A stretch of DNA of 64,000 nt. It comes from Terriglobales bacterium (GTDB lineage Bacteria > Acidobacteriota > Terriglobia > Terriglobales > Acidobacteriaceae). Shown here piece by piece: positions 1-64,000 of the stretch. Position numbers and translations under genes: made by a program. The stretch is from NCBI GenBank assembly GCA_035651655.1, contig DASRFG010000023.1:434001-498000 (forward strand). Direction: 5' to 3'. How positions within the stretch are numbered: position 1 is the first letter of the stretch; the number at the start of each line of letters is the position of its first letter. Under the pieces are notes generated by a model. That model saw only the letters and a program-made list of their open reading frames with translations. It was not told the origin of the DNA and ran no database searches.

Positions 1-610
1 CGTGGTAATGGCGGTCGTCGAAGCTTTTTAGATCAACTTTGTACAGATCCACCCAGGGCCGCAGGTACTCAAGCACCTGCGGGGTGCCGTTTCCGTTGGA
101 GACGAAGCCTGTCATCAACCCGGCCGAGCGGACTTGTTTAAATATTTCGACGGCCCACTCGGAGGTGATCAGCGGCTCGTTATAGGTGCTGACCACCACC
201 TTGGCGCCGTGCCTGCGCGCTTCATCCACTAGGGCTTCAGGCGTCACCTGCAGCGGAGCACTGACCGCATTGGGATCGCGCAGCGCCTGCGACGTTACCC
301 AATTCTGACAGTATCCGCAGTGCAGGTCGCAACCCAGCATGCCAAAGCTATAGGCCAACGCTCCTGGGATGGCATGAAAGAACGGCTTCTTCTCAATCGG
401 ATCGCACTGCACACAGCCCACATAGCCCCAAGGGACGTACAGTGTCCCACCCCGGTTGAACCTGACTTTGCACACCCCCGGCTGGCCGTCAGGAATTGGG
501 CAGCAGTGCCCACAGGAGTAGCAGCGCACTCGGTTACGGTCGAGCGTTTCGCACAGCTCGGAGGCCCCCTCGTGCACCTTTTCGTTGACGATTTCCTTGA
601 GTGTGGCCAT
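1..610 (-). CDS. amrS: AmmeMemoRadiSam-type radical SAM enzyme (AmrS), 3' end beyond the window
   Basis: Translating the minus strand from the ATG at 610 gives an open frame that runs off the left edge, so the C-terminus is missing (about 203 residues seen). Near residue 30 there is a Cys-rich segment (CYSCGHCC), followed by GVCKVRFN. The radical SAM cluster motif GCDLHCGYCQNW (Cx3Cx2C) follows near residue 100. These match the stand-alone AmrS/PflA-like family that co-occurs with AMMECR1 and Memo proteins; its substrate is not settled. A Memo-family partner is encoded about 20 kb away (20,727-21,542), so the system is split here. The TCC GAG GGG region upstream of the start shows no strong Shine-Dalgarno. 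Family assignment is fairly firm; the function is inferred from the family. Confidence 0.85.
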   Translation of the reverse strand, partial: MATLKEIVNEKVHEGASELCETLDRNRVRCYSCGHCCPIPDGQPGVCKVRFNRGGTLYVPWGYVGCVQCDPIEKKPFFHAIPGALAYSFGMLGCDLHCGYCQNWVTSQALRDPNAVSAPLQVTPEALVDEARRHGAKVVVSTYNEPLITSEWAVEIFKQVRSAGLMTGFVSNGNGTPQVLEYLRPWVDLYKVDLKSFDDRHYH

Positions 611-711
611 GGGCAGGACTGGCGATGTCTACATTTTACCGCTTTCGCTGAATGGGAATCGGGTTACGAAGTTGTAATGTGTGGGCCTACGTTACGGCTT
701 TCCACCGGCGC

Positions 712-2229
712 TCACCAGGAATAGTGCACGCTATAAGTGATCGTCTGTTCCTTGTCAGGTGCAATCGTGACCGGGAATTCCGCCGTCTGCGAGTCCTTCT
801 TCACGTGCTTATGGGATTCCTCGATAATTTCCCAATTCAAGGCGCGGTAAAGATGCTCAACTACGCGGACCTCGACCGGCTCGGTTTTGTGATTGCGCAG
901 CTTGATCTCGAATGATTCATCGAGGGTATTCTTGTTTGTGTCGATGTGGTACGAGACGCGGCGGCGCTCGCCCGCACGATCAAATGCATTGCCCGTGTAA
1001 ATGCGGATGGTCTCGTCTTTGGGGGTGTGATCAATCACGTTTTCACCGGTGAACTCGAGATGGCCGTCGGTGTCCCGCCGGTAAAAACGCAGCCTGCCCT
1101 TGGGCAGCGGCATGCCCAGGTGATTGACTTTGGAGTTGACCAACTCCTGCATCACCCAGATCTTCGGGTTTGATTGCGTGCCGTATTCTCGGTCCTGGCG
1201 AATCTGCTCGAGCGCCCAATACTGGTAGCGTTGGGGATCAATCTTCACGCCGTCATAGACATAGACTCGCTTCGAGGCGACCCCTGATGCGCGCACGAAC
1301 TCCACCTGTTTGGTTTCGTGGTCGTGCAAGGTCGTAGGACGTTCCAGAGTGTATAGGTGATATTCGTCGAAAGATTTCTCGGAAACAGGAGGCCGCATTG
1401 CGCCGGCTGAAACCTCAGCGTTGAAAACATAGACGGCATCCGCACTTCTTTGCCCGGGTTGAAGCTTCATCACATCTCCAGCCATCAGCTTTATGGAGGC
1501 GTCCTCGAATGTCTTCCCACTCTGGTTGTCCATGGTGACCCAGCCAATCATGTCCAGCACATCACCTTTCACCGGCGCGATTACGTTGTAATCTGCTTGC
1601 CAATTCATGCCGCCGGTCACGTAGGAAAGCTCAGCGCTGAATTTGCCTGGCTTGTCGGTCTGAAGCTGCCAATTCAGAGTGGGCTTAAGAATGGTGTCGT
1701 TGGTGAGAGCTGGAAAGAGTGGAAGCCCGGGTAAACCAAAACGAATTTTGCCATCAACTTCTACAATGGGAACCCCGGTGCCCTGGGCGTACGCCATTTG
1801 CGTGGCATAGTATTGCTGTCCATATTGCTGGAGCGCGGCATAGTGCGGTACGTAGCCACTGCGAATGATGCGCCCTTTCACGATTTCTGTCTGGTCTCGC
1901 TCCTGCACTTTAAAATCCAGAGTCTTGCCTTCATACAAAGACAGGAGCAATTCCTGCGACACGGGATCGGAGCGGTAATTCTGTTCCAGGATTTGCAACG
2001 CGCGCTGTCCTGAGAGATCGCGCAACATCACCGAGTCGGGTTCCAGATGTGAAGTGATGTCCGTGAATTTGAGCTCGTTGACACCGCCTGAAAGGTCCAA
2101 CGGGACAGATTCGCGGACCACCGCGAACTGCTGGTTGTAGATCGTCAGAGCAGGCTGTGCAGGATCAGCGGCATAGATAATTCCAGAAAACACGAAAATA
2201 CCTAGCCATAATGGAGCAATTCGTGGCAT
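712..2229 (-). CDS. Secreted DUF4139 domain protein
   Basis: A 505-residue protein with a short N-terminal signal peptide (about 20 residues, ending near YAADP). The rest looks like the DUF4139 family: an N-terminal beta-rich part about the effect of residues on inner side-chains (VRESVPLDLSGGVNELKF) and a C-terminal half with DRAGERRRVSYHI and KNTLDESFEIKLRNHKTEPV, typical of the conserved DUF4139 core. A GGAGG Shine-Dalgarno sits about 6 nt before the ATG at 2229. The role of DUF4139 proteins is unknown; export to the periplasm is predicted. It lies downstream of, and on the same strand as, the sigma/anti-sigma pair (120 nt gap), so it could belong to that regulon, but this is only positional. 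Confidence 0.75.
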   Translation of the reverse strand: MPRIAPLWLGIFVFSGIIYAADPAQPALTIYNQQFAVVRESVPLDLSGGVNELKFTDITSHLEPDSVMLRDLSGQRALQILEQNYRSDPVSQELLLSLYEGKTLDFKVQERDQTEIVKGRIIRSGYVPHYAALQQYGQQYYATQMAYAQGTGVPIVEVDGKIRFGLPGLPLFPALTNDTILKPTLNWQLQTDKPGKFSAELSYVTGGMNWQADYNVIAPVKGDVLDMIGWVTMDNQSGKTFEDASIKLMAGDVMKLQPGQRSADAVYVFNAEVSAGAMRPPVSEKSFDEYHLYTLERPTTLHDHETKQVEFVRASGVASKRVYVYDGVKIDPQRYQYWALEQIRQDREYGTQSNPKIWVMQELVNSKVNHLGMPLPKGRLRFYRRDTDGHLEFTGENVIDHTPKDETIRIYTGNAFDRAGERRRVSYHIDTNKNTLDESFEIKLRNHKTEPVEVRVVEHLYRALNWEIIEESHKHVKKDSQTAEFPVTIAPDKEQTITYSVHYSW

Positions 2230-2349
2230 GGTTTTCCTCCGGCGCTCTAGCTAAAGAACGATGCAATGCGATTAACTTGCACCTGAATAGGTGCAATTAC
2301 CAGAGGCACATACGTGAGGGAACCCACTCAGTCAAACCGCATGGATTGG

Positions 2350-3159
2350 TCAGACCCGAGAGGCAGCTTGGCGGGCAATCTCCAGACAATCGCGGCGGGG
2401 CATATCGGTCACAACCAGTATGGTCAAGTCACGCGACTGGAAACCTGCAACTTGCAGGTCTTTGACGAACTGAGCGTGCAACGACTTACCATTGATACTG
2501 CCGATTGCGCGTCCGGCAAGGGTTTCCGCTTCTTTTCGACGAACGAATATGGAAACCTCGTGGACACCGTCATCATAAACCAGGTGGACATAGATTTGTG
2601 TTTGCAATTCGCAAAGACGAGCACGGGCAAGATGGTAGCCGTTCGGAGTGAGGGCTTGGGCGAGCGTGGTCTGCCCCACCCAGGATTGCAACAGATCCTG
2701 AATATCCGCTACCTTGTAGCGCCAGTAGCTGTCCACCAGGTGGGCCATGACCTCATCGTGGTGGTCGTCCGCGGCATCGGCATAGAGAGTGCGCTCGAAG
2801 GCGCGTTGGCGCGAAACATAGAACAAGCTGCCGCCCAACAGAATCAGAAGCACCGCGCTGACCGCTGCCAGCCGTAAGGCGGTACCAGCAAAAATCCGCC
2901 GCCAAAGACTCTCCGAAGCCCGCATTTCCTGTCGCACCCGGGTGCGCACATCTTGAGGATTGATCAACTGTTGGTCGATGGCATTTTGATCGACCGCATT
3001 TCGCAATAGCTCGTCGAATTGACTCTGCGCCTGCAACTCGCGAGCACACTCTGCGCAATCACTCAAATGCTCTTCCAGTTCGAGAATCACTTTCGGCTCG
3101 AGCTCGTTCGACCAGTAGAGCGGCGCCAGATACTCCGCTTCAGTGCAGTTCATAAGCAC
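2350..3159 (-). CDS. Anti-sigma factor, zinc-finger type, membrane-anchored
   Basis: A 269-residue protein. The N-terminus carries an anti-sigma zinc finger: Cys4, then HLSDCAEC (Hx3Cx2C) near residues 30-37, the ZAS/putative zinc-finger module that binds ECF sigma factors. One transmembrane helix (AAVSAVLLILLGGSLFYVS, about residues 94-112) separates it from an external C-terminal domain I do not recognise. The start overlaps the end of the sigma factor gene by 20 nt, so translation is probably coupled. The usual role is to hold the sigma factor at the membrane and release it on an envelope signal. The signal cannot be read from the sequence. Confidence 0.85.
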   Translation of the reverse strand: MLMNCTEAEYLAPLYWSNELEPKVILELEEHLSDCAECARELQAQSQFDELLRNAVDQNAIDQQLINPQDVRTRVRQEMRASESLWRRIFAGTALRLAAVSAVLLILLGGSLFYVSRQRAFERTLYADAADDHHDEVMAHLVDSYWRYKVADIQDLLQSWVGQTTLAQALTPNGYHLARARLCELQTQIYVHLVYDDGVHEVSIFVRRKEAETLAGRAIGSINGKSLHAQFVKDLQVAGFQSRDLTILVVTDMPRRDCLEIARQAASRV

Positions 3160-3736
3160 CTTTCTGTACCTGCTTCACGGAAACTTCCGGCTTACAGACG
3201 CACGCCCGACCTATAGGTTCCGTCAATTTTCGGCGTAATCCAATGCGCGCCCGACTCAGGCGAGACATTACCGTTCCAATGGGGATACTCAGCATCTGCC
3301 CTATTTCTTTGCAGGTGAATCCTTCCACTACTCCCAGCAGAAGAACGGTCCGGTGTTCTTCAGGCAGGCTGTCGAGAGCAGTCACAACTTCCGACCCCGT
3401 AAACTCCGGAGTGCGGGTGACCGTGACCGGCAACTTGAAGGACTCGTTCTCCTCGAGAGACACCAACTGCGGCCTGGTCCGGATCTGCTTCTGCCGCTTA
3501 CTTGCCAGGTTCAACATAATCTTGAACAACCATGCTTTGCAGTTGGTTCCCGCCTCAAACTGCTCAAACGAGCGCCAGGCCCGCAAGAGGACCTCTTGGA
3601 CGAGGTCTTCCGAAAGGGATTTTTCTCGTGTGAGGCGGAGCGCAGTACGCAACAGACTTTCGGCATGTGGCATGGCCACGCGCTCGAACTCCTGTTCGCG
3701 AAACGGATTGCGGAGACGAATGGTAAAGCTCCTCAC
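3140..3736 (-). CDS. ECF-type RNA polymerase sigma factor
   Basis: A 198-residue sigma-70 family protein of ECF size. Region 2 is visible from about residue 15 to 85 (LTREKSLSEDLVQEVLLRAW is the region 2.2 core) and region 4 from about 115 to 170, with the helix-turn-helix EGFTCKEIGQMLSIPIGTVM followed by SRLSRAR. There is no sigma-1.1 or region 3. The start is uncertain: 3736 is a GTG, and an AGGAG lies just inside it ahead of non-ATG codons; Met22 (3673) would cut into region 2. The cognate anti-sigma gene overlaps its 3' end. The C-terminal tail beyond region 4 is about 20 residues with two cysteines (CVCKPE). Confidence 0.88.
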   Translation of the reverse strand: MRSFTIRLRNPFREQEFERVAMPHAESLLRTALRLTREKSLSEDLVQEVLLRAWRSFEQFEAGTNCKAWLFKIMLNLASKRQKQIRTRPQLVSLEENESFKLPVTVTRTPEFTGSEVVTALDSLPEEHRTVLLLGVVEGFTCKEIGQMLSIPIGTVMSRLSRARIGLRRKLTEPIGRACVCKPEVSVKQVQKGAYELH

Positions 3737-3890
3737 CGCTCAATGCTGGCTTTTAACGTCAGGGGAGTCACCCATCAAAAGGCCCGAAAAAAACGCCAAT
3801 CCAGCAGCGTAAGCATACCCCAACACTAACCTAAATACCCGGGCGACAGGATTTCATCCGTCGGCCGAGAAATAAGTAATTTGAACGGTA

Positions 3891-5048
3891 TCAGATGGCG
3901 GAGAGGGCCTGGTCAAGGTCATCCAGGATGTCGTCTATATCCTCAATTCCAACGGAGATACGCACCATGCCGTCGGTAATTCCTATGGCCTTCCGGCCCT
4001 TCTCGCCAAGCGCCGCATGGGTCATGGTGGCTGGATGCGAAATCAAGGTCTCCACGCCTCCGAGGGACTCGCCCAGGGAGCACACCCGCACCTTGCGCAG
4101 CATCTTTTTGGCGTTGTTGAGGGAACCGGTCTCGAACGTAATCATGGAGCCAAAGCCGAGCATCTGCCGCCGCGCCAGCTCGTGCTGGGGATGGTCCGGA
4201 AGCCCTGGGTAATACACCGTTTTCACTTTCTTGTGATCAGCCAGGAACTTGGCCACGGCGCGGCCATTGCGATCGTGCTGCTCCATTCGAACGGCGAGAG
4301 TTTTAACTCCCCGCAGCACCAGCCAACACTCAAAAGGCGACAGAATGGCCCCCGCCGATTTCTGGATGAACGCCAATCGCTCTGCCTGTTCCGGTTTGGT
4401 GCAAACAATCACGCCACCCAAACCGTCGCTATGTCCGTTAAGAAACTTTGTGGTGGAATGGACCACCATGTCTGCTCCCAGCTTGATCGGCTGCTGAAAG
4501 TAAGGCGACATAAAAGTGTTATCCACCACGACTTCTACGCCTCGCCGATGGCAGATTTGACTGATCGCCCAGATGTCGCTGACGGACATTAAGGGATTGG
4601 TGGGAGTCTCCACGTAGACCATGCGAGTGTTTTTACGAATCGCCCGCTCCACCTCACGGACTTGCGAGGTGTCCACATAACTAAACTCCAGGCCATAGTT
4701 TGCGAGAATCTGATTAAACAGTCGCGGCACGCCGCCGTACACATTATGGGAGCAAATCAAATGATCGCCGCTCTTCAACAAGGTGCACATGGCGTTGATT
4801 GCTGCCATGCCGCTGGCAAACACTTTGGCCGCAGTTCCCCACTCCAGGGCCGCGAGATTTTCTTCCAGACGCGTGCGAGTAGGATTGGAAACGCGCGAAT
4901 ACTCGTATCCCTTGTTCTTCCCCAGTTCTTCCTGAACATAGGTTGAAGTGGGATAAATGGGAGCAACTACCGAGCCAGTGAGAGGATCGGGTTCCTGCCC
5001 AACATGGATGGCACGCGTCGCAAAACCGGCTTCGACTTTCTTAGACAT
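3891..5048 (-). CDS. Cystathionine gamma-synthase/lyase-family PLP enzyme
   Basis: A 385-residue enzyme of the Cys/Met metabolism PLP family (fold type I), full length. The PLP lysine is in HSTTKFLNGHSD (Lys201), and YSRVSNPTRTRLEENLAALE near residues 50-69 is the usual N-terminal signature; the C-terminal SLGGVETLISHPATMTH loop is also typical. It could be cystathionine gamma-synthase, gamma-lyase or an O-acylhomoserine sulfhydrylase, which sequence reading alone does not separate. An AAGGA Shine-Dalgarno precedes the ATG. It lies 45 nt downstream of a cystathionine beta-synthase-like gene on the same strand. That pairing favours reverse transsulfuration (homocysteine to cysteine), with this protein as the gamma-lyase; this is inference. 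Confidence 0.87.
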   Translation of the reverse strand: MSKKVEAGFATRAIHVGQEPDPLTGSVVAPIYPTSTYVQEELGKNKGYEYSRVSNPTRTRLEENLAALEWGTAAKVFASGMAAINAMCTLLKSGDHLICSHNVYGGVPRLFNQILANYGLEFSYVDTSQVREVERAIRKNTRMVYVETPTNPLMSVSDIWAISQICHRRGVEVVVDNTFMSPYFQQPIKLGADMVVHSTTKFLNGHSDGLGGVIVCTKPEQAERLAFIQKSAGAILSPFECWLVLRGVKTLAVRMEQHDRNGRAVAKFLADHKKVKTVYYPGLPDHPQHELARRQMLGFGSMITFETGSLNNAKKMLRKVRVCSLGESLGGVETLISHPATMTHAALGEKGRKAIGITDGMVRISVGIEDIDDILDDLDQALSAI

Positions 5049-5093
5049 GACTATCCTTCGGCGCCAGCGGCTAAGTATTTTACCGTCGTGCTC

Positions 5094-6047
5094 TCATTGA
5101 CCGCCTTCTTCAAAAATCCTCTTGGACATGTAACGCTCGGCGGAGTCGGGGATTACGGTCACAATGCGTTTACCCGCACCCAGCCGCTGCGCCACCTGCA
5201 AGGCGGCGTGAACATTGGCGCCGCCACTCGAACCAGAGAGCACGCCTTCTTCCCGCGCCAACAGTCTGACCATTTCAAATGCTTGCGGATCTCGCACCAT
5301 AATGACTTCGTCCGCCAGGCTTGAGTCGAATGTCTTGGGCATAAAGCTCGCTCCGATGCCCTCCACCTTGTGCTTCTCTCCGGGCTTGCCCCCGCCGAGT
5401 ACCGATCCTTGCGCTTCCACGGCAATGGCCAGCACACGGGGCAGCTTCTGCTTAAAGAAACGCGCTACGCCACTGAAAGTTCCGCCGGTTCCGGCGCCTA
5501 TGACGATGGCATCAATCCGGCCTTCCATCTGCTCATATATTTCGTGCGCGGTGGTTTGGTAATGGTATTCAGGATTGGCGGGATTCTCGAATTGCAATGC
5601 CAGGAAAGACTTGGGAGTACGCGCCCCAAATTCACGGGCCCGCCGGATGGCGCCTTCCATGCCCTCGGAATCCGGGGTCCGATGGACCTCAGCGCCGAGG
5701 GCACGCATCAGCATGACTTTTTCTTCTGAGAACCTCTCCGGGACAAAGAAAACTACCTTGTATCCGCGGTTCACCCCAATCAGTGCCAGGCCGATTCCAG
5801 TATTCCCAGCGGTAGCCTCGATGATGGTACTTCCCTTTGCCAGCCGGCCTTCTTCTTCCGCCCGCTTAATGATTCCAATCGCCGCTCGATCTTTTATGCT
5901 GCCGCCGGGATTCAGGTATTCCAGCTTGGCGCAAACCTCTGCCGCGTCATTGGGAACCAAGCGGCGCAGGCGAAGCATAGGAGTTTCCCCAACAAGCTGC
6001 GTGATATCGTCAGCAACTCGCGGGCGACTGGTTTCAAGAGTTTTCAT
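5094..6047 (-). CDS. Cysteine synthase / cystathionine beta-synthase family enzyme
   Basis: A 317-residue fold type II PLP enzyme. The PLP lysine is Lys52 in NPGGSIKDRAA, the substrate loop is TAGNTG (79-84), and the phosphate-binding loop GAGTGGTFSGV follows in the C-terminal half. The segment VEGIGASFMPKTFD resembles the cystathionine beta-synthase branch (VEGIG) more than classic CysK. There is no C-terminal CBS (Bateman) pair, so regulation by AdoMet as in the human enzyme is not expected. It is the first gene of a probable two-gene operon with the downstream gamma-synthase/lyase-like gene. Alternative: O-acetylserine sulfhydrylase. The family is secure, the exact reaction is not. Confidence 0.87.
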   Translation of the reverse strand: MKTLETSRPRVADDITQLVGETPMLRLRRLVPNDAAEVCAKLEYLNPGGSIKDRAAIGIIKRAEEEGRLAKGSTIIEATAGNTGIGLALIGVNRGYKVVFFVPERFSEEKVMLMRALGAEVHRTPDSEGMEGAIRRAREFGARTPKSFLALQFENPANPEYHYQTTAHEIYEQMEGRIDAIVIGAGTGGTFSGVARFFKQKLPRVLAIAVEAQGSVLGGGKPGEKHKVEGIGASFMPKTFDSSLADEVIMVRDPQAFEMVRLLAREEGVLSGSSGGANVHAALQVAQRLGAGKRIVTVIPDSAERYMSKRIFEEGGQ

Positions 6048-6129
6048 TCCTGATTAACAGAGTACGGAACCGTCCAAAAAGCGTCAAATGACCACTCGAT
6101 CACGACGCTACTTGAAGGGGTGTTTGGCC

Positions 6130-7170
6130 CTAGTTGGCCGCGCGGGCCGTCCCCGCGTAGTACCCGGTTCGGGTTCGCACTTGAAGTTTGTTAAAGCCTT
6201 TGGCCTTCGCCTCCACACGGACGGAGCGGTATCCACCCTGACTCTGGGGGCGAATGGGTTTGTAGCCGATGGTGTATTGGTTGCGGATGTCGTGCGCCAC
6301 TTCCTGGGTAATGGCGTCCACCTCGCTCAAATCTTTAGGGAAGAATGACACGCCGCCGGTATCTTCAGCGATTGTGGCTAGCGCGCGGCGAGCTCGGCGC
6401 TGTTTTTCAGTGCCAAGCAAGCCAATGGTGTAGACGGTCGGGCCGTTTTCCGCCTGCAAGCGCCGGACTGCCTGCTCCAGCGATTCGCGGCTGGCATTGT
6501 CTTCTCCGTCGGTGACCACCAGTATGACTTTCTTGTCCAAACGAGCATTTTTCTTCAGGTGATCGGCAGAGGCGACTATAGCGTCATACAACGCGGTACC
6601 ACCGCGGGAATCAATCTTCTGCAGTGCTTCCTGGAGCTGGGGGACCTTGTTCGTGAAGTCCTGATCCAGATAGTACTCGTCGTTGAAATTAACGATAAAA
6701 GCCTCGTCTTGCGGGTTGCTGGCGCGCACGAAATTGACGGCAGCCTGGTTGACTGCCGGCCGCTTATCGCGCATGGAACCGGAATTATCAATTACGATTC
6801 CGACCGCAACCGGAACGTCCTCGCGATGGAACGAGGTGATGTTCTGCGGCACGCCATCCTCGAAAACCTGGAACGCAGCCCTGTCTAAATTGGTCACCAT
6901 GCGGCCTTTAGAGTCGTAGACGGTCGCATGTAAAACCACCTCTTCCACTCGCGCCTTAAATACATAAACCCCGTTGTTCTCACCCTCCGGTTGGCCTTGT
7001 TGGCCTGACCCGACCTGGCTGCCTGCCGGAGGCGTGCTGCGAGGAGGTGGCGCTGGTGGACCCGAAGGAGGCGGTGGCGCGGTGTTGGGCGCATTTTGCG
7101 CGCTAACCCAGGTACCCAACGCTAAAAACAGAGCAATAAAGGCAAGGAAACGATTATTCCGATGGCGCAT
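6130..7170 (-). CDS. Exported VWFA-domain protein (first of tandem pair, downstream)
   Basis: A VWA protein of 346 residues if started at the ATG at 7170, which gives an ideal signal peptide (RFLAFIALFLALGTWVSA). In-frame ATGs also occur at 7188 and 7194; none has a clear Shine-Dalgarno. A Pro/Gly/Gln-rich linker follows (about residues 30-65), then a beta-domain and a von Willebrand A domain whose metal site begins VGIVIDNSGSMRD (DxSxS near residue 128) and continues with VTDGEDNASRESL. The C-terminus reads YTIGYKP and RTGYYAG, typical of the acidobacterial VWFA-related family. It overlaps the end of the preceding VWFA gene by 17 nt. Function unknown; it probably works outside the cytoplasm in protein-protein binding. 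Confidence 0.8.
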   Translation of the reverse strand: MRHRNNRFLAFIALFLALGTWVSAQNAPNTAPPPPSGPPAPPPRSTPPAGSQVGSGQQGQPEGENNGVYVFKARVEEVVLHATVYDSKGRMVTNLDRAAFQVFEDGVPQNITSFHREDVPVAVGIVIDNSGSMRDKRPAVNQAAVNFVRASNPQDEAFIVNFNDEYYLDQDFTNKVPQLQEALQKIDSRGGTALYDAIVASADHLKKNARLDKKVILVVTDGEDNASRESLEQAVRRLQAENGPTVYTIGLLGTEKQRRARRALATIAEDTGGVSFFPKDLSEVDAITQEVAHDIRNQYTIGYKPIRPQSQGGYRSVRVEAKAKGFNKLQVRTRTGYYAGTARAAN

Positions 7171-8245
7171 AGTAACCCGTCTTGGCATACACATGCAGTG
7201 GCGGCAACCCCTTGGGTGGTATGAGTTTCACCTTGATTTTATGCCATTTGCCATCGTGCACTGGTTTCTTTGGACGGTAGCCAAGCACATATTGGTTGCG
7301 TAGTTCGATGCCGATTTTTGTGGCTACATCACTGAGTTCGTTGGGATTTCCGATGTTGAAGGTACGCCCGCCCGTGACATCGGTGACTTCGGCCAACATC
7401 TCCGGCCCGGAACGTTCTTCCGGGGTCGAGGGACTCAAATCAAAAAGCCCGATAGCATAAATCTGAACGTCGGCTTCCTTGACCATTGATTTGATTTCGT
7501 TCTCGGTATAGCGGCTGTGGTTGTCGCCGCCGTCAGAGATGATCAACAACGCCTTTTTTTCATATTTGGCCTTGCGCATCTTGCTGATGCCTAGGTAAAT
7601 CGCGTCCAGCAGTGCGGTCCGGCCCTTGGAAAAAGTCTCAACCAGCTTGCCTTGTATGTCTTCAACGGATTGAGTGAAATCCGCGATCACCTCGGGCTTG
7701 TCCGAGAAAGTCACCATGAAAAATTCGTCTTGCGGATTCGCGGTCTTGAAAAACTCAACCACCGCCTCTTTCGACTTGTCCAGCTTATTCCCCATACTTC
7801 CGCTCATGTCAAAAATCACGCCCAAGGATATGGGCGCGTCTTCACTGGAAAAATGGCGAATTTCTTCTACTTCCTTGTTCTCGAATACGGCGAAATTTTC
7901 CTTGTCCAGCCCTGTGACCAGCCGGTTCATCGGGTCTGTAATGGTGACTGGAACCAGTACCAGGTCGACATCTTTCTTCAGCGCTCGTGTGTGGGTATTC
8001 AACGCAGGATCAAGAACCGGGGGCGCTGTAACCTTGGCAGGATCAACTCGAGGGGTTACGTGGACTTCGTCCGCATTAGTAGCCGTTTGCCCCCTGGCCT
8101 CTGGAAAAACGCTGACCGCGAAGGCCCAAATCAAGCACAACAGCAGGGGCCTGGCTTTGCCCTGGACCGGAAGCGAGAACAATCTATTCGTGTTCGTCCT
8201 GCTGGGGCGAGATGACCCGCGCCCGTTACGACTTTTGCGGGCCAT
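7154..8245 (-). CDS. Exported VWFA-domain protein (first gene of tandem pair)
   Basis: 363 residues from the ATG at 8245, chosen because GAGGA lies about 6 nt upstream; a longer frame opens at 8305 but has no such site. A basic N-terminus and a hydrophobic stretch (LLLCLIWAFAVSVFPEARG) form a late signal peptide or anchor. The VWA metal site is LGVIFDMSGSMGNKLD (DxSxS near residue 146), with ISDGGDNHSRYTEN later. The end, QYVLGYRPKKPVHDGKWHKI then AKTGYYAPSE, matches the next gene's C-terminus, so the two are tandem paralogues that have diverged. It is divergent from the DUF1015 gene, with a perfect palindrome between them. Confidence 0.82.
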   Translation of the reverse strand: MARKSRNGRGSSRPSRTNTNRLFSLPVQGKARPLLLCLIWAFAVSVFPEARGQTATNADEVHVTPRVDPAKVTAPPVLDPALNTHTRALKKDVDLVLVPVTITDPMNRLVTGLDKENFAVFENKEVEEIRHFSSEDAPISLGVIFDMSGSMGNKLDKSKEAVVEFFKTANPQDEFFMVTFSDKPEVIADFTQSVEDIQGKLVETFSKGRTALLDAIYLGISKMRKAKYEKKALLIISDGGDNHSRYTENEIKSMVKEADVQIYAIGLFDLSPSTPEERSGPEMLAEVTDVTGGRTFNIGNPNELSDVATKIGIELRNQYVLGYRPKKPVHDGKWHKIKVKLIPPKGLPPLHVYAKTGYYAPSE

Positions 8246-8306
8246 AATTTCCTCTTTAATCGGGGATACTATCACAGCCGACATCACTTCAAAGTAAGAA
8301 CCCAAT

Positions 8307-8324
8307 ACCAGAGGGTCCTCTGGT
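8307..8324. promoter_or_regulatory. Perfect 18-bp palindrome in divergent intergenic region
   Basis: ACCAGAGG (8307-8314), a 2-nt centre GT, then CCTCTGGT (8317-8324): an exact 8+8 bp inverted repeat. It lies between the divergent VWFA gene (start 8245) and the DUF1015 gene (start 8392), where an operator would sit. It has no T-run, and the 2-nt loop is too small for a good RNA hairpin, so a protein-binding site is more likely than a terminator. The binding protein is unknown. Confidence 0.4.
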
Positions 8325-8391
8325 TATGATGTTTCCCCGGCGCGAAAAGTTTTGCTTTTTCTCTTGTTACAATCCAAAGATTCCGTAACTT

Positions 8392-9702
8392 ATGGCTATC
8401 ATTGCTCCTTTTCGTGCCCTGCGCTATGACCCTGCCCGCGTTCCGCTCCCCGATGTAGTTACCCAGCCCTACGACAAGATCACTACCCAAATGCAAGAGG
8501 CGTATTACAAGGCCAATCCCTTCAATCTTGTGCGCATTATTCTGGGACGAACCGACCCAGGCGATAACGAACAAGACAATGTTTACAGCCGGGCCGCCGC
8601 AGCTTTTAAACAATGGCGCAAGGAAGGCATATTCCTCCAGGACCCTCAGCCCTCCATTTATGCCTATACGCAGCGCTTCACCGTGACCGGATCCGCAGGC
8701 GCCAGGGAATATGAGCGCCGGGGCTTCATCGCGCTGGGGAAGATCGAGGATTATGACGCAGGGGTCGTCTTCCGGCACGAACAGACCCTCGCCAAGCCCA
8801 AAGCCGACCGACTGCAACTCCTACGCGCCACTCGCGCCCATTTTGGGCAAATCTTTATGCTTTACAGGGATTCGACACGAGGAATCGAGACCCTGCTGAA
8901 CAGCGATGCACCGCCGGATGTCGATATCCGGGACGAGTACGGGGTGCTTCACCGTGTCTGGCGCATATCTGCGCCCAGCACTCTCGAGTCGCTCCGCACC
9001 AAAATGGCTGACAAGAAGCTGATCATTGCCGATGGTCACCACCGTTATGAGACCGCACTGACGTACCGTAACGAGCGGCGGGCGGAAGCCGCGAGCACTC
9101 CCGGAAATGCTATCCATCCGAATGACTTTGTGATGATGACGTTCGTGAACATGGAGAGCGAAGGTGTGGTGATCCTGCCTACCCATAGAGTGGTACACAG
9201 CCTGGCCTCATTCAACGCGGAGGAATTTTTCCAGCGCGCGAGCCGATATTTTGATCTCGAGGACGTGTCTGTAGAGCTCTCACCGAAGCGGGCCACCTCT
9301 TTGTTGAGCGAAGCAGGAATGAAGGGCACGGCATTTTTGGCAGTGACAGCCCGGAAAGTGTTTCTTTTGCGGGCGCGGCCCGGAGCCGCCGCTTCCCTTC
9401 TCAATGCGTTCTCTACTCTGCAGCAACAACTCGATGTGGTGCAATTGCACAAAGTGTTACTGGAGAATGTGCTTGGCATTTCGGAAGAAGCCATTCGCAA
9501 CCAGCAAAATATTTCCTACTTGCGGGAGGCAGCTGACGCCATGCGGGGAGTGCATGACGGGGCGAATATTGCTTTCCTGATGAATCCAGCAAGAATGGAG
9601 CAGGTACGTGATGTTGCTTTCGCGGGGCAAGTCTTGCCACAAAAATCCACCGATTTCTATCCCAAGCTTCTCAGCGGACTCACCGTGTATGCGCTCGATT
9701 AA
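8392..9702 (+). CDS. DUF1015 domain protein
   Basis: A 436-residue protein of the DUF1015 family, full length. The N-terminus (IIAPFRALRYDPARV, then VVTQPYDKIT) and the central IADGHHRYETALTYRNERR are the family's signature segments; FVMMTFVNMESEGVVILPTHRV follows. It is predicted soluble, with no signal peptide or membrane helix. DUF1015 proteins are linked in several bacteria to serine/3-phosphoglycerate metabolism, but here the neighbours are cell-wall genes, so I do not assign a role. The downstream amidase gene starts inside its last codons (14-nt overlap), which suggests co-transcription. Confidence 0.85.
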   Translation: MAIIAPFRALRYDPARVPLPDVVTQPYDKITTQMQEAYYKANPFNLVRIILGRTDPGDNEQDNVYSRAAAAFKQWRKEGIFLQDPQPSIYAYTQRFTVTGSAGAREYERRGFIALGKIEDYDAGVVFRHEQTLAKPKADRLQLLRATRAHFGQIFMLYRDSTRGIETLLNSDAPPDVDIRDEYGVLHRVWRISAPSTLESLRTKMADKKLIIADGHHRYETALTYRNERRAEAASTPGNAIHPNDFVMMTFVNMESEGVVILPTHRVVHSLASFNAEEFFQRASRYFDLEDVSVELSPKRATSLLSEAGMKGTAFLAVTARKVFLLRARPGAAASLLNAFSTLQQQLDVVQLHKVLLENVLGISEEAIRNQQNISYLREAADAMRGVHDGANIAFLMNPARMEQVRDVAFAGQVLPQKSTDFYPKLLSGLTVYALD

Positions 9703-11143
9703 GCTGGCGCCGGTTAGCTACGTTTGGTTGTTAATGTTCTTGTCCCTTGCTCCTGTCGCTCAGCAGCAACGGCTTTCAATTTATACAGGTCAAAGCAGCT
9801 TCTCCCTCAACCTGACTCAGCGCGACGGCAAAGACTACGTGGGCTTGCAGGAGGCCCTGGCGCCACTCGGGAGCGTTAGCTCAAACCTTGACGGCCGAAA
9901 GTGGCGGTTGCGCTTCAATGGCGTTGACGGAGAGTTTGAGGACGGTAGTACTCGCGCCAAAATCCGTGGACACGGTCTCGACCTTACCGCAGCATTCCAT
10001 CTGGATTCGGGGCGCGGGATCATTCCAATCTCCTCTTTGCCGAACCTGCTACCGCGCTTGCTCGACCAAAATGTTCAGCTGCATGAATCCGGACACCGCC
10101 TGTTCATCGGCAACGCGGCTACACGATTCGCGGCCCAACTGATAAGAGGCCCGAACGAACAGCTAGTGCTCAGTTTTTCTTCAGCGGTGAATCCGACCAT
10201 CTCCACTGAGCCCGGCGCACTGCGCATGGTGTTCCAGCGTGACCCTGTCGTTCAAACTGGTCCGAACACTCTCGCCTTGGGCGGGAAGACGATTCCGTCC
10301 CTCAGCTTTTTTGAAAACAACGGAGCGGCCCAGATCAGCATTCCCAGCAATCAGGCGCTTATGGCCCGCTTTAGCTCCGACCGGAAGACCATCACCATAG
10401 CCACAGTGGCCTCTACACCTGCGGCTTTGGCTCCGCCGGCACAAGGATCCGCGGCACCTGCCATTCCTACACAGATTTCGCCGACGCAGGGCGGACAAGT
10501 AACACCTGCACAACCAACAGCGCCAGCTCAGCCTGCGGCGGTGGTCATTGACCCGAGCCACGGAGGCTCAGAAAGAGGAGCAGCGTTGACGGAGACTCTG
10601 GCTGAGAAGGACGTCACCTTGAGCATCGCTCGCCTTTTGCAGCGCAATTTGCGATCTCGAGGGATCAGTACCACGTTGCTACGTGATTCCGACGTGGATT
10701 TGACTCTGGAGCAGCGCGCGGTAATGGCCAACAGTTCACGAGCCCAAATCTATGTTGCCATCCACGCCGGGACTTTGGGGACGGGCGTACGCATTTACAG
10801 CGCTCTGCTGCCTCCCAGCGCAGTCCAGCGCGGTCGGTTCTTGCCTTGGGAAGCGGGCCAGTCTCCCTTTCTGGGTGCCAGCCAAAACATAGCGGCGGCC
10901 ATAGCTACGGAGATAGGGAAAGCCAAGGTGACTGCGCGATTTCTCTCCGCGCCCCTGCCGCCCCTCAATAGTTTGGCATTGCCCGCCGTGGGAGTTGAGG
11001 TCGCGCCTCCAGGCGCAGACGTGGGCGCGCTCAACACCGGTGCATATCAAGAGCAGGTCGCCGCCGCGGTAGCCACCGGAGTGGCCGCAGCGCACTCCGT
11101 TCTAACCCAACCCCCCACGCAATCTACGCAGGCCGTCCCATGA
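9689..11143 (+). CDS. N-acetylmuramoyl-L-alanine amidase (Amidase_3) with AMIN-like N-terminus
   Basis: 484 residues from the ATG at 9689, which opens a signal peptide (VSYVWLLMFLSLAPVAQQQ) and overlaps the preceding stop; an earlier in-frame ATG lies inside the DUF1015 gene. The N-terminal 260 residues are beta-rich and AMIN-like, followed by an Ala/Pro/Gln linker (about 265-310). The catalytic domain begins VVIDPSHGGSERGA, with the zinc His in PSHGG, Glu in LAEKDVTLSIARLL and the second His in IYVAIHAG. The usual final Glu (EV/EVAF) appears as GVEVAPPGAD. The expected role is peptidoglycan amide cleavage in the periplasm. It is translationally linked to the GerMN gene downstream. Confidence 0.85.
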   Translation: MRSIKLAPVSYVWLLMFLSLAPVAQQQRLSIYTGQSSFSLNLTQRDGKDYVGLQEALAPLGSVSSNLDGRKWRLRFNGVDGEFEDGSTRAKIRGHGLDLTAAFHLDSGRGIIPISSLPNLLPRLLDQNVQLHESGHRLFIGNAATRFAAQLIRGPNEQLVLSFSSAVNPTISTEPGALRMVFQRDPVVQTGPNTLALGGKTIPSLSFFENNGAAQISIPSNQALMARFSSDRKTITIATVASTPAALAPPAQGSAAPAIPTQISPTQGGQVTPAQPTAPAQPAAVVIDPSHGGSERGAALTETLAEKDVTLSIARLLQRNLRSRGISTTLLRDSDVDLTLEQRAVMANSSRAQIYVAIHAGTLGTGVRIYSALLPPSAVQRGRFLPWEAGQSPFLGASQNIAAAIATEIGKAKVTARFLSAPLPPLNSLALPAVGVEVAPPGADVGALNTGAYQEQVAAAVATGVAAAHSVLTQPPTQSTQAVP

Positions 11144-11742
11144 TTCCCCGCCATCTGAAGATTACGGCCGGACTTTTGCTAGTTGCCCTACTCATCACGG
11201 GCATTTACCTGCGAACCCTGAAGCACCATGCGGCGCAGATCGCCCCGTCGTCAGCTGAAATCCAACGTCCAGTGCCCCCGCCGATCGCCGGACCCACAGA
11301 GCACGTGACTTTATTTGTTCCCGATGATCAACAGGGCGTGCTCCGCCGTGAAGACAAAGCTTTGCCCTTGCCAACAGATCCGGCGCCCCGAGTTCGCGAA
11401 CTGCTGCGGGCGCTCATTGCCAGGATGGATGAAAAGGACTCTCCCCATAGTTTGCCACTCGGCAGCGACGTGAATGAAGTTTACGTTATCAATGGAAATC
11501 TGGCGGTTGTGGATATGAACACCGCGCTGGCTGACGGGCACCGCTCCGGAGTGCTGGCTGAGGAATTGACCGTGCTCTCCCTGGTACAAACCTTGTCCGC
11601 TAATGCTCCCGCGATCACACGCGTGAAGATACTAGTGAATGGAAAAGAGCGAGAAACCCTCGCAGGCCATGCAGGCCTCGCCGACTTCTTCGATGTGGCG
11701 GCGGTCGCTCGGCTGGCCGACCAGATGCAAGCAAGCAAGTAA
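11140..11742 (+). CDS. GerMN-domain membrane-anchored protein
   Basis: A 200-residue protein with an N-terminal membrane anchor (ITAGLLLVALLITGIYL, about residues 8-24) and one GerMN domain (about 50-185): VTLFVPDDQQGVLRREDKAL, then VRELLRALIA, VNEVYVINGNLAVVDMNTAL, and VKILVNGKERETLAGH at the end. The start ATG overlaps the amidase stop in an ATGA, so the two are translationally coupled. GerMN proteins occur in spore germination (GerM) and, in non-sporeformers, beside amidases; a helper role in wall remodelling is inferred from the coupling. There is no sign of other sporulation genes. Confidence 0.82.
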   Translation: MIPRHLKITAGLLLVALLITGIYLRTLKHHAAQIAPSSAEIQRPVPPPIAGPTEHVTLFVPDDQQGVLRREDKALPLPTDPAPRVRELLRALIARMDEKDSPHSLPLGSDVNEVYVINGNLAVVDMNTALADGHRSGVLAEELTVLSLVQTLSANAPAITRVKILVNGKERETLAGHAGLADFFDVAAVARLADQMQASK

Positions 11743-11842
11743 GGCCTGCGTCCAGTCGCGCTACGGATTTTGATATCCCCTAAATTCGCTTTTTTTGCTG
11801 GCCATCGGATACCATAAGCGGCTTTCCCAAGGAGCCACTACC

Positions 11843-13009
11843 ATGCTCAAAACTGCCCTGCTCTACGGGTTGTTCGTCGCTGCCCTTTGCCACTTAGCGC
11901 TGGCCGCCGGCCAGATCCCTCCGGCAGGGGGTAAAACTCGCCTGGCGATCGTGGGGCTGGATCATGATCACGTCTGGGACATTCTGAAGAACATTGCAAG
12001 CGAACCCGATGCCGTACTGATCGCGATTGCCGACGCCCACCCGGAGCTAGTGGAAAAAGCCAAATCACAGGTTCCGGCCAGCGTGAAGTTCTATTCCGAT
12101 TACATCAAGATGATTGACGAGGCAAAGCCTGAAGCTGTGATTGTTACCACAGAAAACGACAAGCACGCCGCAATCCTGCGCGAATGTGCCAAACGCCACA
12201 TCCATTACTCCACCGAAAAACCCATGGCAACCAATGCTGCCGATGCCCGTGAAATGGAGCGGCTGGCAAAACAGGCCAACATTAAGCTGATGGTGAATTA
12301 CTGGAATGCCTGGGTTGCGCCAAGTCACGAGATTTCACGTCGCGTCCACGAAGACCAGCTCGGCGCGGTACGGAAAATTGTGGTGCAGTACGGGCATCAG
12401 GGACCAAAAGAAATTGGGGTCTCAAAAGAATTTGCCGACTGGCTCTATGACCCGGTCAAAAATGGTGGCGGAGCAGTAATAGACTTCGGCTGCTATGGCG
12501 CAGAATGGGCCTTGTGGCTGAAGGGCCGTCCGACGCGGGTTTATGCCACCGCAAAAAAGCTCAAGATCGAGCAGCATAATCAGGTGGATGACGAGGCCAC
12601 GATCGTGCTCGATTATCCGGACGCGACCGCAATCCTACAAGCATCATGGAATTGGCCCTACGATCTTGGACAGGTACAGGTATTTGGTCCCAAGGGCAGC
12701 CTACTGGCGCGAGCGCGCGATCTTTTCTACCGCCCTGCCGCCGAGGACAACAATGATGATGCTCCTGATGGTCGTCCAGTCACGCTCGCCGCTCTTCCTC
12801 ATGAGAACAGCAATCCAATCGCCTATTTTGTAGACCATATTCGCAACAACAAAGCGATCGAAGATCCGGTCTCGCCCTGGCTGAATGTGCAGGTAATGGA
12901 AATACTGGACGCAGCGCGAGAATCAATTCGAACCGGACGCGCACAAGAACTGCCTTCTGCCGCAAAGAACAACTACCAGAGGTTCATTCCTCAGGAGAAA
13001 CCTCAATAG
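11843..13009 (+). CDS. Exported Gfo/Idh/MocA-family oxidoreductase-like protein
   Basis: 388 residues from the ATG at 11843, which has AAGGAG 8 nt upstream. A Sec-type signal peptide comes first (LLYGLFVAALCHLALAAGQ) with no twin-arginine. The Rossmann region reads RLAIVGLDHDHVWDIL, where the family's GxGxxG is replaced by GLDHDH. The EKP dinucleotide-site motif is kept (HYSTEKPMATNAADAREMER), as is the C-terminal Gfo/Idh/MocA-like domain (GGGAVIDFGCYGAEWALWL). Export of an NAD(P)-dependent enzyme by Sec is odd, and the altered glycine motif raises the question whether it binds cofactor. A substrate cannot be given; sugar derivatives are usual for the family. Confidence 0.8.
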   Translation: MLKTALLYGLFVAALCHLALAAGQIPPAGGKTRLAIVGLDHDHVWDILKNIASEPDAVLIAIADAHPELVEKAKSQVPASVKFYSDYIKMIDEAKPEAVIVTTENDKHAAILRECAKRHIHYSTEKPMATNAADAREMERLAKQANIKLMVNYWNAWVAPSHEISRRVHEDQLGAVRKIVVQYGHQGPKEIGVSKEFADWLYDPVKNGGGAVIDFGCYGAEWALWLKGRPTRVYATAKKLKIEQHNQVDDEATIVLDYPDATAILQASWNWPYDLGQVQVFGPKGSLLARARDLFYRPAAEDNNDDAPDGRPVTLAALPHENSNPIAYFVDHIRNNKAIEDPVSPWLNVQVMEILDAARESIRTGRAQELPSAAKNNYQRFIPQEKPQ

Positions 13010-13016
13010 TTGATTG

Positions 13017-13793
13017 CTAGGCGCCGGTCCGGTTCTGCAACTCGTTTTTCACACAATCCTTTGCGTTTTCAGGAAGCCGCGAGTCCTTCAGCAGATCGCG
13101 CAAAACACCGGAGGGAAAACTACGCACAAACTCAGCCACGTACAGGGGCTTTGTCTTGCGGCTACGTACCAGAGAGATTCGAATTTCGCGCCGTACTGAC
13201 CATTTCGCGTGGCGAGACACCATCTCCACCAGCGCGGGCGAGGCCTTCTCCTGGAGCACAGCGCGCACGACCAGCACCTCTGTCAAAAACGGATTGTCGA
13301 GCGCACCTTCCGTAACCCGCCGGTCGGGATCCAGCAGCAAGGACGCCGCAATTCGACCGGAGGCGCGTCTGGCCAGTGTAAGCCGCTCTCCCAGTGTGAT
13401 CTTATCCAGCCGGGAAATAATCCCGTCTTCGGCGGCGCGTTTGATGTCTGCCAGGGCGGCTGGCGAAAGCACCAGTTGCATCAACTCGAAAGCGTACAAC
13501 TGACGTACCGCCGGAACCGAGATGTGACGGGGCGTCTTGGAATGGGCAACCACCGCAAAGTGCACGCGGCGATGTTGCATCACGGCGGTATTCTTTGTAA
13601 GCGTCTCGATGATCTCTGCCGTGAGGTCGCGGCGCGAAAGCATGGCCAGGGCGAGGTCTTCCGTCAGCCGGGAATCTGCCGCCAGCGCTTTTAATTCAGC
13701 GATGGACTGGCCGAGGACGCGCGACTCCAAGTCGTCTTGGCCGCCAGTCTGTCCCGCCGCCGTTTTCCCGTTGTTGTCCAGTAGGTCGCTCAC
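13017..13793 (-). CDS. Unknown helical (HEAT/DUF2336-like) protein coupled to sugar kinase
   Basis: 258 residues, no signal peptide or membrane helix. The sequence is strongly helical, with repeating motifs such as LTEDLALAMLSRRDLTAEII and LDNPFLTEVLVVRAVLQE that alternate short helices, as in HEAT-like or DUF2336-like repeat proteins. I do not recognise a catalytic motif. The ATG overlaps the stop of the upstream BadF-type kinase by 4 nt (ATGA), so it is co-translated with it. It ends 7 nt from the convergent Gfo/Idh gene, leaving no room for a separate terminator. A protein-binding or scaffolding role is guessed from the fold only. Confidence 0.55.
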   Translation of the reverse strand: MSDLLDNNGKTAAGQTGGQDDLESRVLGQSIAELKALAADSRLTEDLALAMLSRRDLTAEIIETLTKNTAVMQHRRVHFAVVAHSKTPRHISVPAVRQLYAFELMQLVLSPAALADIKRAAEDGIISRLDKITLGERLTLARRASGRIAASLLLDPDRRVTEGALDNPFLTEVLVVRAVLQEKASPALVEMVSRHAKWSVRREIRISLVRSRKTKPLYVAEFVRSFPSGVLRDLLKDSRLPENAKDCVKNELQNRTGA

Positions 13794-14827
13794 GATGCTG
13801 TGCTGGTACTCTCACGCCTGGCTTGCCGGGCCAAGAACAACGCCCCATGCTCCGGATGTACGACGGTGGGGTTCAGGACCGCCCGGGGATATTCGGAATG
13901 TAAACTGTTCGCAAATACCTGCCGAACGATTGGAGCATTCTGGAACACTCCGCCCGCCATGGCGACGCCAAAGCTTTGATCAAGCTGCCAAAGCCGCCCG
14001 ATCACGATTTTTGCCAACTCCGCCAGTTCACTGCCCGCACGGGTCAGCACCGTGCGCGCCAGCGGGTCACCACTCGCGGCGGCCGCCAGGACGGGTGGAA
14101 ACAGACTGGAAAAATCTGGCGGAGGAATGGCATTAGCGGTGCGCACGACGTCGTCGCGCGTCCCCAGGTGCCAGGAGTTCATGATGCTGCTGACCAGTAG
14201 CGCGCTCTCCCCAGTATCGTGCGCACGCATGGCGGCGGAAATTGCTTCACGACCAATCCAGTGTCCTGAGCCTTCATCGGAGATGACGTAACCCCAGCCG
14301 CCGGCGCGCGCGGTTTGTCCACGCTGGTTCCGGCCGTAAGCGATCGAGCCCGTACCAGCCACCACGATCACTCCGGGCTTACCCTCGAAAGCGGCCTCCA
14401 ACGCGATTACCATGTCTCCTACTACCACGATCTCTCCTGCGAGATATTCGGCAACGATAGAGCCTACCCGGCCAGCTACTTCCGGACGCGCTCCTCCGGC
14501 CAACCCAATGCAAGTGCGCGACACGCTTGCGAGGTCAACCTTGGCTGCGGCACAGGCGTTACGCACTACCGCCTGAAGCGCCTTACGAGACTGCTCCTCG
14601 CCCACACGAATTGGGTTGCTGCCCACGGAACTAGCGGCGGCCAATACTCTTTCCTCGTCTCCCACCAGACACGTGGTCTTGGTGCCGCCACCATCAATGC
14701 CGACGAAGATTGCCACGGAGTTAGTTGTAACATAGGCGCTAATGCGTCCCAGGAGAAATTCCCCCTGGCAGAACCTCCTTCGTAGCGGGTTGTGCCATGA
14801 TGGTTCCGCGTCCATCCGCGAAACCAA
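13790..14827 (-). CDS. BadF/BadG/BcrA/BcrD-type kinase (N-acetylglucosamine kinase-like)
   Basis: A sugar kinase of the ASKHA fold. The phosphate-1 loop is FVGIDGGGTKTTCLVGD near residue 42, VAGTGSIAYGRN is the phosphate-2 loop, and AGGWGYVISDEGSGHWIGRE is typical of the NAGK/BadF-BadG family. The 345-residue frame from 14827 has about 36 residues before the conserved domain; a GTG at 14716 would remove most of these, but neither start has a clear Shine-Dalgarno. The likely reaction is ATP-dependent phosphorylation of an amino sugar, perhaps from recycled peptidoglycan. It is divergent from a sodium:solute symporter gene, which could supply the sugar; that link is inference. Confidence 0.8.
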   Translation of the reverse strand: MVSRMDAEPSWHNPLRRRFCQGEFLLGRISAYVTTNSVAIFVGIDGGGTKTTCLVGDEERVLAAASSVGSNPIRVGEEQSRKALQAVVRNACAAAKVDLASVSRTCIGLAGGARPEVAGRVGSIVAEYLAGEIVVVGDMVIALEAAFEGKPGVIVVAGTGSIAYGRNQRGQTARAGGWGYVISDEGSGHWIGREAISAAMRAHDTGESALLVSSIMNSWHLGTRDDVVRTANAIPPPDFSSLFPPVLAAAASGDPLARTVLTRAGSELAELAKIVIGRLWQLDQSFGVAMAGGVFQNAPIVRQVFANSLHSEYPRAVLNPTVVHPEHGALFLARQARRESTSTAS

Positions 14828-14878
14828 CTATCTACTTTCGTGCTGCCCCCTCAACGCATGTAATGGACGGCAACAAGC

Positions 14879-16339
14879 ATGCGGCTCGACCGGTTGGACC
14901 TCATCATCATCACGCTGTATCTCACGGGGGTCACCCTGTTTGGATTGCGTTTTCGCAAGCGCCAGCGCTCGCTCCGCGACTACTTCCTGGCGGACCGCAC
15001 CATCCCGTGGTGGGCGATTGCGCTCTCTATTGTCGCAGCCGAAACCAGCACGCTGACCATCATCAGCATTCCCGGCCTGGCTTATGACACCAATCTCGCC
15101 TTCCTGCAGGTGGTATTCGGATATTTAATCGCCCGCATCATCATCAGCATTATTTTTATTCCTGCTTATTTTCGCGGGGAGATGTTGACCGCCTACCAGC
15201 TCATTGAGCGCCGCTTTGGCCCGCGCCTGCGCTCGGTGGCAGCGGGACTTTTTCTGCTTACCCGCGCCGCCGCCGAAGGAGTGCGCGTGTTCGCGGTTTC
15301 GATTGTGATCGGCATTGCAATCGGGACCGGCGAGATTGCGTCCATCGCCATCATCACGCTGCTCACTTTGATTTACACCTTTGAAGGGGGCATGGCAGCC
15401 GTCATCTGGACGGATGTTGTTCAGATGGCGATCTACATCGGCAGCACGCTGGTTGGATTTGTCACCCTGCTCCATCTGGTACCCGGCGGCTGGCCCACCA
15501 TCCACACGACTGCCGCTTCATTCGACAAGCTGCGCATCTTTGATTTCACGCCGACCTTCTTTAGGACTTATACGTTCTGGGCAGGAATCATCGGTGGGAC
15601 ATTCCTGACCACCGCCAGTCATGGCACCGATCAACTCATGGTGCAGCGTCTGCTTTCCGCCAAGAACAAGCGAGAATCGCAGAAGGCGCTGCTTTCAAGC
15701 GGTATCGCCATTCTGTTTCAATTCACGCTGTTCTTGCTGGTGGGTGTCGCTTTATTTGTCTTTTATCGGCAGTCTCCTCCGGCAGTTCCGTTTGGCCGTT
15801 CCGACCGCATTTTCCCGACTTTTATTGTGACTCACATGCCGGGGGGGATCTCCGGCCTGCTGATCGCAGCCATTCTGGCGGCAGCCATGTCGAACCTCAG
15901 TGCCGCCCTGAATTCTCTCTCATCGAGTTCGATCGTTGATTTTTATCTACGCCGGCATCCTGAAACCAGCGAAGCTCGCCGGCTCGCGGTTTCTCGATCA
16001 GCTACGCTCGCCTGGGGGGTTGTGCTATTTCTCCTGGCACTGCTCTCTCGCCGGGGTGGACGTGTGCTGGAAGTCGGCCTCTCCATCGCTTCTGTCGCAT
16101 ATGGCGCAATGCTGGGAATTTTCCTGCTCGGGCTGCTAACGCGGCGTGCCAATGAGCGCGGCGCCATGCTGGGAATGGTTTGCGGATTCGCCGTTGAAGT
16201 CTGGGTCTGGCAATTCACCCACGTTCCCTGGACCTGGTACGTGGTGATTGGTACCGCGGTAACCTTCGCCATCGGGTATATTGCCAGCATCGTTTCGCCA
16301 GCTCCCAGAGTCGATAACCATGCCACCAGCTGCTTCTAA
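14879..16339 (+). CDS. Sodium:solute symporter family permease
   Basis: A 486-residue SSS-family permease with about 13 hydrophobic segments. The N-terminus LDLIIITLYLTGVTLFGLRF and the motif AETSTLTIISIPGLAYDTNL (helix 2 and loop with the sodium-site pattern) are typical, as are RDYFLADRTIPWWAIALSIV and AAMSNLSAALNSLSSSSIVD. It is in the inner membrane and would bring in a solute with Na+. The substrate is unknown; the divergent amino-sugar-type kinase at 13,790-14,827 makes a sugar plausible. The next gene, an APC permease, starts within its last codons. Confidence 0.85.
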   Translation: MRLDRLDLIIITLYLTGVTLFGLRFRKRQRSLRDYFLADRTIPWWAIALSIVAAETSTLTIISIPGLAYDTNLAFLQVVFGYLIARIIISIIFIPAYFRGEMLTAYQLIERRFGPRLRSVAAGLFLLTRAAAEGVRVFAVSIVIGIAIGTGEIASIAIITLLTLIYTFEGGMAAVIWTDVVQMAIYIGSTLVGFVTLLHLVPGGWPTIHTTAASFDKLRIFDFTPTFFRTYTFWAGIIGGTFLTTASHGTDQLMVQRLLSAKNKRESQKALLSSGIAILFQFTLFLLVGVALFVFYRQSPPAVPFGRSDRIFPTFIVTHMPGGISGLLIAAILAAAMSNLSAALNSLSSSSIVDFYLRRHPETSEARRLAVSRSATLAWGVVLFLLALLSRRGGRVLEVGLSIASVAYGAMLGIFLLGLLTRRANERGAMLGMVCGFAVEVWVWQFTHVPWTWYVVIGTAVTFAIGYIASIVSPAPRVDNHATSCF

Positions 16340-17717
16340 AACGTCCTCTCTCGCGGCGCGACCCGAATTGGTACGCGAACTCGGCGTAGGCCACGCCGTC
16401 TCCATCGTTGTGGGCACGGTAATCGGCAGCGGTGTATTTCTTGTTCCTGCGGAAATGATGCGCGCGGCGGGTTCAGCCAAATTGGTCTATCTGGCCTGGA
16501 TTACCGGCGGTCTACTCTCGTTTTTTGGCGCGCTGACTTACGCTGAACTTGGCGCCATGAAGCCGCAAGCCGGCGGGGAGTACATTTACGTGCGCGACGC
16601 TTACGGGCCGCTCCCCGGATTTCTATATGCCTGGACCTGGTTCGTGATCGCCAAACCTGGCTCCATCGGGTCTCTTACCATTGGAATGGTACGTATTCTG
16701 GGCACGTTCTCTGTGTTTTCTTTTTTTGAGCACAACGTAATTACATTTCCACTTCCAATTACTTACGGCCAATTCGTTGCGATCGCAGGCGCCATATTGA
16801 TTTCGGGCATCAACTACATCGGCGTAAAAAAGGCAGGCGATTTTCAACTTGTCTTTACCGCGCTGAAGGTCCTGATCATCTTTGTGATCCTGTTTGCGTG
16901 TTTCAGTTATTCCGACGGCAGTTGGACAAATTTCAAGACGGTTTATCCGGGCGCAACTGGGGGCATTGCCGGATTCATGGCCGCAATGGTGGCTGCCCTG
17001 TGGGCTTATGACGGTTGGAACGATCTCAACATGGTCTCTGGCGAGGTCAGCCGGCCGGAGCGAAACATTCCCATCGGCTTAATTGTTGGAGTCGCTCTCG
17101 TGGCGGTGCTGTATATGCTCGTGAATGCAGCCGTGCAATACGTCCTTCCGGCTTCTTCGATTGCTACTTCGCCAAGACCTGCCTCCGAAGCGCTCGCCCT
17201 GGCGCTGGGGGTTTGGGGCGCGCGCATTGTATCCATTGGCATGGCCATTGCCATGCTGGTGGCTTTGAACGGCACCATCATGAGCGGGGCGCGCATTCCT
17301 TTTGCGGTCGCGCGTGATGGTTACTTCTTCAAAGCGTTGGCGGAGGTACATCCTCGTTTCCACACGCCTTCTTTCGCCATCATTGTGCAGGCGGTGCTCA
17401 GCATCATGTTGTTATTAGTAGTGGGGAGTTTCCAGAAGCTATTTTCGCTCACCATCTTTGCCGAATGGCTCTTCTACATGATCGCGACCAGTACGGTATT
17501 CGTCTTTCGCCGCCGCGATCCTGACGCGCCGCGACCTTATCGTACCTGGGGATATCCTCTGGTCCCGGCATTGTTCGTTGCAGCCGCCGCGTTCCTGCTC
17601 TATTACACCTTCGCCGCAAACCTGCTGAACTCCGCCATGGGAACGGCGGTGATTCTGGCGGGAGTGCCTGTCTTTTATTGGTTTAAGAGTCGGCGGACGC
17701 AGACCCAGACTTCATGA
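16320..17717 (+). CDS. APC-family amino acid permease
   Basis: 465 residues from the ATG at 16320; an in-frame ATG at 16281 would extend it further into the symporter gene. About 12 membrane segments are visible. The first helix begins VGHAVSIVVGTVIGSGVFLVP, the usual LAT/APC signature (GxxIGSGIF), and AALWAYDGWNDLNMVSGEV is the helix-6 motif with the conserved YDGW. LLFVFRRRDPDAPRPYRTWGYP closes it in the usual way. It likely moves amino acids by proton or exchange coupling. It overlaps the SSS gene by 20 nt, so both are probably on one transcript. Confidence 0.85.
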   Translation: MPPAASKTSSLAARPELVRELGVGHAVSIVVGTVIGSGVFLVPAEMMRAAGSAKLVYLAWITGGLLSFFGALTYAELGAMKPQAGGEYIYVRDAYGPLPGFLYAWTWFVIAKPGSIGSLTIGMVRILGTFSVFSFFEHNVITFPLPITYGQFVAIAGAILISGINYIGVKKAGDFQLVFTALKVLIIFVILFACFSYSDGSWTNFKTVYPGATGGIAGFMAAMVAALWAYDGWNDLNMVSGEVSRPERNIPIGLIVGVALVAVLYMLVNAAVQYVLPASSIATSPRPASEALALALGVWGARIVSIGMAIAMLVALNGTIMSGARIPFAVARDGYFFKALAEVHPRFHTPSFAIIVQAVLSIMLLLVVGSFQKLFSLTIFAEWLFYMIATSTVFVFRRRDPDAPRPYRTWGYPLVPALFVAAAAFLLYYTFAANLLNSAMGTAVILAGVPVFYWFKSRRTQTQTS

Positions 17718-17749
17718 ACTGCTTACGTCCGACAACTGACGGTCAGCGC

Positions 17750-18208
17750 TTATTCTTCGTGCGCCAGCGGCTTCCCGTCAGGACCCACCTGGACCTCGGA
17801 CTTTTTCCCGTGGCTTGAGATTTGGGCCTCGTAGGCGACAACTTGGCCGTGCTTAGTGAGGGTTTCTACTTGCAAGATCTTTGCCTTCCCAGCTTTCTCC
17901 TGTAATCCCTCTTTCACTTCCGGGGGCAGTTTATCGAGTGCAATCTGTTCCTCGACTTCCACTACTGTTCCGTCCTTATCCATCAGGACATCCTTGCTGT
18001 GGCCATCGACCAGCAGTTCCGTTTCATAATAGGTCTGGCCCTTTTCTTTCTCCTCGGCAAATCCGCGGATTTTTGCTCCCCGGCTCTCCCTAACTACCGC
18101 CTTCTGAACCGCCGGTGGCAAGTCCGAGCGCTTGATTTTCTTCTCCTGAGCAAGGGCCGCGGTGGTGATAAGTACCAGTGCACTTGCAATCGCCATCTTA
18201 GTGATCAT
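17750..18208 (-). CDS. Secreted PepSY-like protein
   Basis: A 152-residue protein with a signal peptide (MAIASALVLITTAALAQ). The mature part holds two related segments: DLPPAVQKAVVRESRGAKI...YYETELLVDGHSKDVLMDKDG (about 28-85) and KLPPEVKEGLQEKAGKAKI...YEAQISSHGKKSEVQVGPDG (about 92-145). This is the pattern of a duplicated PepSY-like (putative beta-lactamase-inhibitor-like) fold. It ends on KPLAHEE. It starts 5 nt after the glgA stop with an AGGAG in between, so they may be co-transcribed although their roles look unrelated. PepSY-like domains often inhibit or bind exported enzymes; no target is identified. Confidence 0.75.
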   Translation of the reverse strand: MITKMAIASALVLITTAALAQEKKIKRSDLPPAVQKAVVRESRGAKIRGFAEEKEKGQTYYETELLVDGHSKDVLMDKDGTVVEVEEQIALDKLPPEVKEGLQEKAGKAKILQVETLTKHGQVVAYEAQISSHGKKSEVQVGPDGKPLAHEE

Positions 18209-18213
18209 GTGCT

Positions 18214-19701
18214 CTATGCTCCTACCAGACTCAATGTTTGTCCGTTCGTGTTCAGGCTCTTCAGCTGCCGGGCTCGTTCGTACACCCGCACGTATTCTCG
18301 CGCCGAAGCATTCCAGGAGAAGTCCTTGGCCATACCGTTGCGCATCAGGATTTGCCAGTTTTCGCGGTCCTGATAGGCCTGCAAGGCGTTACGGATAGTG
18401 GCAAGCAGCGCCTCTCCACTGTACTCGCTAAACTTGAAACCGGTGCCTTTGCGTGTACGTGCATCCCAAGGCTCGATGGTATCGTCAAGGCCGCCAGTAG
18501 CACGCACTACAGGCACTGTCCCATACTTAAGGCTGTAGATTTGGTTCAAGCCACACGGTTCGTAGCGAGAAGGCATCAGGAACATGTCCGAGCCCGCCTC
18601 AATTTTGTGGGCGAGGGTGTTGTCGTAGGCGATTTTCACGGCGAACTTCTGAGGGTATTGCTTATTCAGCCGTAGAAACAGATCGTTGTACTCCTTGTCG
18701 CCGCTGCCCAGGGCAATCACGATCATCTCTTCGCGTGCCAGGCGGTCCGCGATTTGCGAGATCAGATCGAATCCTTTTTGTGCCGCAAAGCGCGAAACGA
18801 TCCCAATCACCGGCACGCTGGTGCTGCCATTGCTGATTCCAAATTGGCTGAGAAGATCGTGCCGGCACGCCAGCTTACCGCTCAGGTCGCTGGGCGAGTA
18901 ATGCGCGATGATGAGCTTGTCCTTTTCCGGACTCCACTCGTTGTAATCCACACCGTTCAGGATGCCGCTTACTGTCCCCGACCGGGCGCGTAGCACGCCT
19001 TCCAGCCCAAAGCCGTATTCTGCTGTCTGGATCTCCTGGCTATATTTCCGGCTCACCGTGGTGATGAAATCAGAAGAAGTCAGCGCGCCTTTAAGAAAGT
19101 TCACATTCCCGTAGAATTCCATCTTGGTGATGGTGAACAAGTCCCAGGGCAGCATCAGCAAAGGCAGAATCTCCGGCGGGAAGAGACCTTGGTATCCCAT
19201 GTTATGAATGGTAAAAACGGTCCCCACATCGTGAAAGGCAGGATCTTCGGTATACACCGACCTCAGCAGCACGGGAATCAGCGCGGCTTGCCAGTCGTGG
19301 CAGTGAAAAACATCGGGCACACCCAGAATCTTGGAGGCTTCCAGGACAGCACGGCTATACAGCGCAAAGCGCTCGGCGTTATCGCGGTAATCGCCAATGG
19401 AGGTTCCATACAATGCTTCGCGGTCAAAAAAAGGCGGATATTCTATGAAATAGAATTGCACTCCGGAGTGCACCCCGCCATCCAGCAAAGAGCAGAACCG
19501 GTGATGATCATCGAAGGGAACAGTGATGCTGCGCAACACCGTCTTGGCATCTGGCAATTTCGTCTGCCGGTAGCGCGGAAGATAAACTGTGACCCGGTGT
19601 CCGAGCGAGGCCAGGGCTGGCGGCAAAGCGCCTACCACGTCGGCCAAACCGCCGGTTTTTGAAAAGGGAACGCATTCCGAAGCGGCGAACGAAATGTGCA
19701 T
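18214..19701 (-). CDS. glgA: Glycogen synthase (ADP-glucose type)
   Basis: 495 residues from the ATG at 19701, where the sequence reads MHISFAASECVPFSKTGGLA; the frame is open far upstream but that part lies opposite rsmA and is not real. The GT5 features are present: KTGGLADVVG at Lys15 for ADP-glucose binding, CHDWQAALIPVLL, and PSRYEPCGLNQIYSLKYGTV with the catalytic Glu381. Length equals that of bacterial GlgA. It adds glucose from ADP-glucose to the alpha-1,4 chain in the cytoplasm. No other glycogen gene is in the window. The divergent gene is rsmA (gap 138 nt). Confidence 0.92.
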   Translation of the reverse strand: MHISFAASECVPFSKTGGLADVVGALPPALASLGHRVTVYLPRYRQTKLPDAKTVLRSITVPFDDHHRFCSLLDGGVHSGVQFYFIEYPPFFDREALYGTSIGDYRDNAERFALYSRAVLEASKILGVPDVFHCHDWQAALIPVLLRSVYTEDPAFHDVGTVFTIHNMGYQGLFPPEILPLLMLPWDLFTITKMEFYGNVNFLKGALTSSDFITTVSRKYSQEIQTAEYGFGLEGVLRARSGTVSGILNGVDYNEWSPEKDKLIIAHYSPSDLSGKLACRHDLLSQFGISNGSTSVPVIGIVSRFAAQKGFDLISQIADRLAREEMIVIALGSGDKEYNDLFLRLNKQYPQKFAVKIAYDNTLAHKIEAGSDMFLMPSRYEPCGLNQIYSLKYGTVPVVRATGGLDDTIEPWDARTRKGTGFKFSEYSGEALLATIRNALQAYQDRENWQILMRNGMAKDFSWNASAREYVRVYERARQLKSLNTNGQTLSLVGA

Positions 19702-19839
19702 GAACAGAAACCTCCAGAGACTGCGCAGACCTGCCCGCGCACCTCTGCCGTCCTGCACCAGAATTGATGCACGACCGCTTGCGCCGGTAGCCCACGAGGT
19801 GAAGCTCGAGTCTAAATCGCGGAGTGAAAGAGGGTCAAC

Positions 19840-20721
19840 GTGCCCAAGAGCACAAATTCTGATGCAATTGTGACAAAATCCCGGCGTCGCGGCCAACGGC
19901 CCAAACTGGGACAGCACTTCCTGACTGACCAGGACGCAGCCCAGCGCATCGTAGCAGCCCTTGGCGATTTGTCCGCCCAAACCGTGATCGAAATCGGCCC
20001 CGGACGCGGCGTTCTCACTGAAATTCTCGCCCGGCGCGCGCGCCGGTTGATCGCCATCGAACTCGATCGTGTTCTGGCGGCGCAGTTGCGCATGCAGTTC
20101 TCCGGCACGCCCAATGTTGAAATCATCGAGGGCGACGTCCTGGCCATTGACTTTGCCACGTTGCTTGGCCCTCGCCCCGGTTCCACGCGTCCCGGGATCG
20201 TGCATACTCCTACCAAAGTGCGGTTGGTGGGTAATCTCCCTTACTACATCACCTCTGACATTCTGCTTCACCTGCTCGAGTTCCCCCAGCAGTTTGAAAC
20301 CCTCGTTGTAATGGTGCAGCGCGAAGTGGCCGAGCGTTTGGCCGCTAAACCCGGTCGGCGCGAGTACGGGCTGCTTTCTGCTACCGCGCAGCTTTATTCC
20401 CGGGTGGAATTAGTATTCACGTTGCCTCCGGGAGCGTTCTCCCCACCCCCCAAGGTGCATTCCTCGTTGGTTCGGCTTACCATGGCTCCGCAGGCGGAGC
20501 GCTTGCGGGTACCCGAACGAGAGTTCCTGGATTTCCTTAAGCAGGCGTTTGCGCAGAAGCGCAAGACGTTGTGGAATAATTTGAAGTCGCGTTACGATTC
20601 CAAGTTTCTAACAACAGCTTTGCGCCAGGCAGGAGTGCAACCCAGCAGCAGGGCAGAAGCGCTCTCCCTGGAGAAGATGGCCGGCCTCTTCCGCAAGTTA
20701 CAGGCCGCGCCCGCAGATTGA
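19840..20721 (+). CDS. rsmA: 16S rRNA (adenine1518-N6/adenine1519-N6)-dimethyltransferase
   Basis: 293 residues from a GTG at 19840, with AGAGGG about 5 nt upstream. The N-terminus GQHFLTDQDAAQRIVAAL, the AdoMet loop TVIEIGPGRGVLTEILA, the acidic end of strand 2 IAIELDR and the catalytic motif IV LVGNLPYYITSDILLHLL are all as in RsmA/KsgA, and the C-terminal helical domain is complete. It dimethylates the two adjacent adenines in the helix-45 loop of 16S rRNA. The gene is only 5 nt from amrB downstream. The combination is not an obvious functional pair. Confidence 0.93.
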   Translation: MPKSTNSDAIVTKSRRRGQRPKLGQHFLTDQDAAQRIVAALGDLSAQTVIEIGPGRGVLTEILARRARRLIAIELDRVLAAQLRMQFSGTPNVEIIEGDVLAIDFATLLGPRPGSTRPGIVHTPTKVRLVGNLPYYITSDILLHLLEFPQQFETLVVMVQREVAERLAAKPGRREYGLLSATAQLYSRVELVFTLPPGAFSPPPKVHSSLVRLTMAPQAERLRVPEREFLDFLKQAFAQKRKTLWNNLKSRYDSKFLTTALRQAGVQPSSRAEALSLEKMAGLFRKLQAAPAD

Positions 20722-20726
20722 GATAG

Positions 20727-21542
20727 ATGATGAGTACCACCGTACGACAGCCCGCGGTGGCCGGTCACTTTTACTCTCGCGACCCTCTAGCGCTCAGCCG
20801 CGACCTTCGATCATTTTTTTCTCTCTCGGAACAAAAGATTAGCGCGCTGGGATGTGTGGTTCCTCACGCCGGCTATATCTATTCCGGACATGTCGCGGGT
20901 TCGGTGTATGCGGCCATGGAGCTACCGCAGCGCTTCATAGTTCTCGGTCCCAATCACACCGGTCATGGGAGCCCGCTGGCAATCATGCGCTCCGGCGCCT
21001 GGCAGACGCCGCTTGGGTGCGCGCCCATTGACTCCCGACTTGCCGAGCAGCTCTGCGATGCCTGCCCGTATCTGAAAGAGGACGCTATTGCCCATCGCGG
21101 CGAGCACGCCATCGAAGTGCAACTCCCCTTTCTGCAACTGGCAACGCCGGAATTTAGCTTTGTCCCCATCTCAGTGGGGACCAGCCAATACGAAATACTG
21201 CATGCCTTAGGCGAAGGACTGGCCGGAGTGTTAAGTGAAGAGAAAGAAAAAGTGCTGTTGATCTCCTCCAGTGACATGAATCACTACGAGGACGACAGCA
21301 CCACTCGCGAAAAAGACAGAAAAGCTATTGAAAAGGTGCTGGCGCTCGATCCGCAAGGGCTCTACGACGTGGTATTCAGGGAAGCGATCACCATGTGTGG
21401 CTCGTGCCCGACGGTAGCGATGTTAGTCGCGAGCAAGCGTCTGGCCGCCGCTTCCGCGAAGCTTGTGAAGTATGCGACGTCGGGAGATATTTCCGGCGAC
21501 CGTTCCTCAGTCGTCGGCTACGCCGGAATCGTTATCCAATAA
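20727..21542 (+). CDS. amrB: AmmeMemoRadiSam system protein B (Memo family)
   Basis: 271 residues. Memo-family features: VRQPAVAGHFYSRDPLAL at the start, VPHAGYIYSGHVAGSVYAAM (His47), VLGPNHTGHGSP, HRGEHAIEVQLPFLQ and ISSSDMNHYEDDSTTREKDR. These contain the conserved histidines of the metal-binding site of human MEMO1 and its bacterial homologues. The family typically occurs with AMMECR1 (AmrA) and a radical SAM enzyme (AmrS). AmrS is at the left edge of this window, AmrA is not seen. Function in bacteria is unsettled. It follows rsmA after 5 nt. Confidence 0.88.
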   Translation: MMSTTVRQPAVAGHFYSRDPLALSRDLRSFFSLSEQKISALGCVVPHAGYIYSGHVAGSVYAAMELPQRFIVLGPNHTGHGSPLAIMRSGAWQTPLGCAPIDSRLAEQLCDACPYLKEDAIAHRGEHAIEVQLPFLQLATPEFSFVPISVGTSQYEILHALGEGLAGVLSEEKEKVLLISSSDMNHYEDDSTTREKDRKAIEKVLALDPQGLYDVVFREAITMCGSCPTVAMLVASKRLAAASAKLVKYATSGDISGDRSSVVGYAGIVIQ

Positions 21543-21563
21543 AAAGGCGACCAATGGGTCGCC
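21541..21563 (-). terminator. Rho-independent terminator of the FecR gene
   Basis: GGCGACC (21546-21552), loop AATG, GGTCGCC (21557-21563) form a perfect 7-bp stem. Read on the minus strand it is followed by TTTTTATT (21545 downwards), so it ends the transcript of the FecR gene that stops at 21586. The plus-strand side lacks a T-run, so amrB may not end here. Confidence 0.75.
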
Positions 21564-21585
21564 CGTTGGAGATGTTCACCTGAAA

Positions 21586-22941
21586 TCAGCGGTGCGATGG
21601 TGGAGGAGCTGAAACTCGCCCCTGGCCGCTCGCGCCCATGGGGCCGGACCTTCCTGCTCCGCCCATCGAATGCCCCACCGAAGTAGCCCTGCCCCCCGAA
21701 TTGACACGTCCAGCAAATGAGCCTCGGCCCATTCCCGGCGATGCAAAAACGCCAGGTCTGGCAACCGTGGCCTGGCCATGGCGTCCGGAGATTATGGGGG
21801 CACCATGCACCATTGCCGGCCCTGTAAGGGTCCGTCCCCTGGCTGCCGCGCCGAGTCCGGGTCCCACTTCACGTCCGCGCAGGGACACGCCGGCCGCGTC
21901 TGGAACCTGTCTGACGGGGATGGTCGGACGTCTGTTGATCCCGGCAATCGCTGGTGGCTGGGGTGGGCGGAAACCGGCCGGAGGGTTGATGACCACCGGA
22001 ACAGTATTAAATCTGTTGAAGGCCCCTGGGATCCATCCCCAACCAAATCCGGGAACGTAAGCCCAGCTGCCGTAGCGATAGGGCATCCAACCCCATGGAT
22101 AACCGGAAACGAAGGTGTACCCTAACCCCGGATACCAGCTCCAAGCACCATTCACAAAGGGATCGAAACCTGCGCCCGCGGAGAAGGGCTGCCACATCAA
22201 GCCGTATCCAGGCAGATATGCGTAATTTCCGTAGTAGTTAAGATCGCTCAAGCCGTAGCTATAAGGCCAGGAGCCAGTCGCCGAGTTCCGGTAGGCATAG
22301 TCGTTCTGATATTGGTTTTCTTGTTTGTTCCAGTCGTCGTATTGCTCAGGAGAGACACCCTTGGCAAGCGTGTAGCGGTCCTGGTTCGCTAAATCGAAGC
22401 TGGCAGTATTGTTCTTGCCGATCTTCACGTCACCGGAGGGTCCAACGAAGTGCACATCGCCCTTGGTGACTGATACCTCCGCCTTGGCGTCCCCAAGCTG
22501 CACACGGAAGCGGGCATTGTTTTTCAATGTGGCCTGCTCGTGGCCAAACGCTACTTGGAATTCATCATGTTTGCTTTTATTGATGTTGAAATAGGCGGTA
22601 CCCTGCTTGAGCACGATCGCGCTCACCTTCGCGCCTGAATCTCTGAGCGAAAGCTCGGGGAATTCCATAATAGTGTTAGGCGCCAGCCGAACCGTAGTTC
22701 CGTTCTCCAGCTCTACTTCCGCCAATCCGCCCTCTTTAGCCCACAAACGCACGCCCTGAGTGATAGGCATGTTGCGGATGGCTTTTTCATAACCCGTGCC
22801 ATGGTCGATCTGGACCTCGGCTTCGAGGTCGCTGAGACGCACAATCCGCACTTGGGAGTCAGCGAAAGCCGACACCGCGAACAAAATGCAGACCAGCAGT
22901 GCCAGTGCAAGCCGCACGATGCCTATTCGCTGTATTGACAT
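21586..22941 (-). CDS. Secreted FecR-domain protein with Tyr/Trp/Gly-rich region (DUF6600-like)
   Basis: 451 residues. A signal peptide (LALALLVCILFAVSAFA) is followed by a FecR-like domain (about 30-190): GTGYEKAIRNMPITQGVRLW, EVELENGTTVRLAPNTIMEF and GDVHFVGPSG. The middle (about 215-300) is rich in Tyr, Trp, Gly and Pro, with repeated patterns like YPWGWMPYRYGSWAYVPGFG, as in DUF6600. The C-terminus is Gly/Arg/Pro-rich and likely disordered. Unlike TonB-linked FecR it has no sigma partner nearby and looks wholly exported, so it is probably an envelope protein rather than a sigma regulator. It is followed by a strong terminator. Confidence 0.75.
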   Translation of the reverse strand: MSIQRIGIVRLALALLVCILFAVSAFADSQVRIVRLSDLEAEVQIDHGTGYEKAIRNMPITQGVRLWAKEGGLAEVELENGTTVRLAPNTIMEFPELSLRDSGAKVSAIVLKQGTAYFNINKSKHDEFQVAFGHEQATLKNNARFRVQLGDAKAEVSVTKGDVHFVGPSGDVKIGKNNTASFDLANQDRYTLAKGVSPEQYDDWNKQENQYQNDYAYRNSATGSWPYSYGLSDLNYYGNYAYLPGYGLMWQPFSAGAGFDPFVNGAWSWYPGLGYTFVSGYPWGWMPYRYGSWAYVPGFGWGWIPGAFNRFNTVPVVINPPAGFRPPQPPAIAGINRRPTIPVRQVPDAAGVSLRGREVGPGLGAAARGRTLTGPAMVHGAPIISGRHGQATVARPGVFASPGMGRGSFAGRVNSGGRATSVGHSMGGAGRSGPMGASGQGRVSAPPPSHR

Positions 22942-23026
22942 AACACCCCCTACGTTCTCCTACTCTATTAGACGCTAATTGTACGCTTGCGGTGCAATCG
23001 GAGTCGTAGAAGTTTGAGCTCTCGAG

Positions 23027-23737
23027 CTATCGGTCAGTGGTTCTGAGACCGGCTTGTAGCCCTGCTGCGCGGAGCAACCGCTGGGCGCGCTCTTTGCCGA
23101 TGTGCATCACCGACGGGTCATGAGCGATTTTCTCGAGCAGGGGCGCGACCGCCGAAATCTCTTCCAATTGACCGTTTTTCTCCATGTCCTCCATGCGTTT
23201 GAGTTCCTCCTCCAGCCCCAGCTTCTGGTGAGAGTAGAGCTTCTCGAGGCGATGGCCGAATTCCAAAGTAGCCGACATCCCCTCGAAAATTCGGGTCAGC
23301 TCCTGAACGGCAGCATTGGTGGTGTAGTTATAACTGGTCTGGAATTTCCTGCTCTCATCTGTATAGGAGAGAGTTTTGGTACCGGTATTCGCCAGGTTTC
23401 CCTTGTGATAGTCGAAATCCCCCTGAAAATAATGCGCGCGCTTGGCTAGCTCGAGGATTTGATTTCGGGTGGGAGCTGATAACTCGAATTTGGTGGAGTA
23501 GGAGTCTTCTGGCGTGCCGTCTTGGCCCGCACCCCAGTTGGAGCGATAGGTCGCCTTTCCTGTTGACTGCACTGCGAACGAGTAGGTGCCCGGCTCCGAT
23601 CCGGGTAAGTTGAAGGAGAAACCGATAGTAGGGCCATTCGTTTCGCGTTCTGCAGCTTGTGCCCAGGAACCAAGCTGCCCCAAAAGCATAGCGAGTACAA
23701 CCAGCACGGTCACGCGCAATGGCTTCATCGGTGTCAT
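23027..23737 (-). CDS. Secreted protein of unknown function, downstream of ruvC
   Basis: 236 residues from the ATG at 23737 (a second ATG, 23728, also fits). A signal peptide ends near LGQLGSWAQAAERE. The body begins TNGPTIGFSFNLPGSEPGTY and has beta-rich patterns to about residue 130, then a helical part with ELTRIFEGMSATLEFGHRLE and SHQKLGLEEELKRMEDM. I do not recognise a family. It begins 11 nt after the ruvC stop on the same strand, so it is likely on the ruvC transcript, although export and recombination have no clear link. Confidence 0.6.
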   Translation of the reverse strand: MTPMKPLRVTVLVVLAMLLGQLGSWAQAAERETNGPTIGFSFNLPGSEPGTYSFAVQSTGKATYRSNWGAGQDGTPEDSYSTKFELSAPTRNQILELAKRAHYFQGDFDYHKGNLANTGTKTLSYTDESRKFQTSYNYTTNAAVQELTRIFEGMSATLEFGHRLEKLYSHQKLGLEEELKRMEDMEKNGQLEEISAVAPLLEKIAHDPSVMHIGKERAQRLLRAAGLQAGLRTTDR

Positions 23738-23747
23738 CGAACCCGGT

Positions 23748-24251
23748 CTATTTGTTTGCTGCGGCCTGGCGCAACAGGGTTGCAGAGGTATGCAAGTGGC
23801 AGATCGCGATTGCCAGAGCGTCGGCAGCATCAGGTGGCTCGGGCAGTGAGCCCAAACGCAGCAGTCGAGCCACCATGCTCTGGACCTGCGATTTCTCTGC
23901 CCGGCCATAGCCTACCACCGCCGATTTGATGGTCAGTGGCGCATACTCCGCTACTTCCAAACCCGCCTGGGCAGCGGCCAGCATTGCCACCCCCCGGACC
24001 TGGCCCAGTTTCAAGGCCGACTTCGCGTTAACGGCGTAGAACACCTCTTCGATGGCGGCGGCATCGGGCCGGTGCTGTTCGATCAACTCTGCCAACCCCT
24101 GTAATATGATTCGCAAACGTACCGGCAGCGGATCGCGCTGACTGGCGTGGATGGCTCCGCAGCAAAGGCAGTGAAGCTCGCCGTCTTCAGACTGCTCTAC
24201 CACGCCGTAGCCGGTGTATTCGGTTCCGCAGTCAACTCCCAGGACCCGCAT
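23748..24251 (-). CDS. ruvC: Crossover junction endodeoxyribonuclease RuvC
   Basis: 167 residues from the ATG at 24251, which places the catalytic strand at the start (MRVLGVDCGTEYTGYG); the frame is open another 51 nt but those residues do not fit the family. The four acidic residues are present: Asp7, Glu68 (AIEEVFYAVN), and Asp141/Asp144 (PPDAADALAIAICH). RuvC resolves Holliday junctions with RuvAB. ruvA and ruvB are not in the window. No Shine-Dalgarno is visible before the ATG. Confidence 0.92.
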   Translation of the reverse strand: MRVLGVDCGTEYTGYGVVEQSEDGELHCLCCGAIHASQRDPLPVRLRIILQGLAELIEQHRPDAAAIEEVFYAVNAKSALKLGQVRGVAMLAAAQAGLEVAEYAPLTIKSAVVGYGRAEKSQVQSMVARLLRLGSLPEPPDAADALAIAICHLHTSATLLRQAAANK

Positions 24252-24362
24252 CAGGAGAGAGTTTAGCACTGGCGTAAGAATCCCAGGGTTTGTGATTTTC
24301 AAAATTCGGGGTGGAATTCGGCATCAACCGAGCCGAACCGCTGGCAAGACTTTAGTAGCGAG

Positions 24363-24575
24363 CTAGCAGCACTTTGCCCGCTGAGATTTGCCAACTGCGC
24401 TCTCTTTCAGAAACGCAGCATAAGCCTCTCGGGAGGGCGCCAAATCATGGCGGCGCAGGAAGCGAGCGTAGGCCGACTCGTCAAAGATCTCGCGCAGCAC
24501 GGCGGTCAAGGTGCGAAACATCCGATTGAGCAGCTTGGCTGAGCTCATTCCGCCAGTATTGTGGCCCATTTTCAT
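24363..24575 (-). CDS. Small protein ending in Cys-Cys, possibly YbdD/YjiX (Sel_put)-like
   Basis: 70 residues. The core LLNRMFRTLTAVLREIFDES, then YARFLRRHDLAPSREAYAAF resembles the small YbdD/YjiX family (Pfam Sel_put), in which a short helical protein ends on a Cys-Cys or Cys-selenocysteine pair. Here it ends KSQRAKCC and the stop is TAG, so there is no selenocysteine codon. That family usually sits beside a CstA-type permease; none is found here. It is the first of three minus-strand genes with ruvC. The match is from memory of the family's pattern and is tentative. Confidence 0.55.
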   Translation of the reverse strand: MKMGHNTGGMSSAKLLNRMFRTLTAVLREIFDESAYARFLRRHDLAPSREAYAAFLKESAVGKSQRAKCC

Positions 24576-24711
24576 GGGTTACAGCAACTCTCTCCTGAGT
24601 AGCTGGAATGCGCCGTTTACGTCAGGGATAATGGCCACCCGTCCACTAGCACGGGCATCTCACCTTTAACGCCCTTCGTACATCGGCGACACAGCAGGGA
24701 GGCTCGAATTT

Positions 24712-25677
24712 ATGAGGAGCAGAATTGCGCTTTTTGCGTTAATCATTGCCTGCGGATACTGGACAGTGGCTCAGGCCCAGAACTCCGCTGACCGCGATGA
24801 CAAGAACAAACAGACACAGGACGCGGACCGTGACAACAAGAACAAACAGACCCAGAATAAAGATAAAGATGATCAGGCCAAACGGGGGAATGTAAAGCTG
24901 ACCAACGGACCGGTGTTGGAGGACGTACGCGACGACAAGGCGACGATCGCCTGGTCCACCAACGAGAACGCCAGCACGGTTCTGAAGTATGGTACCTCTC
25001 CCAATAACCTTGACCATTCTGCCCAGCAGCCGTGGGGTGGACACACCCACCGGGTTTACTTGAAGAACCTGCAGCCGAATACGACCTACTACTATCGGGT
25101 CGAGTCGGCTCAGTCCCAAGGCACTGGGACAAAGGTCATGAGTGGAGTTGAGACCTTCAAGACGAAAACCGAGGAGGCCGCTCGCACCTCGGCGCCAGCC
25201 CAGCCAGCTGCAGCTTCCAGTCAAGCAGCAGCGCCAAATTACAACCAGGCCGAGCTGCGCAATTTTGACCAGTTCCTCGACGCCCATGCGAACATTCGGG
25301 CCGAGCTGACTCAAAATCCAGGACTGGTGAACGATCCTAATTACTTGCGCCAGCGTCCCGCTCTTGCCCAGTTCCTCCAGACCCATCGTGGGGTTCAAGC
25401 GAGTCTGCAGAGCAATCCTGCGGCTTTCATGCATGGAGAAACCGGGTACTCGAGCACTGAGGATCGCAACACCGCGTTGCACAACTTCCATCAGTTCCTG
25501 CAAGCGCATCCGAACCTGAATGCTGAGCTGTCCAAGAACCCCGCACTCGCTAAAGACCCAAATTATTTGGCGAGCCATCCGCAGTTAAACCAGTTCTTGC
25601 AGACTCACGGAGGAGTCCGGGCAGGTCTGGACTCGGATCCCGCGGGCTTCATGCGAGCAGCGCTTACAGCCCAGTGA
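24712..25677 (+). CDS. Secreted fibronectin-III-like protein with two 57-residue tandem repeats
   Basis: 321 residues. A signal peptide (LFALIIACGYWTVAQAQ) is followed by an Asp/Asn/Lys/Gln-rich stretch (about 25-60) built of two copies of DxNKQTQ type. A fibronectin-III or purple-acid-phosphatase N-terminal-like domain spans about 62-152 (ATIAWSTNENASTVLKYGTS and LQPNTTYYYRV). The C-terminus holds two similar 57-residue units, residues 184-240 and 258-314, each beginning NFxQFLxAH and ending in SNPAAFM or SDPAGFM. An AGGGAGG ribosome site precedes the ATG. The repeats have no function known to me. The gene ends at a strong terminator. Confidence 0.7.
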   Translation: MRSRIALFALIIACGYWTVAQAQNSADRDDKNKQTQDADRDNKNKQTQNKDKDDQAKRGNVKLTNGPVLEDVRDDKATIAWSTNENASTVLKYGTSPNNLDHSAQQPWGGHTHRVYLKNLQPNTTYYYRVESAQSQGTGTKVMSGVETFKTKTEEAARTSAPAQPAAASSQAAAPNYNQAELRNFDQFLDAHANIRAELTQNPGLVNDPNYLRQRPALAQFLQTHRGVQASLQSNPAAFMHGETGYSSTEDRNTALHNFHQFLQAHPNLNAELSKNPALAKDPNYLASHPQLNQFLQTHGGVRAGLDSDPAGFMRAALTAQ

Positions 25678-25705
25678 GTGGGTTAACTTAAATTTCAGCA
25701 TAGCC

Positions 25706-25730
25706 AGGCCGCCTTCGGGCGGCCTTTTTT
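25706..25730 (+). terminator. Rho-independent terminator
   Basis: AGGCCGCC (25706-25713), loop TTCG, GGCGGCCT (25718-25725), followed by a T-run through 25730. It has an 8-bp GC-rich stem and a UUCG tetraloop. It lies 29 nt after the stop of the repeat protein. Confidence 0.9.
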
Positions 25731-25871
25731 CACTCTGCGGAATGAGCTTTTCTGGCATTCAAACATCCAGAACGACTGTGTTAGTCTAATTATCTTCCTG
25801 CCACTGGTAAGGTCTGGGTCGAACAACACTGACCCATCGCGCTGGCCTGTGCCGGCGCCGTAGGAGCGGAG

Positions 25872-26942
25872 ATGAAGGTTGGCATTCTCACTGGTGGCGG
25901 TGACTGCCCCGGCTTGAACGCCGTTATACGGGCCGTAGTACGCAAGGGAGTTTTCCACTACGACGACCAGTTCCTTGGGTATCTGGAAGGTTGGCGCGGC
26001 GTTCTCGAAGACAAAACCGAGCCTCTCGACCTTTCAAGCGTGGGCGGTATTCTTCCGCGTGGTGGCACCATTTTGCGTACCTCTCGCACCAATCCTTCCA
26101 AGCATGAGCACGGACTCCAACGTTGCCTGGAAAATATCCGCAAGCACCAACTGGATGCGCTCATCGCTATCGGAGGCGACGATACCATCTCCGTAGCCCT
26201 GAAGCTTCACCAAATGGGCGCCAAAGTTGTCGGCGTTCCCAAGACCATTGATAACGACCTCAGCGGTACTGATTACACCTTTGGCTTCGATACGGCGGTG
26301 AACGTTGCGACCAGCGCAATTGACCGTGTGCACACCACAGCCGAAGCGCATAACCGGGTGATGGTGGTGGAAGTCATGGGCCGTGATTCCGGCTGGATTG
26401 CTCTGTATAGCGGCATTGCCGGTGGCGCCGATGTGATCCTGATTCCCGAGAAGCCCTTCGATCTTGAAGAAGTGGCTGAGAGCATACGACTGCGGCACGG
26501 TCGCGGACGTTATTTCAGCATCGTCGTGGTCGCCGAAGGCGCGCGATTTGCCAGCGACGTTGATCCCCAGCATGGCACCCCGGTGGTGAGCGATCTGGGG
26601 ACGGACGAATTCGGGCATGCCCGGCTGGGTGGGATCGGCAACACGGTGGCCCGCGAACTGGAGCGGCTTACGGGCTTCGAAACACGTGCGGTGGTGCTGG
26701 GACACATCCAACGCGGCGGTTCGCCCAGCTCTTTCGACCGCGTACTGGCCACCCGTTATGGTATCGGCGCCATTGATATGGTCCACAGCGGGGAGTTTGG
26801 CAGCATGGCCGCCTTGCGCGGCAACAAGATAGTCTCTGTTCCGCTGGCTGAGGCGGTTGGCCAAAGCCGCATGGTGGACCAGGACATGATGGATTTGGCG
26901 GCTGGCCTTCTCGAACGGCTGAAGGAAACCGCAAGCAAGTAA
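25872..26942 (+). CDS. pfp: 6-phosphofructokinase with PPi-type signature
   Basis: 356 residues of the PFK family. GILTGGGDCPGLNAVIR is the N-terminal loop; the catalytic motif is PKTIDND (125-129) and MGRDSGWIAL and GHIQRGGSP follow. At the two positions that separate donors it has Asp104 in GGDDT and Lys124 in VPKTIDND, where ATP-PFKs usually have Gly at both. This is the signature of PPi-dependent enzymes, so the reaction is probably fructose-6-phosphate plus PPi, reversible in glycolysis and gluconeogenesis. Length is nearer to ATP-PFK than to long plant PFPs. A GGAGCGGAG ribosome site precedes the ATG. It stands alone. Confidence 0.87.
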   Translation: MKVGILTGGGDCPGLNAVIRAVVRKGVFHYDDQFLGYLEGWRGVLEDKTEPLDLSSVGGILPRGGTILRTSRTNPSKHEHGLQRCLENIRKHQLDALIAIGGDDTISVALKLHQMGAKVVGVPKTIDNDLSGTDYTFGFDTAVNVATSAIDRVHTTAEAHNRVMVVEVMGRDSGWIALYSGIAGGADVILIPEKPFDLEEVAESIRLRHGRGRYFSIVVVAEGARFASDVDPQHGTPVVSDLGTDEFGHARLGGIGNTVARELERLTGFETRAVVLGHIQRGGSPSSFDRVLATRYGIGAIDMVHSGEFGSMAALRGNKIVSVPLAEAVGQSRMVDQDMMDLAAGLLERLKETASK

Positions 26943-27089
26943 CCGCTATCTCTGCCCCCCTCAAATTCGGCGCCATAACTGGTGACCTTCATCCCCGTGA
27001 GCCTCATCACGATGTGCTGTGACGGAGCTCACCAGTTCACTTCTTCGCCCCGGCGCATAATCTTCACAGCAGCAAGGAGGAAAGCGGTC

Positions 27090-27476
27090 ATGAAAAACTT
27101 CTTAATCGCATTGATTGTTACAGTGTTTGGAATAGCTGCATTCGCGCAGGCCGGTACAGTTCCCCAGTACGACAAGTCCAACGAGGTGCGCGTCAGCGGG
27201 ACGGTCCAGGATGTCCGTGATTATCAATGCCCGATCAGCGGCACCCTGGGTTCACATCTCACCCTGAAAACCACTTCGGGGGGATTGGTTGAAGTGCATC
27301 TTGCCGCCACCAAGTACACCAAAAGCTACGAAATGATTTTTGCCAAGGGCGACGGGGTCGAGGTGCTCGGTTCCAGGGTGATGTGGGATGGAGTAGATAC
27401 CGTTCTTGCTCGCGAGATCACCCGCAAGCAAGAGACGTTCATGTTCCGGGACAAAGAAGGTAAACCGCTCTGGTAA
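27090..27476 (+). CDS. Small exported protein, function unknown
   Basis: 128 residues from the ATG at 27090, with AAGGAGG ending 10 nt upstream. Signal peptide: FLIALIVTVFGIAAFAQAG. The mature protein (about 107 residues) is all-beta by appearance, with NEVRVSGTVQDVRDYQCPIS, LTLKTTSGGLVEVHLAA and KGDGVEVLGSRVMWDGVDTV, the pattern of a small OB-fold-like domain. It ends on EGKPLW. No catalytic motif is seen. It ends 25 nt before a strong terminator and faces the lipid operon. Confidence 0.65.
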   Translation: MKNFLIALIVTVFGIAAFAQAGTVPQYDKSNEVRVSGTVQDVRDYQCPISGTLGSHLTLKTTSGGLVEVHLAATKYTKSYEMIFAKGDGVEVLGSRVMWDGVDTVLAREITRKQETFMFRDKEGKPLW

Positions 27477-27500
27477 TTGGCTATCGCCGTACTTTGCACA

Positions 27501-27529
27501 AGAGACGTAGACCACTACGTCTCTTTTTA
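27501..27529 (+). terminator. Rho-independent terminator between convergent genes
   Basis: AGAGACGTAG (27501-27510), loop ACCA, CTACGTCTCT (27515-27524) is a perfect 10-bp stem, followed by TTTTATT on the plus strand. It ends the small exported gene. Read from the minus strand the T-tract is poor (TTGTG), so the end of the lipid kinase transcript is less clear. Confidence 0.85.
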
Positions 27530-27539
27530 TTGCATGTTC

Positions 27540-28465
27540 TTACGCCACAACTTCCAAGGCGTTGGGCAATACGTCGATTTTCTCGCAGTGAAGCGTGAGC
27601 ACTTCACCGTCGACCATCACGTCTACGGGCGCGTCTAGATCAAAATTGATTTCACGAGTCGCACGCCGCTCCGCCAGTGGATGTTTCAGATGTGACCCAT
27701 CGTAGAGTGTGTGCAGGTTGCGCAACAGCCCCAGGCGGCTGATCGGCCCCCAGCGCACGTACTCCAGCAGCCCGTCGGCAATCTCGGCTTTGGGTGCGAT
27801 CATCATTTTGCCGCCGGTAAACTTGCTGTTGTTAAAGGTGAGAAAGAGACAGCGGCGCAGGTCCGGCTTGGCGTCACCATCCACAACCAGCGGAAAAGCG
27901 CGCCGCTTAAGCCGCACCAGCCGGGTGAATAAGGCCAGCAGATAGCCCAACTCGCCTACTCCGCCAAAGCGTCGGATGCGTTCCGCAGCCACGTCAGCTG
28001 CGAAGCCGACGCTCAGCAGGTTGATGTAATACAGCACGCCTGCTTTGTGGGTGAGCCGCAGGACATCGCACGCCCGGCGTCGTCCAGCGATAAGAGATTC
28101 GGTGGCGTGTTTCAGCCCACTTTTGCTGAACTCGCGCAAAAAGGAATTCCCAGTGCCTAGAGGGAGAAAACCCAGCACCGGAGGTTCACGCTCACCCACA
28201 TTCTGTGCGGCCGGAAATACTCCGTTGACGATTTCGTAGGAAGTACCATCGCCACCCACGGCCAGGAACTGGCGCCAACCATTGGCAAATGCCTCGCGGG
28301 CAATAACGGTCGCGTCACCGGGACGACCGGTCCGCATGACCTCAAATTCGAGCCCAGCCGAACGCAGGCGATCGAGCGCAGGCCCCACCAACTTTCCGGA
28401 CCGTCCACCCCCAGCAGCCGGATTCACAATGGCGAGGAATTTCGAGTTGGATTGGGAGTGCATGG

Positions 28466-28469
<4 letters not shown>
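27540..28469 (-). CDS. Diacylglycerol/sphingosine kinase-family lipid kinase
   Basis: 309 residues of the DAGK catalytic family (LCB5/YegS type). [16 protein letters not shown] begins the domain, [16 protein letters not shown] (about 68-83) is the nucleotide-binding GGDGT motif, and [16 protein letters not shown] follows. ATP-dependent phosphorylation of a lipid hydroxyl is expected, substrate unknown. It is the last gene of a minus-strand operon; its ATG overlaps the preceding acyl ligase stop by 4 nt. In this operon it may make a phospholipid head group or recycle diacylglycerol; that is inference. Confidence 0.85.
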
Positions 28470-30193
<1,724 letters not shown>

Positions 30194-30208
30194 TCGGCGA
30201 GTTGAGTC

Positions 30209-30460
30209 TCACAACCGTGCCTGGATACGTTCGGCCAGCGTACGGAAGTCGGTCACGCCTTGTAGCTCGTAGTCGGGCAGCTCGACATGAAAGTGATTTT
30301 CCAGGCGGGTCAGCAGTTCCAGTGCCTGCAGGCTGTCAATGCCCAGCTTTTGAAAGAAATCGTCGTCTGCGGCAAGCGTCTCCCGCGGCACCTTGAAGTG
30401 AGTGGAGGCAAGAGCCAGGACTTCGTTCAATGTCTGATCGCGGTTCGCCATGTTCTTCAT
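30209..30460 (-). CDS. Acyl carrier protein
   Basis: 83 residues with the phosphopantetheine serine at Ser43 in FFQKLGIDSLQALELLTR. It is acidic and helical. Met4 could also be the start. The ATG overlaps the stop of the crotonase gene by one base (TAATG). It is not the housekeeping acpP context (no fabF or fabD nearby) and is probably dedicated to this operon, carrying acyl chains for the adjacent ligases, the crotonase and the reductase. Confidence 0.85.
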   Translation of the reverse strand: MKNMANRDQTLNEVLALASTHFKVPRETLAADDDFFQKLGIDSLQALELLTRLENHFHVELPDYELQGVTDFRTLAERIQARL

Positions 30461-31263
30461 TATGGCAAATATGGCTGCACCGTGGTGTTCTCCACGAATT
30501 TTCGCAGACCCTCTTCTACCGCAGGCTGGGTGAATAGGTCGCAGAAGATCTTAATTTCGAGACGCAGTTCCTCCTGCGGAATGGGCTTGATAAAGCGTTT
30601 CGCCGCGGCGCTGGTACGGCGGTCAAACTTCCGCACCTGGGCAGCTGTCGAGCGCGCAACCCGCAATGCTTCACCTTCGGCCGCCATCTGGCTGACCAGT
30701 CCCACAGATTGCGCTTTGCTGGCGTTAATACTTCGTCCCGTTAGCAACAGGTCACGGACCACCGCATTCCCCAAATCCCGCTTCAGCCGCGGAATTCCCC
30801 CAAATCCCGGGATCAGCCCCAAGCGCAGCTCGGGGAAACAGAAGCGTGCCATCTTGTCGGCGATGATCAAGTCACACGTCAGCGCCAGCTCGAATCCTCC
30901 GCCAAACGTGACTCCATGTACCGCCGCAATGGTGGTCAACGACGAACCGTCAATAGCATTGAACACAGCATGAATGCGTTCCAAAAACTCACGCACTCCG
31001 CGAACGCGGTCGGCCGACCGCATGCTTTGCGTCTTTTCGTAGAGCTCACGCAGGTCGGCGCCGGCACTGAATCCCGAGGGAAGCTGGCTGTAGATGATGA
31101 GCGCTGCGGCGTCACGTTCCAGTAAACTCAATGCCTCAACGAACCGCTCTAACTCCTTCAGCGTGACTGATCCAATCTCGTTCGCAGGCGGACGGTGCAG
31201 CGCCAATTCAATCACGCCCTCGACCAACTCCCACGAAATGGCCTCGCCGCGAAAATTCTTCAT
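30460..31263 (-). CDS. Enoyl-CoA hydratase/isomerase-family protein
   Basis: 267 residues, crotonase fold. The oxyanion-hole segments are FSAGADLRELYE and VHGVTFGGGFELALTCDLII, the first catalytic glutamate is in GGFELALT and the second in ARFCFPELRLGLIPGFGG. Both are kept, so hydratase activity is plausible. It overlaps the neighbouring ligase gene by 4 nt and the ACP by 1 nt. It could hydrate, dehydrate or isomerise an acyl chain on CoA or ACP; the exact reaction in this pathway is not readable. Confidence 0.83.
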   Translation of the reverse strand: MKNFRGEAISWELVEGVIELALHRPPANEIGSVTLKELERFVEALSLLERDAAALIIYSQLPSGFSAGADLRELYEKTQSMRSADRVRGVREFLERIHAVFNAIDGSSLTTIAAVHGVTFGGGFELALTCDLIIADKMARFCFPELRLGLIPGFGGIPRLKRDLGNAVVRDLLLTGRSINASKAQSVGLVSQMAAEGEALRVARSTAAQVRKFDRRTSAAAKRFIKPIPQEELRLEIKIFCDLFTQPAVEEGLRKFVENTTVQPYLP

Positions 31264-32924
31264 GCGCTCTGCCGGTCACGGTACAGCTCTTCGATTTGTT
31301 GCTGAAGCTGCGCCGCGATGAAGTCGCGCTTCAGCTTGCCATTCGCCGTCAGCATACCGTTTTCTACGCTGAATGGCTGCTCGACAATCTGGAATGCCCG
31401 TACCCGTTTGTAATGTGGCAGGTCACGATTGACCTCGTCCACGGCAAACTGCACCTGTTCTGGCATTGGGGTCCCGGTCACCAGGGCCGCCACAAACCCG
31501 CGCCCATGGCCGACTAACATGACCTGCTTGGCATCCGGTAGCAGCCGGAGCAGCTGGTCCTCAATGGGCTCGGGTGCGACATTGTGTCCGGAGCTAAGAA
31601 TAATCAGATTCTTTACACGCCCGGAAATTCGCCAATTCCCTGCCTCATTGACGTCGCCCTGATCGCCGGTGTGAAACCAGCCGTCGCGCAGAGCGTCAGC
31701 CGTGGCTTGCGCCCGATTCCAATAACCGGGGAACACATTCGGGCCCCGCACCAAAATTTCACCGTTTTCCGCGACTCTCATCTCAACCCCAGGGATCGCC
31801 GGTCCGACACGTCCGGGTTCAACCTGCCCGGGCTCATCCATGGTGCAAATCGCAGTCGTTTCCGTCAGACCATAGACCTGTAGCACCGGAACCCCAAGCA
31901 TGGCAAAAAACAATTGCGTTTCCCTAGCCAGGGGCGCCGAGCCGCAGATCAGGGCTTTCAGGTTCGCGCCAATCATCCTCTTCCGAACGCTGGAAAATAG
32001 AATGGCGCGGGCCCACGCCAACCAAAAGCGGTCCAGAGCTCGCCGCTCGCCGCGATTCTGCCGGAACCACGCCTCTTTGGCATTACCGTAGATCGTCTCA
32101 ACGATGCCGCCGAATTCCGCAAACTGGCGATCCACGCCCGTGCGCACGCGTTCCAGCAGTAACGGAACATTTAAGAAGTAGTTCGCGGCAGCGCTGCGCA
32201 TTTCTGCCGCCAGGCGGTTCTGGTCCGTGGACATCATCAGCAAGCTGCCGCGCAGCAAGCAGGTGAGCAGCATGATCCAGGAGCCGGCAAAGCAAAATGG
32301 CAGATAGTGGAATACCCGGTCTTGTCCTCTGGTGCCCTGCATCAGCCTGTCCAGGCGCTGCGAGGTACAACCCAGCATGTGATTGATATTCCCTAGCGTG
32401 AGCATCACGCCCTTGGCTTCGCCCGAGGTACCGGAGGTGTAAATGATAGTTACGGCGTCGTTCTCGGCTAGGGAAACCGGTGGGAGATTCACATCTTCCG
32501 CTTCGCTCGCGAAGATTTCATCGAATACCGCCCCACGGGGCGCTTCCGGCCAGTGCTGAGCGATGGAATCTCTAAAGGACGTATCACTACAAACGATCAG
32601 CGCCGGTGAGCAGTCCCTCATCATCACTACTAATTCATTGGGTGCTTGCCGGGAATAAAGCGGCACGACAATCAGGCCTTCAGACATTGCCGCCAAATCG
32701 ACCGCGACCCACCGAATGCTGTTGGGCGCCAGCAGCACACAGCGGTCGCCCTTTTTCAGTCCAGCTCCACGCAAAAAGGCTCGCGCTCTGGCAATATCGG
32801 TCAGCAGCTCACTGCCGGTCGCAAACACGCCGTGCTGTTCCCATAACTGTTCCAGAATGTTGCGGCTGGAAAAGGTGTTGAGGTTCTGAACAATTCGTTC
32901 CAGGACATTCGGCTCGCGCGCCAT
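31260..32924 (-). CDS. AMP-forming acyl-CoA/acyl-ACP ligase (copy 2)
   Basis: 554 residues, ANL superfamily. The phosphate loop is TIIYTSGTSGEAKGVMLTLG, the A5-type motif is LQVYGLTETTAICTMDEPG, the hinge is DGWFHTGDQGDVNE and the C-terminal Lys region is NGMLTANGKLKRDFIAAQL. It is a distinct protein from copy 1, not a recent duplicate. Its ATG overlaps the upstream pyruvyl transferase stop by one base. The pair of ligases suggests that two acyl groups, or acyl-CoA and acyl-ACP, are made separately. Confidence 0.87.
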   Translation of the reverse strand: MAREPNVLERIVQNLNTFSSRNILEQLWEQHGVFATGSELLTDIARARAFLRGAGLKKGDRCVLLAPNSIRWVAVDLAAMSEGLIVVPLYSRQAPNELVVMMRDCSPALIVCSDTSFRDSIAQHWPEAPRGAVFDEIFASEAEDVNLPPVSLAENDAVTIIYTSGTSGEAKGVMLTLGNINHMLGCTSQRLDRLMQGTRGQDRVFHYLPFCFAGSWIMLLTCLLRGSLLMMSTDQNRLAAEMRSAAANYFLNVPLLLERVRTGVDRQFAEFGGIVETIYGNAKEAWFRQNRGERRALDRFWLAWARAILFSSVRKRMIGANLKALICGSAPLARETQLFFAMLGVPVLQVYGLTETTAICTMDEPGQVEPGRVGPAIPGVEMRVAENGEILVRGPNVFPGYWNRAQATADALRDGWFHTGDQGDVNEAGNWRISGRVKNLIILSSGHNVAPEPIEDQLLRLLPDAKQVMLVGHGRGFVAALVTGTPMPEQVQFAVDEVNRDLPHYKRVRAFQIVEQPFSVENGMLTANGKLKRDFIAAQLQQQIEELYRDRQSA

Positions 32925-34333
32925 CAGGCGTATGCCTCGAGCAAGCGGCAGAGGTTGGGACCGAGCGGAGGCAGGTAATCCTCCCAGCTCAGCGCGCCCG
33001 TGCGCACCGGGAATTCGGGATAGCGTTGCTGCACGTGTGCCTCAAAATAGCTTCCCATTTTCGCCATGAGCTTGAGGTTTCTTACTACCGTATGACCAAT
33101 GGCTTGCGCGATAGCCTCGCGCTGCTTGCACAGCTTTTCCAGAATGCTCACCAACTTGGGCTCGAGCTCGGGGTCTTCCACTTCAAGCAGAAGATCATTA
33201 TGTCCACGCTCGCGCATCAGGTTGCGGATGCGCTCGTCCATTGTAATTCCCGCCGATGGCACCAGCCCGGGCATGGAGGTCACAATCCCGTGGTATCGCG
33301 AAGACACCATCATGTGACACGCCCGCAGAATGCTGACCAGTTGGTACATGTCGTACTCGTCAGAACTGAAGACCGGCGCGCCACCCAGACAATCGGCAAG
33401 CCAGCGGCAGGCATCCGTATCGAGGCGCTCCGTTGCCGCCAGCACGGGGAAAACGCTGTGCTGCTTGCGAAACGAATTCACTGCATTGGCGATGGCCGCG
33501 AGGTAGCGCTGGTAAGCCGCGTCCACCTGCGGCCCGGAATTGTGAAAATAAACCGAGCGATAATGGCTCTTCCTGTAGGCTCCGGTGGCAGCATGAGCAA
33601 TGTATTTTCCAACGGATGCTTTCACCGGCCAGAAGAACGGATTTATAGGACAAATCACGAGCACCGTTGTGTTGCTGTCCCAGCCCTTTTCGTGAAGGGC
33701 CTTTCGTCCGTAGTCGGGACCGTGGGGCTCGAATGTCCACGCCGTGTCGGTGCCGAGTTCGGTGGAAACGCCAAGCTCACGCAGCACGGTTCGCGATTCC
33801 TCGTTGCGCGTAATAATCAGCGACTCGCGGCAATAGCGCGCGCACATGCGGGCCAGTAGCGGATCCATTTCGCCAGCTTCGGCGCCGTAACCAACTGACA
33901 ATTTGTTCTGCGCCGATGCAATCGCCAGCGAGCCGATCATCATCGTGGTCAATGCATTGGCGAACTTGCTCTTGAACATCGAACCTTCGCACGCCATCAC
34001 ACCATGATGTTTCGGTACTTCGTTGTAGAGAAAGGGCGGAAAAATATCCGGCAGGTGGACCTGGCGGGCGTCACCGAAATACCCGCGAGACCGCTCGAAA
34101 TTCTGGCTCATCACGCTCAGGCTGACGTTCTCGGCGCCGAGGATTCGGCGCACCTGGCGCAGCATCTCTTCCACGCGAACATCGGAACCAGTGTTGCGCG
34201 TGCCATTGTAGCCGGCAAAAAGCAGCTTCAGCTTTTCGCCAGGCCGCCAGGAATCCCCCTCGCCCAGCATCCACTTCAGCTTGGTGAGTTCGATGGCGCC
34301 GCTGACCCACGCCTCGAGCACCAAGTCCATCAT
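32924..34333 (-). CDS. Polysaccharide pyruvyl transferase-family protein
   Basis: 469 residues from the ATG at 34333, chosen because it gives an ATGA overlap with the gene before it; the longer frame from 34576 lies inside that gene. The N-terminal [20 protein letters not shown] is the usual opening of the CsaB/polysaccharide pyruvyl transferase family, and [20 protein letters not shown] is its C-terminal motif. The known activity adds a pyruvyl ketal to a sugar in cell-wall or exopolysaccharide. In this operon of acyl-modifying enzymes the acceptor may be a lipid-linked sugar or head group. That is inference. Confidence 0.75.
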
Positions 34334-35463
34334 GCGGCTGAGCCTCCGGCCGCGCTCGGCCACTCCTGGTATTTGTAGGTGAAGCGATTCTCGCAACTGA
34401 ACTTGAGCAGCGGATAACTGTACTGTGAAAAGGGCGCCGGACGGCGTCCCGTCTCTCGAACTACGCGAGTATTGTCGAAAACCGTGTTCCACACCAGATA
34501 CGGTAAGAACACTTTCAGCAGCGATGCCCCGTGACCTACATTGCGCCGGCTTCGCGAGAGCTGTTCGACGGCCCAAGCAAATGGCCGCTCCAAGCTAGGC
34601 AGATAGACCGGACCGCGTTTGTGGCGTGCTCGTGAGAGCGCATCGGTGAGTTCGCGAAATGTCTGCGACGAGGTGCCCGACGAAAGATGATAGATATCGT
34701 GCTCGGGCTTCGCCTTCTGGTGCAGCGTAACGATCGAATCGGCAACAAAATCGACGTTCACGATGTCAATCTGGTCGGTTGGCCGGAAGGGGAGCACCGG
34801 CAATCCTGCGAGAAATACGAACGCCTTCACCATATCGAACTGCGTGGTCTGGGCGTAGCGGCTATCGCCCAGCACAATACTTGGCCGAAAGATGGTATGC
34901 GGAACATCGGGCAGCAGCTCGCGTACCATGTGCTCGCAGAATTTCTTGCCGCGGGCATATGGATCGTAATCAGAACGATTCCAATCGATGGCATCGTCCT
35001 CTTTGACCACCTCATTGCTGCGCTTCCCCGCAACAGCAACTGTACTGACATCGCTAAAGCGCCGCAGACCGTGGTGATCACGCGCCGCCTGCGCCAGCTT
35101 AATCACCTCAAGTGTCCCGCGCAGGTTCACGTTCAAGCAGGCTTTTTCCGACTTTCGGTTCAGAGACGCAGCGCAATGAATAACAGAATCCGTGGATTCC
35201 ATGAGCTGGCGGTAAGCGTCGGTGTCCAACCCAAAGCCTGAATCGACAAGGTCGCCGCGAAAAATCTTGATGCGTGATCGCAAGTGCGCGTGAAAACGCG
35301 GGAACTCCATGTGCAACTGCAATGCCCGCCACAACCGCACTTCGGCCTCATGCGCATCCTTCGCCCGAACCAGCAGGTTTAGATTGTCGCGGTGGCCTTC
35401 CAGCAAACCGACGACAACGTGGGCGCCAATGTAGCCGGTTGAGCCGGTCAGGAATATTGCCAC
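34330..35463 (-). CDS. Extended SDR / thioester-reductase-like protein
   Basis: 377 residues, extended short-chain dehydrogenase/reductase. The dinucleotide motif is [18 protein letters not shown] (G7xTGxxG13), [11 protein letters not shown] is the following sheet, and YARGK has the catalytic Tyr169 and Lys173. The NAD-binding_4 (male-sterility type) pattern is shared with the bigger FAR gene next to it, so it may reduce or oxidise an acyl or sugar carbonyl. No TE or PCP domain is attached. It overlaps the FAR gene by 16 nt at its start and the pyruvyl transferase by 4 nt at its end. Confidence 0.78.
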
Positions 35464-37847
35464 GTGGTTCCCGTTCCAGTTTGTAGGGTCTGGTCATTAT
35501 CGGCGGCCACGCCGCCTTCGGGCGGTGGCGAAGAGGACATCTGGAACCTGGGCCGGGGCCCGGATTCTATGGGACGGCCCTCGATCAGCGGATACGTCCA
35601 TTTGCGCAGCGCAGGTATATGTATGTTGATCCAGTACTCGTACCAGTCAAGACTGCGGGTGTCGTAGCCAAAGACCGAACGCTCTTCGGCAGGCAAAGCC
35701 TGCGACAACCACTCGATGTGCTCCGCCTCAAAATCGTGCTCGTTATGCAAGATAAACGGTTCGAACAACTCGATCAGCTTCTCCACTCGCTCCAGTCCGC
35801 GTTCGGTGCGTACCAACGGCGGCTGAAGAAAAGGAAATGGCGCCGTGATTTTCTGCAACGACTTTACCAACGCCTTCTGCGCTGGCGCCGAAAGCCGGTT
35901 ATAGCGTTGCTTTGAAACTGCGATCGTGTCGAAGCGTAACCGCCGGCGCAGCTCAGGATCGTCCTGTGCGCGATAAAACTTTCGATGCGCCAGGCAGGTA
36001 AGCTCGATGGAGCGCGCCATATCACAAGGATTGCTGACCGAAGTCGCCAGTTGGTAAACCGGCTCGTGACAGCGCTGTACGATCGCGGCTGCGATCAGGG
36101 TCATGCCCCGGCACACGGTATCGACGGGAATAATGTCCAGTCGCTTGCGCTCATTGCTTGGCAGCTGCCGGAAGTATGTGCCCAATAAATATGAAAGCGA
36201 CGCCGAAGTGTTTATGCCTTCGTTCCAGCCGCGGAACGGCTGCGTCACTGAGGTCTCAACAATAGACGGACGCACCACCGCGATCGGCAGCCCCGCCCCG
36301 AGCTTTTGGATCAGCGACTCCGCCAGGCTCTTGGTGAGGGTGTAGGTGTTGGGCCATCCCAGCTCCTTGGCCCGCTTGGTGCCCGCCTCGGTGAGATAGG
36401 CCCGGAGCCATCGCACCCGGTTCTTCCTGATCTGGTTCTCCAAGGCGACCGCCGAGAGCTCTTTCCCGCCGGTTTTCTGCTGAGCTTGCCTTCGTAGCTC
36501 CCGGTCGATCTCCGGACTTTCCGAACGTGCAATTGCATCTTGAATCGTCTTGTGTAGCGCCTGGCGTTCGCTTTCCGCGTCGAATCCTGATATGCCCAGC
36601 GGCGTGTAGTTGGGGTGCAACTCCTCTTCGACTCGCCCGTCGCGCGCACCCGCCACATAGCACGTAGAAAGATGCAGCAAACCGGCGTGATCACATTGCC
36701 GTACAAATTGGATCAAGTGGAGAACGGAATCCACATTGGAGGCGAGAGCTTCGCGCAGATCCGGGTTGAAGTCGGTCAGCCCCGAACTGTTGACCACCAG
36801 ATCGAGGGTGGCCTGCAGCGGTTGCAGCACTCCAGCCGGCAGCCCGAACCCGGGCTGACCGGCATCTCCTTCCAACACTTCCACCCGCCGGGAGATAAAC
36901 CGCTCGAATTCGCTTCGGTAGCGTTGATGAAGCGGATCGAAGATTGGAGATTCTTCGAGGATCTTTTCAAAACGCCGCCGCGCCGAATTGGATTTCTGCC
37001 GGCGTATCAGCAGGTATATCTTGCCCACTTCAGGCAGACTCTCGAGCAACTGCGCCAGCCACACTTTGCCAATAAACCCGGTGACCCCAATCAGCAGGAC
37101 GTTCTTGCCCGCCAGTGCGCTTCGGACCGAGAACCGCCGCGGCTCCTTCACGGAATCAAAGTGGATGACCGGATGAGTCCTATGCGCTAGCTTCCGTTCG
37201 GTTGAAACAACAGCCGAGGAGAGAGTGTCGATCTTGCCCCGGAAATCAAGCTCGGTGGAAAGCTCGTCGAGAGTTCGACTACCGTTGGCCGCGCCGCCGG
37301 TGATCAGCGCCAATATGCCCCGAGGGCGAATCACGGGATCGAGCAGCCGCCCGGTGCAATAGTTGTCCCGAAATTCCAGCCGATTGCAGAGGAGCCGTGT
37401 CACTTCGAGGTACTCCGCCAGCGGACGCATGACGTGATCCAGCCCCTGGCTCACCAGGACCACCTCCTGGCCCGTCGTAACTAATTGCCGCAGCTTTTGA
37501 ACACCTTCCGGTTTCAGGTGGGCCTTCAGTACATACCAGAAATATTCCTCGCCCAGCAGGTCCAGGCGATCGCGGCTTATTCCTCTCAAAATAGTGTGGA
37601 CAAGACGAGTAGCGAAGGTGCGATCAATTGCATACAGGATGGGACGGAGCAGCGCCTGCAGAAAAATAGCACCGCGACGCAGCCAGCGCTCGCTGAACGT
37701 TTGCGCATTCCAGGCGAAGAACGCCACCGGACGCACCGTACTCAGGTTCAACAGGCTGCCCTCAACCCGCCAGTAAACCGGCGCGGGCTGGGTTTTATGT
37801 TTAATGCTGGAATTCAAGACTTCGTCCAAAGCTCCGGGAACCGCCAT
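35448..37847 (-). CDS. HAD-like domain fused to fatty acyl-CoA reductase
   Basis: 799 residues, two modules. The N-terminal part (about 24-220) resembles the HAD-IB/SerB-like domain: [20 protein letters not shown] in place of DxDGTL, then [19 protein letters not shown] as motif II. The catalytic DxD is replaced by Arg27-Val-Glu29, so phosphatase activity is doubtful. From about 245 comes an NAD-binding_4/FAR domain: [20 protein letters not shown] (GxTGxxG at 254-260), [17 protein letters not shown] and [14 protein letters not shown] with the Tyr/Lys pair. The C-terminus ends in a basic, Pro-rich tail. A GGGAG ribosome site precedes the ATG. FARs make fatty aldehyde or alcohol from acyl-CoA, which can be an ether-lipid precursor. 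Confidence 0.8.
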
Positions 37848-37890
37848 TCAACTCCCCGCAACATTCTACCCAAACGGCTCTCGTTCCGGC

Positions 37891-37930
37891 CCCAAAAACA
37901 CTAAGGCCGCCGAAAGCGCTTCCGGCGGCC
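37891..37930 (-). terminator. Hairpin between radical SAM gene and FAR operon
   Basis: GGCCGCCG (37905-37912) and CGGCGGCC (37923-37930) form a perfect 8-bp stem. On the minus strand it is followed by TTAGTGTTTTT, a partial T-tract. It is 22 nt beyond the radical SAM stop and could end its transcript or act as a partial terminator before the FAR operon. Confidence 0.55.
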
Positions 37931-37951
37931 CCATTCCCGAATCGCTAGAGG

Positions 37952-40078
37952 TTAATCGCCGTAAACCTCTTCCTTAACTTCTTCCTTGGTAGCAACATCG
38001 TCGTCTATGGGCCGGGGCGCAGCCAGCGATTCCAGCGGCACGAAGCCGCCGGGCGCAGGCTTCTCGCCGAGAACTTGCTCGCGGTACAACTTGGACATGC
38101 GTGCATTTTCTTCTTCCTGCTTCACCCTGGCCGCACGTGCCCGCATCTTCTCTTCACGCGAGTTTTTGGCGATGCCTAGCACATCCAGGTCCTTCTGCTC
38201 CTCGGTGGTGATGATGCCTTCTTTCAAGGTCAGCGCACCCTCACTGTCGGCGATTTTCACCTTCTTGCCGCCGGCGAAGATCTCATGCCGCCCGTGCTCC
38301 TCGTACCATTTGGTGAGGGTGGCGGTCATATGCATTTTCTCGATGATGTTCCGCCAGCCTACGCCAGTGTTGTAGGCGCAGAAGGAAATCTCACCTTCCT
38401 GGGTGGCATAGGGAATAATGCACTGCTCGGTTCGCCGGAAATCGTAGTTGTACAGGTCCTGGAACCACATTCCTGCAACGAACAGCACATTCCAGCGGTC
38501 TTTACGCCGTTTCTCGATGTCTTCGAGAGTTCGGTCACCGGTGACTTTGCCGTAGCCGCCGCTCTGGGCCTTCTTGGTCACGCCAAAACTCTTGTCGAAC
38601 TTGGTCAACATGTCGAAGATGGTGAAATGCTTTGGCGTCTTGAACGGGTCGTAATTGCGCATCAGGGCAAGCGCCATGCCGAGCGATGACAGAAACTTTC
38701 CCCGTCCCGCATCGTTGATGCTGGCCACGTCCTTTGCCATCTGGTCAGCGTGCAGGAAGGCGGTCATCGGTGCCGCTTCCTTGGTTTCCTTGTCAATCAT
38801 GATGGCCATGCCAACGCCGCAATTCGGGTGGCAGCCGCAGCTCACTTGTCCCCACTCGGCCTGCGGACCGTGTACCAGGTCAGACCAATCGGAGAAGGTG
38901 CTGATGAAGGAGAGTGGGAACCAATCGCGCGCCGGCTCGCCGAGTCCGGTCTGATTCTTCACGTCGTGCGCCAAATGCGAAAGCGTATAGCGTTGCGCCT
39001 GGCGGCGCTCGTCAGTTACCGCTTCGTCGCGGCCGGTAAACGAGACCGGCTGGAAGGAGAGGAACGACATCATCTTGGGATTGTCCAGTGCAAACTGAAT
39101 GATGCGTCCCACCTGCTCGTTATTGATGCCGTTCACAATGGTAGTGACCGGCACCAGCTCAACCCCTGCTTCGTGCAGGTTCTCAATGGCTTTTAACTTT
39201 ACGTCGAACAAGTTGCCGACCTTGCGGTGCGAGTTCGCGGCATTGCCGATGCCGTCGAACTGCAGGTAGGCATAGCGCAGGCCCGCTTCCCTGGCCTGAT
39301 TGCAGAACTCTTTACTCTTGGCGAATTCAATTCCGTTGGTCGCCGCCTGGACGCTGGTGTAGCCCACCTTGCGGGCGTATGCCACAGCATCCAGAAAGTA
39401 TGGCGAAAGTGTCGGCTCACCGCCCGAGAACTGCACCGACATCTGCCGTTTCGGCTTAATGGAAATCGCGTTATCCAGCAGTGTTTTGATCTCTTCCCAA
39501 GTCAGTTCGTGAACAAAGCCCACCTGGTTCGCGTCCATGAAGCAGGGATCGCACATCATGTTGCAGCGGTTGGTGAGATCAATGGTAAGAACTGAACCGC
39601 GGCCGTATTTCACCGTGCTGGAACCGTGATTATGCAGGCGTTCGTCGTTGTGAGAACGAATGTCGCGGCCAGGAAAACAATCTTCCAGGTGCTTGAAGAA
39701 GGCAGTGTCCATTGCCATCACGTCTTCGAAGTGCCCGTGCTTGGGGCAGTCCTTCACCATCAGGATCTTGCCGTCGCGCTCGATGATCTGCGCTTTGATC
39801 TCGCCTACTTTTTGGTTGAGCAGGATGTCGTGGGGCAACTTGCCATCGAGGATCTGTTGCCGGATTTCAGGCACGCACTTCGGGCACAGCGAGTCGGTCG
39901 TCCGCGGCCAGCCCAGTGGGGGCTTGCTCTTCTCGTAAGATTTCAGCATCGGCTTATCGGACCACTTGGGCGTGAACGATGGCTTGGGATGGATGCGATT
40001 CAGCCTCTCGAAAAGGAGCCACGCGCCGTTCGCGGCGACGTTGAGGGCCTTCTCCACATATTTTACCGGCTTGTGCAT
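37952..40078 (-). CDS. Radical SAM protein of the MJ0619/tetraether-lipid-synthase (Tes) type
   Basis: 708 residues. The N-terminus has TTDSLCPKCVPEI (Cys65, Cys68) and MVKDCPKHGHFED (Cys111, His114), the opening seen in the MJ0619 family. The radical SAM cluster is LTNRCNMMCDPCFMDAN (Cys172, 176, 179), then FSGGEPTLSP. A second Cys cluster reads VSCGCHPNCGVG (Cys414, 416, 420), and EQCIIPY and ISFCAYN supply Cys553 and Cys567, which could hold further Fe-S centres. Members of this family include the archaeal enzyme joining lipid tails into tetraethers, and bacterial homologues are candidates for iso-diabolic acid or branched GDGT synthesis. It would work at the inner face of the membrane; there is no signal peptide. 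A charged tail (about 620-708) is added. Confidence 0.8.
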   Translation of the reverse strand: MHKPVKYVEKALNVAANGAWLLFERLNRIHPKPSFTPKWSDKPMLKSYEKSKPPLGWPRTTDSLCPKCVPEIRQQILDGKLPHDILLNQKVGEIKAQIIERDGKILMVKDCPKHGHFEDVMAMDTAFFKHLEDCFPGRDIRSHNDERLHNHGSSTVKYGRGSVLTIDLTNRCNMMCDPCFMDANQVGFVHELTWEEIKTLLDNAISIKPKRQMSVQFSGGEPTLSPYFLDAVAYARKVGYTSVQAATNGIEFAKSKEFCNQAREAGLRYAYLQFDGIGNAANSHRKVGNLFDVKLKAIENLHEAGVELVPVTTIVNGINNEQVGRIIQFALDNPKMMSFLSFQPVSFTGRDEAVTDERRQAQRYTLSHLAHDVKNQTGLGEPARDWFPLSFISTFSDWSDLVHGPQAEWGQVSCGCHPNCGVGMAIMIDKETKEAAPMTAFLHADQMAKDVASINDAGRGKFLSSLGMALALMRNYDPFKTPKHFTIFDMLTKFDKSFGVTKKAQSGGYGKVTGDRTLEDIEKRRKDRWNVLFVAGMWFQDLYNYDFRRTEQCIIPYATQEGEISFCAYNTGVGWRNIIEKMHMTATLTKWYEEHGRHEIFAGGKKVKIADSEGALTLKEGIITTEEQKDLDVLGIAKNSREEKMRARAARVKQEEENARMSKLYREQVLGEKPAPGGFVPLESLAAPRPIDDDVATKEEVKEEVYGD

Positions 40079-40398
40079 TTTCTCTCGCTTTCACCGGGTC
40101 AGCAGACGGACACGCCAAAAAGTGCCCTCGCCCAATTTGGGCAACCGGTGTTCAAATTAGTTGAGCTTCCGCCGTGCTTGTGGGACCGCACGAACACTGA
40201 AATCCCCTCAGAATCACACGGATAGAGCTAGGGTGATAGTAGGTTCGGAAGCCGTCCAGGCTCAACGAAAATGCATGAAAGGGGCTATTTAGGGGTTTAG
40301 CCGCGCCATTTTTGCATTGTATTGCGTAAGCCATTGAAAACTAATGGCTACACCGGCAGGCCTTGGGCCGCCGGCCCAACCCCTTGCCTGAGCCCTCT
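40079..40398. other. 320-nt intergenic region upstream of the radical SAM gene
   Basis: No gene is seen. Two hairpins lie next to the DinB stop: AGCCATT (40329-40335)/AATGGCT (40343-40349), and TTGGGCC (40363-40369)/GGCCCAA (40373-40379), neither with a T-run. A weak minus-strand promoter candidate is TTGAGC (40260-40265) and TACTAT (40236-40241), 18 bp apart, about 160 nt upstream of the ATG at 40078. No riboswitch motif was recognised. Confidence 0.45.
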
Positions 40399-40977
40399 CT
40401 ATTTCTGTTGAGGTCTGCTGGCAGGAGGAATGATGCCGTTCATACGCAAATATTCCACCATTTGTCCGTAATGATCAAAGCAATGGTAATCAATTAGCGT
40501 TGCAAGACCAAGCCGCGTCTCGGTTCCGTCACCAAACGGACTCTTGATGGAAGCGGTGGCGTTCTTTGCGTTTATAACGGCCGTGGCTTTGTGACCATAA
40601 GTGAATGAGTCACGGAGAAATTTCATAATGTCCGTCTTGCTTTTCATGGCATCCGGACCGTTCTCGCTGCCTATATCAACCGGAACTTTCTCTCCCAGAA
40701 TGCCGGCAAATACCTGGTAATTTACTGCCGCCACGTGCTTCACCTGCTGGCCGAAGGTGCGCACTCCCTTGAACTCACCGTTTGTAGGAGCAAAGTCATA
40801 CTTGTCCTCCGGCATGGCATCAGCGGCACCGACAAATTCCTTCTCGACACCCTTGAGCTGGTCGTCCAGAACACTTGCAATGGTCTCCTTCTTTGGCTTC
40901 GTGGGTTTGGACTGTGCGACCGTGAACGAAGTGCATCCCAACAAGACCAGTACAATCAAGAACAATCTGTTATTCAT
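40399..40977 (-). CDS. Exported DinB-like protein
   Basis: 192 residues, with an N-terminal hydrophobic segment (LFLIVLVLLGCTSFTVAQ) that can be read as a signal peptide or a weak lipobox (LLGC). The mature part is a DinB-like four-helix bundle: FVGAADAMPEDKYDFAPT, FGQQVKHVAAVNYQVFAGI, and ATLIDYHCFDHYGQMVEYLR at the end. The His of QVKH and the two of YHCFDHYG are the expected metal-binding triad. DinB-like proteins include thiol-dependent metalloenzymes; exported copies are common in this phylum and unassigned. Confidence 0.8.
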   Translation of the reverse strand: MNNRLFLIVLVLLGCTSFTVAQSKPTKPKKETIASVLDDQLKGVEKEFVGAADAMPEDKYDFAPTNGEFKGVRTFGQQVKHVAAVNYQVFAGILGEKVPVDIGSENGPDAMKSKTDIMKFLRDSFTYGHKATAVINAKNATASIKSPFGDGTETRLGLATLIDYHCFDHYGQMVEYLRMNGIIPPASRPQQK

Positions 40978-41007
40978 GTTTTCTCCTCAGAATTTGTGTA
41001 TGAAAAC

Positions 41008-42315
41008 TTAGGCATGAGTGACGCCCGCGTCTGCGTAGTGCGCCAAATCCACTTCGCTGCCCCGCAGCCGATGCCACTTCATGCTGATAAGCCCGAGCAC
41101 CAGGCCGAGCGCGGCATACATTAGAGCCCGCGGGACGCCCTGCTTCTCTGCTACCGCTCCCCAGATAACGCTGCCTGCAGCCACTCCACCTTGCAGCACC
41201 AGAATGTACATGGACAGGGAACGTGCCAGTACCCATGGAGGCGACATGGTCTGCGCGGTCACATTCAGGCATGCCAGAATGGTGATCCAAGCCACCCCAC
41301 CCAGGAAGAGCACAGCCCCCAGCAGCGCGAACCAGTGTACCTGACCAGCAGCAAAGGTCACGACGGCAAACACTACCGTCGCAGCGCCGACCATATTGTC
41401 CATGCCGGTGTGACTTCGGATTCGCGGCAGAATGGCCGCTCCGGCCAACGCTCCCAGCCCAAAGGAACCTAATAGAAGTCCGTAACCTATTGCGCCATGC
41501 GGGCGAGCGATGATCGGTAACAATGCCAGCAATGCGCTGGCTGAGAGGCTGACGGCCAGGGTCCTGACCAGCACTGCCTTCACAGCGGGCGATTGGCGGA
41601 CGTATGCAATCCCTTCCTTCATAGCCCCCCAGATACGCCCACCCTCCGCGCCGTTCTTAGCCTTTCGTTTCCATTGGCAGAGAAAGAAAATCACACCGAA
41701 AAAAGAAGCGGCGTTGATGAGGAAGGCCACACCCGATCCCGCAGCCGCGATCACCGCGCCTCCTAGCGCAGGTCCAATGGCGCGTGCCACGTTATACCCG
41801 GCGGAGTTGAGCGCCACCGCCGACGCGTGTTGTTCCCCTGAGATAATCTCCGGAGTGATGGCCTGCCAGGCAGGGTCGTTCATAACCGCCCCCAGCCCCA
41901 GAAAAAACGTGAACAAGAGCAGCAACCAGGCAGTGACCAGATGAAGCACCGTGATCACACCCAGGGCGGCCGCGGCGATTACCATCCAGGTTTGGGTCAC
42001 AATCAGCAGCCGCCGGCGATCCACCAGATCAGCTAGTGCTCCCGCCGGTAAGGCCACGAGAAACACCGGCAGACTCGACGCCACTTGTACCAGGCTGACC
42101 ATCAGCGGCGACATGCTGAGTGAGGTCATGAGCCAGCCGCTGCCCAGATTTTGCATCCAGGTGCCGGTGTAAGAAATTACAGCCGCGATCCACAATGAGC
42201 GGAAGACGGGTTCACGAAATGGGCCCCATGGCGAGAACCTGTGCTTTGATCCTCCCGCCATAGTTGCTGAAGCTTTTGGGGCCATTCTCTCCCAACCCAT
42301 CTTTAAATTCTTCAC
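41008..42315 (-). CDS. MFS transporter (MFS_3/EntS-like)
   Basis: 435 residues with about 12 membrane helices. WIAAVISYTGTWMQNLGSGW and SSLPVFLVALPAGALADLVD, then RRRLLIVTQ (the MFS loop 2-3 motif) are as in the MFS_3/enterobactin exporter-like family. FNSAGYNVARAIGPALGGAV is helix 5. It probably exports a small molecule by proton coupling. It begins 6 nt after the APC permease stop, so the two share a transcript. The first ATG is uncertain; later in-frame ATGs at 42285 and 42261 also work. Confidence 0.85.
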   Translation of the reverse strand: MKNLKMGWERMAPKASATMAGGSKHRFSPWGPFREPVFRSLWIAAVISYTGTWMQNLGSGWLMTSLSMSPLMVSLVQVASSLPVFLVALPAGALADLVDRRRLLIVTQTWMVIAAAALGVITVLHLVTAWLLLLFTFFLGLGAVMNDPAWQAITPEIISGEQHASAVALNSAGYNVARAIGPALGGAVIAAAGSGVAFLINAASFFGVIFFLCQWKRKAKNGAEGGRIWGAMKEGIAYVRQSPAVKAVLVRTLAVSLSASALLALLPIIARPHGAIGYGLLLGSFGLGALAGAAILPRIRSHTGMDNMVGAATVVFAVVTFAAGQVHWFALLGAVLFLGGVAWITILACLNVTAQTMSPPWVLARSLSMYILVLQGGVAAGSVIWGAVAEKQGVPRALMYAALGLVLGLISMKWHRLRGSEVDLAHYADAGVTHA

Positions 42316-42321
42316 ACCGCT

Positions 42322-43830
42322 TCAGGCTTGATTGCCGCGCGCTGTTTCCGCAAATTCGGTAATAGCTTCCCCGAAGGGCCATTCGCGCCGGCGCCACGAT
42401 CGAAGCAGGTAAATAGCGACCCCGACCACAATGATGATCGTGGCATAACGGATCTCGCGCAGAAAGTCTTTCCTTGAGATCAGGATGAAAAGAAATCCCG
42501 ATGCGGCAATCAAAGCCGGTAAGGGATAGAACCACATCCGGAACGGGCGTGGCATATCTGGCCGGCGTACCCGCAAAACGATCACGCCAATGGCCTGTAC
42601 CAAAAATTGGATCATAATGCGGATCACCACCAGGGCAGCAATGACATCGGCCAATCTGAGAAAACAAAATGCCGCCGCAACTATACCCAAAGCCAGCAAT
42701 GAGACATAAGGAAAACGGCCCTCGGGATGCACTCTCGCGAACACGCGAAAATAATTTCCATCCAGGGCCGCCGCATAAGGCACGCGCGAGTAGCCCAGAA
42801 GGAGCGAGAAGACCGAAGCGAATGCCGTCCACATAATCAACCCTGCTACCAGATATCCCGCCCAGCTGCCGTAAATTCTCTGCATGAACATTGAAACCAC
42901 GTAAAAGCGCGTGTCGGTGCGGCCAGCCTGCGCCAGCTCCTGCCAGGGCAGCACTCCGAGAATGCTGATGTTCATGACGATATATAGACCAGCAACCAAC
43001 ACGATGGATAGCAGCAACGCGCGTGGAATTGTCTTGCCGGGGTCCTTTATCTCTCCTCCCAGGAAACAAACGTTGTAGTAGCCCCAGTAATCATAGGTTG
43101 CGATCAGCATTGCCGAACCCATGCCGATGAAGAACTCGTGCGACAGAGTAAACGCGCCCGGCGGAAAGCTGAACGCTCGTGCCGCGTTGAAATGGCTGAG
43201 GCCGGCGACGATAATCCACAGCATCGTGCCCATCACTCCGACCCAGAGCAATTTGGAAAGCTTTCCGATGCTGGTGATCCGCCGGTACAGCAGCAGCACT
43301 GCCAATAGACAAACCAACACCGCGACAAAAGGCATGGCAGTTACGGGTGAGTTCGCCTCAATGGTTCCCACTACAGGCAAGGTGAGATGAAACCCGCGGG
43401 CAAACTGCGGGGTCTCCAGAATCGGCCAGATGTAGCCGGCATACCTCGCAAATCCGATGCATCCTGAAGCAATTGAAAGCGGCGCGCTGAACGAGAGCTG
43501 CCAGATGAAAAGAAACGAGAGCAGACGTCCCAGCCGCTTCGGCCCGTAAATTTCACTTAGGTATCGGTAAGAGCCTCCGGAGCCGGGCATTGCAGCTCCC
43601 AGTTCTGCCCACACCAGCCCATCGCAAATGGCGAAGAAGGCGCCGAAGATCCAGCCCAGCATGGCCTGGGGGCCGCCCGCTGCAGCCACCATTAACGGAA
43701 TGGTGATAAACGGGCCCACCCCGATCATGTCAATCATGCTCAGGGCGGTCGCGCTGCCCAGACCAATGCCGCGGATCAGCTCAGGAGATGGGACGGATTC
43801 GGCGGGTCTGATATCAGAGGCCCGATTCAT
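42322..43830 (-). CDS. APC-family permease
   Basis: 502 residues from the ATG at 43830; an earlier frame start (43875) has no support. About 12 helices. The first is LGSATALSMIDMIGVGPFIT, a variant of the usual GxxIGxG signature, and ATYDYWGYYNVCFLGGEIKD is the helix-6 motif. It ends as other APC permeases do, with LRSWRRREWPFGEAI. Substrate unknown, amino acids or amines are typical. A hairpin lies between this gene and the upstream PIG-L gene, so it may have its own promoter. Confidence 0.83.
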   Translation of the reverse strand: MNRASDIRPAESVPSPELIRGIGLGSATALSMIDMIGVGPFITIPLMVAAAGGPQAMLGWIFGAFFAICDGLVWAELGAAMPGSGGSYRYLSEIYGPKRLGRLLSFLFIWQLSFSAPLSIASGCIGFARYAGYIWPILETPQFARGFHLTLPVVGTIEANSPVTAMPFVAVLVCLLAVLLLYRRITSIGKLSKLLWVGVMGTMLWIIVAGLSHFNAARAFSFPPGAFTLSHEFFIGMGSAMLIATYDYWGYYNVCFLGGEIKDPGKTIPRALLLSIVLVAGLYIVMNISILGVLPWQELAQAGRTDTRFYVVSMFMQRIYGSWAGYLVAGLIMWTAFASVFSLLLGYSRVPYAAALDGNYFRVFARVHPEGRFPYVSLLALGIVAAAFCFLRLADVIAALVVIRIMIQFLVQAIGVIVLRVRRPDMPRPFRMWFYPLPALIAASGFLFILISRKDFLREIRYATIIIVVGVAIYLLRSWRRREWPFGEAITEFAETARGNQA

Positions 43831-43861
43831 GTGGCGCCGGCATCCCGCCGGCTGTCTCGTG

Positions 43862-43895
43862 GCCGTCCCGCCCACGCTCGGTCCGGCGGGACGGC
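43862..43895 (-). repeat. Inverted repeat between PIG-L and APC genes
   Basis: GCCGTCCCGCC (43862-43872) and GGCGGGACGGC (43885-43895) are exact 11-bp inverted arms with a 12-nt loop. It lies just after the PIG-L stop (43903). No T-run follows, so it is a possible Rho-dependent or RNA-stabilising structure rather than a standard terminator. Confidence 0.5.
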
Positions 43896-43902
43896 GGCAC
43901 TC

Positions 43903-46707
43903 TTAACGTTCATGTCCTGCGCTCAGCAGATTCACGTACAGACGAACTGCTCCCGGTACTCCTGCAGGAAGTTGCCGGAAAAACGCGTATCCGTTGTAGA
44001 TGTAGGTGCCCTTGCCATACTCCGCTCGGAGTAGGCCCCCGCGCATGGCCGACTCGCCGGGATCATGCGAGGACAGCAGCGGCTGGAATTTACTGTCCCA
44101 CTGGTCCATGAAGTAGAGTCCGCGCTCCTGCACCCAGCCGTTAAAATCCCGAGCGGCAATCTGGTTGGGGTAACGGAATACGCTGTCTTGCGGCGCCAGA
44201 ATGTCCACCGGGGCTTCCTCCACGCTCACACGATCCCGGCTCTCATGCGCCGAAAACGGGGTGTATTTCCCGGAATTAAAATCGTTCGTTCCGGTGTTGT
44301 ACTGCACAATCAAAGTGCCGCCATTCGAAACAAAGTCCAGCAAGCGACGGTTGTTGGCGCGCACATCATCTCGAGTATCATAGGCGCGAATTCCCGTGAC
44401 GATCGTTCCGTAGTGATTCAGGTCACTGCTGGCGAGCTCCTGCGGGGAAATCAAAGTGACGTCCATGCCGAGTTGCCGCAGCACTGTAGGAATATCATCG
44501 CCTGCCCCCATGATGTAGCCGATTTTCAGCCCTTCCGGCCGCTTCACGTCCACTACACTGACGTGTTGTAGAGCCTGTTGGTAATAGTAAAAAGTGTCGA
44601 GGTCTTCGCGCGTGACCACGGTGTAGCCTTCGCGGTATTCGTGCCCGTCCGATTCGAACACAGCGCTTACATCCTTCCGGATTTCGCCCGAAGTCGCCGG
44701 CCACAAAGTGAAGTCGAGCTTACGTTCTTGACCGCGCTGTGCAAATTCGACCGGCATTTCGGCGGGATCGGCGCGCCAGCCTTCCGGCACTTCCAGGCGC
44801 AATGTGCCTTTAGCCGGCCCGGAAACGTTGCTGCGTATATCAACCAGTACGTGCCCACTGGCATTTGCACCCGCCGGAACAACCAACGTCCCGGATTCCA
44901 CAAGTACCGAAAATCTTGGTGTGATTGCCAGAGTGGGCCGATGCTCAACGTTCTTATCGTCCACATACGGTGCAGTCACCGCGGTCGAGATCCGGCTCCC
45001 AGGACCGCCCTTCGCGCCTCCCACGTCATGCGGCGCGCTATTGAAGATTGAAAAGTTCAATCCACCGCGCCTGGGCACAATGGAGTAGCTGGCATGCGCA
45101 TGGACAGGAGGCGGCGGGAATGGCAACGTCAGATCCCGCTGATTAGTGATGTCATAAACAGCCTGCTCCGGCGAAGATCGCTGAAAGTAGGGCCGCGTGT
45201 ACTCGGCATTCTCCGGAATTTTCAGCCGGTAGTTGGCGTAGTAATCCTCACCCGGATGCAGCAACGTGTCGCGGCCTTTGTAAGAACCCGTGATCCAGCC
45301 TTCGGGGGCATCGAGACCTACCTCCTCAATCTGCAGCAGTTCCTTTGAGCCATTATGAAATCTTGCAACCACCAACACACTGCCACCGGGCGAAACTGTA
45401 GTGTGCGCATTTCGGGAGCTTGCCGGTTCGTTGGAAGCGCCCGTGGGATGAGTGACCGTCGCCTTGAATGAAACATTCATGGCCAGGTTGGCGGCAGTCT
45501 CACACTGCTGTTGCTTTTCCTGGAGGCGGGTGAGCAGGTCAAATTTTGCGGCAGGGCTGAGATCGGATTTCTCGGCCTGAAAAATCATTCCGTTCAGCAC
45601 TTGCAATGCCTCCAGCAAAGGACCGGCTGCCTTTTGTGGATCTTTGTCGGCGTCGTGCGCCGCCTGCTTTATTTTTTCTTCGATTTTCAACAGCGCGGGT
45701 CGCAATTGCGGTAGCGTGGACTGTTCGGCCCCCAATCGCTCCGCCAGCCCGGGCAACGTGGTGTTGATCCCGTCAAAAAAATCCTGCTCGTGCCCGTCTG
45801 CGGCAGCGGTCCGCGGCAACACCGAATCCACCAATTTGTAGTAGTCGAAGCGGTCCCCGGCATCGACCTTCCAATTTCCCGCTCCTTGCGAGAGCTGATG
45901 ATTCAGGCCTTTTAAGGCGAATTCCACGTACGAGGTTCCCAGTGCGGCATCCGCTTGGCCCGTGTTCAGCTTCAGGTCGTATGGCTCACCCTCAAAAACA
46001 TGGTCGGTGTAGAGCTTCTTCACCTGCCAGGGCAGCAGTCCTTCCTTAATCTGCTCAGGGAAACGGCTAGGATCGGCCGCCGCGCGGAAAGCTTCTTTGG
46101 TCAGAATGGCCGCGGCCTGGTGGTTTCCGTGGCCGTCTCGCGAGGTGCCCTGGAAACGCGAGACCAGCACATCGGAATGAAAAGTGCGTATCAGCCGGAC
46201 CATGTCGCCCAGGGCTACATCGTGCCCGCCCCACTTTTGGAAAGTTTCGTCCGGAGTCTTGGAGAAGCCGAAATCCACCACCCGGGAGAAGCGCTGCTCA
46301 ATGCCGTAGTATTTGTCAGCCTCAAGCAGTTCCAGGGTGCGAAGCAGGCCCAGTTCGTCGAAAAGATTGCTCCCGGTCTTGTTCTGGCCGCCCTCGCCAC
46401 GGTTGAGCGTGAGTTGCAGGATACTTACCCCTTTTCCGCGCGATTCCAGGGTCAGCATGCCGCCATCTTCATCGTCAGGGTGAGCAATGGTGTGCATCAT
46501 CCGGGCGGTCGTCCGTAGCCGCACCAGCATCTGTTTTAAGCCGGCGGTGCCGGTATCCTGGGGCAGCGAGCCGGAGACGTCGCTGCGATCGGGGACAGGC
46601 TTCTCCCCGGCGACCGGTGCCGGGAGTACCAACAAAACAGCAAAAAGAGATCCTAGGAAAGCCTTCAACACCCGGTTCGCAATAATCACCTTGGGTTCAG
46701 ACCTCAC
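43903..46707 (-). CDS. Large exported PIG-L family deacetylase
   Basis: 934 residues. A signal peptide (FLGSLFAVLLVLPAPVAG) precedes the PIG-L/LmbE domain, whose metal motif is HTIAHPDDEDGGML (AHPDDE at 75-80), followed by QLTLNRGEGGQNKTG and SRFQGTSRDGHGNHQAAAIL with the second His pair. The middle (about 400-700) is beta-rich, with Ig-like patterns such as VRLEVPEGWRADPAEMPVEF. The C-terminal part (about 715-930) has IGYIMGAGDDIPTVLRQLGM and IVTGIRAYDTRDDVRANNRR, GATase1-like. The class removes N-acetyl groups from sugars; substrate unknown. It is one of the longest genes here and is exported. Confidence 0.83.
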   Translation of the reverse strand: MRSEPKVIIANRVLKAFLGSLFAVLLVLPAPVAGEKPVPDRSDVSGSLPQDTGTAGLKQMLVRLRTTARMMHTIAHPDDEDGGMLTLESRGKGVSILQLTLNRGEGGQNKTGSNLFDELGLLRTLELLEADKYYGIEQRFSRVVDFGFSKTPDETFQKWGGHDVALGDMVRLIRTFHSDVLVSRFQGTSRDGHGNHQAAAILTKEAFRAAADPSRFPEQIKEGLLPWQVKKLYTDHVFEGEPYDLKLNTGQADAALGTSYVEFALKGLNHQLSQGAGNWKVDAGDRFDYYKLVDSVLPRTAAADGHEQDFFDGINTTLPGLAERLGAEQSTLPQLRPALLKIEEKIKQAAHDADKDPQKAAGPLLEALQVLNGMIFQAEKSDLSPAAKFDLLTRLQEKQQQCETAANLAMNVSFKATVTHPTGASNEPASSRNAHTTVSPGGSVLVVARFHNGSKELLQIEEVGLDAPEGWITGSYKGRDTLLHPGEDYYANYRLKIPENAEYTRPYFQRSSPEQAVYDITNQRDLTLPFPPPPVHAHASYSIVPRRGGLNFSIFNSAPHDVGGAKGGPGSRISTAVTAPYVDDKNVEHRPTLAITPRFSVLVESGTLVVPAGANASGHVLVDIRSNVSGPAKGTLRLEVPEGWRADPAEMPVEFAQRGQERKLDFTLWPATSGEIRKDVSAVFESDGHEYREGYTVVTREDLDTFYYYQQALQHVSVVDVKRPEGLKIGYIMGAGDDIPTVLRQLGMDVTLISPQELASSDLNHYGTIVTGIRAYDTRDDVRANNRRLLDFVSNGGTLIVQYNTGTNDFNSGKYTPFSAHESRDRVSVEEAPVDILAPQDSVFRYPNQIAARDFNGWVQERGLYFMDQWDSKFQPLLSSHDPGESAMRGGLLRAEYGKGTYIYNGYAFFRQLPAGVPGAVRLYVNLLSAGHER

Positions 46708-46937
46708 AGATCTTGCAGAATTTGGATTCGCGTTCTCTTAACCGATGTCTCTGCCGGTCAACATGATTCAATCATCCGGCTCTGTGCAACAACTTTGCCA
46801 TCAATGGCAAGAAATTTCTGCGCCCGCCACCCACGGTGGCGGCAAGTTGCTGATTTTCCCTTCAATTGCGATGGCAGAGGAATTGCCTCTGGACAGTGTA
46901 GCGCGGTATAAGTTCTACCCCGCCTCCCAGGGGAAAA

Positions 46938-47198
46938 ATGAAAGTAGCTCTGATTGCAGTCCTGCTCGTGGGCCTCAGTTCGGCCACGATCACCCGACCC
47001 TCACCCAAGCCGCAAGCCTTAGCCCTCTCCACCGCCCGCCACAAGCCGCCGACCAAAGGTAAATGGTACATGGCGGAGAATGGGCATGCCGTCTATTGCT
47101 TCGGACGAGTGGTCACCCTTCCCGCCGCCAACGGTGAAATCAAGCGCGTAGCCACCTTCTGCAGCGGCGACTCACCCATAGTGGAATTAAGAGACTAG
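46938..47198 (+). CDS. Small secreted protein, unknown
   Basis: 86 residues, preceded by AGGGGA about 6 nt upstream. A short signal peptide (MKVALIAVLLVGLSSATI) is followed by a mature part with KGKWYMAENGHAVYCFGRVV and RVATFCSGDSPIVELRD. The two cysteines could pair. I do not recognise a family. It is divergent from the PIG-L gene and convergent with the reductase-like gene. Confidence 0.55.
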   Translation: MKVALIAVLLVGLSSATITRPSPKPQALALSTARHKPPTKGKWYMAENGHAVYCFGRVVTLPAANGEIKRVATFCSGDSPIVELRD

Positions 47199-47238
47199 CA
47201 GGCGGGTTTCGTAGCTCCAGTTTTTTATTCCCGGCGGG

Positions 47239-48402
47239 CTAACCCGCCAACGCTTGTCTCGCCTTCGGCTGGAGTGCAGGAGTACGAAGTGCCGATTCAT
47301 TCGCGTGCAGGAACCAGCGGTCCAGCACAACTCGACGCGGGAACCATTCCGTTCGAAGCAACTGGCGTGCGATGCCGCTGACCAGGCGGGGTGATAGCTT
47401 GCGGCCGAGATTCGTAGCCCAATCTCCCCGCGTGCTACCGAAGCGGTCCGCCAGCAGTTTGCTGTAATTTTCCAGTCCAGCCCGGTTGTAGTCTCTGGCA
47501 CAATCGGCAATCACCTGCGCGGCCAGCAGACCCGACTCTATGGCCGGCCGGATCCCCTCGCCGCTCTGCGAATATGCCAATCCAGCAGCATCGCCGATCA
47601 GCATCAGCCCGTCATCCACCAGCGTGCGGGTGGTTTTGGAATAAAGAAGGTAAGCATGACCAAGAATATTGCTAGGTAGGTCGAAGGCAACCTTGCCCGT
47701 CCGCTTCAAGAACTCCAGGAACTCAGCCACCTGCTTCGAAAGACTGTGGCGATCGAGCCTGCCGAATCCCACGTTGAGAATGTTTCCCTTGCGGAAACAC
47801 CATCCGTAGCCGCGCATGTCTGCACAAAAATAAAGTTCTGGCATCTCCGGCCGGATCGAGCACTTTTCCTGCTGCTGCACATTCATCTCGAATTCGGCTT
47901 CCTGCGCCGCCACAATTTCTTCCCGGCCCATCCGGGCTCCCATAAAACGTGCGACCGGGCAGAAGTGCCCGCCGGCGCCAATCACCAGATGCGCCCGGAT
48001 GTTGCCGTTCACCACCCAGCCGTCGCCGTTGCGCTCCAGGCGCTCGAAAGGCACACCTTCAATCACGCGGGCTCCGGAGCGCCTCAACAGATATTCGTCG
48101 AACTCGAAACGCCGAATCCCGTAACTGACAACCCGGCCGTAATCGCTTTCAATCTCTGGATCGCCGATTCGGCTGGTGCGAAAACCGTGAATGGGTTGGA
48201 AGGTGCGGCCAGGGCCGTAATCGGAGGGATCAATTTGCAGCTCATCCAACACCTGAGGCGTGATCCATCCGCCGCAGACTTTGTCGCGAGGAAACGTTTG
48301 CTTGTCGAGAATTAGGACGTCCAGGCCAGTCGCTCGCAGCTTCCAGGCGCAGGAGGATCCCGCCGGTCCGCCGCCCACAACCAGAACGTCGCAGGAATTC
48401 AT
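47239..48402 (-). CDS. Geranylgeranyl-reductase-family FAD oxidoreductase
   Basis: 387 residues. The FAD loop is DVLVVGGGPAGSSCAWKLR (G10-G15), KVCGGWITPQVLDEL is the family's second motif, and DDGLMLIGDAAGLAYSQSGE then GIRPAIESGLLAAQ is the GDAA FAD-binding motif. These match the geranylgeranyl reductase/dehydrogenase-like family, which reduces double bonds in prenyl or unsaturated lipid chains. It begins 5 nt after the stop of the cfa-like gene and is probably co-translated; this suggests a lipid-chain substrate. No chlorophyll genes are near, so bacteriochlorophyll is unlikely. Confidence 0.82.
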   Translation of the reverse strand: MNSCDVLVVGGGPAGSSCAWKLRATGLDVLILDKQTFPRDKVCGGWITPQVLDELQIDPSDYGPGRTFQPIHGFRTSRIGDPEIESDYGRVVSYGIRRFEFDEYLLRRSGARVIEGVPFERLERNGDGWVVNGNIRAHLVIGAGGHFCPVARFMGARMGREEIVAAQEAEFEMNVQQQEKCSIRPEMPELYFCADMRGYGWCFRKGNILNVGFGRLDRHSLSKQVAEFLEFLKRTGKVAFDLPSNILGHAYLLYSKTTRTLVDDGLMLIGDAAGLAYSQSGEGIRPAIESGLLAAQVIADCARDYNRAGLENYSKLLADRFGSTRGDWATNLGRKLSPRLVSGIARQLLRTEWFPRRVVLDRWFLHANESALRTPALQPKARQALAG

Positions 48403-48407
48403 GTGTC

Positions 48408-49637
48408 TTATCCGAACGCGGGCATTGAAGACTGATCTTCTTCGACTTGCGGCTCATAAAGGTAGGCCCGCGTCCACGGCAATGCCGCGCACTTTGATCC
48501 CGCAAATACCACCTGAAACAATTGCATCGAACCTGCCCGGAAGGCTGCCGCAGAGCCCGCCAAATAAAGCCGCCACATACGCACGAAACGCTCGTCGAAT
48601 CGCGCTCTCACCTCGTCCACGGAATTTTCAAAGCGCTCCAACCAGTGTTCCAGCGTGTGCGCGTAGTGCATTCTCAGGTTCTCTACGTCAAGCACGGAAA
48701 AATTTGGGGACTCCAGAATCTGTATTACTTCCCGGAGAGAGGGCGTGTAGCCGCCAGGAAAGATTCGCTTGCGGATCCAGGCGTTGAGCGGCCTGGGCTG
48801 GTTGCGCCCAATAAAGTGCAGCAAACCGCGTCCGCGATCGCCAATGGCGCGCTGGATGGTCTTGCCGAATGCGGAATAATGCGATTTTCCTACATGTTCG
48901 AGCATGCCCACTGACATAAAAACATCAAAGCCTCCCGAGATGTTTCGATAGTCATCCTGGATGAACTCCACGCGATCATCGAGACCCTCCTTTGCGGCGC
49001 GCCAGCGTGCGTAGGCGATCTGCTCGCGCGAAATGTTAAAGGCCTTCACCTTCACGCCGTAGTAGCGGGCCATGTGCAGCGCCAGCGCTCCCCAGCCGCA
49101 ACCTGCCTCTACCACCCTCTCACCCGGCTGCAATCGAACTTTGCGGCATACGTGGTCCATCTTGGCCAGTTGCGCTTCCTCCAGCCCGCTTTCCGGGCTA
49201 GGAAAGTAAGCACACGTGTACACGAGTTGCTCGTCCAGCCACAGTTTGTAGAAATCGTTTCCGATATCGTAATGCCTATGGATGTTATGGCGAGAACCGC
49301 GCCGCGTGTTCTGCTGTGTAAGCCGCAGCCACAAATCTGCTGGACTGGGAAACCAGTTGCGTTTTCCGCGCTCCAGGATACTTTTGTCGGCGGCTGTCAG
49401 AATGGCCACCAGGTCGCCCTCGACGCGCAGTTTGTTTTCTGCATACGCTTCGCCGAAGCCAATATCAGGGTCAACCACCAGTCTCGCCACAACCCACCGA
49501 TCTTGAAAAACTATGCTGCCCAGCGCGCGCCCCTGGGGACGAACTTCGGGGCCGTTTGCCAGGGCCAGCCGTAGCGGCGGATTGCCCGCCGCGTCATGAA
49601 CTTTCTTCAGCACCCACTCGTCGAATCGGGAGAGCAT
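48408..49637 (-). CDS. cfa: Cyclopropane-fatty-acyl-phospholipid synthase family methyltransferase
   Basis: 409 residues from the ATG at 49637, where GAGGA sits a few bases upstream; in-frame ATGs at 49670 and 49766 lack this. An N-terminal lipid-binding region (about 1-125) is followed by the AdoMet domain with GERVVEAGCGWGALALHMA. NISREQIAYARWRAAKEGLD, DRVEFIQDDYRNISGGFDVF and SVGMLEHVGKSHYSAFGKTI are typical of the family. It methylates a double bond of an unsaturated acyl chain in membrane phospholipid. With the reductase just downstream it might make a methyl-branched rather than a cyclopropane chain; that is inference. Confidence 0.87.
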   Translation of the reverse strand: MLSRFDEWVLKKVHDAAGNPPLRLALANGPEVRPQGRALGSIVFQDRWVVARLVVDPDIGFGEAYAENKLRVEGDLVAILTAADKSILERGKRNWFPSPADLWLRLTQQNTRRGSRHNIHRHYDIGNDFYKLWLDEQLVYTCAYFPSPESGLEEAQLAKMDHVCRKVRLQPGERVVEAGCGWGALALHMARYYGVKVKAFNISREQIAYARWRAAKEGLDDRVEFIQDDYRNISGGFDVFMSVGMLEHVGKSHYSAFGKTIQRAIGDRGRGLLHFIGRNQPRPLNAWIRKRIFPGGYTPSLREVIQILESPNFSVLDVENLRMHYAHTLEHWLERFENSVDEVRARFDERFVRMWRLYLAGSAAAFRAGSMQLFQVVFAGSKCAALPWTRAYLYEPQVEEDQSSMPAFG

Positions 49638-49793
49638 AGGTCCTCGACTTGGCTTTTTTACGCGCAGCATACTGGCGCGCTCATGCAAAAGCCAACGCGG
49701 GAGTTTACCCCTTCTGGTTTGGACGCGTAAATAACGTTTTGTGAAGGCCCGAAATACGGGCAGCAAGCAGAAAAAAACGGATTTGAGGAGATA

Positions 49794-50390
49794 TTACTTG
49801 TAAGCCGTAGTTGACGAATCCGAGGAGCCGTAATCCACATCAATGCCAAGCTGCAGCCGGGCAGCTTCGGACATACGAACCGGCGTCCATGGCGGATCGA
49901 AAACTACCTCTACCTGCACTTCTTTTACGCCAGGCAGGTGAGACAGCTTGCTTTCTACATCAGCCTTAAGAACGTTGCCCATGCCGCAGCCTGGGGCCGT
50001 CATGGTCATTTTGACATCCAGCTTCTTCGATCCATCTTCGAGAGAATTGATGTCGCAAGCGTAAATCAGGCCAAGGTCAACGATGTTAACCGGAATCTCG
50101 GGATCGTAAACCGTTTTGAGCTGTTCCCAGATTTTGGCTTCGCTGAATTCCTGGGGCTGTGCCGATGTTTGCGGCGCCTGATCTTTGACGGCGGGAGTGA
50201 CTCCTAAAGCGTCGGCATCCTTCGCATCCACCCGAAACATTTCGCCGTAGTTCGACCACACGCTGTAGCTGCCGCCGAGTGACTGCATGATGCGCACTTC
50301 GGTGCCGGCCGGCAACAGGCTGCGCGTTCCGCTGGGGATGGCGGTGACTTCGCACCCTCTGGTCAAGCGAATGAGCTTATTCGGATCCAT
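49794..50390 (-). CDS. sufT: SufT (MIP18/DUF59) Fe-S assembly protein
   Basis: 198 residues from the ATG at 50390, with GGAG upstream. An N-terminal region (about 1-65, LIRLTRGCEVTAIPSGTRSL) precedes the MIP18 domain, with TVYDPEIPVNIVDLGLIYAC and MTAPGCGMGNVLKADVESKL (Cys135). This arrangement is as in known SufT proteins, which help mature Fe-S proteins under stress or low iron. It starts 4 nt after the sufU stop and is the last gene of the suf operon. No terminator was clearly seen after it. Confidence 0.87.
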   Translation of the reverse strand: MDPNKLIRLTRGCEVTAIPSGTRSLLPAGTEVRIMQSLGGSYSVWSNYGEMFRVDAKDADALGVTPAVKDQAPQTSAQPQEFSEAKIWEQLKTVYDPEIPVNIVDLGLIYACDINSLEDGSKKLDVKMTMTAPGCGMGNVLKADVESKLSHLPGVKEVQVEVVFDPPWTPVRMSEAARLQLGIDVDYGSSDSSTTAYK

Positions 50391-50394
50391 AACT

Positions 50395-50847
50395 TTACTC
50401 CGTTGAAACTGGCTCCTGCGTGCCTTCCAAGGCAGCATTCAGGGTATGCCAGGCCAGGGTGGCGCATTTCACTCGCGCCGGAAATTCGTGAACGCCGGAG
50501 AATACCGCCAACTTGCCCAGCTCCGGCTGGTCGCCATTGGGATGAGTTTGGCCGGTCACCAGATCATGAAAGCGATGAAAGATTTTGTCCGCTTCCGCCC
50601 GAGTCTTGCCCTTCAAGCTTTGGGTCATCATGGAGGCCGAAGCTTTGGAGATTGCACACCCGGAGCCCTGGAACGCGATGTCGCGAATGGCATCGCCATC
50701 CATGTTCAGATAAACCGTGAAATGATCGCCGCAGAGCGGGTTGTAGCCTTCGGCCTTGCGCTCTGCGCCGGTCAGCTCGCGGAAGTTTCGCGGCTGCTTG
50801 CTGTGCTCCAGGATCACTTCCTGGTAGAGATCGCGCAGGTCAGCCAT
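50395..50847 (-). CDS. sufU: SufU Fe-S scaffold/sulfur-transfer protein
   Basis: 150 residues. The conserved cysteines are Cys39 (YNPLCGDHFTVYL, with Asp41), Cys64 (GSGCAISKASASMM) and Cys128 (RVKCATLAWHTL), with the 18-20 residue spacer insert of SufU (FHDLVTGQTHPNGDQPELGK) between them. This is the zinc-dependent sulfur-transfer type that activates SufS. It overlaps the sufS stop by one base and precedes sufT. Confidence 0.88.
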   Translation of the reverse strand: MADLRDLYQEVILEHSKQPRNFRELTGAERKAEGYNPLCGDHFTVYLNMDGDAIRDIAFQGSGCAISKASASMMTQSLKGKTRAEADKIFHRFHDLVTGQTHPNGDQPELGKLAVFSGVHEFPARVKCATLAWHTLNAALEGTQEPVSTE

Positions 50848-52124
50848 CAGCCAAAGACCTCCCGCACCTTGTGCAAGCCTGCGACCAGCGCGTCCACGTC
50901 GGCGCGAGTGTTGTATAAACCGAAAGATGCACGTGCCGTTGCCGGCACGCCAAAGATTTGCATTACCGGCTGGGCGCAGTGGTGGCCCGTCCGAATGGCG
51001 ATGCCTTCCTGATCCAGGATAGTACCAATGTCGTGCGGGTGGATGTTCTCGAACACAAATGAGAGCACGCCCGCCTTCTCCCGCGCGGTCCCAATCAGGC
51101 GCACGCCGGGCACGGCGGAAACCGCTTCAGTAGCGTACTTCAACAGCTCATGCTCGTAGGCGGCGATGTTCTCGATGCCCAAATGATTGACGTACTCGAT
51201 CGCCGCTCCGAGTCCAACTGCGCCAGCCACGTGCGGGGTTCCCGCTTCGAATTTGTGTGGCAGCTTGTTGTAAGTCGTCTTCTCAAAGGTTACGGAGCTG
51301 ATCATGTCTCCGCCGCCTTGATAGGGAGGCATAGCATTCAGCAGAGCCGCCTTGCCATAAAGCACGCCCATTCCGGTGGGGCCATACAGCTTGTGGGATG
51401 AGAAGGCGTAGAAATCACAATCCAGCTCGCGTACATCCACTTTAATCCGCGGCGCCGCCTGCGCTCCGTCAACCAGCACCGGAATGTTCCAGCGGTGCGC
51501 AAGCTCGACCATCTTCCGTATGGGATTCAGCGTGCCCAGAGCATTCGAGATATGGCCCACAGCGACGATCTTCGTCTTCGGGCCGAGCATCTTCTCGTAT
51601 TCGTCGAGCCGCAGCTCGCCACGTTCGTTGATGGGCACCACCCGCAGCCGCGCGCCCTTCTCTTCGCAAAGCATTTGCCAGGGAACGATGTCAGAGTGGT
51701 GCTCGAGGGCGGTAATTACGACTTCGTCACCGCGGCCGACGTTCTTGCGGCCGTAGCTCTGTGCAACCAAATTGATGGCCTCGGTCGTTCCGCGCACAAA
51801 AATGATTTCGCTCGGATCGGCAGCATTGATGAAATGCTGCACCAGAGCCCGTGCACGCTCATATTGTTCGGTGGCCCGCTCGGAGAGCGTGTGCACGCCA
51901 CGATGCACGTTGGAATTATCTTCCTGGTAGTAGGCCGAAATTGCGTCTATCACCGACTGCGGCTTTTGTGTGGTTGCGGCATTGTCCAGATAGACCAGCG
52001 GCTTGCCGTGGATCTTCTGCTGCAGAATCGGAAAGTCACGGCGTACCTTCTCCACGTCGTAAGGCGCAAGAGCAACACTGAACGGGTGCATCTCTCGGGT
52101 AACCGTGTTGGCAGCGATGCTCAT
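50847..52124 (-). CDS. sufS: Cysteine desulfurase SufS
   Basis: 425 residues from the ATG at 52124, which forms an ATGA overlap with sufD and has GGAGG upstream; the longer frame lies inside sufD. The fold-type I PLP Lys is Lys245 (FSSHKLYGPTGMGV) and the catalytic Cys is Cys383 (RTGHHCAQPVM), in the short-loop type II arrangement. DNAATTQKPQSVIDAISAYY and HTLSERATEQYERAR are the usual N-terminal motifs. It moves sulfur from cysteine to SufU and on to SufBCD. About 20 residues of N-terminal extension precede the common start. Confidence 0.92.
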   Translation of the reverse strand: MSIAANTVTREMHPFSVALAPYDVEKVRRDFPILQQKIHGKPLVYLDNAATTQKPQSVIDAISAYYQEDNSNVHRGVHTLSERATEQYERARALVQHFINAADPSEIIFVRGTTEAINLVAQSYGRKNVGRGDEVVITALEHHSDIVPWQMLCEEKGARLRVVPINERGELRLDEYEKMLGPKTKIVAVGHISNALGTLNPIRKMVELAHRWNIPVLVDGAQAAPRIKVDVRELDCDFYAFSSHKLYGPTGMGVLYGKAALLNAMPPYQGGGDMISSVTFEKTTYNKLPHKFEAGTPHVAGAVGLGAAIEYVNHLGIENIAAYEHELLKYATEAVSAVPGVRLIGTAREKAGVLSFVFENIHPHDIGTILDQEGIAIRTGHHCAQPVMQIFGVPATARASFGLYNTRADVDALVAGLHKVREVFG

Positions 52125-53548
52125 CCGACCTCCTCCCAATTTCCCGGCTTTCTTTGCGTAGGTTGACCGGAAGCAGCCTCTAAAGCGTGCGCCGCTGTGA
52201 TTTCGCTCGCGAAACCACCCTCCCCGAAGAGCCAACCGGTTATCAATTGTTCCAGATGCGCGCGGAGCGCCTCCGGCTTCATGCGATCCAGGCACTCGCT
52301 GGCAAACGCATAGAGCAGCAGGCGTCGCGCGGAACCCTCATCCATGCCGCGTGAGCGCAAATAGAACAGTGCGTTTTCCTCGATCTGACCGATGGTCGCG
52401 CCGTGGGTGCACTTCACGTCATCGGCATAGATCTCCAGCTGCGGCTTGGTATCAATCTGCGCGTTGTCAGAGAGCAGCAGGTTGCGATTGGTTTGCTTCG
52501 CGTCGGTCTTCTGAGCGTCTTTATGGACAATGATGCGGCCATGAAAAACGCCGCGAGAGTGCCCGTCCAAAATACCGTTGTAAAACTGGCGGCTGCCGCA
52601 GTGCGGGCTGGCATGCTCCACCAGCATGTAATTGTCCATGTGCTGCCGGCCGTTGCCGATGAACAGGCCATTGATCAGGCAGTCGGCGCCTTCGCCCGCG
52701 AGCACAGGATGGACGTTGTTACGCACCAGCCTTCCACCCAACAGAACGGAATGCGAAGCGACGCTGGTGCTGCGTCCCTGCTGAATGCGCAAAGTCGAAA
52801 TGTTGAACGCCTGCGCGTGCTCGCGCTCCAGCATGTAATGCGAAACGACGCTGTCGTCGCCCGCGACCAGCTCAGTAGCAGTGTTGGAAAATGCCGGCTC
52901 CCCGCTGCCCAGCGAAATGTAATCTTCAATAATGGCTGCCTGGCTGTTCTCTTCCGCGATGATTAGATTGCGCGGGTGCGTCATGAGCGGCGTGTCGCTG
53001 CCTACGGAGACAAACAGAAGATAAATCGGATTTTCCAGCACCGCACCGCGCGCGATGTGTAAGTAGGCGCCATCCTCGATGAACGCAGTGTTCAAGGCGC
53101 AGAAGGCATCGCGTTGCGTATTGAGGTAACGACCCAGGTGAGGTTCAATTGCACTGGCGTTATTTGTAATCTGCTCCGCCAGGCTACCCACCTTCACGCC
53201 TTTAGGTAGGACACCAAGAACCGAGAGTTCCGGCGCATATCGCCCATTAACGAATACCAGCTGACACGCTGACGCGGTGAATCGATACGGCTCAAGTTCA
53301 TGGGCAGACACTTTGGCTTTGCCGGCTGCCGGAAGCTGGAACGCCGTGTTGGCAATCGCAGCCACACTGGTGAAGCGCCAGTCTTCGTCGTGCGTAGTGG
53401 GGAAACCAACCTCGGCAAAGCGAGAAAAGGCGTCTTCACGCAAGGATCGAAGCCAGGGCTGCGTGTGTCCAGGAGCGCGCTTGTTGAACGCGCTGAAGGC
53501 ATCCAGATAACTGGCCAGCTGCGGAGTTGTAGTGATCACATTTGACAT
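52121..53548 (-). CDS. sufD: SufD scaffold subunit
   Basis: 475 residues from the ATG at 53548 (AGGAA upstream). The SufBD family beta-helix core is seen from about 160, with HASPHCGSRQFYNGILDGHS and IDTKPQLEIYADDVKCTHGA then TIGQIEENALFYLRSRG. The motif KCTHGATIGQ is the usual C-terminal SufD signature. It forms SufBC2D with SufB and SufC. It lies 13 nt from sufC, in frame order B-C-D. Confidence 0.9.
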   Translation of the reverse strand: MSNVITTTPQLASYLDAFSAFNKRAPGHTQPWLRSLREDAFSRFAEVGFPTTHDEDWRFTSVAAIANTAFQLPAAGKAKVSAHELEPYRFTASACQLVFVNGRYAPELSVLGVLPKGVKVGSLAEQITNNASAIEPHLGRYLNTQRDAFCALNTAFIEDGAYLHIARGAVLENPIYLLFVSVGSDTPLMTHPRNLIIAEENSQAAIIEDYISLGSGEPAFSNTATELVAGDDSVVSHYMLEREHAQAFNISTLRIQQGRSTSVASHSVLLGGRLVRNNVHPVLAGEGADCLINGLFIGNGRQHMDNYMLVEHASPHCGSRQFYNGILDGHSRGVFHGRIIVHKDAQKTDAKQTNRNLLLSDNAQIDTKPQLEIYADDVKCTHGATIGQIEENALFYLRSRGMDEGSARRLLLYAFASECLDRMKPEALRAHLEQLITGWLFGEGGFASEITAAHALEAASGQPTQRKPGNWEEVG

Positions 53549-53561
53549 TAGTTCCTGATCC

Positions 53562-54332
53562 TTACGCCGATCTGGCGGTGCGGGTTTCGCCTTCGATCCC
53601 CACATAGCCCTGTTTTTCGAGTTCCAGCGCCAGCTCTGGTCCGCCAGATTTCACGATGCGGCCGTCCACCAGAACGTGCACCACATCCGGCTTGATGTAA
53701 TCGAGCAGCCGCTGATAGTGCGTCACCACAACAAAGGACCGGTCAGGCCCTCGCATGGCATTCACACCTTTTGCCACAATCTTCAGGGCATCGATGTCGA
53801 GCCCGGAGTCGGTCTCATCGAGGATGCCAAGCTTCGGCTGCAGCACCGCCATTTGGAGAATCTCATTGCGCTTCTTCTCGCCGCCGGAGAAACCCTCGTT
53901 CACCGAACGATTAAGCAGCCGCTCATCCATTTCCAGCAGCTTTAGTTTCTCCTTGAACATTGGCAGGAAATCCATGGCATCCAGCTCGTCTTCGCCACGT
54001 GCCTTACGCTGCGCGTTCAAAGCTGCACGCAGGAAATACGCATTGCCAATGCCGGGAATCTCCACCGGATACTGAAAAGCCAGGAATATGCCTTCACAAG
54101 CCGCCTCTTCCGGCTTCATAGCCAGCAGGTCCTTGCCGTTGAACAGGACCTCGCCCTTGGTGACGTTGTAAGTTTCGCGGCGAGCCAACACTTGCGCGAG
54201 CGTGCTCTTGCCCGAGCCGTTCGGCCCCATGATGGAATGCACCTCGCCCGGATTCACCTTCAGGTCAAGGCCCTTGAGGATCTCGTGGTTGTCCACCGCC
54301 ACGTGCAAATTCTTGATTTCGAGAAGACTCAT
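53562..54332 (-). CDS. sufC: SufC ATPase
   Basis: 256 residues, ABC ATPase. Walker A is IMGPNGSGKSTLAQVLARRE, the signature is NEGFSGGEKKRNEILQMAVL, and Walker B is PKLGILDETDSGLDIDALKI. The FSGGEKKR signature and the EVLFNGKDLLAMKPEEAACE stretch are typical of SufC. It drives the SufBCD scaffold and is cytoplasmic. It lies 94 nt downstream of sufB. Confidence 0.93.
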   Translation of the reverse strand: MSLLEIKNLHVAVDNHEILKGLDLKVNPGEVHSIMGPNGSGKSTLAQVLARRETYNVTKGEVLFNGKDLLAMKPEEAACEGIFLAFQYPVEIPGIGNAYFLRAALNAQRKARGEDELDAMDFLPMFKEKLKLLEMDERLLNRSVNEGFSGGEKKRNEILQMAVLQPKLGILDETDSGLDIDALKIVAKGVNAMRGPDRSFVVVTHYQRLLDYIKPDVVHVLVDGRIVKSGGPELALELEKQGYVGIEGETRTARSA

Positions 54333-54426
54333 TCGTGATTTTTCCTTTTCGTAGCGCCGAAATCTTGTCGGCTTGTGTACGCCGGCGTCCTCACCGGCTG
54401 TTCTTTTTCCGCCGAGGCGGCATTAG

Positions 54427-55881
54427 TTATCCGACGCTGCCTTCCAAGCTGACGCCCAGCAGCTTCTGGGCCTCTACTGCAAACTCCATCGGCAGCTCGC
54501 GGAATACCTGTTTGCAGAAGCCGTTCACGATCATGGAAACGGCGTCTTCAGCCTTAAGTCCGCGCTGGCGGAGGTAGAAGAGCTGGTCTTCGCCGATTTT
54601 CGAAGTCGACGCCTCGTGCTCCATGTGAGCCGTGGCATTTTTTACCTCGATGTACGGGAAGGTGTGCGCGCCGCACTTATCGCCGATCAGCAGCGAATCG
54701 CATTGCGTGTAGTTACGCGCGCCCACCGCGTTCTTCAGGATCTTTACCTGGCCGCGATAGGTATTCTGGCCGTGCCCGGCAGAAATGCCTTTCGAGACAA
54801 TCGTGCTCTTGGTGTTCTTACCAAGGTGGATCATCTTGGTGCCGGTGTCCGCCTGCTGATAATTGTTGGTCAGAGCGACCGAGTAGAACTCGCCAACTGA
54901 GTTGTCGCCCTGCAGAATGCAGCTCGGATATTTCCAGGTGATGGCCGAGCCGGTCTCCACCTGTGTCCAGGAAATCTTGGAGTTCACCCCAGCGCACTTT
55001 CCGCGCTTGGTGACGAAGTTATAGATCCCGCCCTTGCCTTCCTTGTCGCCCGGATACCAGTTCTGCACCGTGGAGTACTTGATCTGAGCGTTATCGAGCG
55101 CGATCAGTTCGACCACGGCAGCGTGCAACTGGTTCTCGTCGCGAATGGGCGCGGTACAGCCCTCCAGATAGCTGACGGACGCGCCTTCGTCTGCAATGAT
55201 TAGAGTGCGCTCGAACTGTCCGGTCTCCGCCGCGTTGATGCGGAAGTATGTCGAAAGCTCCATCGGACAGCGCACGCCTTTAGGGACGTACACGAACGAC
55301 CCATCGCTGAACACGGCTGCGTTCAGCGCTGCGAAAAAGTTGTCACTGTAAGGAACTACCGTGCCGAGATATTTCTGCACCAGCTCAGGGTGGTTCTGTA
55401 CCGCTTCGGAGAACGAACAGAAGATAATTCCCTTCTCCGCCAACTTTTCTTTAAAAGTGGTAGCCACGGATACGCTGTCAAATACCGCGTCCACAGCCAC
55501 TCCTGCCAGCATTGCCCGTTCCTGTAGCGGAATGCCCAGCTTTTCGTACGTGCGCAGGATCTCCGGATCGACTTCCTCCATGCTCTTCTGCCCAGCCTTC
55601 TTCTTGGGCGCGGAGTAGTAGTAGATGTTCTGGTAGTCGATTGGCGGATACTTAATGTTCGCCCACTTAGGCTCGGCTTCCGACTTCTGCAGCGAAGCCC
55701 AATGGCGATATGCCTTCAGCCGCCACTCCAGCATGAATTCCGGCTCCTGCTTCTTGGCCGAAATCACGCGGACGATGTCCTCGTTCAGACCCCTTGGGAT
55801 CCGCTCTTCTTCAATGTCGGTGACGAATCCCCACTTGTACTCGCGATTCGCCAGGTCCTCGATATTTACATTAGTGCTCAT
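54427..55881 (-). CDS. sufB: SufB scaffold subunit
   Basis: 484 residues, the SufB type. [40 protein letters not shown], and the C-terminal [20 protein letters not shown] then [20 protein letters not shown] are conserved, with a Cys in the core ([17 protein letters not shown]). The ATG overlaps the stop of the regulator gene by 4 nt (ATGA), so the two are coupled. The Fe-S cluster is assembled on SufBC2D. Confidence 0.93.
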
Positions 55882-56357
55882 TGCGTTCTCCCAGATATAA
55901 GACCGACGGGTATGACTTTGCCCTCGCCATCTTTGATTCCCACCAATTGCAGCGGCTGCGCTAAATCGGCGAGCATTACTTTCTCGAGGGCGCCTCTAAC
56001 CGCGTGGCTGATGATGCGCTGATTGCTTTTGATTGGGCAGGAAGGTTCCAACTCGCAAAGCCCGGTCACCTCGGTGCTGCACTCGGTTAAAGCAATTGGG
56101 CCTTCGAGGGCGCCAATGATTTCCGAAACTGAGATTTCCTCGGGGCCACGAGCCAAGGTATACCCCCCCTTGGTGCCACGATGCGAAACCAGCAAGCGCG
56201 CTTGCAGGAGCTGCTTCAAGACTTTGCTAACCGTGGGCAAGGGCAACTGCGAGTCGGAAGCCAGGTCGCGCGCAGTATGCAGCTCGCGTGGCTTGTTGCT
56301 CGCCATGTAGGTCATCAAGACCAGTCCGTAGTCGGTTAACTTACCCAGTCGGATCAT
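55878..56357 (-). CDS. Rrf2-family transcription regulator of the suf operon
   Basis: 159 residues from the ATG at 56357, with AGGAG upstream. The N-terminal winged helix is [20 protein letters not shown] and [20 protein letters not shown]. Three cysteines follow: [20 protein letters not shown] (Cys93, Cys101, Cys107), which would hold an Fe-S cluster as in IscR and the Suf regulators. It likely senses cluster supply and represses its own operon. A 27-bp dyad overlaps the predicted promoter just upstream. Confidence 0.88.
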
Positions 56358-56432
56358 CGCCGGCTCCTGTTCTTTCGGAACGTCACCGCTGAAACGGCTA
56401 CAAACATACAGTACTGAATCGGTACGATTATG

Positions 56433-56466
56433 ATAATACAATATAGCACCGGTCCGGTACAATATT
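56433..56466 (-). promoter_or_regulatory. suf operon promoter with 27-bp operator dyad
   Basis: On the minus strand, -35 TTGTAC (56457-56462) and -10 TATTAT (56433-56438) are 18 bp apart. The 27-bp stretch 56440-56466 is a near-perfect palindrome about the T at 56453: arms ACCGG/CCGGT in the middle and AATAT/ATATT at the ends, with only 2 of 13 pairs mismatched. It covers the -35 box and the spacer up to the -10, so a bound Rrf2 protein would block RNA polymerase. It lies about 75 nt before the regulator start. Confidence 0.7.
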
Positions 56467-56660
56467 ATTCGGCCGCAATCTAACTCGCAAACCCATAATT
56501 TTCAGCTATATAGGAACTGCCCTCTGGATTTCTACATCCCTGTCCGGGTAGACAAGCGGAAACCATTATCGGAGCTGAGTGGCTTCAGGGGATATTCGGC
56601 ACGACCTCCGTCTAGGTCTGAATCTATGCTTTGAGTCTGGGCATCAATTAGTTAGAATCC

Positions 56661-56978
56661 TTGAAATTAGAAGCATTTGGACGGTTTGCCAACGTGGAAA
56701 CTCAGGAACTTGCCCTGCAGACGGTTCTACTCGTCGCGGATAATCCGACCATCGGAAAGATCGTGCGCGAAGAGCTGTCTGGCGCTGGATACCAGGTTCG
56801 GTGGGCAAAAAATCAGGACGAAGCGGTCTCGCTCTGGGCACCGGATCAGTACGACGTGGTATTTGTGGACATCCGTCGCGAGAAGGACCGCGGGCAAGCC
56901 TTGGTACGCCAGATTAAGGCGGTTGCACCGAGCCAAAAAGTGATCTTCCTGAAGAACGGCCGCCGCCAGGCGGCGTAG
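56661..56978 (+). CDS. Degenerate receiver-domain protein (CheY-like)
   Basis: 105 residues from a TTG at 56661; a GTG at 56694 is an alternative, and no Shine-Dalgarno favours either. The receiver core begins TVLLVADNPTIGKIVREELS, with the usual acidic pair reduced to Ala26-Asp27, and the phospho-site is DVVFVDIRREKDRG (Asp70). The end reads VIFLKNGRRQAA and stops before the last helices of a receiver, so the conserved Thr/Ser is missing and the last part is truncated. It may be inactive or bind another receiver. There is no output domain. Confidence 0.5.
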   Translation: MKLEAFGRFANVETQELALQTVLLVADNPTIGKIVREELSGAGYQVRWAKNQDEAVSLWAPDQYDVVFVDIRREKDRGQALVRQIKAVAPSQKVIFLKNGRRQAA

Positions 56979-57034
56979 TGAAGGAACGCCTCACACCTCG
57001 AAACTTGTAAGATCCCGTAGCAGTTTGGGTGGTT

Positions 57035-57403
57035 CTATGCCGCCTGCCTCTCCGACGTGTCCATCAGTTTTCGGACAGTCGCAAGCAGTATCTCTGGACT
57101 CTCGGGTTTGGCGATGAGGGCATCCGCAAAGCTCAGAGCTTTCGCCGCCGCAGGATCGCCCGAAAAGACAGCGATCGGCACACCTGACTTCATGCGTTTC
57201 ATCTCCGGTCCCACCCATTCCCCGTCATCCGGAAGAGCAAAGTCCAACAGCACTAGATCTACCGCTTTGTCTCGGAAAAGGCCGAAAGCGGAGCGAGCAT
57301 TGGGCGCGCCAAGGACGCTAAACCCTGCCCCTTCAAAAATCGCGGTTAGAGTTTTTAGGATGATTTCGTTATCGTCAACTATGAGAACCGTTTTTGATGG
57401 CAT
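57035..57403 (-). CDS. Single-domain response regulator
   Basis: 122 residues, a full receiver domain. VLIVDDNEIILKTLTAIFEG gives the acidic pair, VDLVLLDFALPDDGEW the phospho-accepting Asp, IAVFSGDP the Ser/Thr switch and DALIAKPESPEIL the conserved Lys. No output domain follows, as in CheY/Spo0F types. No kinase gene is nearby. It is convergent with the degenerate receiver gene at 56,661-56,978, 56 nt away. Confidence 0.85.
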   Translation of the reverse strand: MPSKTVLIVDDNEIILKTLTAIFEGAGFSVLGAPNARSAFGLFRDKAVDLVLLDFALPDDGEWVGPEMKRMKSGVPIAVFSGDPAAAKALSFADALIAKPESPEILLATVRKLMDTSERQAA

Positions 57404-57585
57404 GTATAGTCTCTCTGGTAGAGTCGGAAATCAAATGCCGCCTGGACGCGGCGCAATCACCTTAGGTTAAAGAGATGCAGGGTCTACGCTCCGTGCTGCC
57501 GTGCGCCGGCGAGAGCTGCATCCAGCAGCACTCAATCCTGCGTTACTGGAGCATCAGCTACTCGTGCGCGGTCGGTTTTATTGCC

Positions 57586-57777
57586 ATGGATCGTGAAGAT
57601 GAAAGACGTCGCCTAGGTTTGTGCCTGGATTGCGAGAACGCGCGGGTGATCGAAACTCCGCGCTCGTCGAAGTTTTACCAGTGCCAGCTCTCATTCCGCG
57701 ATCAGAGTTTTCCCAAGTATCCTCGCCTCCCGGTTGTCGAGTGCTCAGGGTACCTTCGAAAAGAACCGCCGAGCTGA
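57586..57777 (+). CDS. Small conserved Cys-rich protein
   Basis: 63 residues if started at the ATG at 57586; the frame is open further upstream (57475), but the conserved-looking part starts here. The sequence LGLCLDCENARVIETPRSSK has a CxxC pair, and FYQCQLSFRD, YPRLPVVECSGYLRK supply two more cysteines, consistent with a small metal site. I know similar short proteins only as hypothetical. No Shine-Dalgarno is evident. Confidence 0.55.
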   Translation: MDREDERRRLGLCLDCENARVIETPRSSKFYQCQLSFRDQSFPKYPRLPVVECSGYLRKEPPS

Positions 57778-57843
57778 ACTCGTGCAGAGAATTCCTGACC
57801 TCCACAGTAAAATGGGACAGGGACAACCACCCACCGAATACCA

Positions 57844-58077
57844 ATGACCGGAGTGGCAATTAGGAAAGGCCAGGAGCGGGCGCAGGCTCCGGGATTTACC
57901 AGCATGGGCACGGTTCGTTGCGACCACTGCGGCCAGGAGTTCTCTATCAGCCACCCTCCCGAAATCGCCGATTCCGCACGCGCAGAGAAACAGGCCAAAT
58001 GGCTGGAGCTGGTGCTGACTAAAGAGCACCAATCCAACAAGTCGCATGCCGATCAACTCGAACTGCCGGACTGCTAG
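57844..58077 (+). CDS. Small protein with a single CxxC
   Basis: 77 residues from 57844; an ATG at 57904 (Met21) would leave 57. MGTVRCDHCGQEFSISHPPE has one CxxC, like half a zinc ribbon, then a helical part with EKQAKWLELVLTKEHQSNKS. It ends on ELPDC. Reality is supported by position after the Cys-rich gene and by the CxxC, but weakly. Confidence 0.45.
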   Translation: MTGVAIRKGQERAQAPGFTSMGTVRCDHCGQEFSISHPPEIADSARAEKQAKWLELVLTKEHQSNKSHADQLELPDC

Positions 58078-58218
58078 CTAGCTGGCAAGTAGGACTAAGG
58101 CGCGGGCCATCCCTCCCAGTAACTCCATCGTAAGGTGAACTCCTGATTGAGGCAGAGTAGATGCTGCTCTACCTTTGTGACACATTCCAAAAAATGAACA
58201 GGAGTTAAGCTTCGCGCG

Positions 58219-59277
58219 ATGCGAAAAGGATATTTCTCTGCTCTTGCGGTGACCACTGTCGTCCTGCCCGTGTTACTGAGTTCTTGCGGCGGTGGTGGAT
58301 ACCAGCCAGCCAAGGTGCAGGCCGCCGCCCCGCTCACCAGCAGCGTTACCATCAGCCAACCTGCCAATGGCGCAACCGTCGGGTCTCCGCTTCGTGTGGT
58401 GATGTCGGCACGGTCCGCGACGCCTGTGGCGGGAATCAAAATTTTAGCGGACGGAAAATCCGTGTATGAATCCGCCACCAGCCAAATAGATACTCAGATC
58501 ACACTGCCCGTTGGGAAGCACAACATCACTGGGGAAGCATGGGACAGCTCCCAACGTTCCTACCAAAGCACAGTGCAGGTCAACGTGAAATCTTCGTCGT
58601 CAGATCCTGCAACCTTGGGTCCTCCCAATGCCTCGCGCTTCACGCACATCGAGGAGATTGGTGGCTGGGATAGTTGCACCGTATGTGCGGGTATCAATGC
58701 CCGGGGCCCGGTGGCGCTCTACTCCATGACCGAAGGGGTCTCCTCGCCCAGCATGGATGGCAACTCTGCCCATTTCTGGCTCGGCGGACATACTCCCTAT
58801 TCCGCCGCCATTTGGGACAAACAATTGGGCGGCAACAACAATCTCCACCACTTCCTCTATGACCTCTACTTTTATGTGAGGGACCCTGGTGCATCCCAAG
58901 CGTTAGAATTCGACGTCAATCAATCAACCGATAACCTGAAATATATTTTCGGCACCCAGTGCGACTACAAGGGCCGCGGTCATCAGTGGGACGTTTGGGA
59001 CACTGCCGGCAAAAAATGGATACACACCGGGGTACCTTGCCCTGTGCCCAGCGCTAACACCTGGCACCACCTAACCTGGGAATTTGAGCGAACCAGCGAC
59101 CAGCGGGCACACTTTGTGAGCATGACTTTCGATGGCGTTGCTCACCCGATCAACATGTATTTCAAGCCTAAGCCGATGAACGTATTCGAGGTGAACGTAG
59201 CCTTCCAGATGGACGGAGACTACGCACAACACAACTACGATGTCTGGCTGGACAATGTCAGTTTGATTGCATGGTAG
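58219..59277 (+). CDS. Lipoprotein with Ig-like and lectin-like C-terminal domains
   Basis: 352 residues. A lipobox is present (LPVLLSSCGGGGYQPA, Cys23). An Ig-like domain follows (about 42-125): VTISQPANGATVGSPLRVVM and ITLPVGKHNITGEAWDSSQR. The C-terminal part (about 140-352) is LamG/concanavalin-like: DLYFYVRDPGASQALEFDVN and TWHHLTWEFERTSDQRAHFV, with PMNVFEVNVAFQMDGDYAQH at the end. It is anchored on the outside. Similar proteins bind carbohydrates, but no target is assigned. An AGGAG is about 15 nt upstream, rather far. Confidence 0.75.
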   Translation: MRKGYFSALAVTTVVLPVLLSSCGGGGYQPAKVQAAAPLTSSVTISQPANGATVGSPLRVVMSARSATPVAGIKILADGKSVYESATSQIDTQITLPVGKHNITGEAWDSSQRSYQSTVQVNVKSSSSDPATLGPPNASRFTHIEEIGGWDSCTVCAGINARGPVALYSMTEGVSSPSMDGNSAHFWLGGHTPYSAAIWDKQLGGNNNLHHFLYDLYFYVRDPGASQALEFDVNQSTDNLKYIFGTQCDYKGRGHQWDVWDTAGKKWIHTGVPCPVPSANTWHHLTWEFERTSDQRAHFVSMTFDGVAHPINMYFKPKPMNVFEVNVAFQMDGDYAQHNYDVWLDNVSLIAW

Positions 59278-59315
59278 TTCGCAAGCGAGGTGGCTGCACG
59301 ACGTCTCGGAGAATA

Positions 59316-62300
59316 TTATTTAGACGTGCGCTCGTGATCGGCTGCTTCAACCTTAATCTCTGGCAATCGACCAGTTCGCAACTGCTTGTTTAGCGCAGGC
59401 ACATCCTGGTTCTTGAACGCTGCCCAATGCATTTCAAACTCCGCGGCTTTTTGCTGTAATTCTTTAAACGTAGCAGCCGCCTGAGTAGTCGGTGGAGCAT
59501 CGGCGCTGTCCACAACTCCGAGCAAGTAGCTGAGTTGCCCGTTCAAGCCGGTCAACCCTTCTCCTCCTGCGCCGCCATATGCGGTGGGGTTGCCGTCAAG
59601 CGGCGAAAGCTTTGTGTCCAGTGCCGCAATGGCGCTGGCCAATCGTGGGTTGTTGGTTTGTCCTTGCAGTCTCTTAAGTTGCGCGCGTAGATCGCGTACC
59701 TCCTGAAGGGCGTGATACTCCCCGTTCATGGCAGCCACAATTTGAGTTTCAAGCTCGAACTGCCGTACTAAGCCAGCTTCGGATGTATTTACCCGCGGGT
59801 CCATCTTGACGGTGAGCGGCTGCGTGTAGGTCTGTCCTGCGACCGTCAGCTTTACTGTGTACTCGCCCGGCAAGGCGCGCGCTCCCAGCGGGTCGCGAGG
59901 AGTATCGCCGTACACGGCAGAGATCGGATACTCGTGGCTCAGCGCTTGCGGCGAGGGGTAATGCAGGTCCCACACCCAGCGGTGCATCCCGGCATCGCTC
60001 GCCAGGGTTCGCGGCTGGCGCACCCAATACATAGGCGCCGTCAGCTCCTTCTCATTGATCGCTTCCGGCCGGTCGGTACTTGAGAATCGCCGCACCAGTT
60101 TGCCGGAGCGATCAAGAATCTCCAGCGTCTCCGATCCAGAGGCGGCAGATTTCAGGAAGTAATAGATGATCACACCATCTGGCGGGTTCTGACCCGCCGG
60201 TTCTTCGGGAGGAAGCGGAGTATCGGTATTGGTGCTGCGGCGTACTCGATAACTCAACTGCGGACGGAAAAGATAAGCAGTCGATTCTGCGATATGCGAA
60301 TCCAGTTGTCGAAGCGGCGTAATGTCGTCCAGAATCCAGAACGACCGGCCGTGTGTTCCCACCACGACATCGTCGCCATGAACCACCAGATCGCGAATCG
60401 ATGTCGCAGGCAGATTCCGCTGTAGCGACTGCCAGTGCTCGCCATCATCGAACGAGACATAGACGGTGTTCTCAGTACCAGCAAACAGCAATCCCTGGCG
60501 CTGCGGGTCTTCACGCACAGTGTTAACGGCGGCGTTGTCAGGAAGCCCGTTGGTAATCCTTTGCCAGCTCTTGCCGCCATCGTGCGTGCGATAAATATAG
60601 GCATGCAGGTCATCTAACCGGAAGCGATTGATCGCAGCATAGGCCGTCTCAGTATCGAAGTGCGAGGCCTCGATCTGCGCGACCTTGCTCCACGGCGTGA
60701 GCTCCGGCGGGGTGACGTTCTGCCAACTCTTTCCACCGTCCCGCGTCAAGTGAATCAGGCCATCGTCTGTGCCTATCCAAATCAGGTTTACGTCTCTGAA
60801 GGACGGCCCCACAGCATAAATCACGCCGCGATGTTGTTCCTTGGCCTCCTTGGCGGAGGCGAACACCCCCAAGTTCGGCGCCACACCTGGATCCTCGCGA
60901 GTTAAATCTGGACTGATGATGTCCCAGCTTTGTCCGCCATTGGTGGTCTTGAACAACACGTTGGAACCAAGATAAAGAACGTGCGGATCAACGGGAGAGA
61001 AGATCAGCGGCGCGGTCCGGTTGAAGCGGTACTTCGCGGTGCGCAGCACCACAGGAGAAATATCCTGACTTTGGTGGGTGGTCTGGTTGTAACGGCTGGC
61101 CTTGCCGCCATACACAATATTGGGGTCTAAGGGATCGGGGGCCACATACCCGTACTCCTCTGTTCCTACTGGATGCCAGTCGCGGAACGTGATTTCGCCG
61201 TCATCCCCGCGGCTGGCAATGCCTGCTGAACCGCTCTCCTGTTGGCCACCATAGACCCAATAGGGAAATCGGTTATCTGTAATCACGTGGTAGAACTGTG
61301 CCGTTGGCTGGTTGTACCAGGAACTCCAGGTCTGACCGCCGTTCACGCTGATGGTCGCGCCCTGATCGCTGGCTACCAAAATAATTTGCGGATTTTCCGG
61401 ATTGATCCAGATGGTGTGGTAATCATCTCCTCCTGGCGCTCCCTTAATTGCGGTGAAGGTGGCGCCCGCGTCATTCGAGCGATAAGTGGAGGTATTCGCA
61501 ACATAGATCACGTCTTTGTTCTTGGGATCAACGCGCACCCCGGCGAAATCGGAGCCGCGCCCCCAGATCCGCTCCTCGCCATTGATTCGCTGCCAGCTTT
61601 GCCCGCCATCATCCGAACGAAAGAGTCCGCCGATTATGGGGGCATCCACCAACGCGTAAATGCGGTTCGGGTCACTGGGAGCAATACCGATCCCGATGCG
61701 CCCAAGGCCCTCTGCCTGGGTTGGCAGTCCCTGGGTCAGTTGCTGCCAGTTGTTGCCGCCATCTTTGGACTTGTAGAGCCCGCTGCCCGGTGCCTGAAGC
61801 GCATTGCCTGTTGTCCAGGGTGGTCGGCGCGAGGCCCAGAGTGAGGCATAAACCGTCTGCGGATTCACTGGGTCGAACTGCACGTCAATAGCGCCCGTGT
61901 TCTCATCCTTGTAGAGAATTTTCTGCCAGGTCTGCCCGCCATCAGTGGAGCGGTAAAGCCCACGCTCTGCATTCGGCCCATAGGGGTGACCCATGACGCC
62001 AGCGAATACTCGGTTAGGGTCCTGCGGGTCAACGATCAACGCCCCAATCTGCTGGCCATCCCTCAACCCCAGGTGCTGCCAGGTCTGGCCACCATCGGTA
62101 GATTTGTAAATGCCATCTCCGGTGGAGAGATCGGGCCGTCGCAATCCCTCGCCACTCCCAACATAAATAATGCTCGGATTGGACGGAGCCACCGCCAGCG
62201 CTCCGACCGATCCTGTGGCCTGGCCATCAAAAATTGGTTTCCAGGTGCGACCATAATCGTTGGTCTTCCACACGCCCCCATTGTTGACGCCAATGTAAAA

Positions 62301-62486
62301 GGCGTTCGGCTGGCCAGGCACCCCGCTAGCCGCCACGGTCCGGCCGCCGCGAAAGGGACCGATCATGCGCCAGCGCATTCCTGAATACAGGTCAGGACTG
62401 AATGACTGCGCGATGGCGACCGGGGAAAATGAGAAGAAGAAGAAAAAAGCTAAGGACAAACAAAGGGAAAGGCGTTGCAGGGCCAC
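59316..62486 (-). CDS. Large exported BNR/sortilin-like repeat protein
   Basis: 1056 residues from a GTG at 62486 with GGAGG just upstream. A signal peptide (LCLSLAFFFFFSFSPVAIAQ) is followed by beta-propeller repeats of the BNR/VPS10 type to about residue 740: GGVWKTNDYGRTWKPIFDGQ, GDGIYKSTDGGQTWQHLGLR and many more (S/T-x-D-G-G-x-T-W). The last 300 residues include RSTNTDTPLPPEEPAGQNPP and MDPRVNTSEAGLVRQFELET, a beta-domain then helices. Such proteins are often annotated as glycosyl hydrolases, but no catalytic motif is seen. The function in the envelope is unknown. Confidence 0.85.
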   Translation of the reverse strand: MALQRLSLCLSLAFFFFFSFSPVAIAQSFSPDLYSGMRWRMIGPFRGGRTVAASGVPGQPNAFYIGVNNGGVWKTNDYGRTWKPIFDGQATGSVGALAVAPSNPSIIYVGSGEGLRRPDLSTGDGIYKSTDGGQTWQHLGLRDGQQIGALIVDPQDPNRVFAGVMGHPYGPNAERGLYRSTDGGQTWQKILYKDENTGAIDVQFDPVNPQTVYASLWASRRPPWTTGNALQAPGSGLYKSKDGGNNWQQLTQGLPTQAEGLGRIGIGIAPSDPNRIYALVDAPIIGGLFRSDDGGQSWQRINGEERIWGRGSDFAGVRVDPKNKDVIYVANTSTYRSNDAGATFTAIKGAPGGDDYHTIWINPENPQIILVASDQGATISVNGGQTWSSWYNQPTAQFYHVITDNRFPYWVYGGQQESGSAGIASRGDDGEITFRDWHPVGTEEYGYVAPDPLDPNIVYGGKASRYNQTTHQSQDISPVVLRTAKYRFNRTAPLIFSPVDPHVLYLGSNVLFKTTNGGQSWDIISPDLTREDPGVAPNLGVFASAKEAKEQHRGVIYAVGPSFRDVNLIWIGTDDGLIHLTRDGGKSWQNVTPPELTPWSKVAQIEASHFDTETAYAAINRFRLDDLHAYIYRTHDGGKSWQRITNGLPDNAAVNTVREDPQRQGLLFAGTENTVYVSFDDGEHWQSLQRNLPATSIRDLVVHGDDVVVGTHGRSFWILDDITPLRQLDSHIAESTAYLFRPQLSYRVRRSTNTDTPLPPEEPAGQNPPDGVIIYYFLKSAASGSETLEILDRSGKLVRRFSSTDRPEAINEKELTAPMYWVRQPRTLASDAGMHRWVWDLHYPSPQALSHEYPISAVYGDTPRDPLGARALPGEYTVKLTVAGQTYTQPLTVKMDPRVNTSEAGLVRQFELETQIVAAMNGEYHALQEVRDLRAQLKRLQGQTNNPRLASAIAALDTKLSPLDGNPTAYGGAGGEGLTGLNGQLSYLLGVVDSADAPPTTQAAATFKELQQKAAEFEMHWAAFKNQDVPALNKQLRTGRLPEIKVEAADHERTSK

Positions 62487-62544
62487 TTATCCTCCGGGAA
62501 ACCCAAGAGGATAAACTAACTTGAGCCCTCGCGTACGAGCGCAA

Positions 62545-63606
62545 CTACTTATTCGAAATATCCACAAAAGAACTATTCAGTGCGGTGGCTCCGGCGCCAA
62601 GCTGGCCAAGCGCATAGTAGCCTCGGCGGGCACGAACTTTAAGCTTCTTGCCGAGCCGGCGGGCCACGATTTTGATATGCCGAAAGTGGCCATCAGCCTT
62701 GAAATCTGCCGGCCTATAAGAGACCGCATAACGGCTGCGCAACTCGTCCTCGATATGCGAAAAGGCTTTGGCCACTTCTTTGGTCTTAGTAGGGAAGAGT
62801 GCCCGGCCGCCGGTCTCGTCGGCCAGCTTTTGTAAATTCTGGTCGCCTTCCAGGCGCAAATCCACCGTGTTGGTGCTGATGGCGTAGACCATCAGCTCCG
62901 ACTGCTGGGCCAGACGGATTGCATCTTCCAACTTGAGGTGACTGGAATTGTCCTCGCCATCGGAAAGCACAACTATTATGCGCGCCACCATCTGCTGCTC
63001 GGGTCGATTCTTCAGTTTCTCCGCTGCCGCGGCGACGGCATCAAATAACGCCGTTCCGCCACCACGATGCAGCTTGGCTAGCCCATGCGAGAGCAGCTGA
63101 GTGTCATCGGAGAAATCTTGCACCACATTTGGTTTTTCTGAAAATCCCATGATAAAGCCGAGATCGCGTCCCGCTTTGACGATCTCCCCAAGGAACGATC
63201 CCGCTGCATTTTGCTCAAATTTGAAACGCGGCTGCACGGAGTCACTGGTGTCCACCACCAGGCCAACCCTTAATGGCAGATCGCGCTGCGTATGAAAATC
63301 GATAACTGCGGAGGGCGGCTTTTTGTCATCTTGAACGACCACGTCGTTCGAGGTGAGGTCATCGACGAACTTCCCTTTATTAGACGCCGTAAATAGAACA
63401 CTGACTTCGTCCACGTTCTTGGTAAAAATCCATTCCTGCCCGGAGGCTGATTCCACAGTTTTTTCCTGCGGCGCATCGCAGGTGGGGCAGTTTTGTGCAT
63501 CGGCGATTGCCGAGCTGAGGCCTATTACCAGCATCAAAAAGAAAGACGGGGTCACGATCCGTCCGAAACCAAATAGTTGGAAGAAAGTCCGATAAACGCT
63601 TGACAT
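62545..63606 (-). CDS. Exported VWFA-domain protein (third copy)
   Basis: 353 residues. A signal peptide (VTPSFFLMLVIGLSSAIADAQ) is followed by NCPTCD (CxxC, residues 40-43), a beta-domain, and a VWA domain beginning RVGLVVDTSDSVQPRFKF (DxSxS at Asp119) with VVLSDGEDNSSHLKLE. It ends KVRARRGYYALGQL, the same C-terminal pattern as the pair at 6-8 kb. A TPR gene is just upstream on the same strand. Function unknown. Confidence 0.85.
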   Translation of the reverse strand: MSSVYRTFFQLFGFGRIVTPSFFLMLVIGLSSAIADAQNCPTCDAPQEKTVESASGQEWIFTKNVDEVSVLFTASNKGKFVDDLTSNDVVVQDDKKPPSAVIDFHTQRDLPLRVGLVVDTSDSVQPRFKFEQNAAGSFLGEIVKAGRDLGFIMGFSEKPNVVQDFSDDTQLLSHGLAKLHRGGGTALFDAVAAAAEKLKNRPEQQMVARIIVVLSDGEDNSSHLKLEDAIRLAQQSELMVYAISTNTVDLRLEGDQNLQKLADETGGRALFPTKTKEVAKAFSHIEDELRSRYAVSYRPADFKADGHFRHIKIVARRLGKKLKVRARRGYYALGQLGAGATALNSSFVDISNK

Positions 63607-63736
63607 GCCAGACCTCGAGCTCGGTCCTTATAGAGGTCTGAAGCGACAATTGCTCCAGATGATGCTTGGCTTCGGAATTGATAATTTTAAAAGTACAGGC
63701 AACGCAGAAGCGAAACCCACCACCACCGCGTAACGA

Positions 63737-64000
63737 CTACTTGGGCGCGGCAGTTGCGGTTCCAGTAATCTTCTCCATTTGTGCGATCTGGTTATTCGCA
63801 TTTACGACATCGGGAGCATTTGGTGCTAAACGCACATAGGTTCGTAGATGCTCCAGGGCCCCGGGGTAGTCGTGCTTTTGCGCCAAAATTACCCCCAAAA
63901 CGAATTCCATCTTGGGTATTCTCCGTTCCACATCAGTCTTAATGCCTTGTCGGGCGCTTTTTTCGGCGGCGTCAAGCTTCTCCAGGTAGAAGTTGCCGAC
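63737..64000 (-). CDS. TPR-repeat protein, 5' end beyond the window
   Basis: The last 87 residues are visible, read from the right edge: KLDAAEKSARQGIKTDVERR, PKMEFVLGVILAQKHDYPGA and LEHLRTYVRLAPNAPDVVNA are two tetratricopeptide units. It ends on TGTATAAPK. The reading frame is open to 64000, so the gene starts outside. It is 130 nt upstream of the third VWFA gene on the same strand. Confidence 0.75.
   Translation of the reverse strand, partial: VGNFYLEKLDAAEKSARQGIKTDVERRIPKMEFVLGVILAQKHDYPGALEHLRTYVRLAPNAPDVVNANNQIAQMEKITGTATAAPK

Follow-up and report, generated by a model that had tools for sequence, protein, structure and literature searches.

A 64,000-nucleotide stretch of a Terriglobales (Acidobacteriota) genome, hereafter the window, encodes a homologue of the tetraether lipid synthase Tes (GDGT-MAS, MJ0619) that belongs, judging from aligned sequences, to a distinct variant of this enzyme with one iron-sulphur cluster fewer. 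We consider it reasonably probable that this protein is a radical SAM enzyme which couples lipid tails, most likely joining ester-bound iso-C15 tails to give iso-diabolic acid. In common soil Acidobacteria, this acid accounts for as much as half of all fatty acids; it is also the likely precursor of the brGDGT lipids used as a palaeothermometer, and, to our knowledge, there is no established enzyme for making it.

Family membership, metal sites and predicted fold

The gene (37952-40078, minus strand) starts with ATG and encodes 708 amino acids, with cysteines at positions 65, 68, 111, 134, 172, 176, 179, 259, 414, 416, 420, 553 and 567, plus His114; the entire Cys/His set named in the original prediction is included here, residue for residue. 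Pfam finds a Radical_SAM domain (8.6e-19) and the HMPTM zinc ribbon (1.9e-13; 50.2 bits, cut-off 27), the latter being common to Tes-like proteins and therefore unable to discriminate a pterin methyltransferase. The NCBIfam Tes model NF045702 matches at 321 bits (E=1.1e-95), below its equivalog cut-off of 450 bits, and the best PDB matches are the GDGT-MAS structures 7TOL and 7TOM, over the full length (E=1.4e-61), followed by SkfB and MoaA at about 1e-5 to 1e-4. When the Tes model was run against the 39 contigs (4.07 Mb) of the window's genome, this was the only Tes-like protein found; the runner-up is a generic radical SAM protein at 62 bits.

Across the Acidobacteriota, matches to the Tes model fall into three groups: group A, or Tes-proper, with 472-619 bits and 38-48% identity to MJ0619; clade B, that of the window protein, whose whole genes score about 300-350 bits, with about 31% identity to MJ0619 and 50-84% to the window protein; and group C, TrsS-like proteins, which receive about equal scores from the TrsS and Tes models and align to the window protein mainly along its N-terminal half. 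In a maximum-likelihood tree, clade B is monophyletic (100/100) and sits inside the Tes group, separate from Tes-proper as found in other Acidobacteriota and away from the TrsS-like proteins, on a long stem branch of 1.42 changes per column. Considering that the tree is rooted on group C and that its branches are long, we are more confident of the unity of clade B than of its exact sister. Adjoining it are L114, L116 and L117, which share with clade B a Cys414 that is invariant in the clade and found in no other group A sequence; this is a long-branch join, and the common cysteine, together with the scores of these three sequences (331-335 bits, against mostly 215-310 bits), support a genuine kinship. 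A more divergent subfamily of clade B, at 50-54% identity to the window protein, is seen at L151, L155, L120, L157 and L158, and some of these genomes also have a typical copy.

As crystallised, MJ0619 carries four cofactors: one rubredoxin-type iron (C9, C12, C33, H36) and three clusters, namely [Fe4S4]N near the N-terminus (C73, C77, C80 and a His), that of the radical SAM site, and the C-terminal [Fe4S4]C with its labile Met439 (PMC9433317, from which the residue roles used for comparison are also taken). In our alignment of 79 proteins, the equivalent rubredoxin-type site of the window protein (C65, C68, C111 and H114; residues 65-114, 39737-39886, minus strand) is invariant in 39/39 clade B rows, and the radical SAM motif CX3CX2C is recognised by Pfam and alignment alike (C172, C176 and C179; residues 172-179, 39542-39565, minus strand). 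For the C-terminal cluster, the aligned ligands are C420, within CGCHPNC (residues 414-420; 38819-38839, minus strand), C553 and C567, with M537 in the place of Met439 and Y557 in that of Tyr459 (residues 537-567; 38378-38470, minus strand); all five are invariant in clade B, and M537, C553, Y557 and C567 are equally so in Tes-proper. Most SAM-binding residues are kept, with F180, G220, Y271, D275, V311, Q343, S346 and R350 of the 5'-dAH/Met site invariant in clade B, whereas the equivalent of MJ0619 Arg210 is not kept in the clade and C414 is extra to MJ0619.

What clade B lacks is [Fe4S4]N. Its C73/C77/C80/His ligands are missing from 39/39 clade B proteins but kept by 28/28 Tes-proper and by 11/11 group C proteins, and the motif CPYDCGLCPNH is replaced in the window protein by a clade-specific HNHGSS (residues 149-154; 39617-39634, minus strand). 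Since this cluster is found in every Tes compared and is lost here, activity is not to be assumed. The original prediction had read the rubredoxin, SAM and C-terminal sites correctly but overlooked this absence, and its assignment needs to be qualified accordingly: homology, tree, residues and fold all place the protein in the Tes/MJ0619 family, but not as an unqualified member of that type, since clade B as a whole retains two of the three [4Fe-4S] sites. Throughout clade B, the corresponding stretch reads HxHG[S/T]S, with invariant histidines in the place of the former [Fe4S4]N ligands; possibly this motif represents a different metal site.

An AlphaFold2 model built on 38 window-clade and Tes-proper sequences (pLDDT 86.3, pTM 0.86) retrieves 7TOM and 7TOL first in Foldseek (E about 1e-35), covering the whole of 7TOM with a TM of 0.85 by target length; the matches that follow span roughly half as much, mainly the radical SAM core, with E no better than about 1e-8. 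Considering that the match to 7TOM is whole-length, the modelled protein has the C-terminal lipid domain of Tes as well as the radical SAM partial TIM barrel, so that the overall Tes fold is borne out at the level of predicted structure. At 708 residues, the window protein is longer than MJ0619 (about 506), owing to insertions and to an N-terminal extension of about 50 residues which includes a predicted amphipathic helix, extra to Tes (residues 4-27, hydrophobic moment 1.47; 39998-40069, minus strand). Aligned N-termini reveal recognisable counterparts of this helix across clade B, and it may be an element of membrane contact.

Distribution, iso-diabolic acid and the Tes-proper paralogue

Relatives of the window protein were sought in 84,980 species genomes, and the best 80 matches (73-84% identity) are acidobacterial, from Acidobacteriaceae to Bryobacterales, bar one record labelled Rhodanobacteraceae. 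That record, L060, has a clade B gene 76% identical to that of the window, and is probably a mis-binned acidobacterial contig. In a survey of 297 Acidobacteriota genomes, every genome sampled from the window's class (34/34) has clade B; Tes-proper is patchy, with 34 of the 297 genomes encoding it, including 3 of the 32 sampled from the window's family. The family around L084 has a Tes-superfamily match in 69/69 genomes, 15 of which encode Tes-proper. A genus with two replicons also has clade B; its FmoA gene identifies it as Chloracidobacterium, for which iso-diabolic acid is on record (PMC12816986).

Iso-diabolic acid has been reported in subdivisions (SD) 1, 3, 4 and 6 out of seven surveyed, and amounts to 20-40% of fatty acids in SD1 and SD3 cultures (PMC13274423) and to 27-49% in Occallatibacter and relatives (PMC12935467). 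In Acidipila rosea and Granulicella aggregans, clade B provides the only strong Tes-family match; iso-diabolic acid does not appear in the lipid table for Acidipila, and the same table omits it for Terracidiphilus (PMC6252331), where it was later found by acid hydrolysis (PMC12935467). For Solibacter usitatus (SD3), with its two Tes homologues, brGDGTs are reported but no detectable iso-diabolic acid (PMC10087280). Overall, the distribution of clade B fits iso-diabolic acid production, as a match at the level of lineages and not strain by strain. There is also a hint of a link to oxygen: COX1 is found in 129/134 clade B genomes and in 23/34 Tes-proper genomes (p about 1e-5, from a hand count with three genomes in both groups, and not corrected for kinship).

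Members of the PlsA/Ger family, which combine BadF and DUF2229, are thought to convert ester into ether bonds. DUF2229 is found in 25/34 Tes-proper genomes, against 8 of 48 tested genomes that have clade B alone (Fisher p=2.6e-7, kinship uncorrected); most sampled Acidobacteriaceae with a clade B gene have no PlsA-like gene, and the window's own genome combines clade B with one BadF+DUF2229 gene of this kind. In genome G195, such a gene directly follows Tes-proper on the same strand, at a distance of 249 bp (L182:5181-10183), and the spacing is the same in G290; going by gene order, we regard the L182 pair as a candidate acidobacterial operon for tetraethers.

In five genomes, clade B is followed closely by Tes-proper on one strand, either directly adjacent (L180:6551-10587, L181:6983-11119 and L183:3818-8001) or with other genes in between (L165 and L166). 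Whatever lies beside the gene in the window, these same-strand pairs tie clade B to the making of membrane-spanning lipids. The two groups are thus members of one superfamily within one phylum and are sometimes in tandem, but they differ in that Tes-proper is closer to MJ0619, has all four metal sites, is patchily distributed and co-occurs with PlsA/Ger-type genes. The original prediction had offered the window gene for a step towards either iso-diabolic acid or branched GDGTs; the distribution fits the former, whereas co-occurrence with PlsA/Ger makes the brGDGT/tetraether step better suited to the Tes-proper paralogue.

Proposed coupling step and its alternatives

By homology with GDGT-MAS, the substrate would be two iso-C15 acyl chains, still ester-bound in phospholipids, that would be joined at their terminal methyl carbons. 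A chain end would enter a hydrophobic tunnel, a 5'-deoxyadenosyl radical would take a hydrogen from its terminal CH3, and the carbon radical would be parked on the C-terminal [Fe4S4] cluster through a C-S bond; the partner radical, produced by a second SAM, would then attack the cluster-bound carbon and so form the Csp3-Csp3 bond. In GDGT-MAS itself, a transient bond joins a lipid carbon to a sulphur of one of the [Fe4S4] clusters, with [Fe4S4]C argued to be the one involved (PMC9433317). Since the iso branch end is chemically the same group as the phytanyl end, the coupling geometry would be that of Tes, as is also argued in PMC8941075. Counting against iso-diabolic acid are the loss of [Fe4S4]N, the NF045702 score below cut-off, the lipids of Solibacter usitatus, and the long stem branch, which allows for a change of function.

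We tentatively posit, at slightly less than even chances, a division of labour between two enzymes in the Acidobacteriota: the near-universal, three-cofactor clade B would make ester-bound iso-diabolic acid, whilst the patchy, four-cofactor Tes-proper would make tetraethers together with PlsA/Ger-type reductases, the loss of the surface cluster [Fe4S4]N perhaps suiting aerobic cells. If this is true, C-C coupling does not require the N-terminal cluster; clade B offers a natural experiment on the role of that cluster.

Could the window protein instead be the tetraether or brGDGT synthase proper, condensing ether lipids? Its homology to Tes and the PlsA/Ger-kind gene in its genome speak for this, and the same function has been proposed for acidobacterial Tes homologues generally (PMC8941075, PMC10087280). 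We nevertheless consider it unlikely, if foremost among the alternatives: PlsA/Ger-type genes accompany Tes-proper and not clade B alone, one of them directly adjoins Tes-proper in L182, and most sampled clade B Acidobacteriaceae are without a PlsA-like gene, yet SD1 and SD3 cultures are rich in iso-diabolic acid (PMC13274423). Rather improbable, too, is the same cluster-bound radical chemistry on another hydrophobic chain, be it of other length or coupled at another position, or of carotenoid, quinone or hopanoid type. The long stem, the lost [Fe4S4]N and the clade-specific HxHG[S/T]S would all allow an altered function, and the substrate is unreadable from sequence; weighing the other way are the near-universality of clade B in iso-diabolic acid lineages and the lack of any other Tes-superfamily candidate in the window's genome.

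The tandem arrangement, with clade B first, might also suggest a partner or modulator of Tes-proper that performs the first coupling or forms half of a heteromeric pair, but we think this very improbable, considering that most of the window's family is without Tes-proper and that the clade B protein must work alone there. We give next to no credence to a non-lipid enzyme, whether a pterin (HMPTM) methyltransferase or a TrsS-type radical SAM protein. The zinc-ribbon match and the 211 bits obtained with the TrsS model NF045646 could be read in this way, but that score is far under the model's 490-bit cut-off, the tree puts the protein outside the TrsS-like group, group C matches it mainly in the N-terminal half, and MJ0619 itself, once assigned as a pterin methylase, proved otherwise (PMC9433317). 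Tree, residues and fold place the window protein with Tes and not with either of these enzyme types, in keeping with the original prediction.

Earlier work and the neighbouring operon

That acidobacterial Tes homologues lead to membrane-spanning lipids is a hypothesis published in 2022, which our analysis both strengthens and narrows. Zeng et al. listed acidobacterial homologues, among them those of Edaphobacter aggregans (32% identity), Koribacter (42%) and Solibacter (40%), the last two being literature examples of Tes-proper, and proposed such homologues as brGDGT makers (PMC8941075); Halamka et al. assigned the two Solibacter homologues to diether condensation (PMC10087280), and Lloyd et al. 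noted bacterial homologues of MJ0619 (PMC9433317). As of 2025, the activity of bacterial Tes homologues was unconfirmed (PMC11868695). By its identity and taxon, the E. aggregans protein probably belongs to clade B; the accessible part of PMC8941075 reports it only as a Tes homologue and does not mention the missing cluster site. In the openly accessible literature that we searched, we found no experiment on any acidobacterial Tes homologue, and no paper separating clade B, noting the missing cluster or tying the clade to ester-bound iso-diabolic acid. The cofactor-reduced clade, its near-universality, its separation from Tes-proper and the tandem pairs are new here.

Tail-to-tail acyl coupling is also proposed for Mss, the bacterial membrane-spanning lipid synthase of Thermotoga maritima (PMC11604127, PMC13274423). 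The T. maritima genome, taken as a control and with a working Mss, has no Tes-model match at E<=1e-25, against 1e-95 for the window protein; this indirect comparison through the Tes model suggests that the latter lies with Tes and not with Mss. The TrsS-like proteins of group C (NF045646) have a rubredoxin-like N-terminus and a radical SAM core in common with the window protein, but form a separate clade and, unlike clade B, keep [Fe4S4]N, and most members are without most [Fe4S4]C ligands. With iso-diabolic acid synthesis as the preferred reading, a single clade can be named for this step and set apart from the Tes-proper paralogue, and its residue marker (no [Fe4S4]N, HxHG[S/T]S, C414) could allow environmental gene surveys to split what are otherwise pooled 'Tes hits'.

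An adjacent operon for acyl activation and reduction had been put forward in support of the lipid function. The operon is indeed present: by Pfam, an acyl reductase-like protein (HAD + NAD_binding_4 + Sterile; 35448-37847, minus strand) is encoded 104 bp downstream of the Tes-like gene, and beyond it a second NAD_binding_4 reductase, a pyruvyl-transferase-like protein, an AMP-ligase, an enoyl-CoA hydratase (ECH), another AMP-ligase and a YegS/DAGK lipid kinase (27540-35463, minus strand). However, acyl reductases lie near the clade B gene in only 6 of the best 80 relatives, sometimes several kilobases off, none of the remaining neighbour families is found at more than 14 of 73 loci, and the neighbours that we inspected are unrelated (RlpA-, MutY- and GatA-like). 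As the neighbourhood is not conserved, the operon should carry no weight for the function of the gene, and we dropped gene neighbourhood as evidence. The compact run at 27540-37847 (minus strand) resembles a lipid or fatty-alcohol operon in its own right. Its gene order is partly conserved at L008, L009, L043, L045, L048 and L067.
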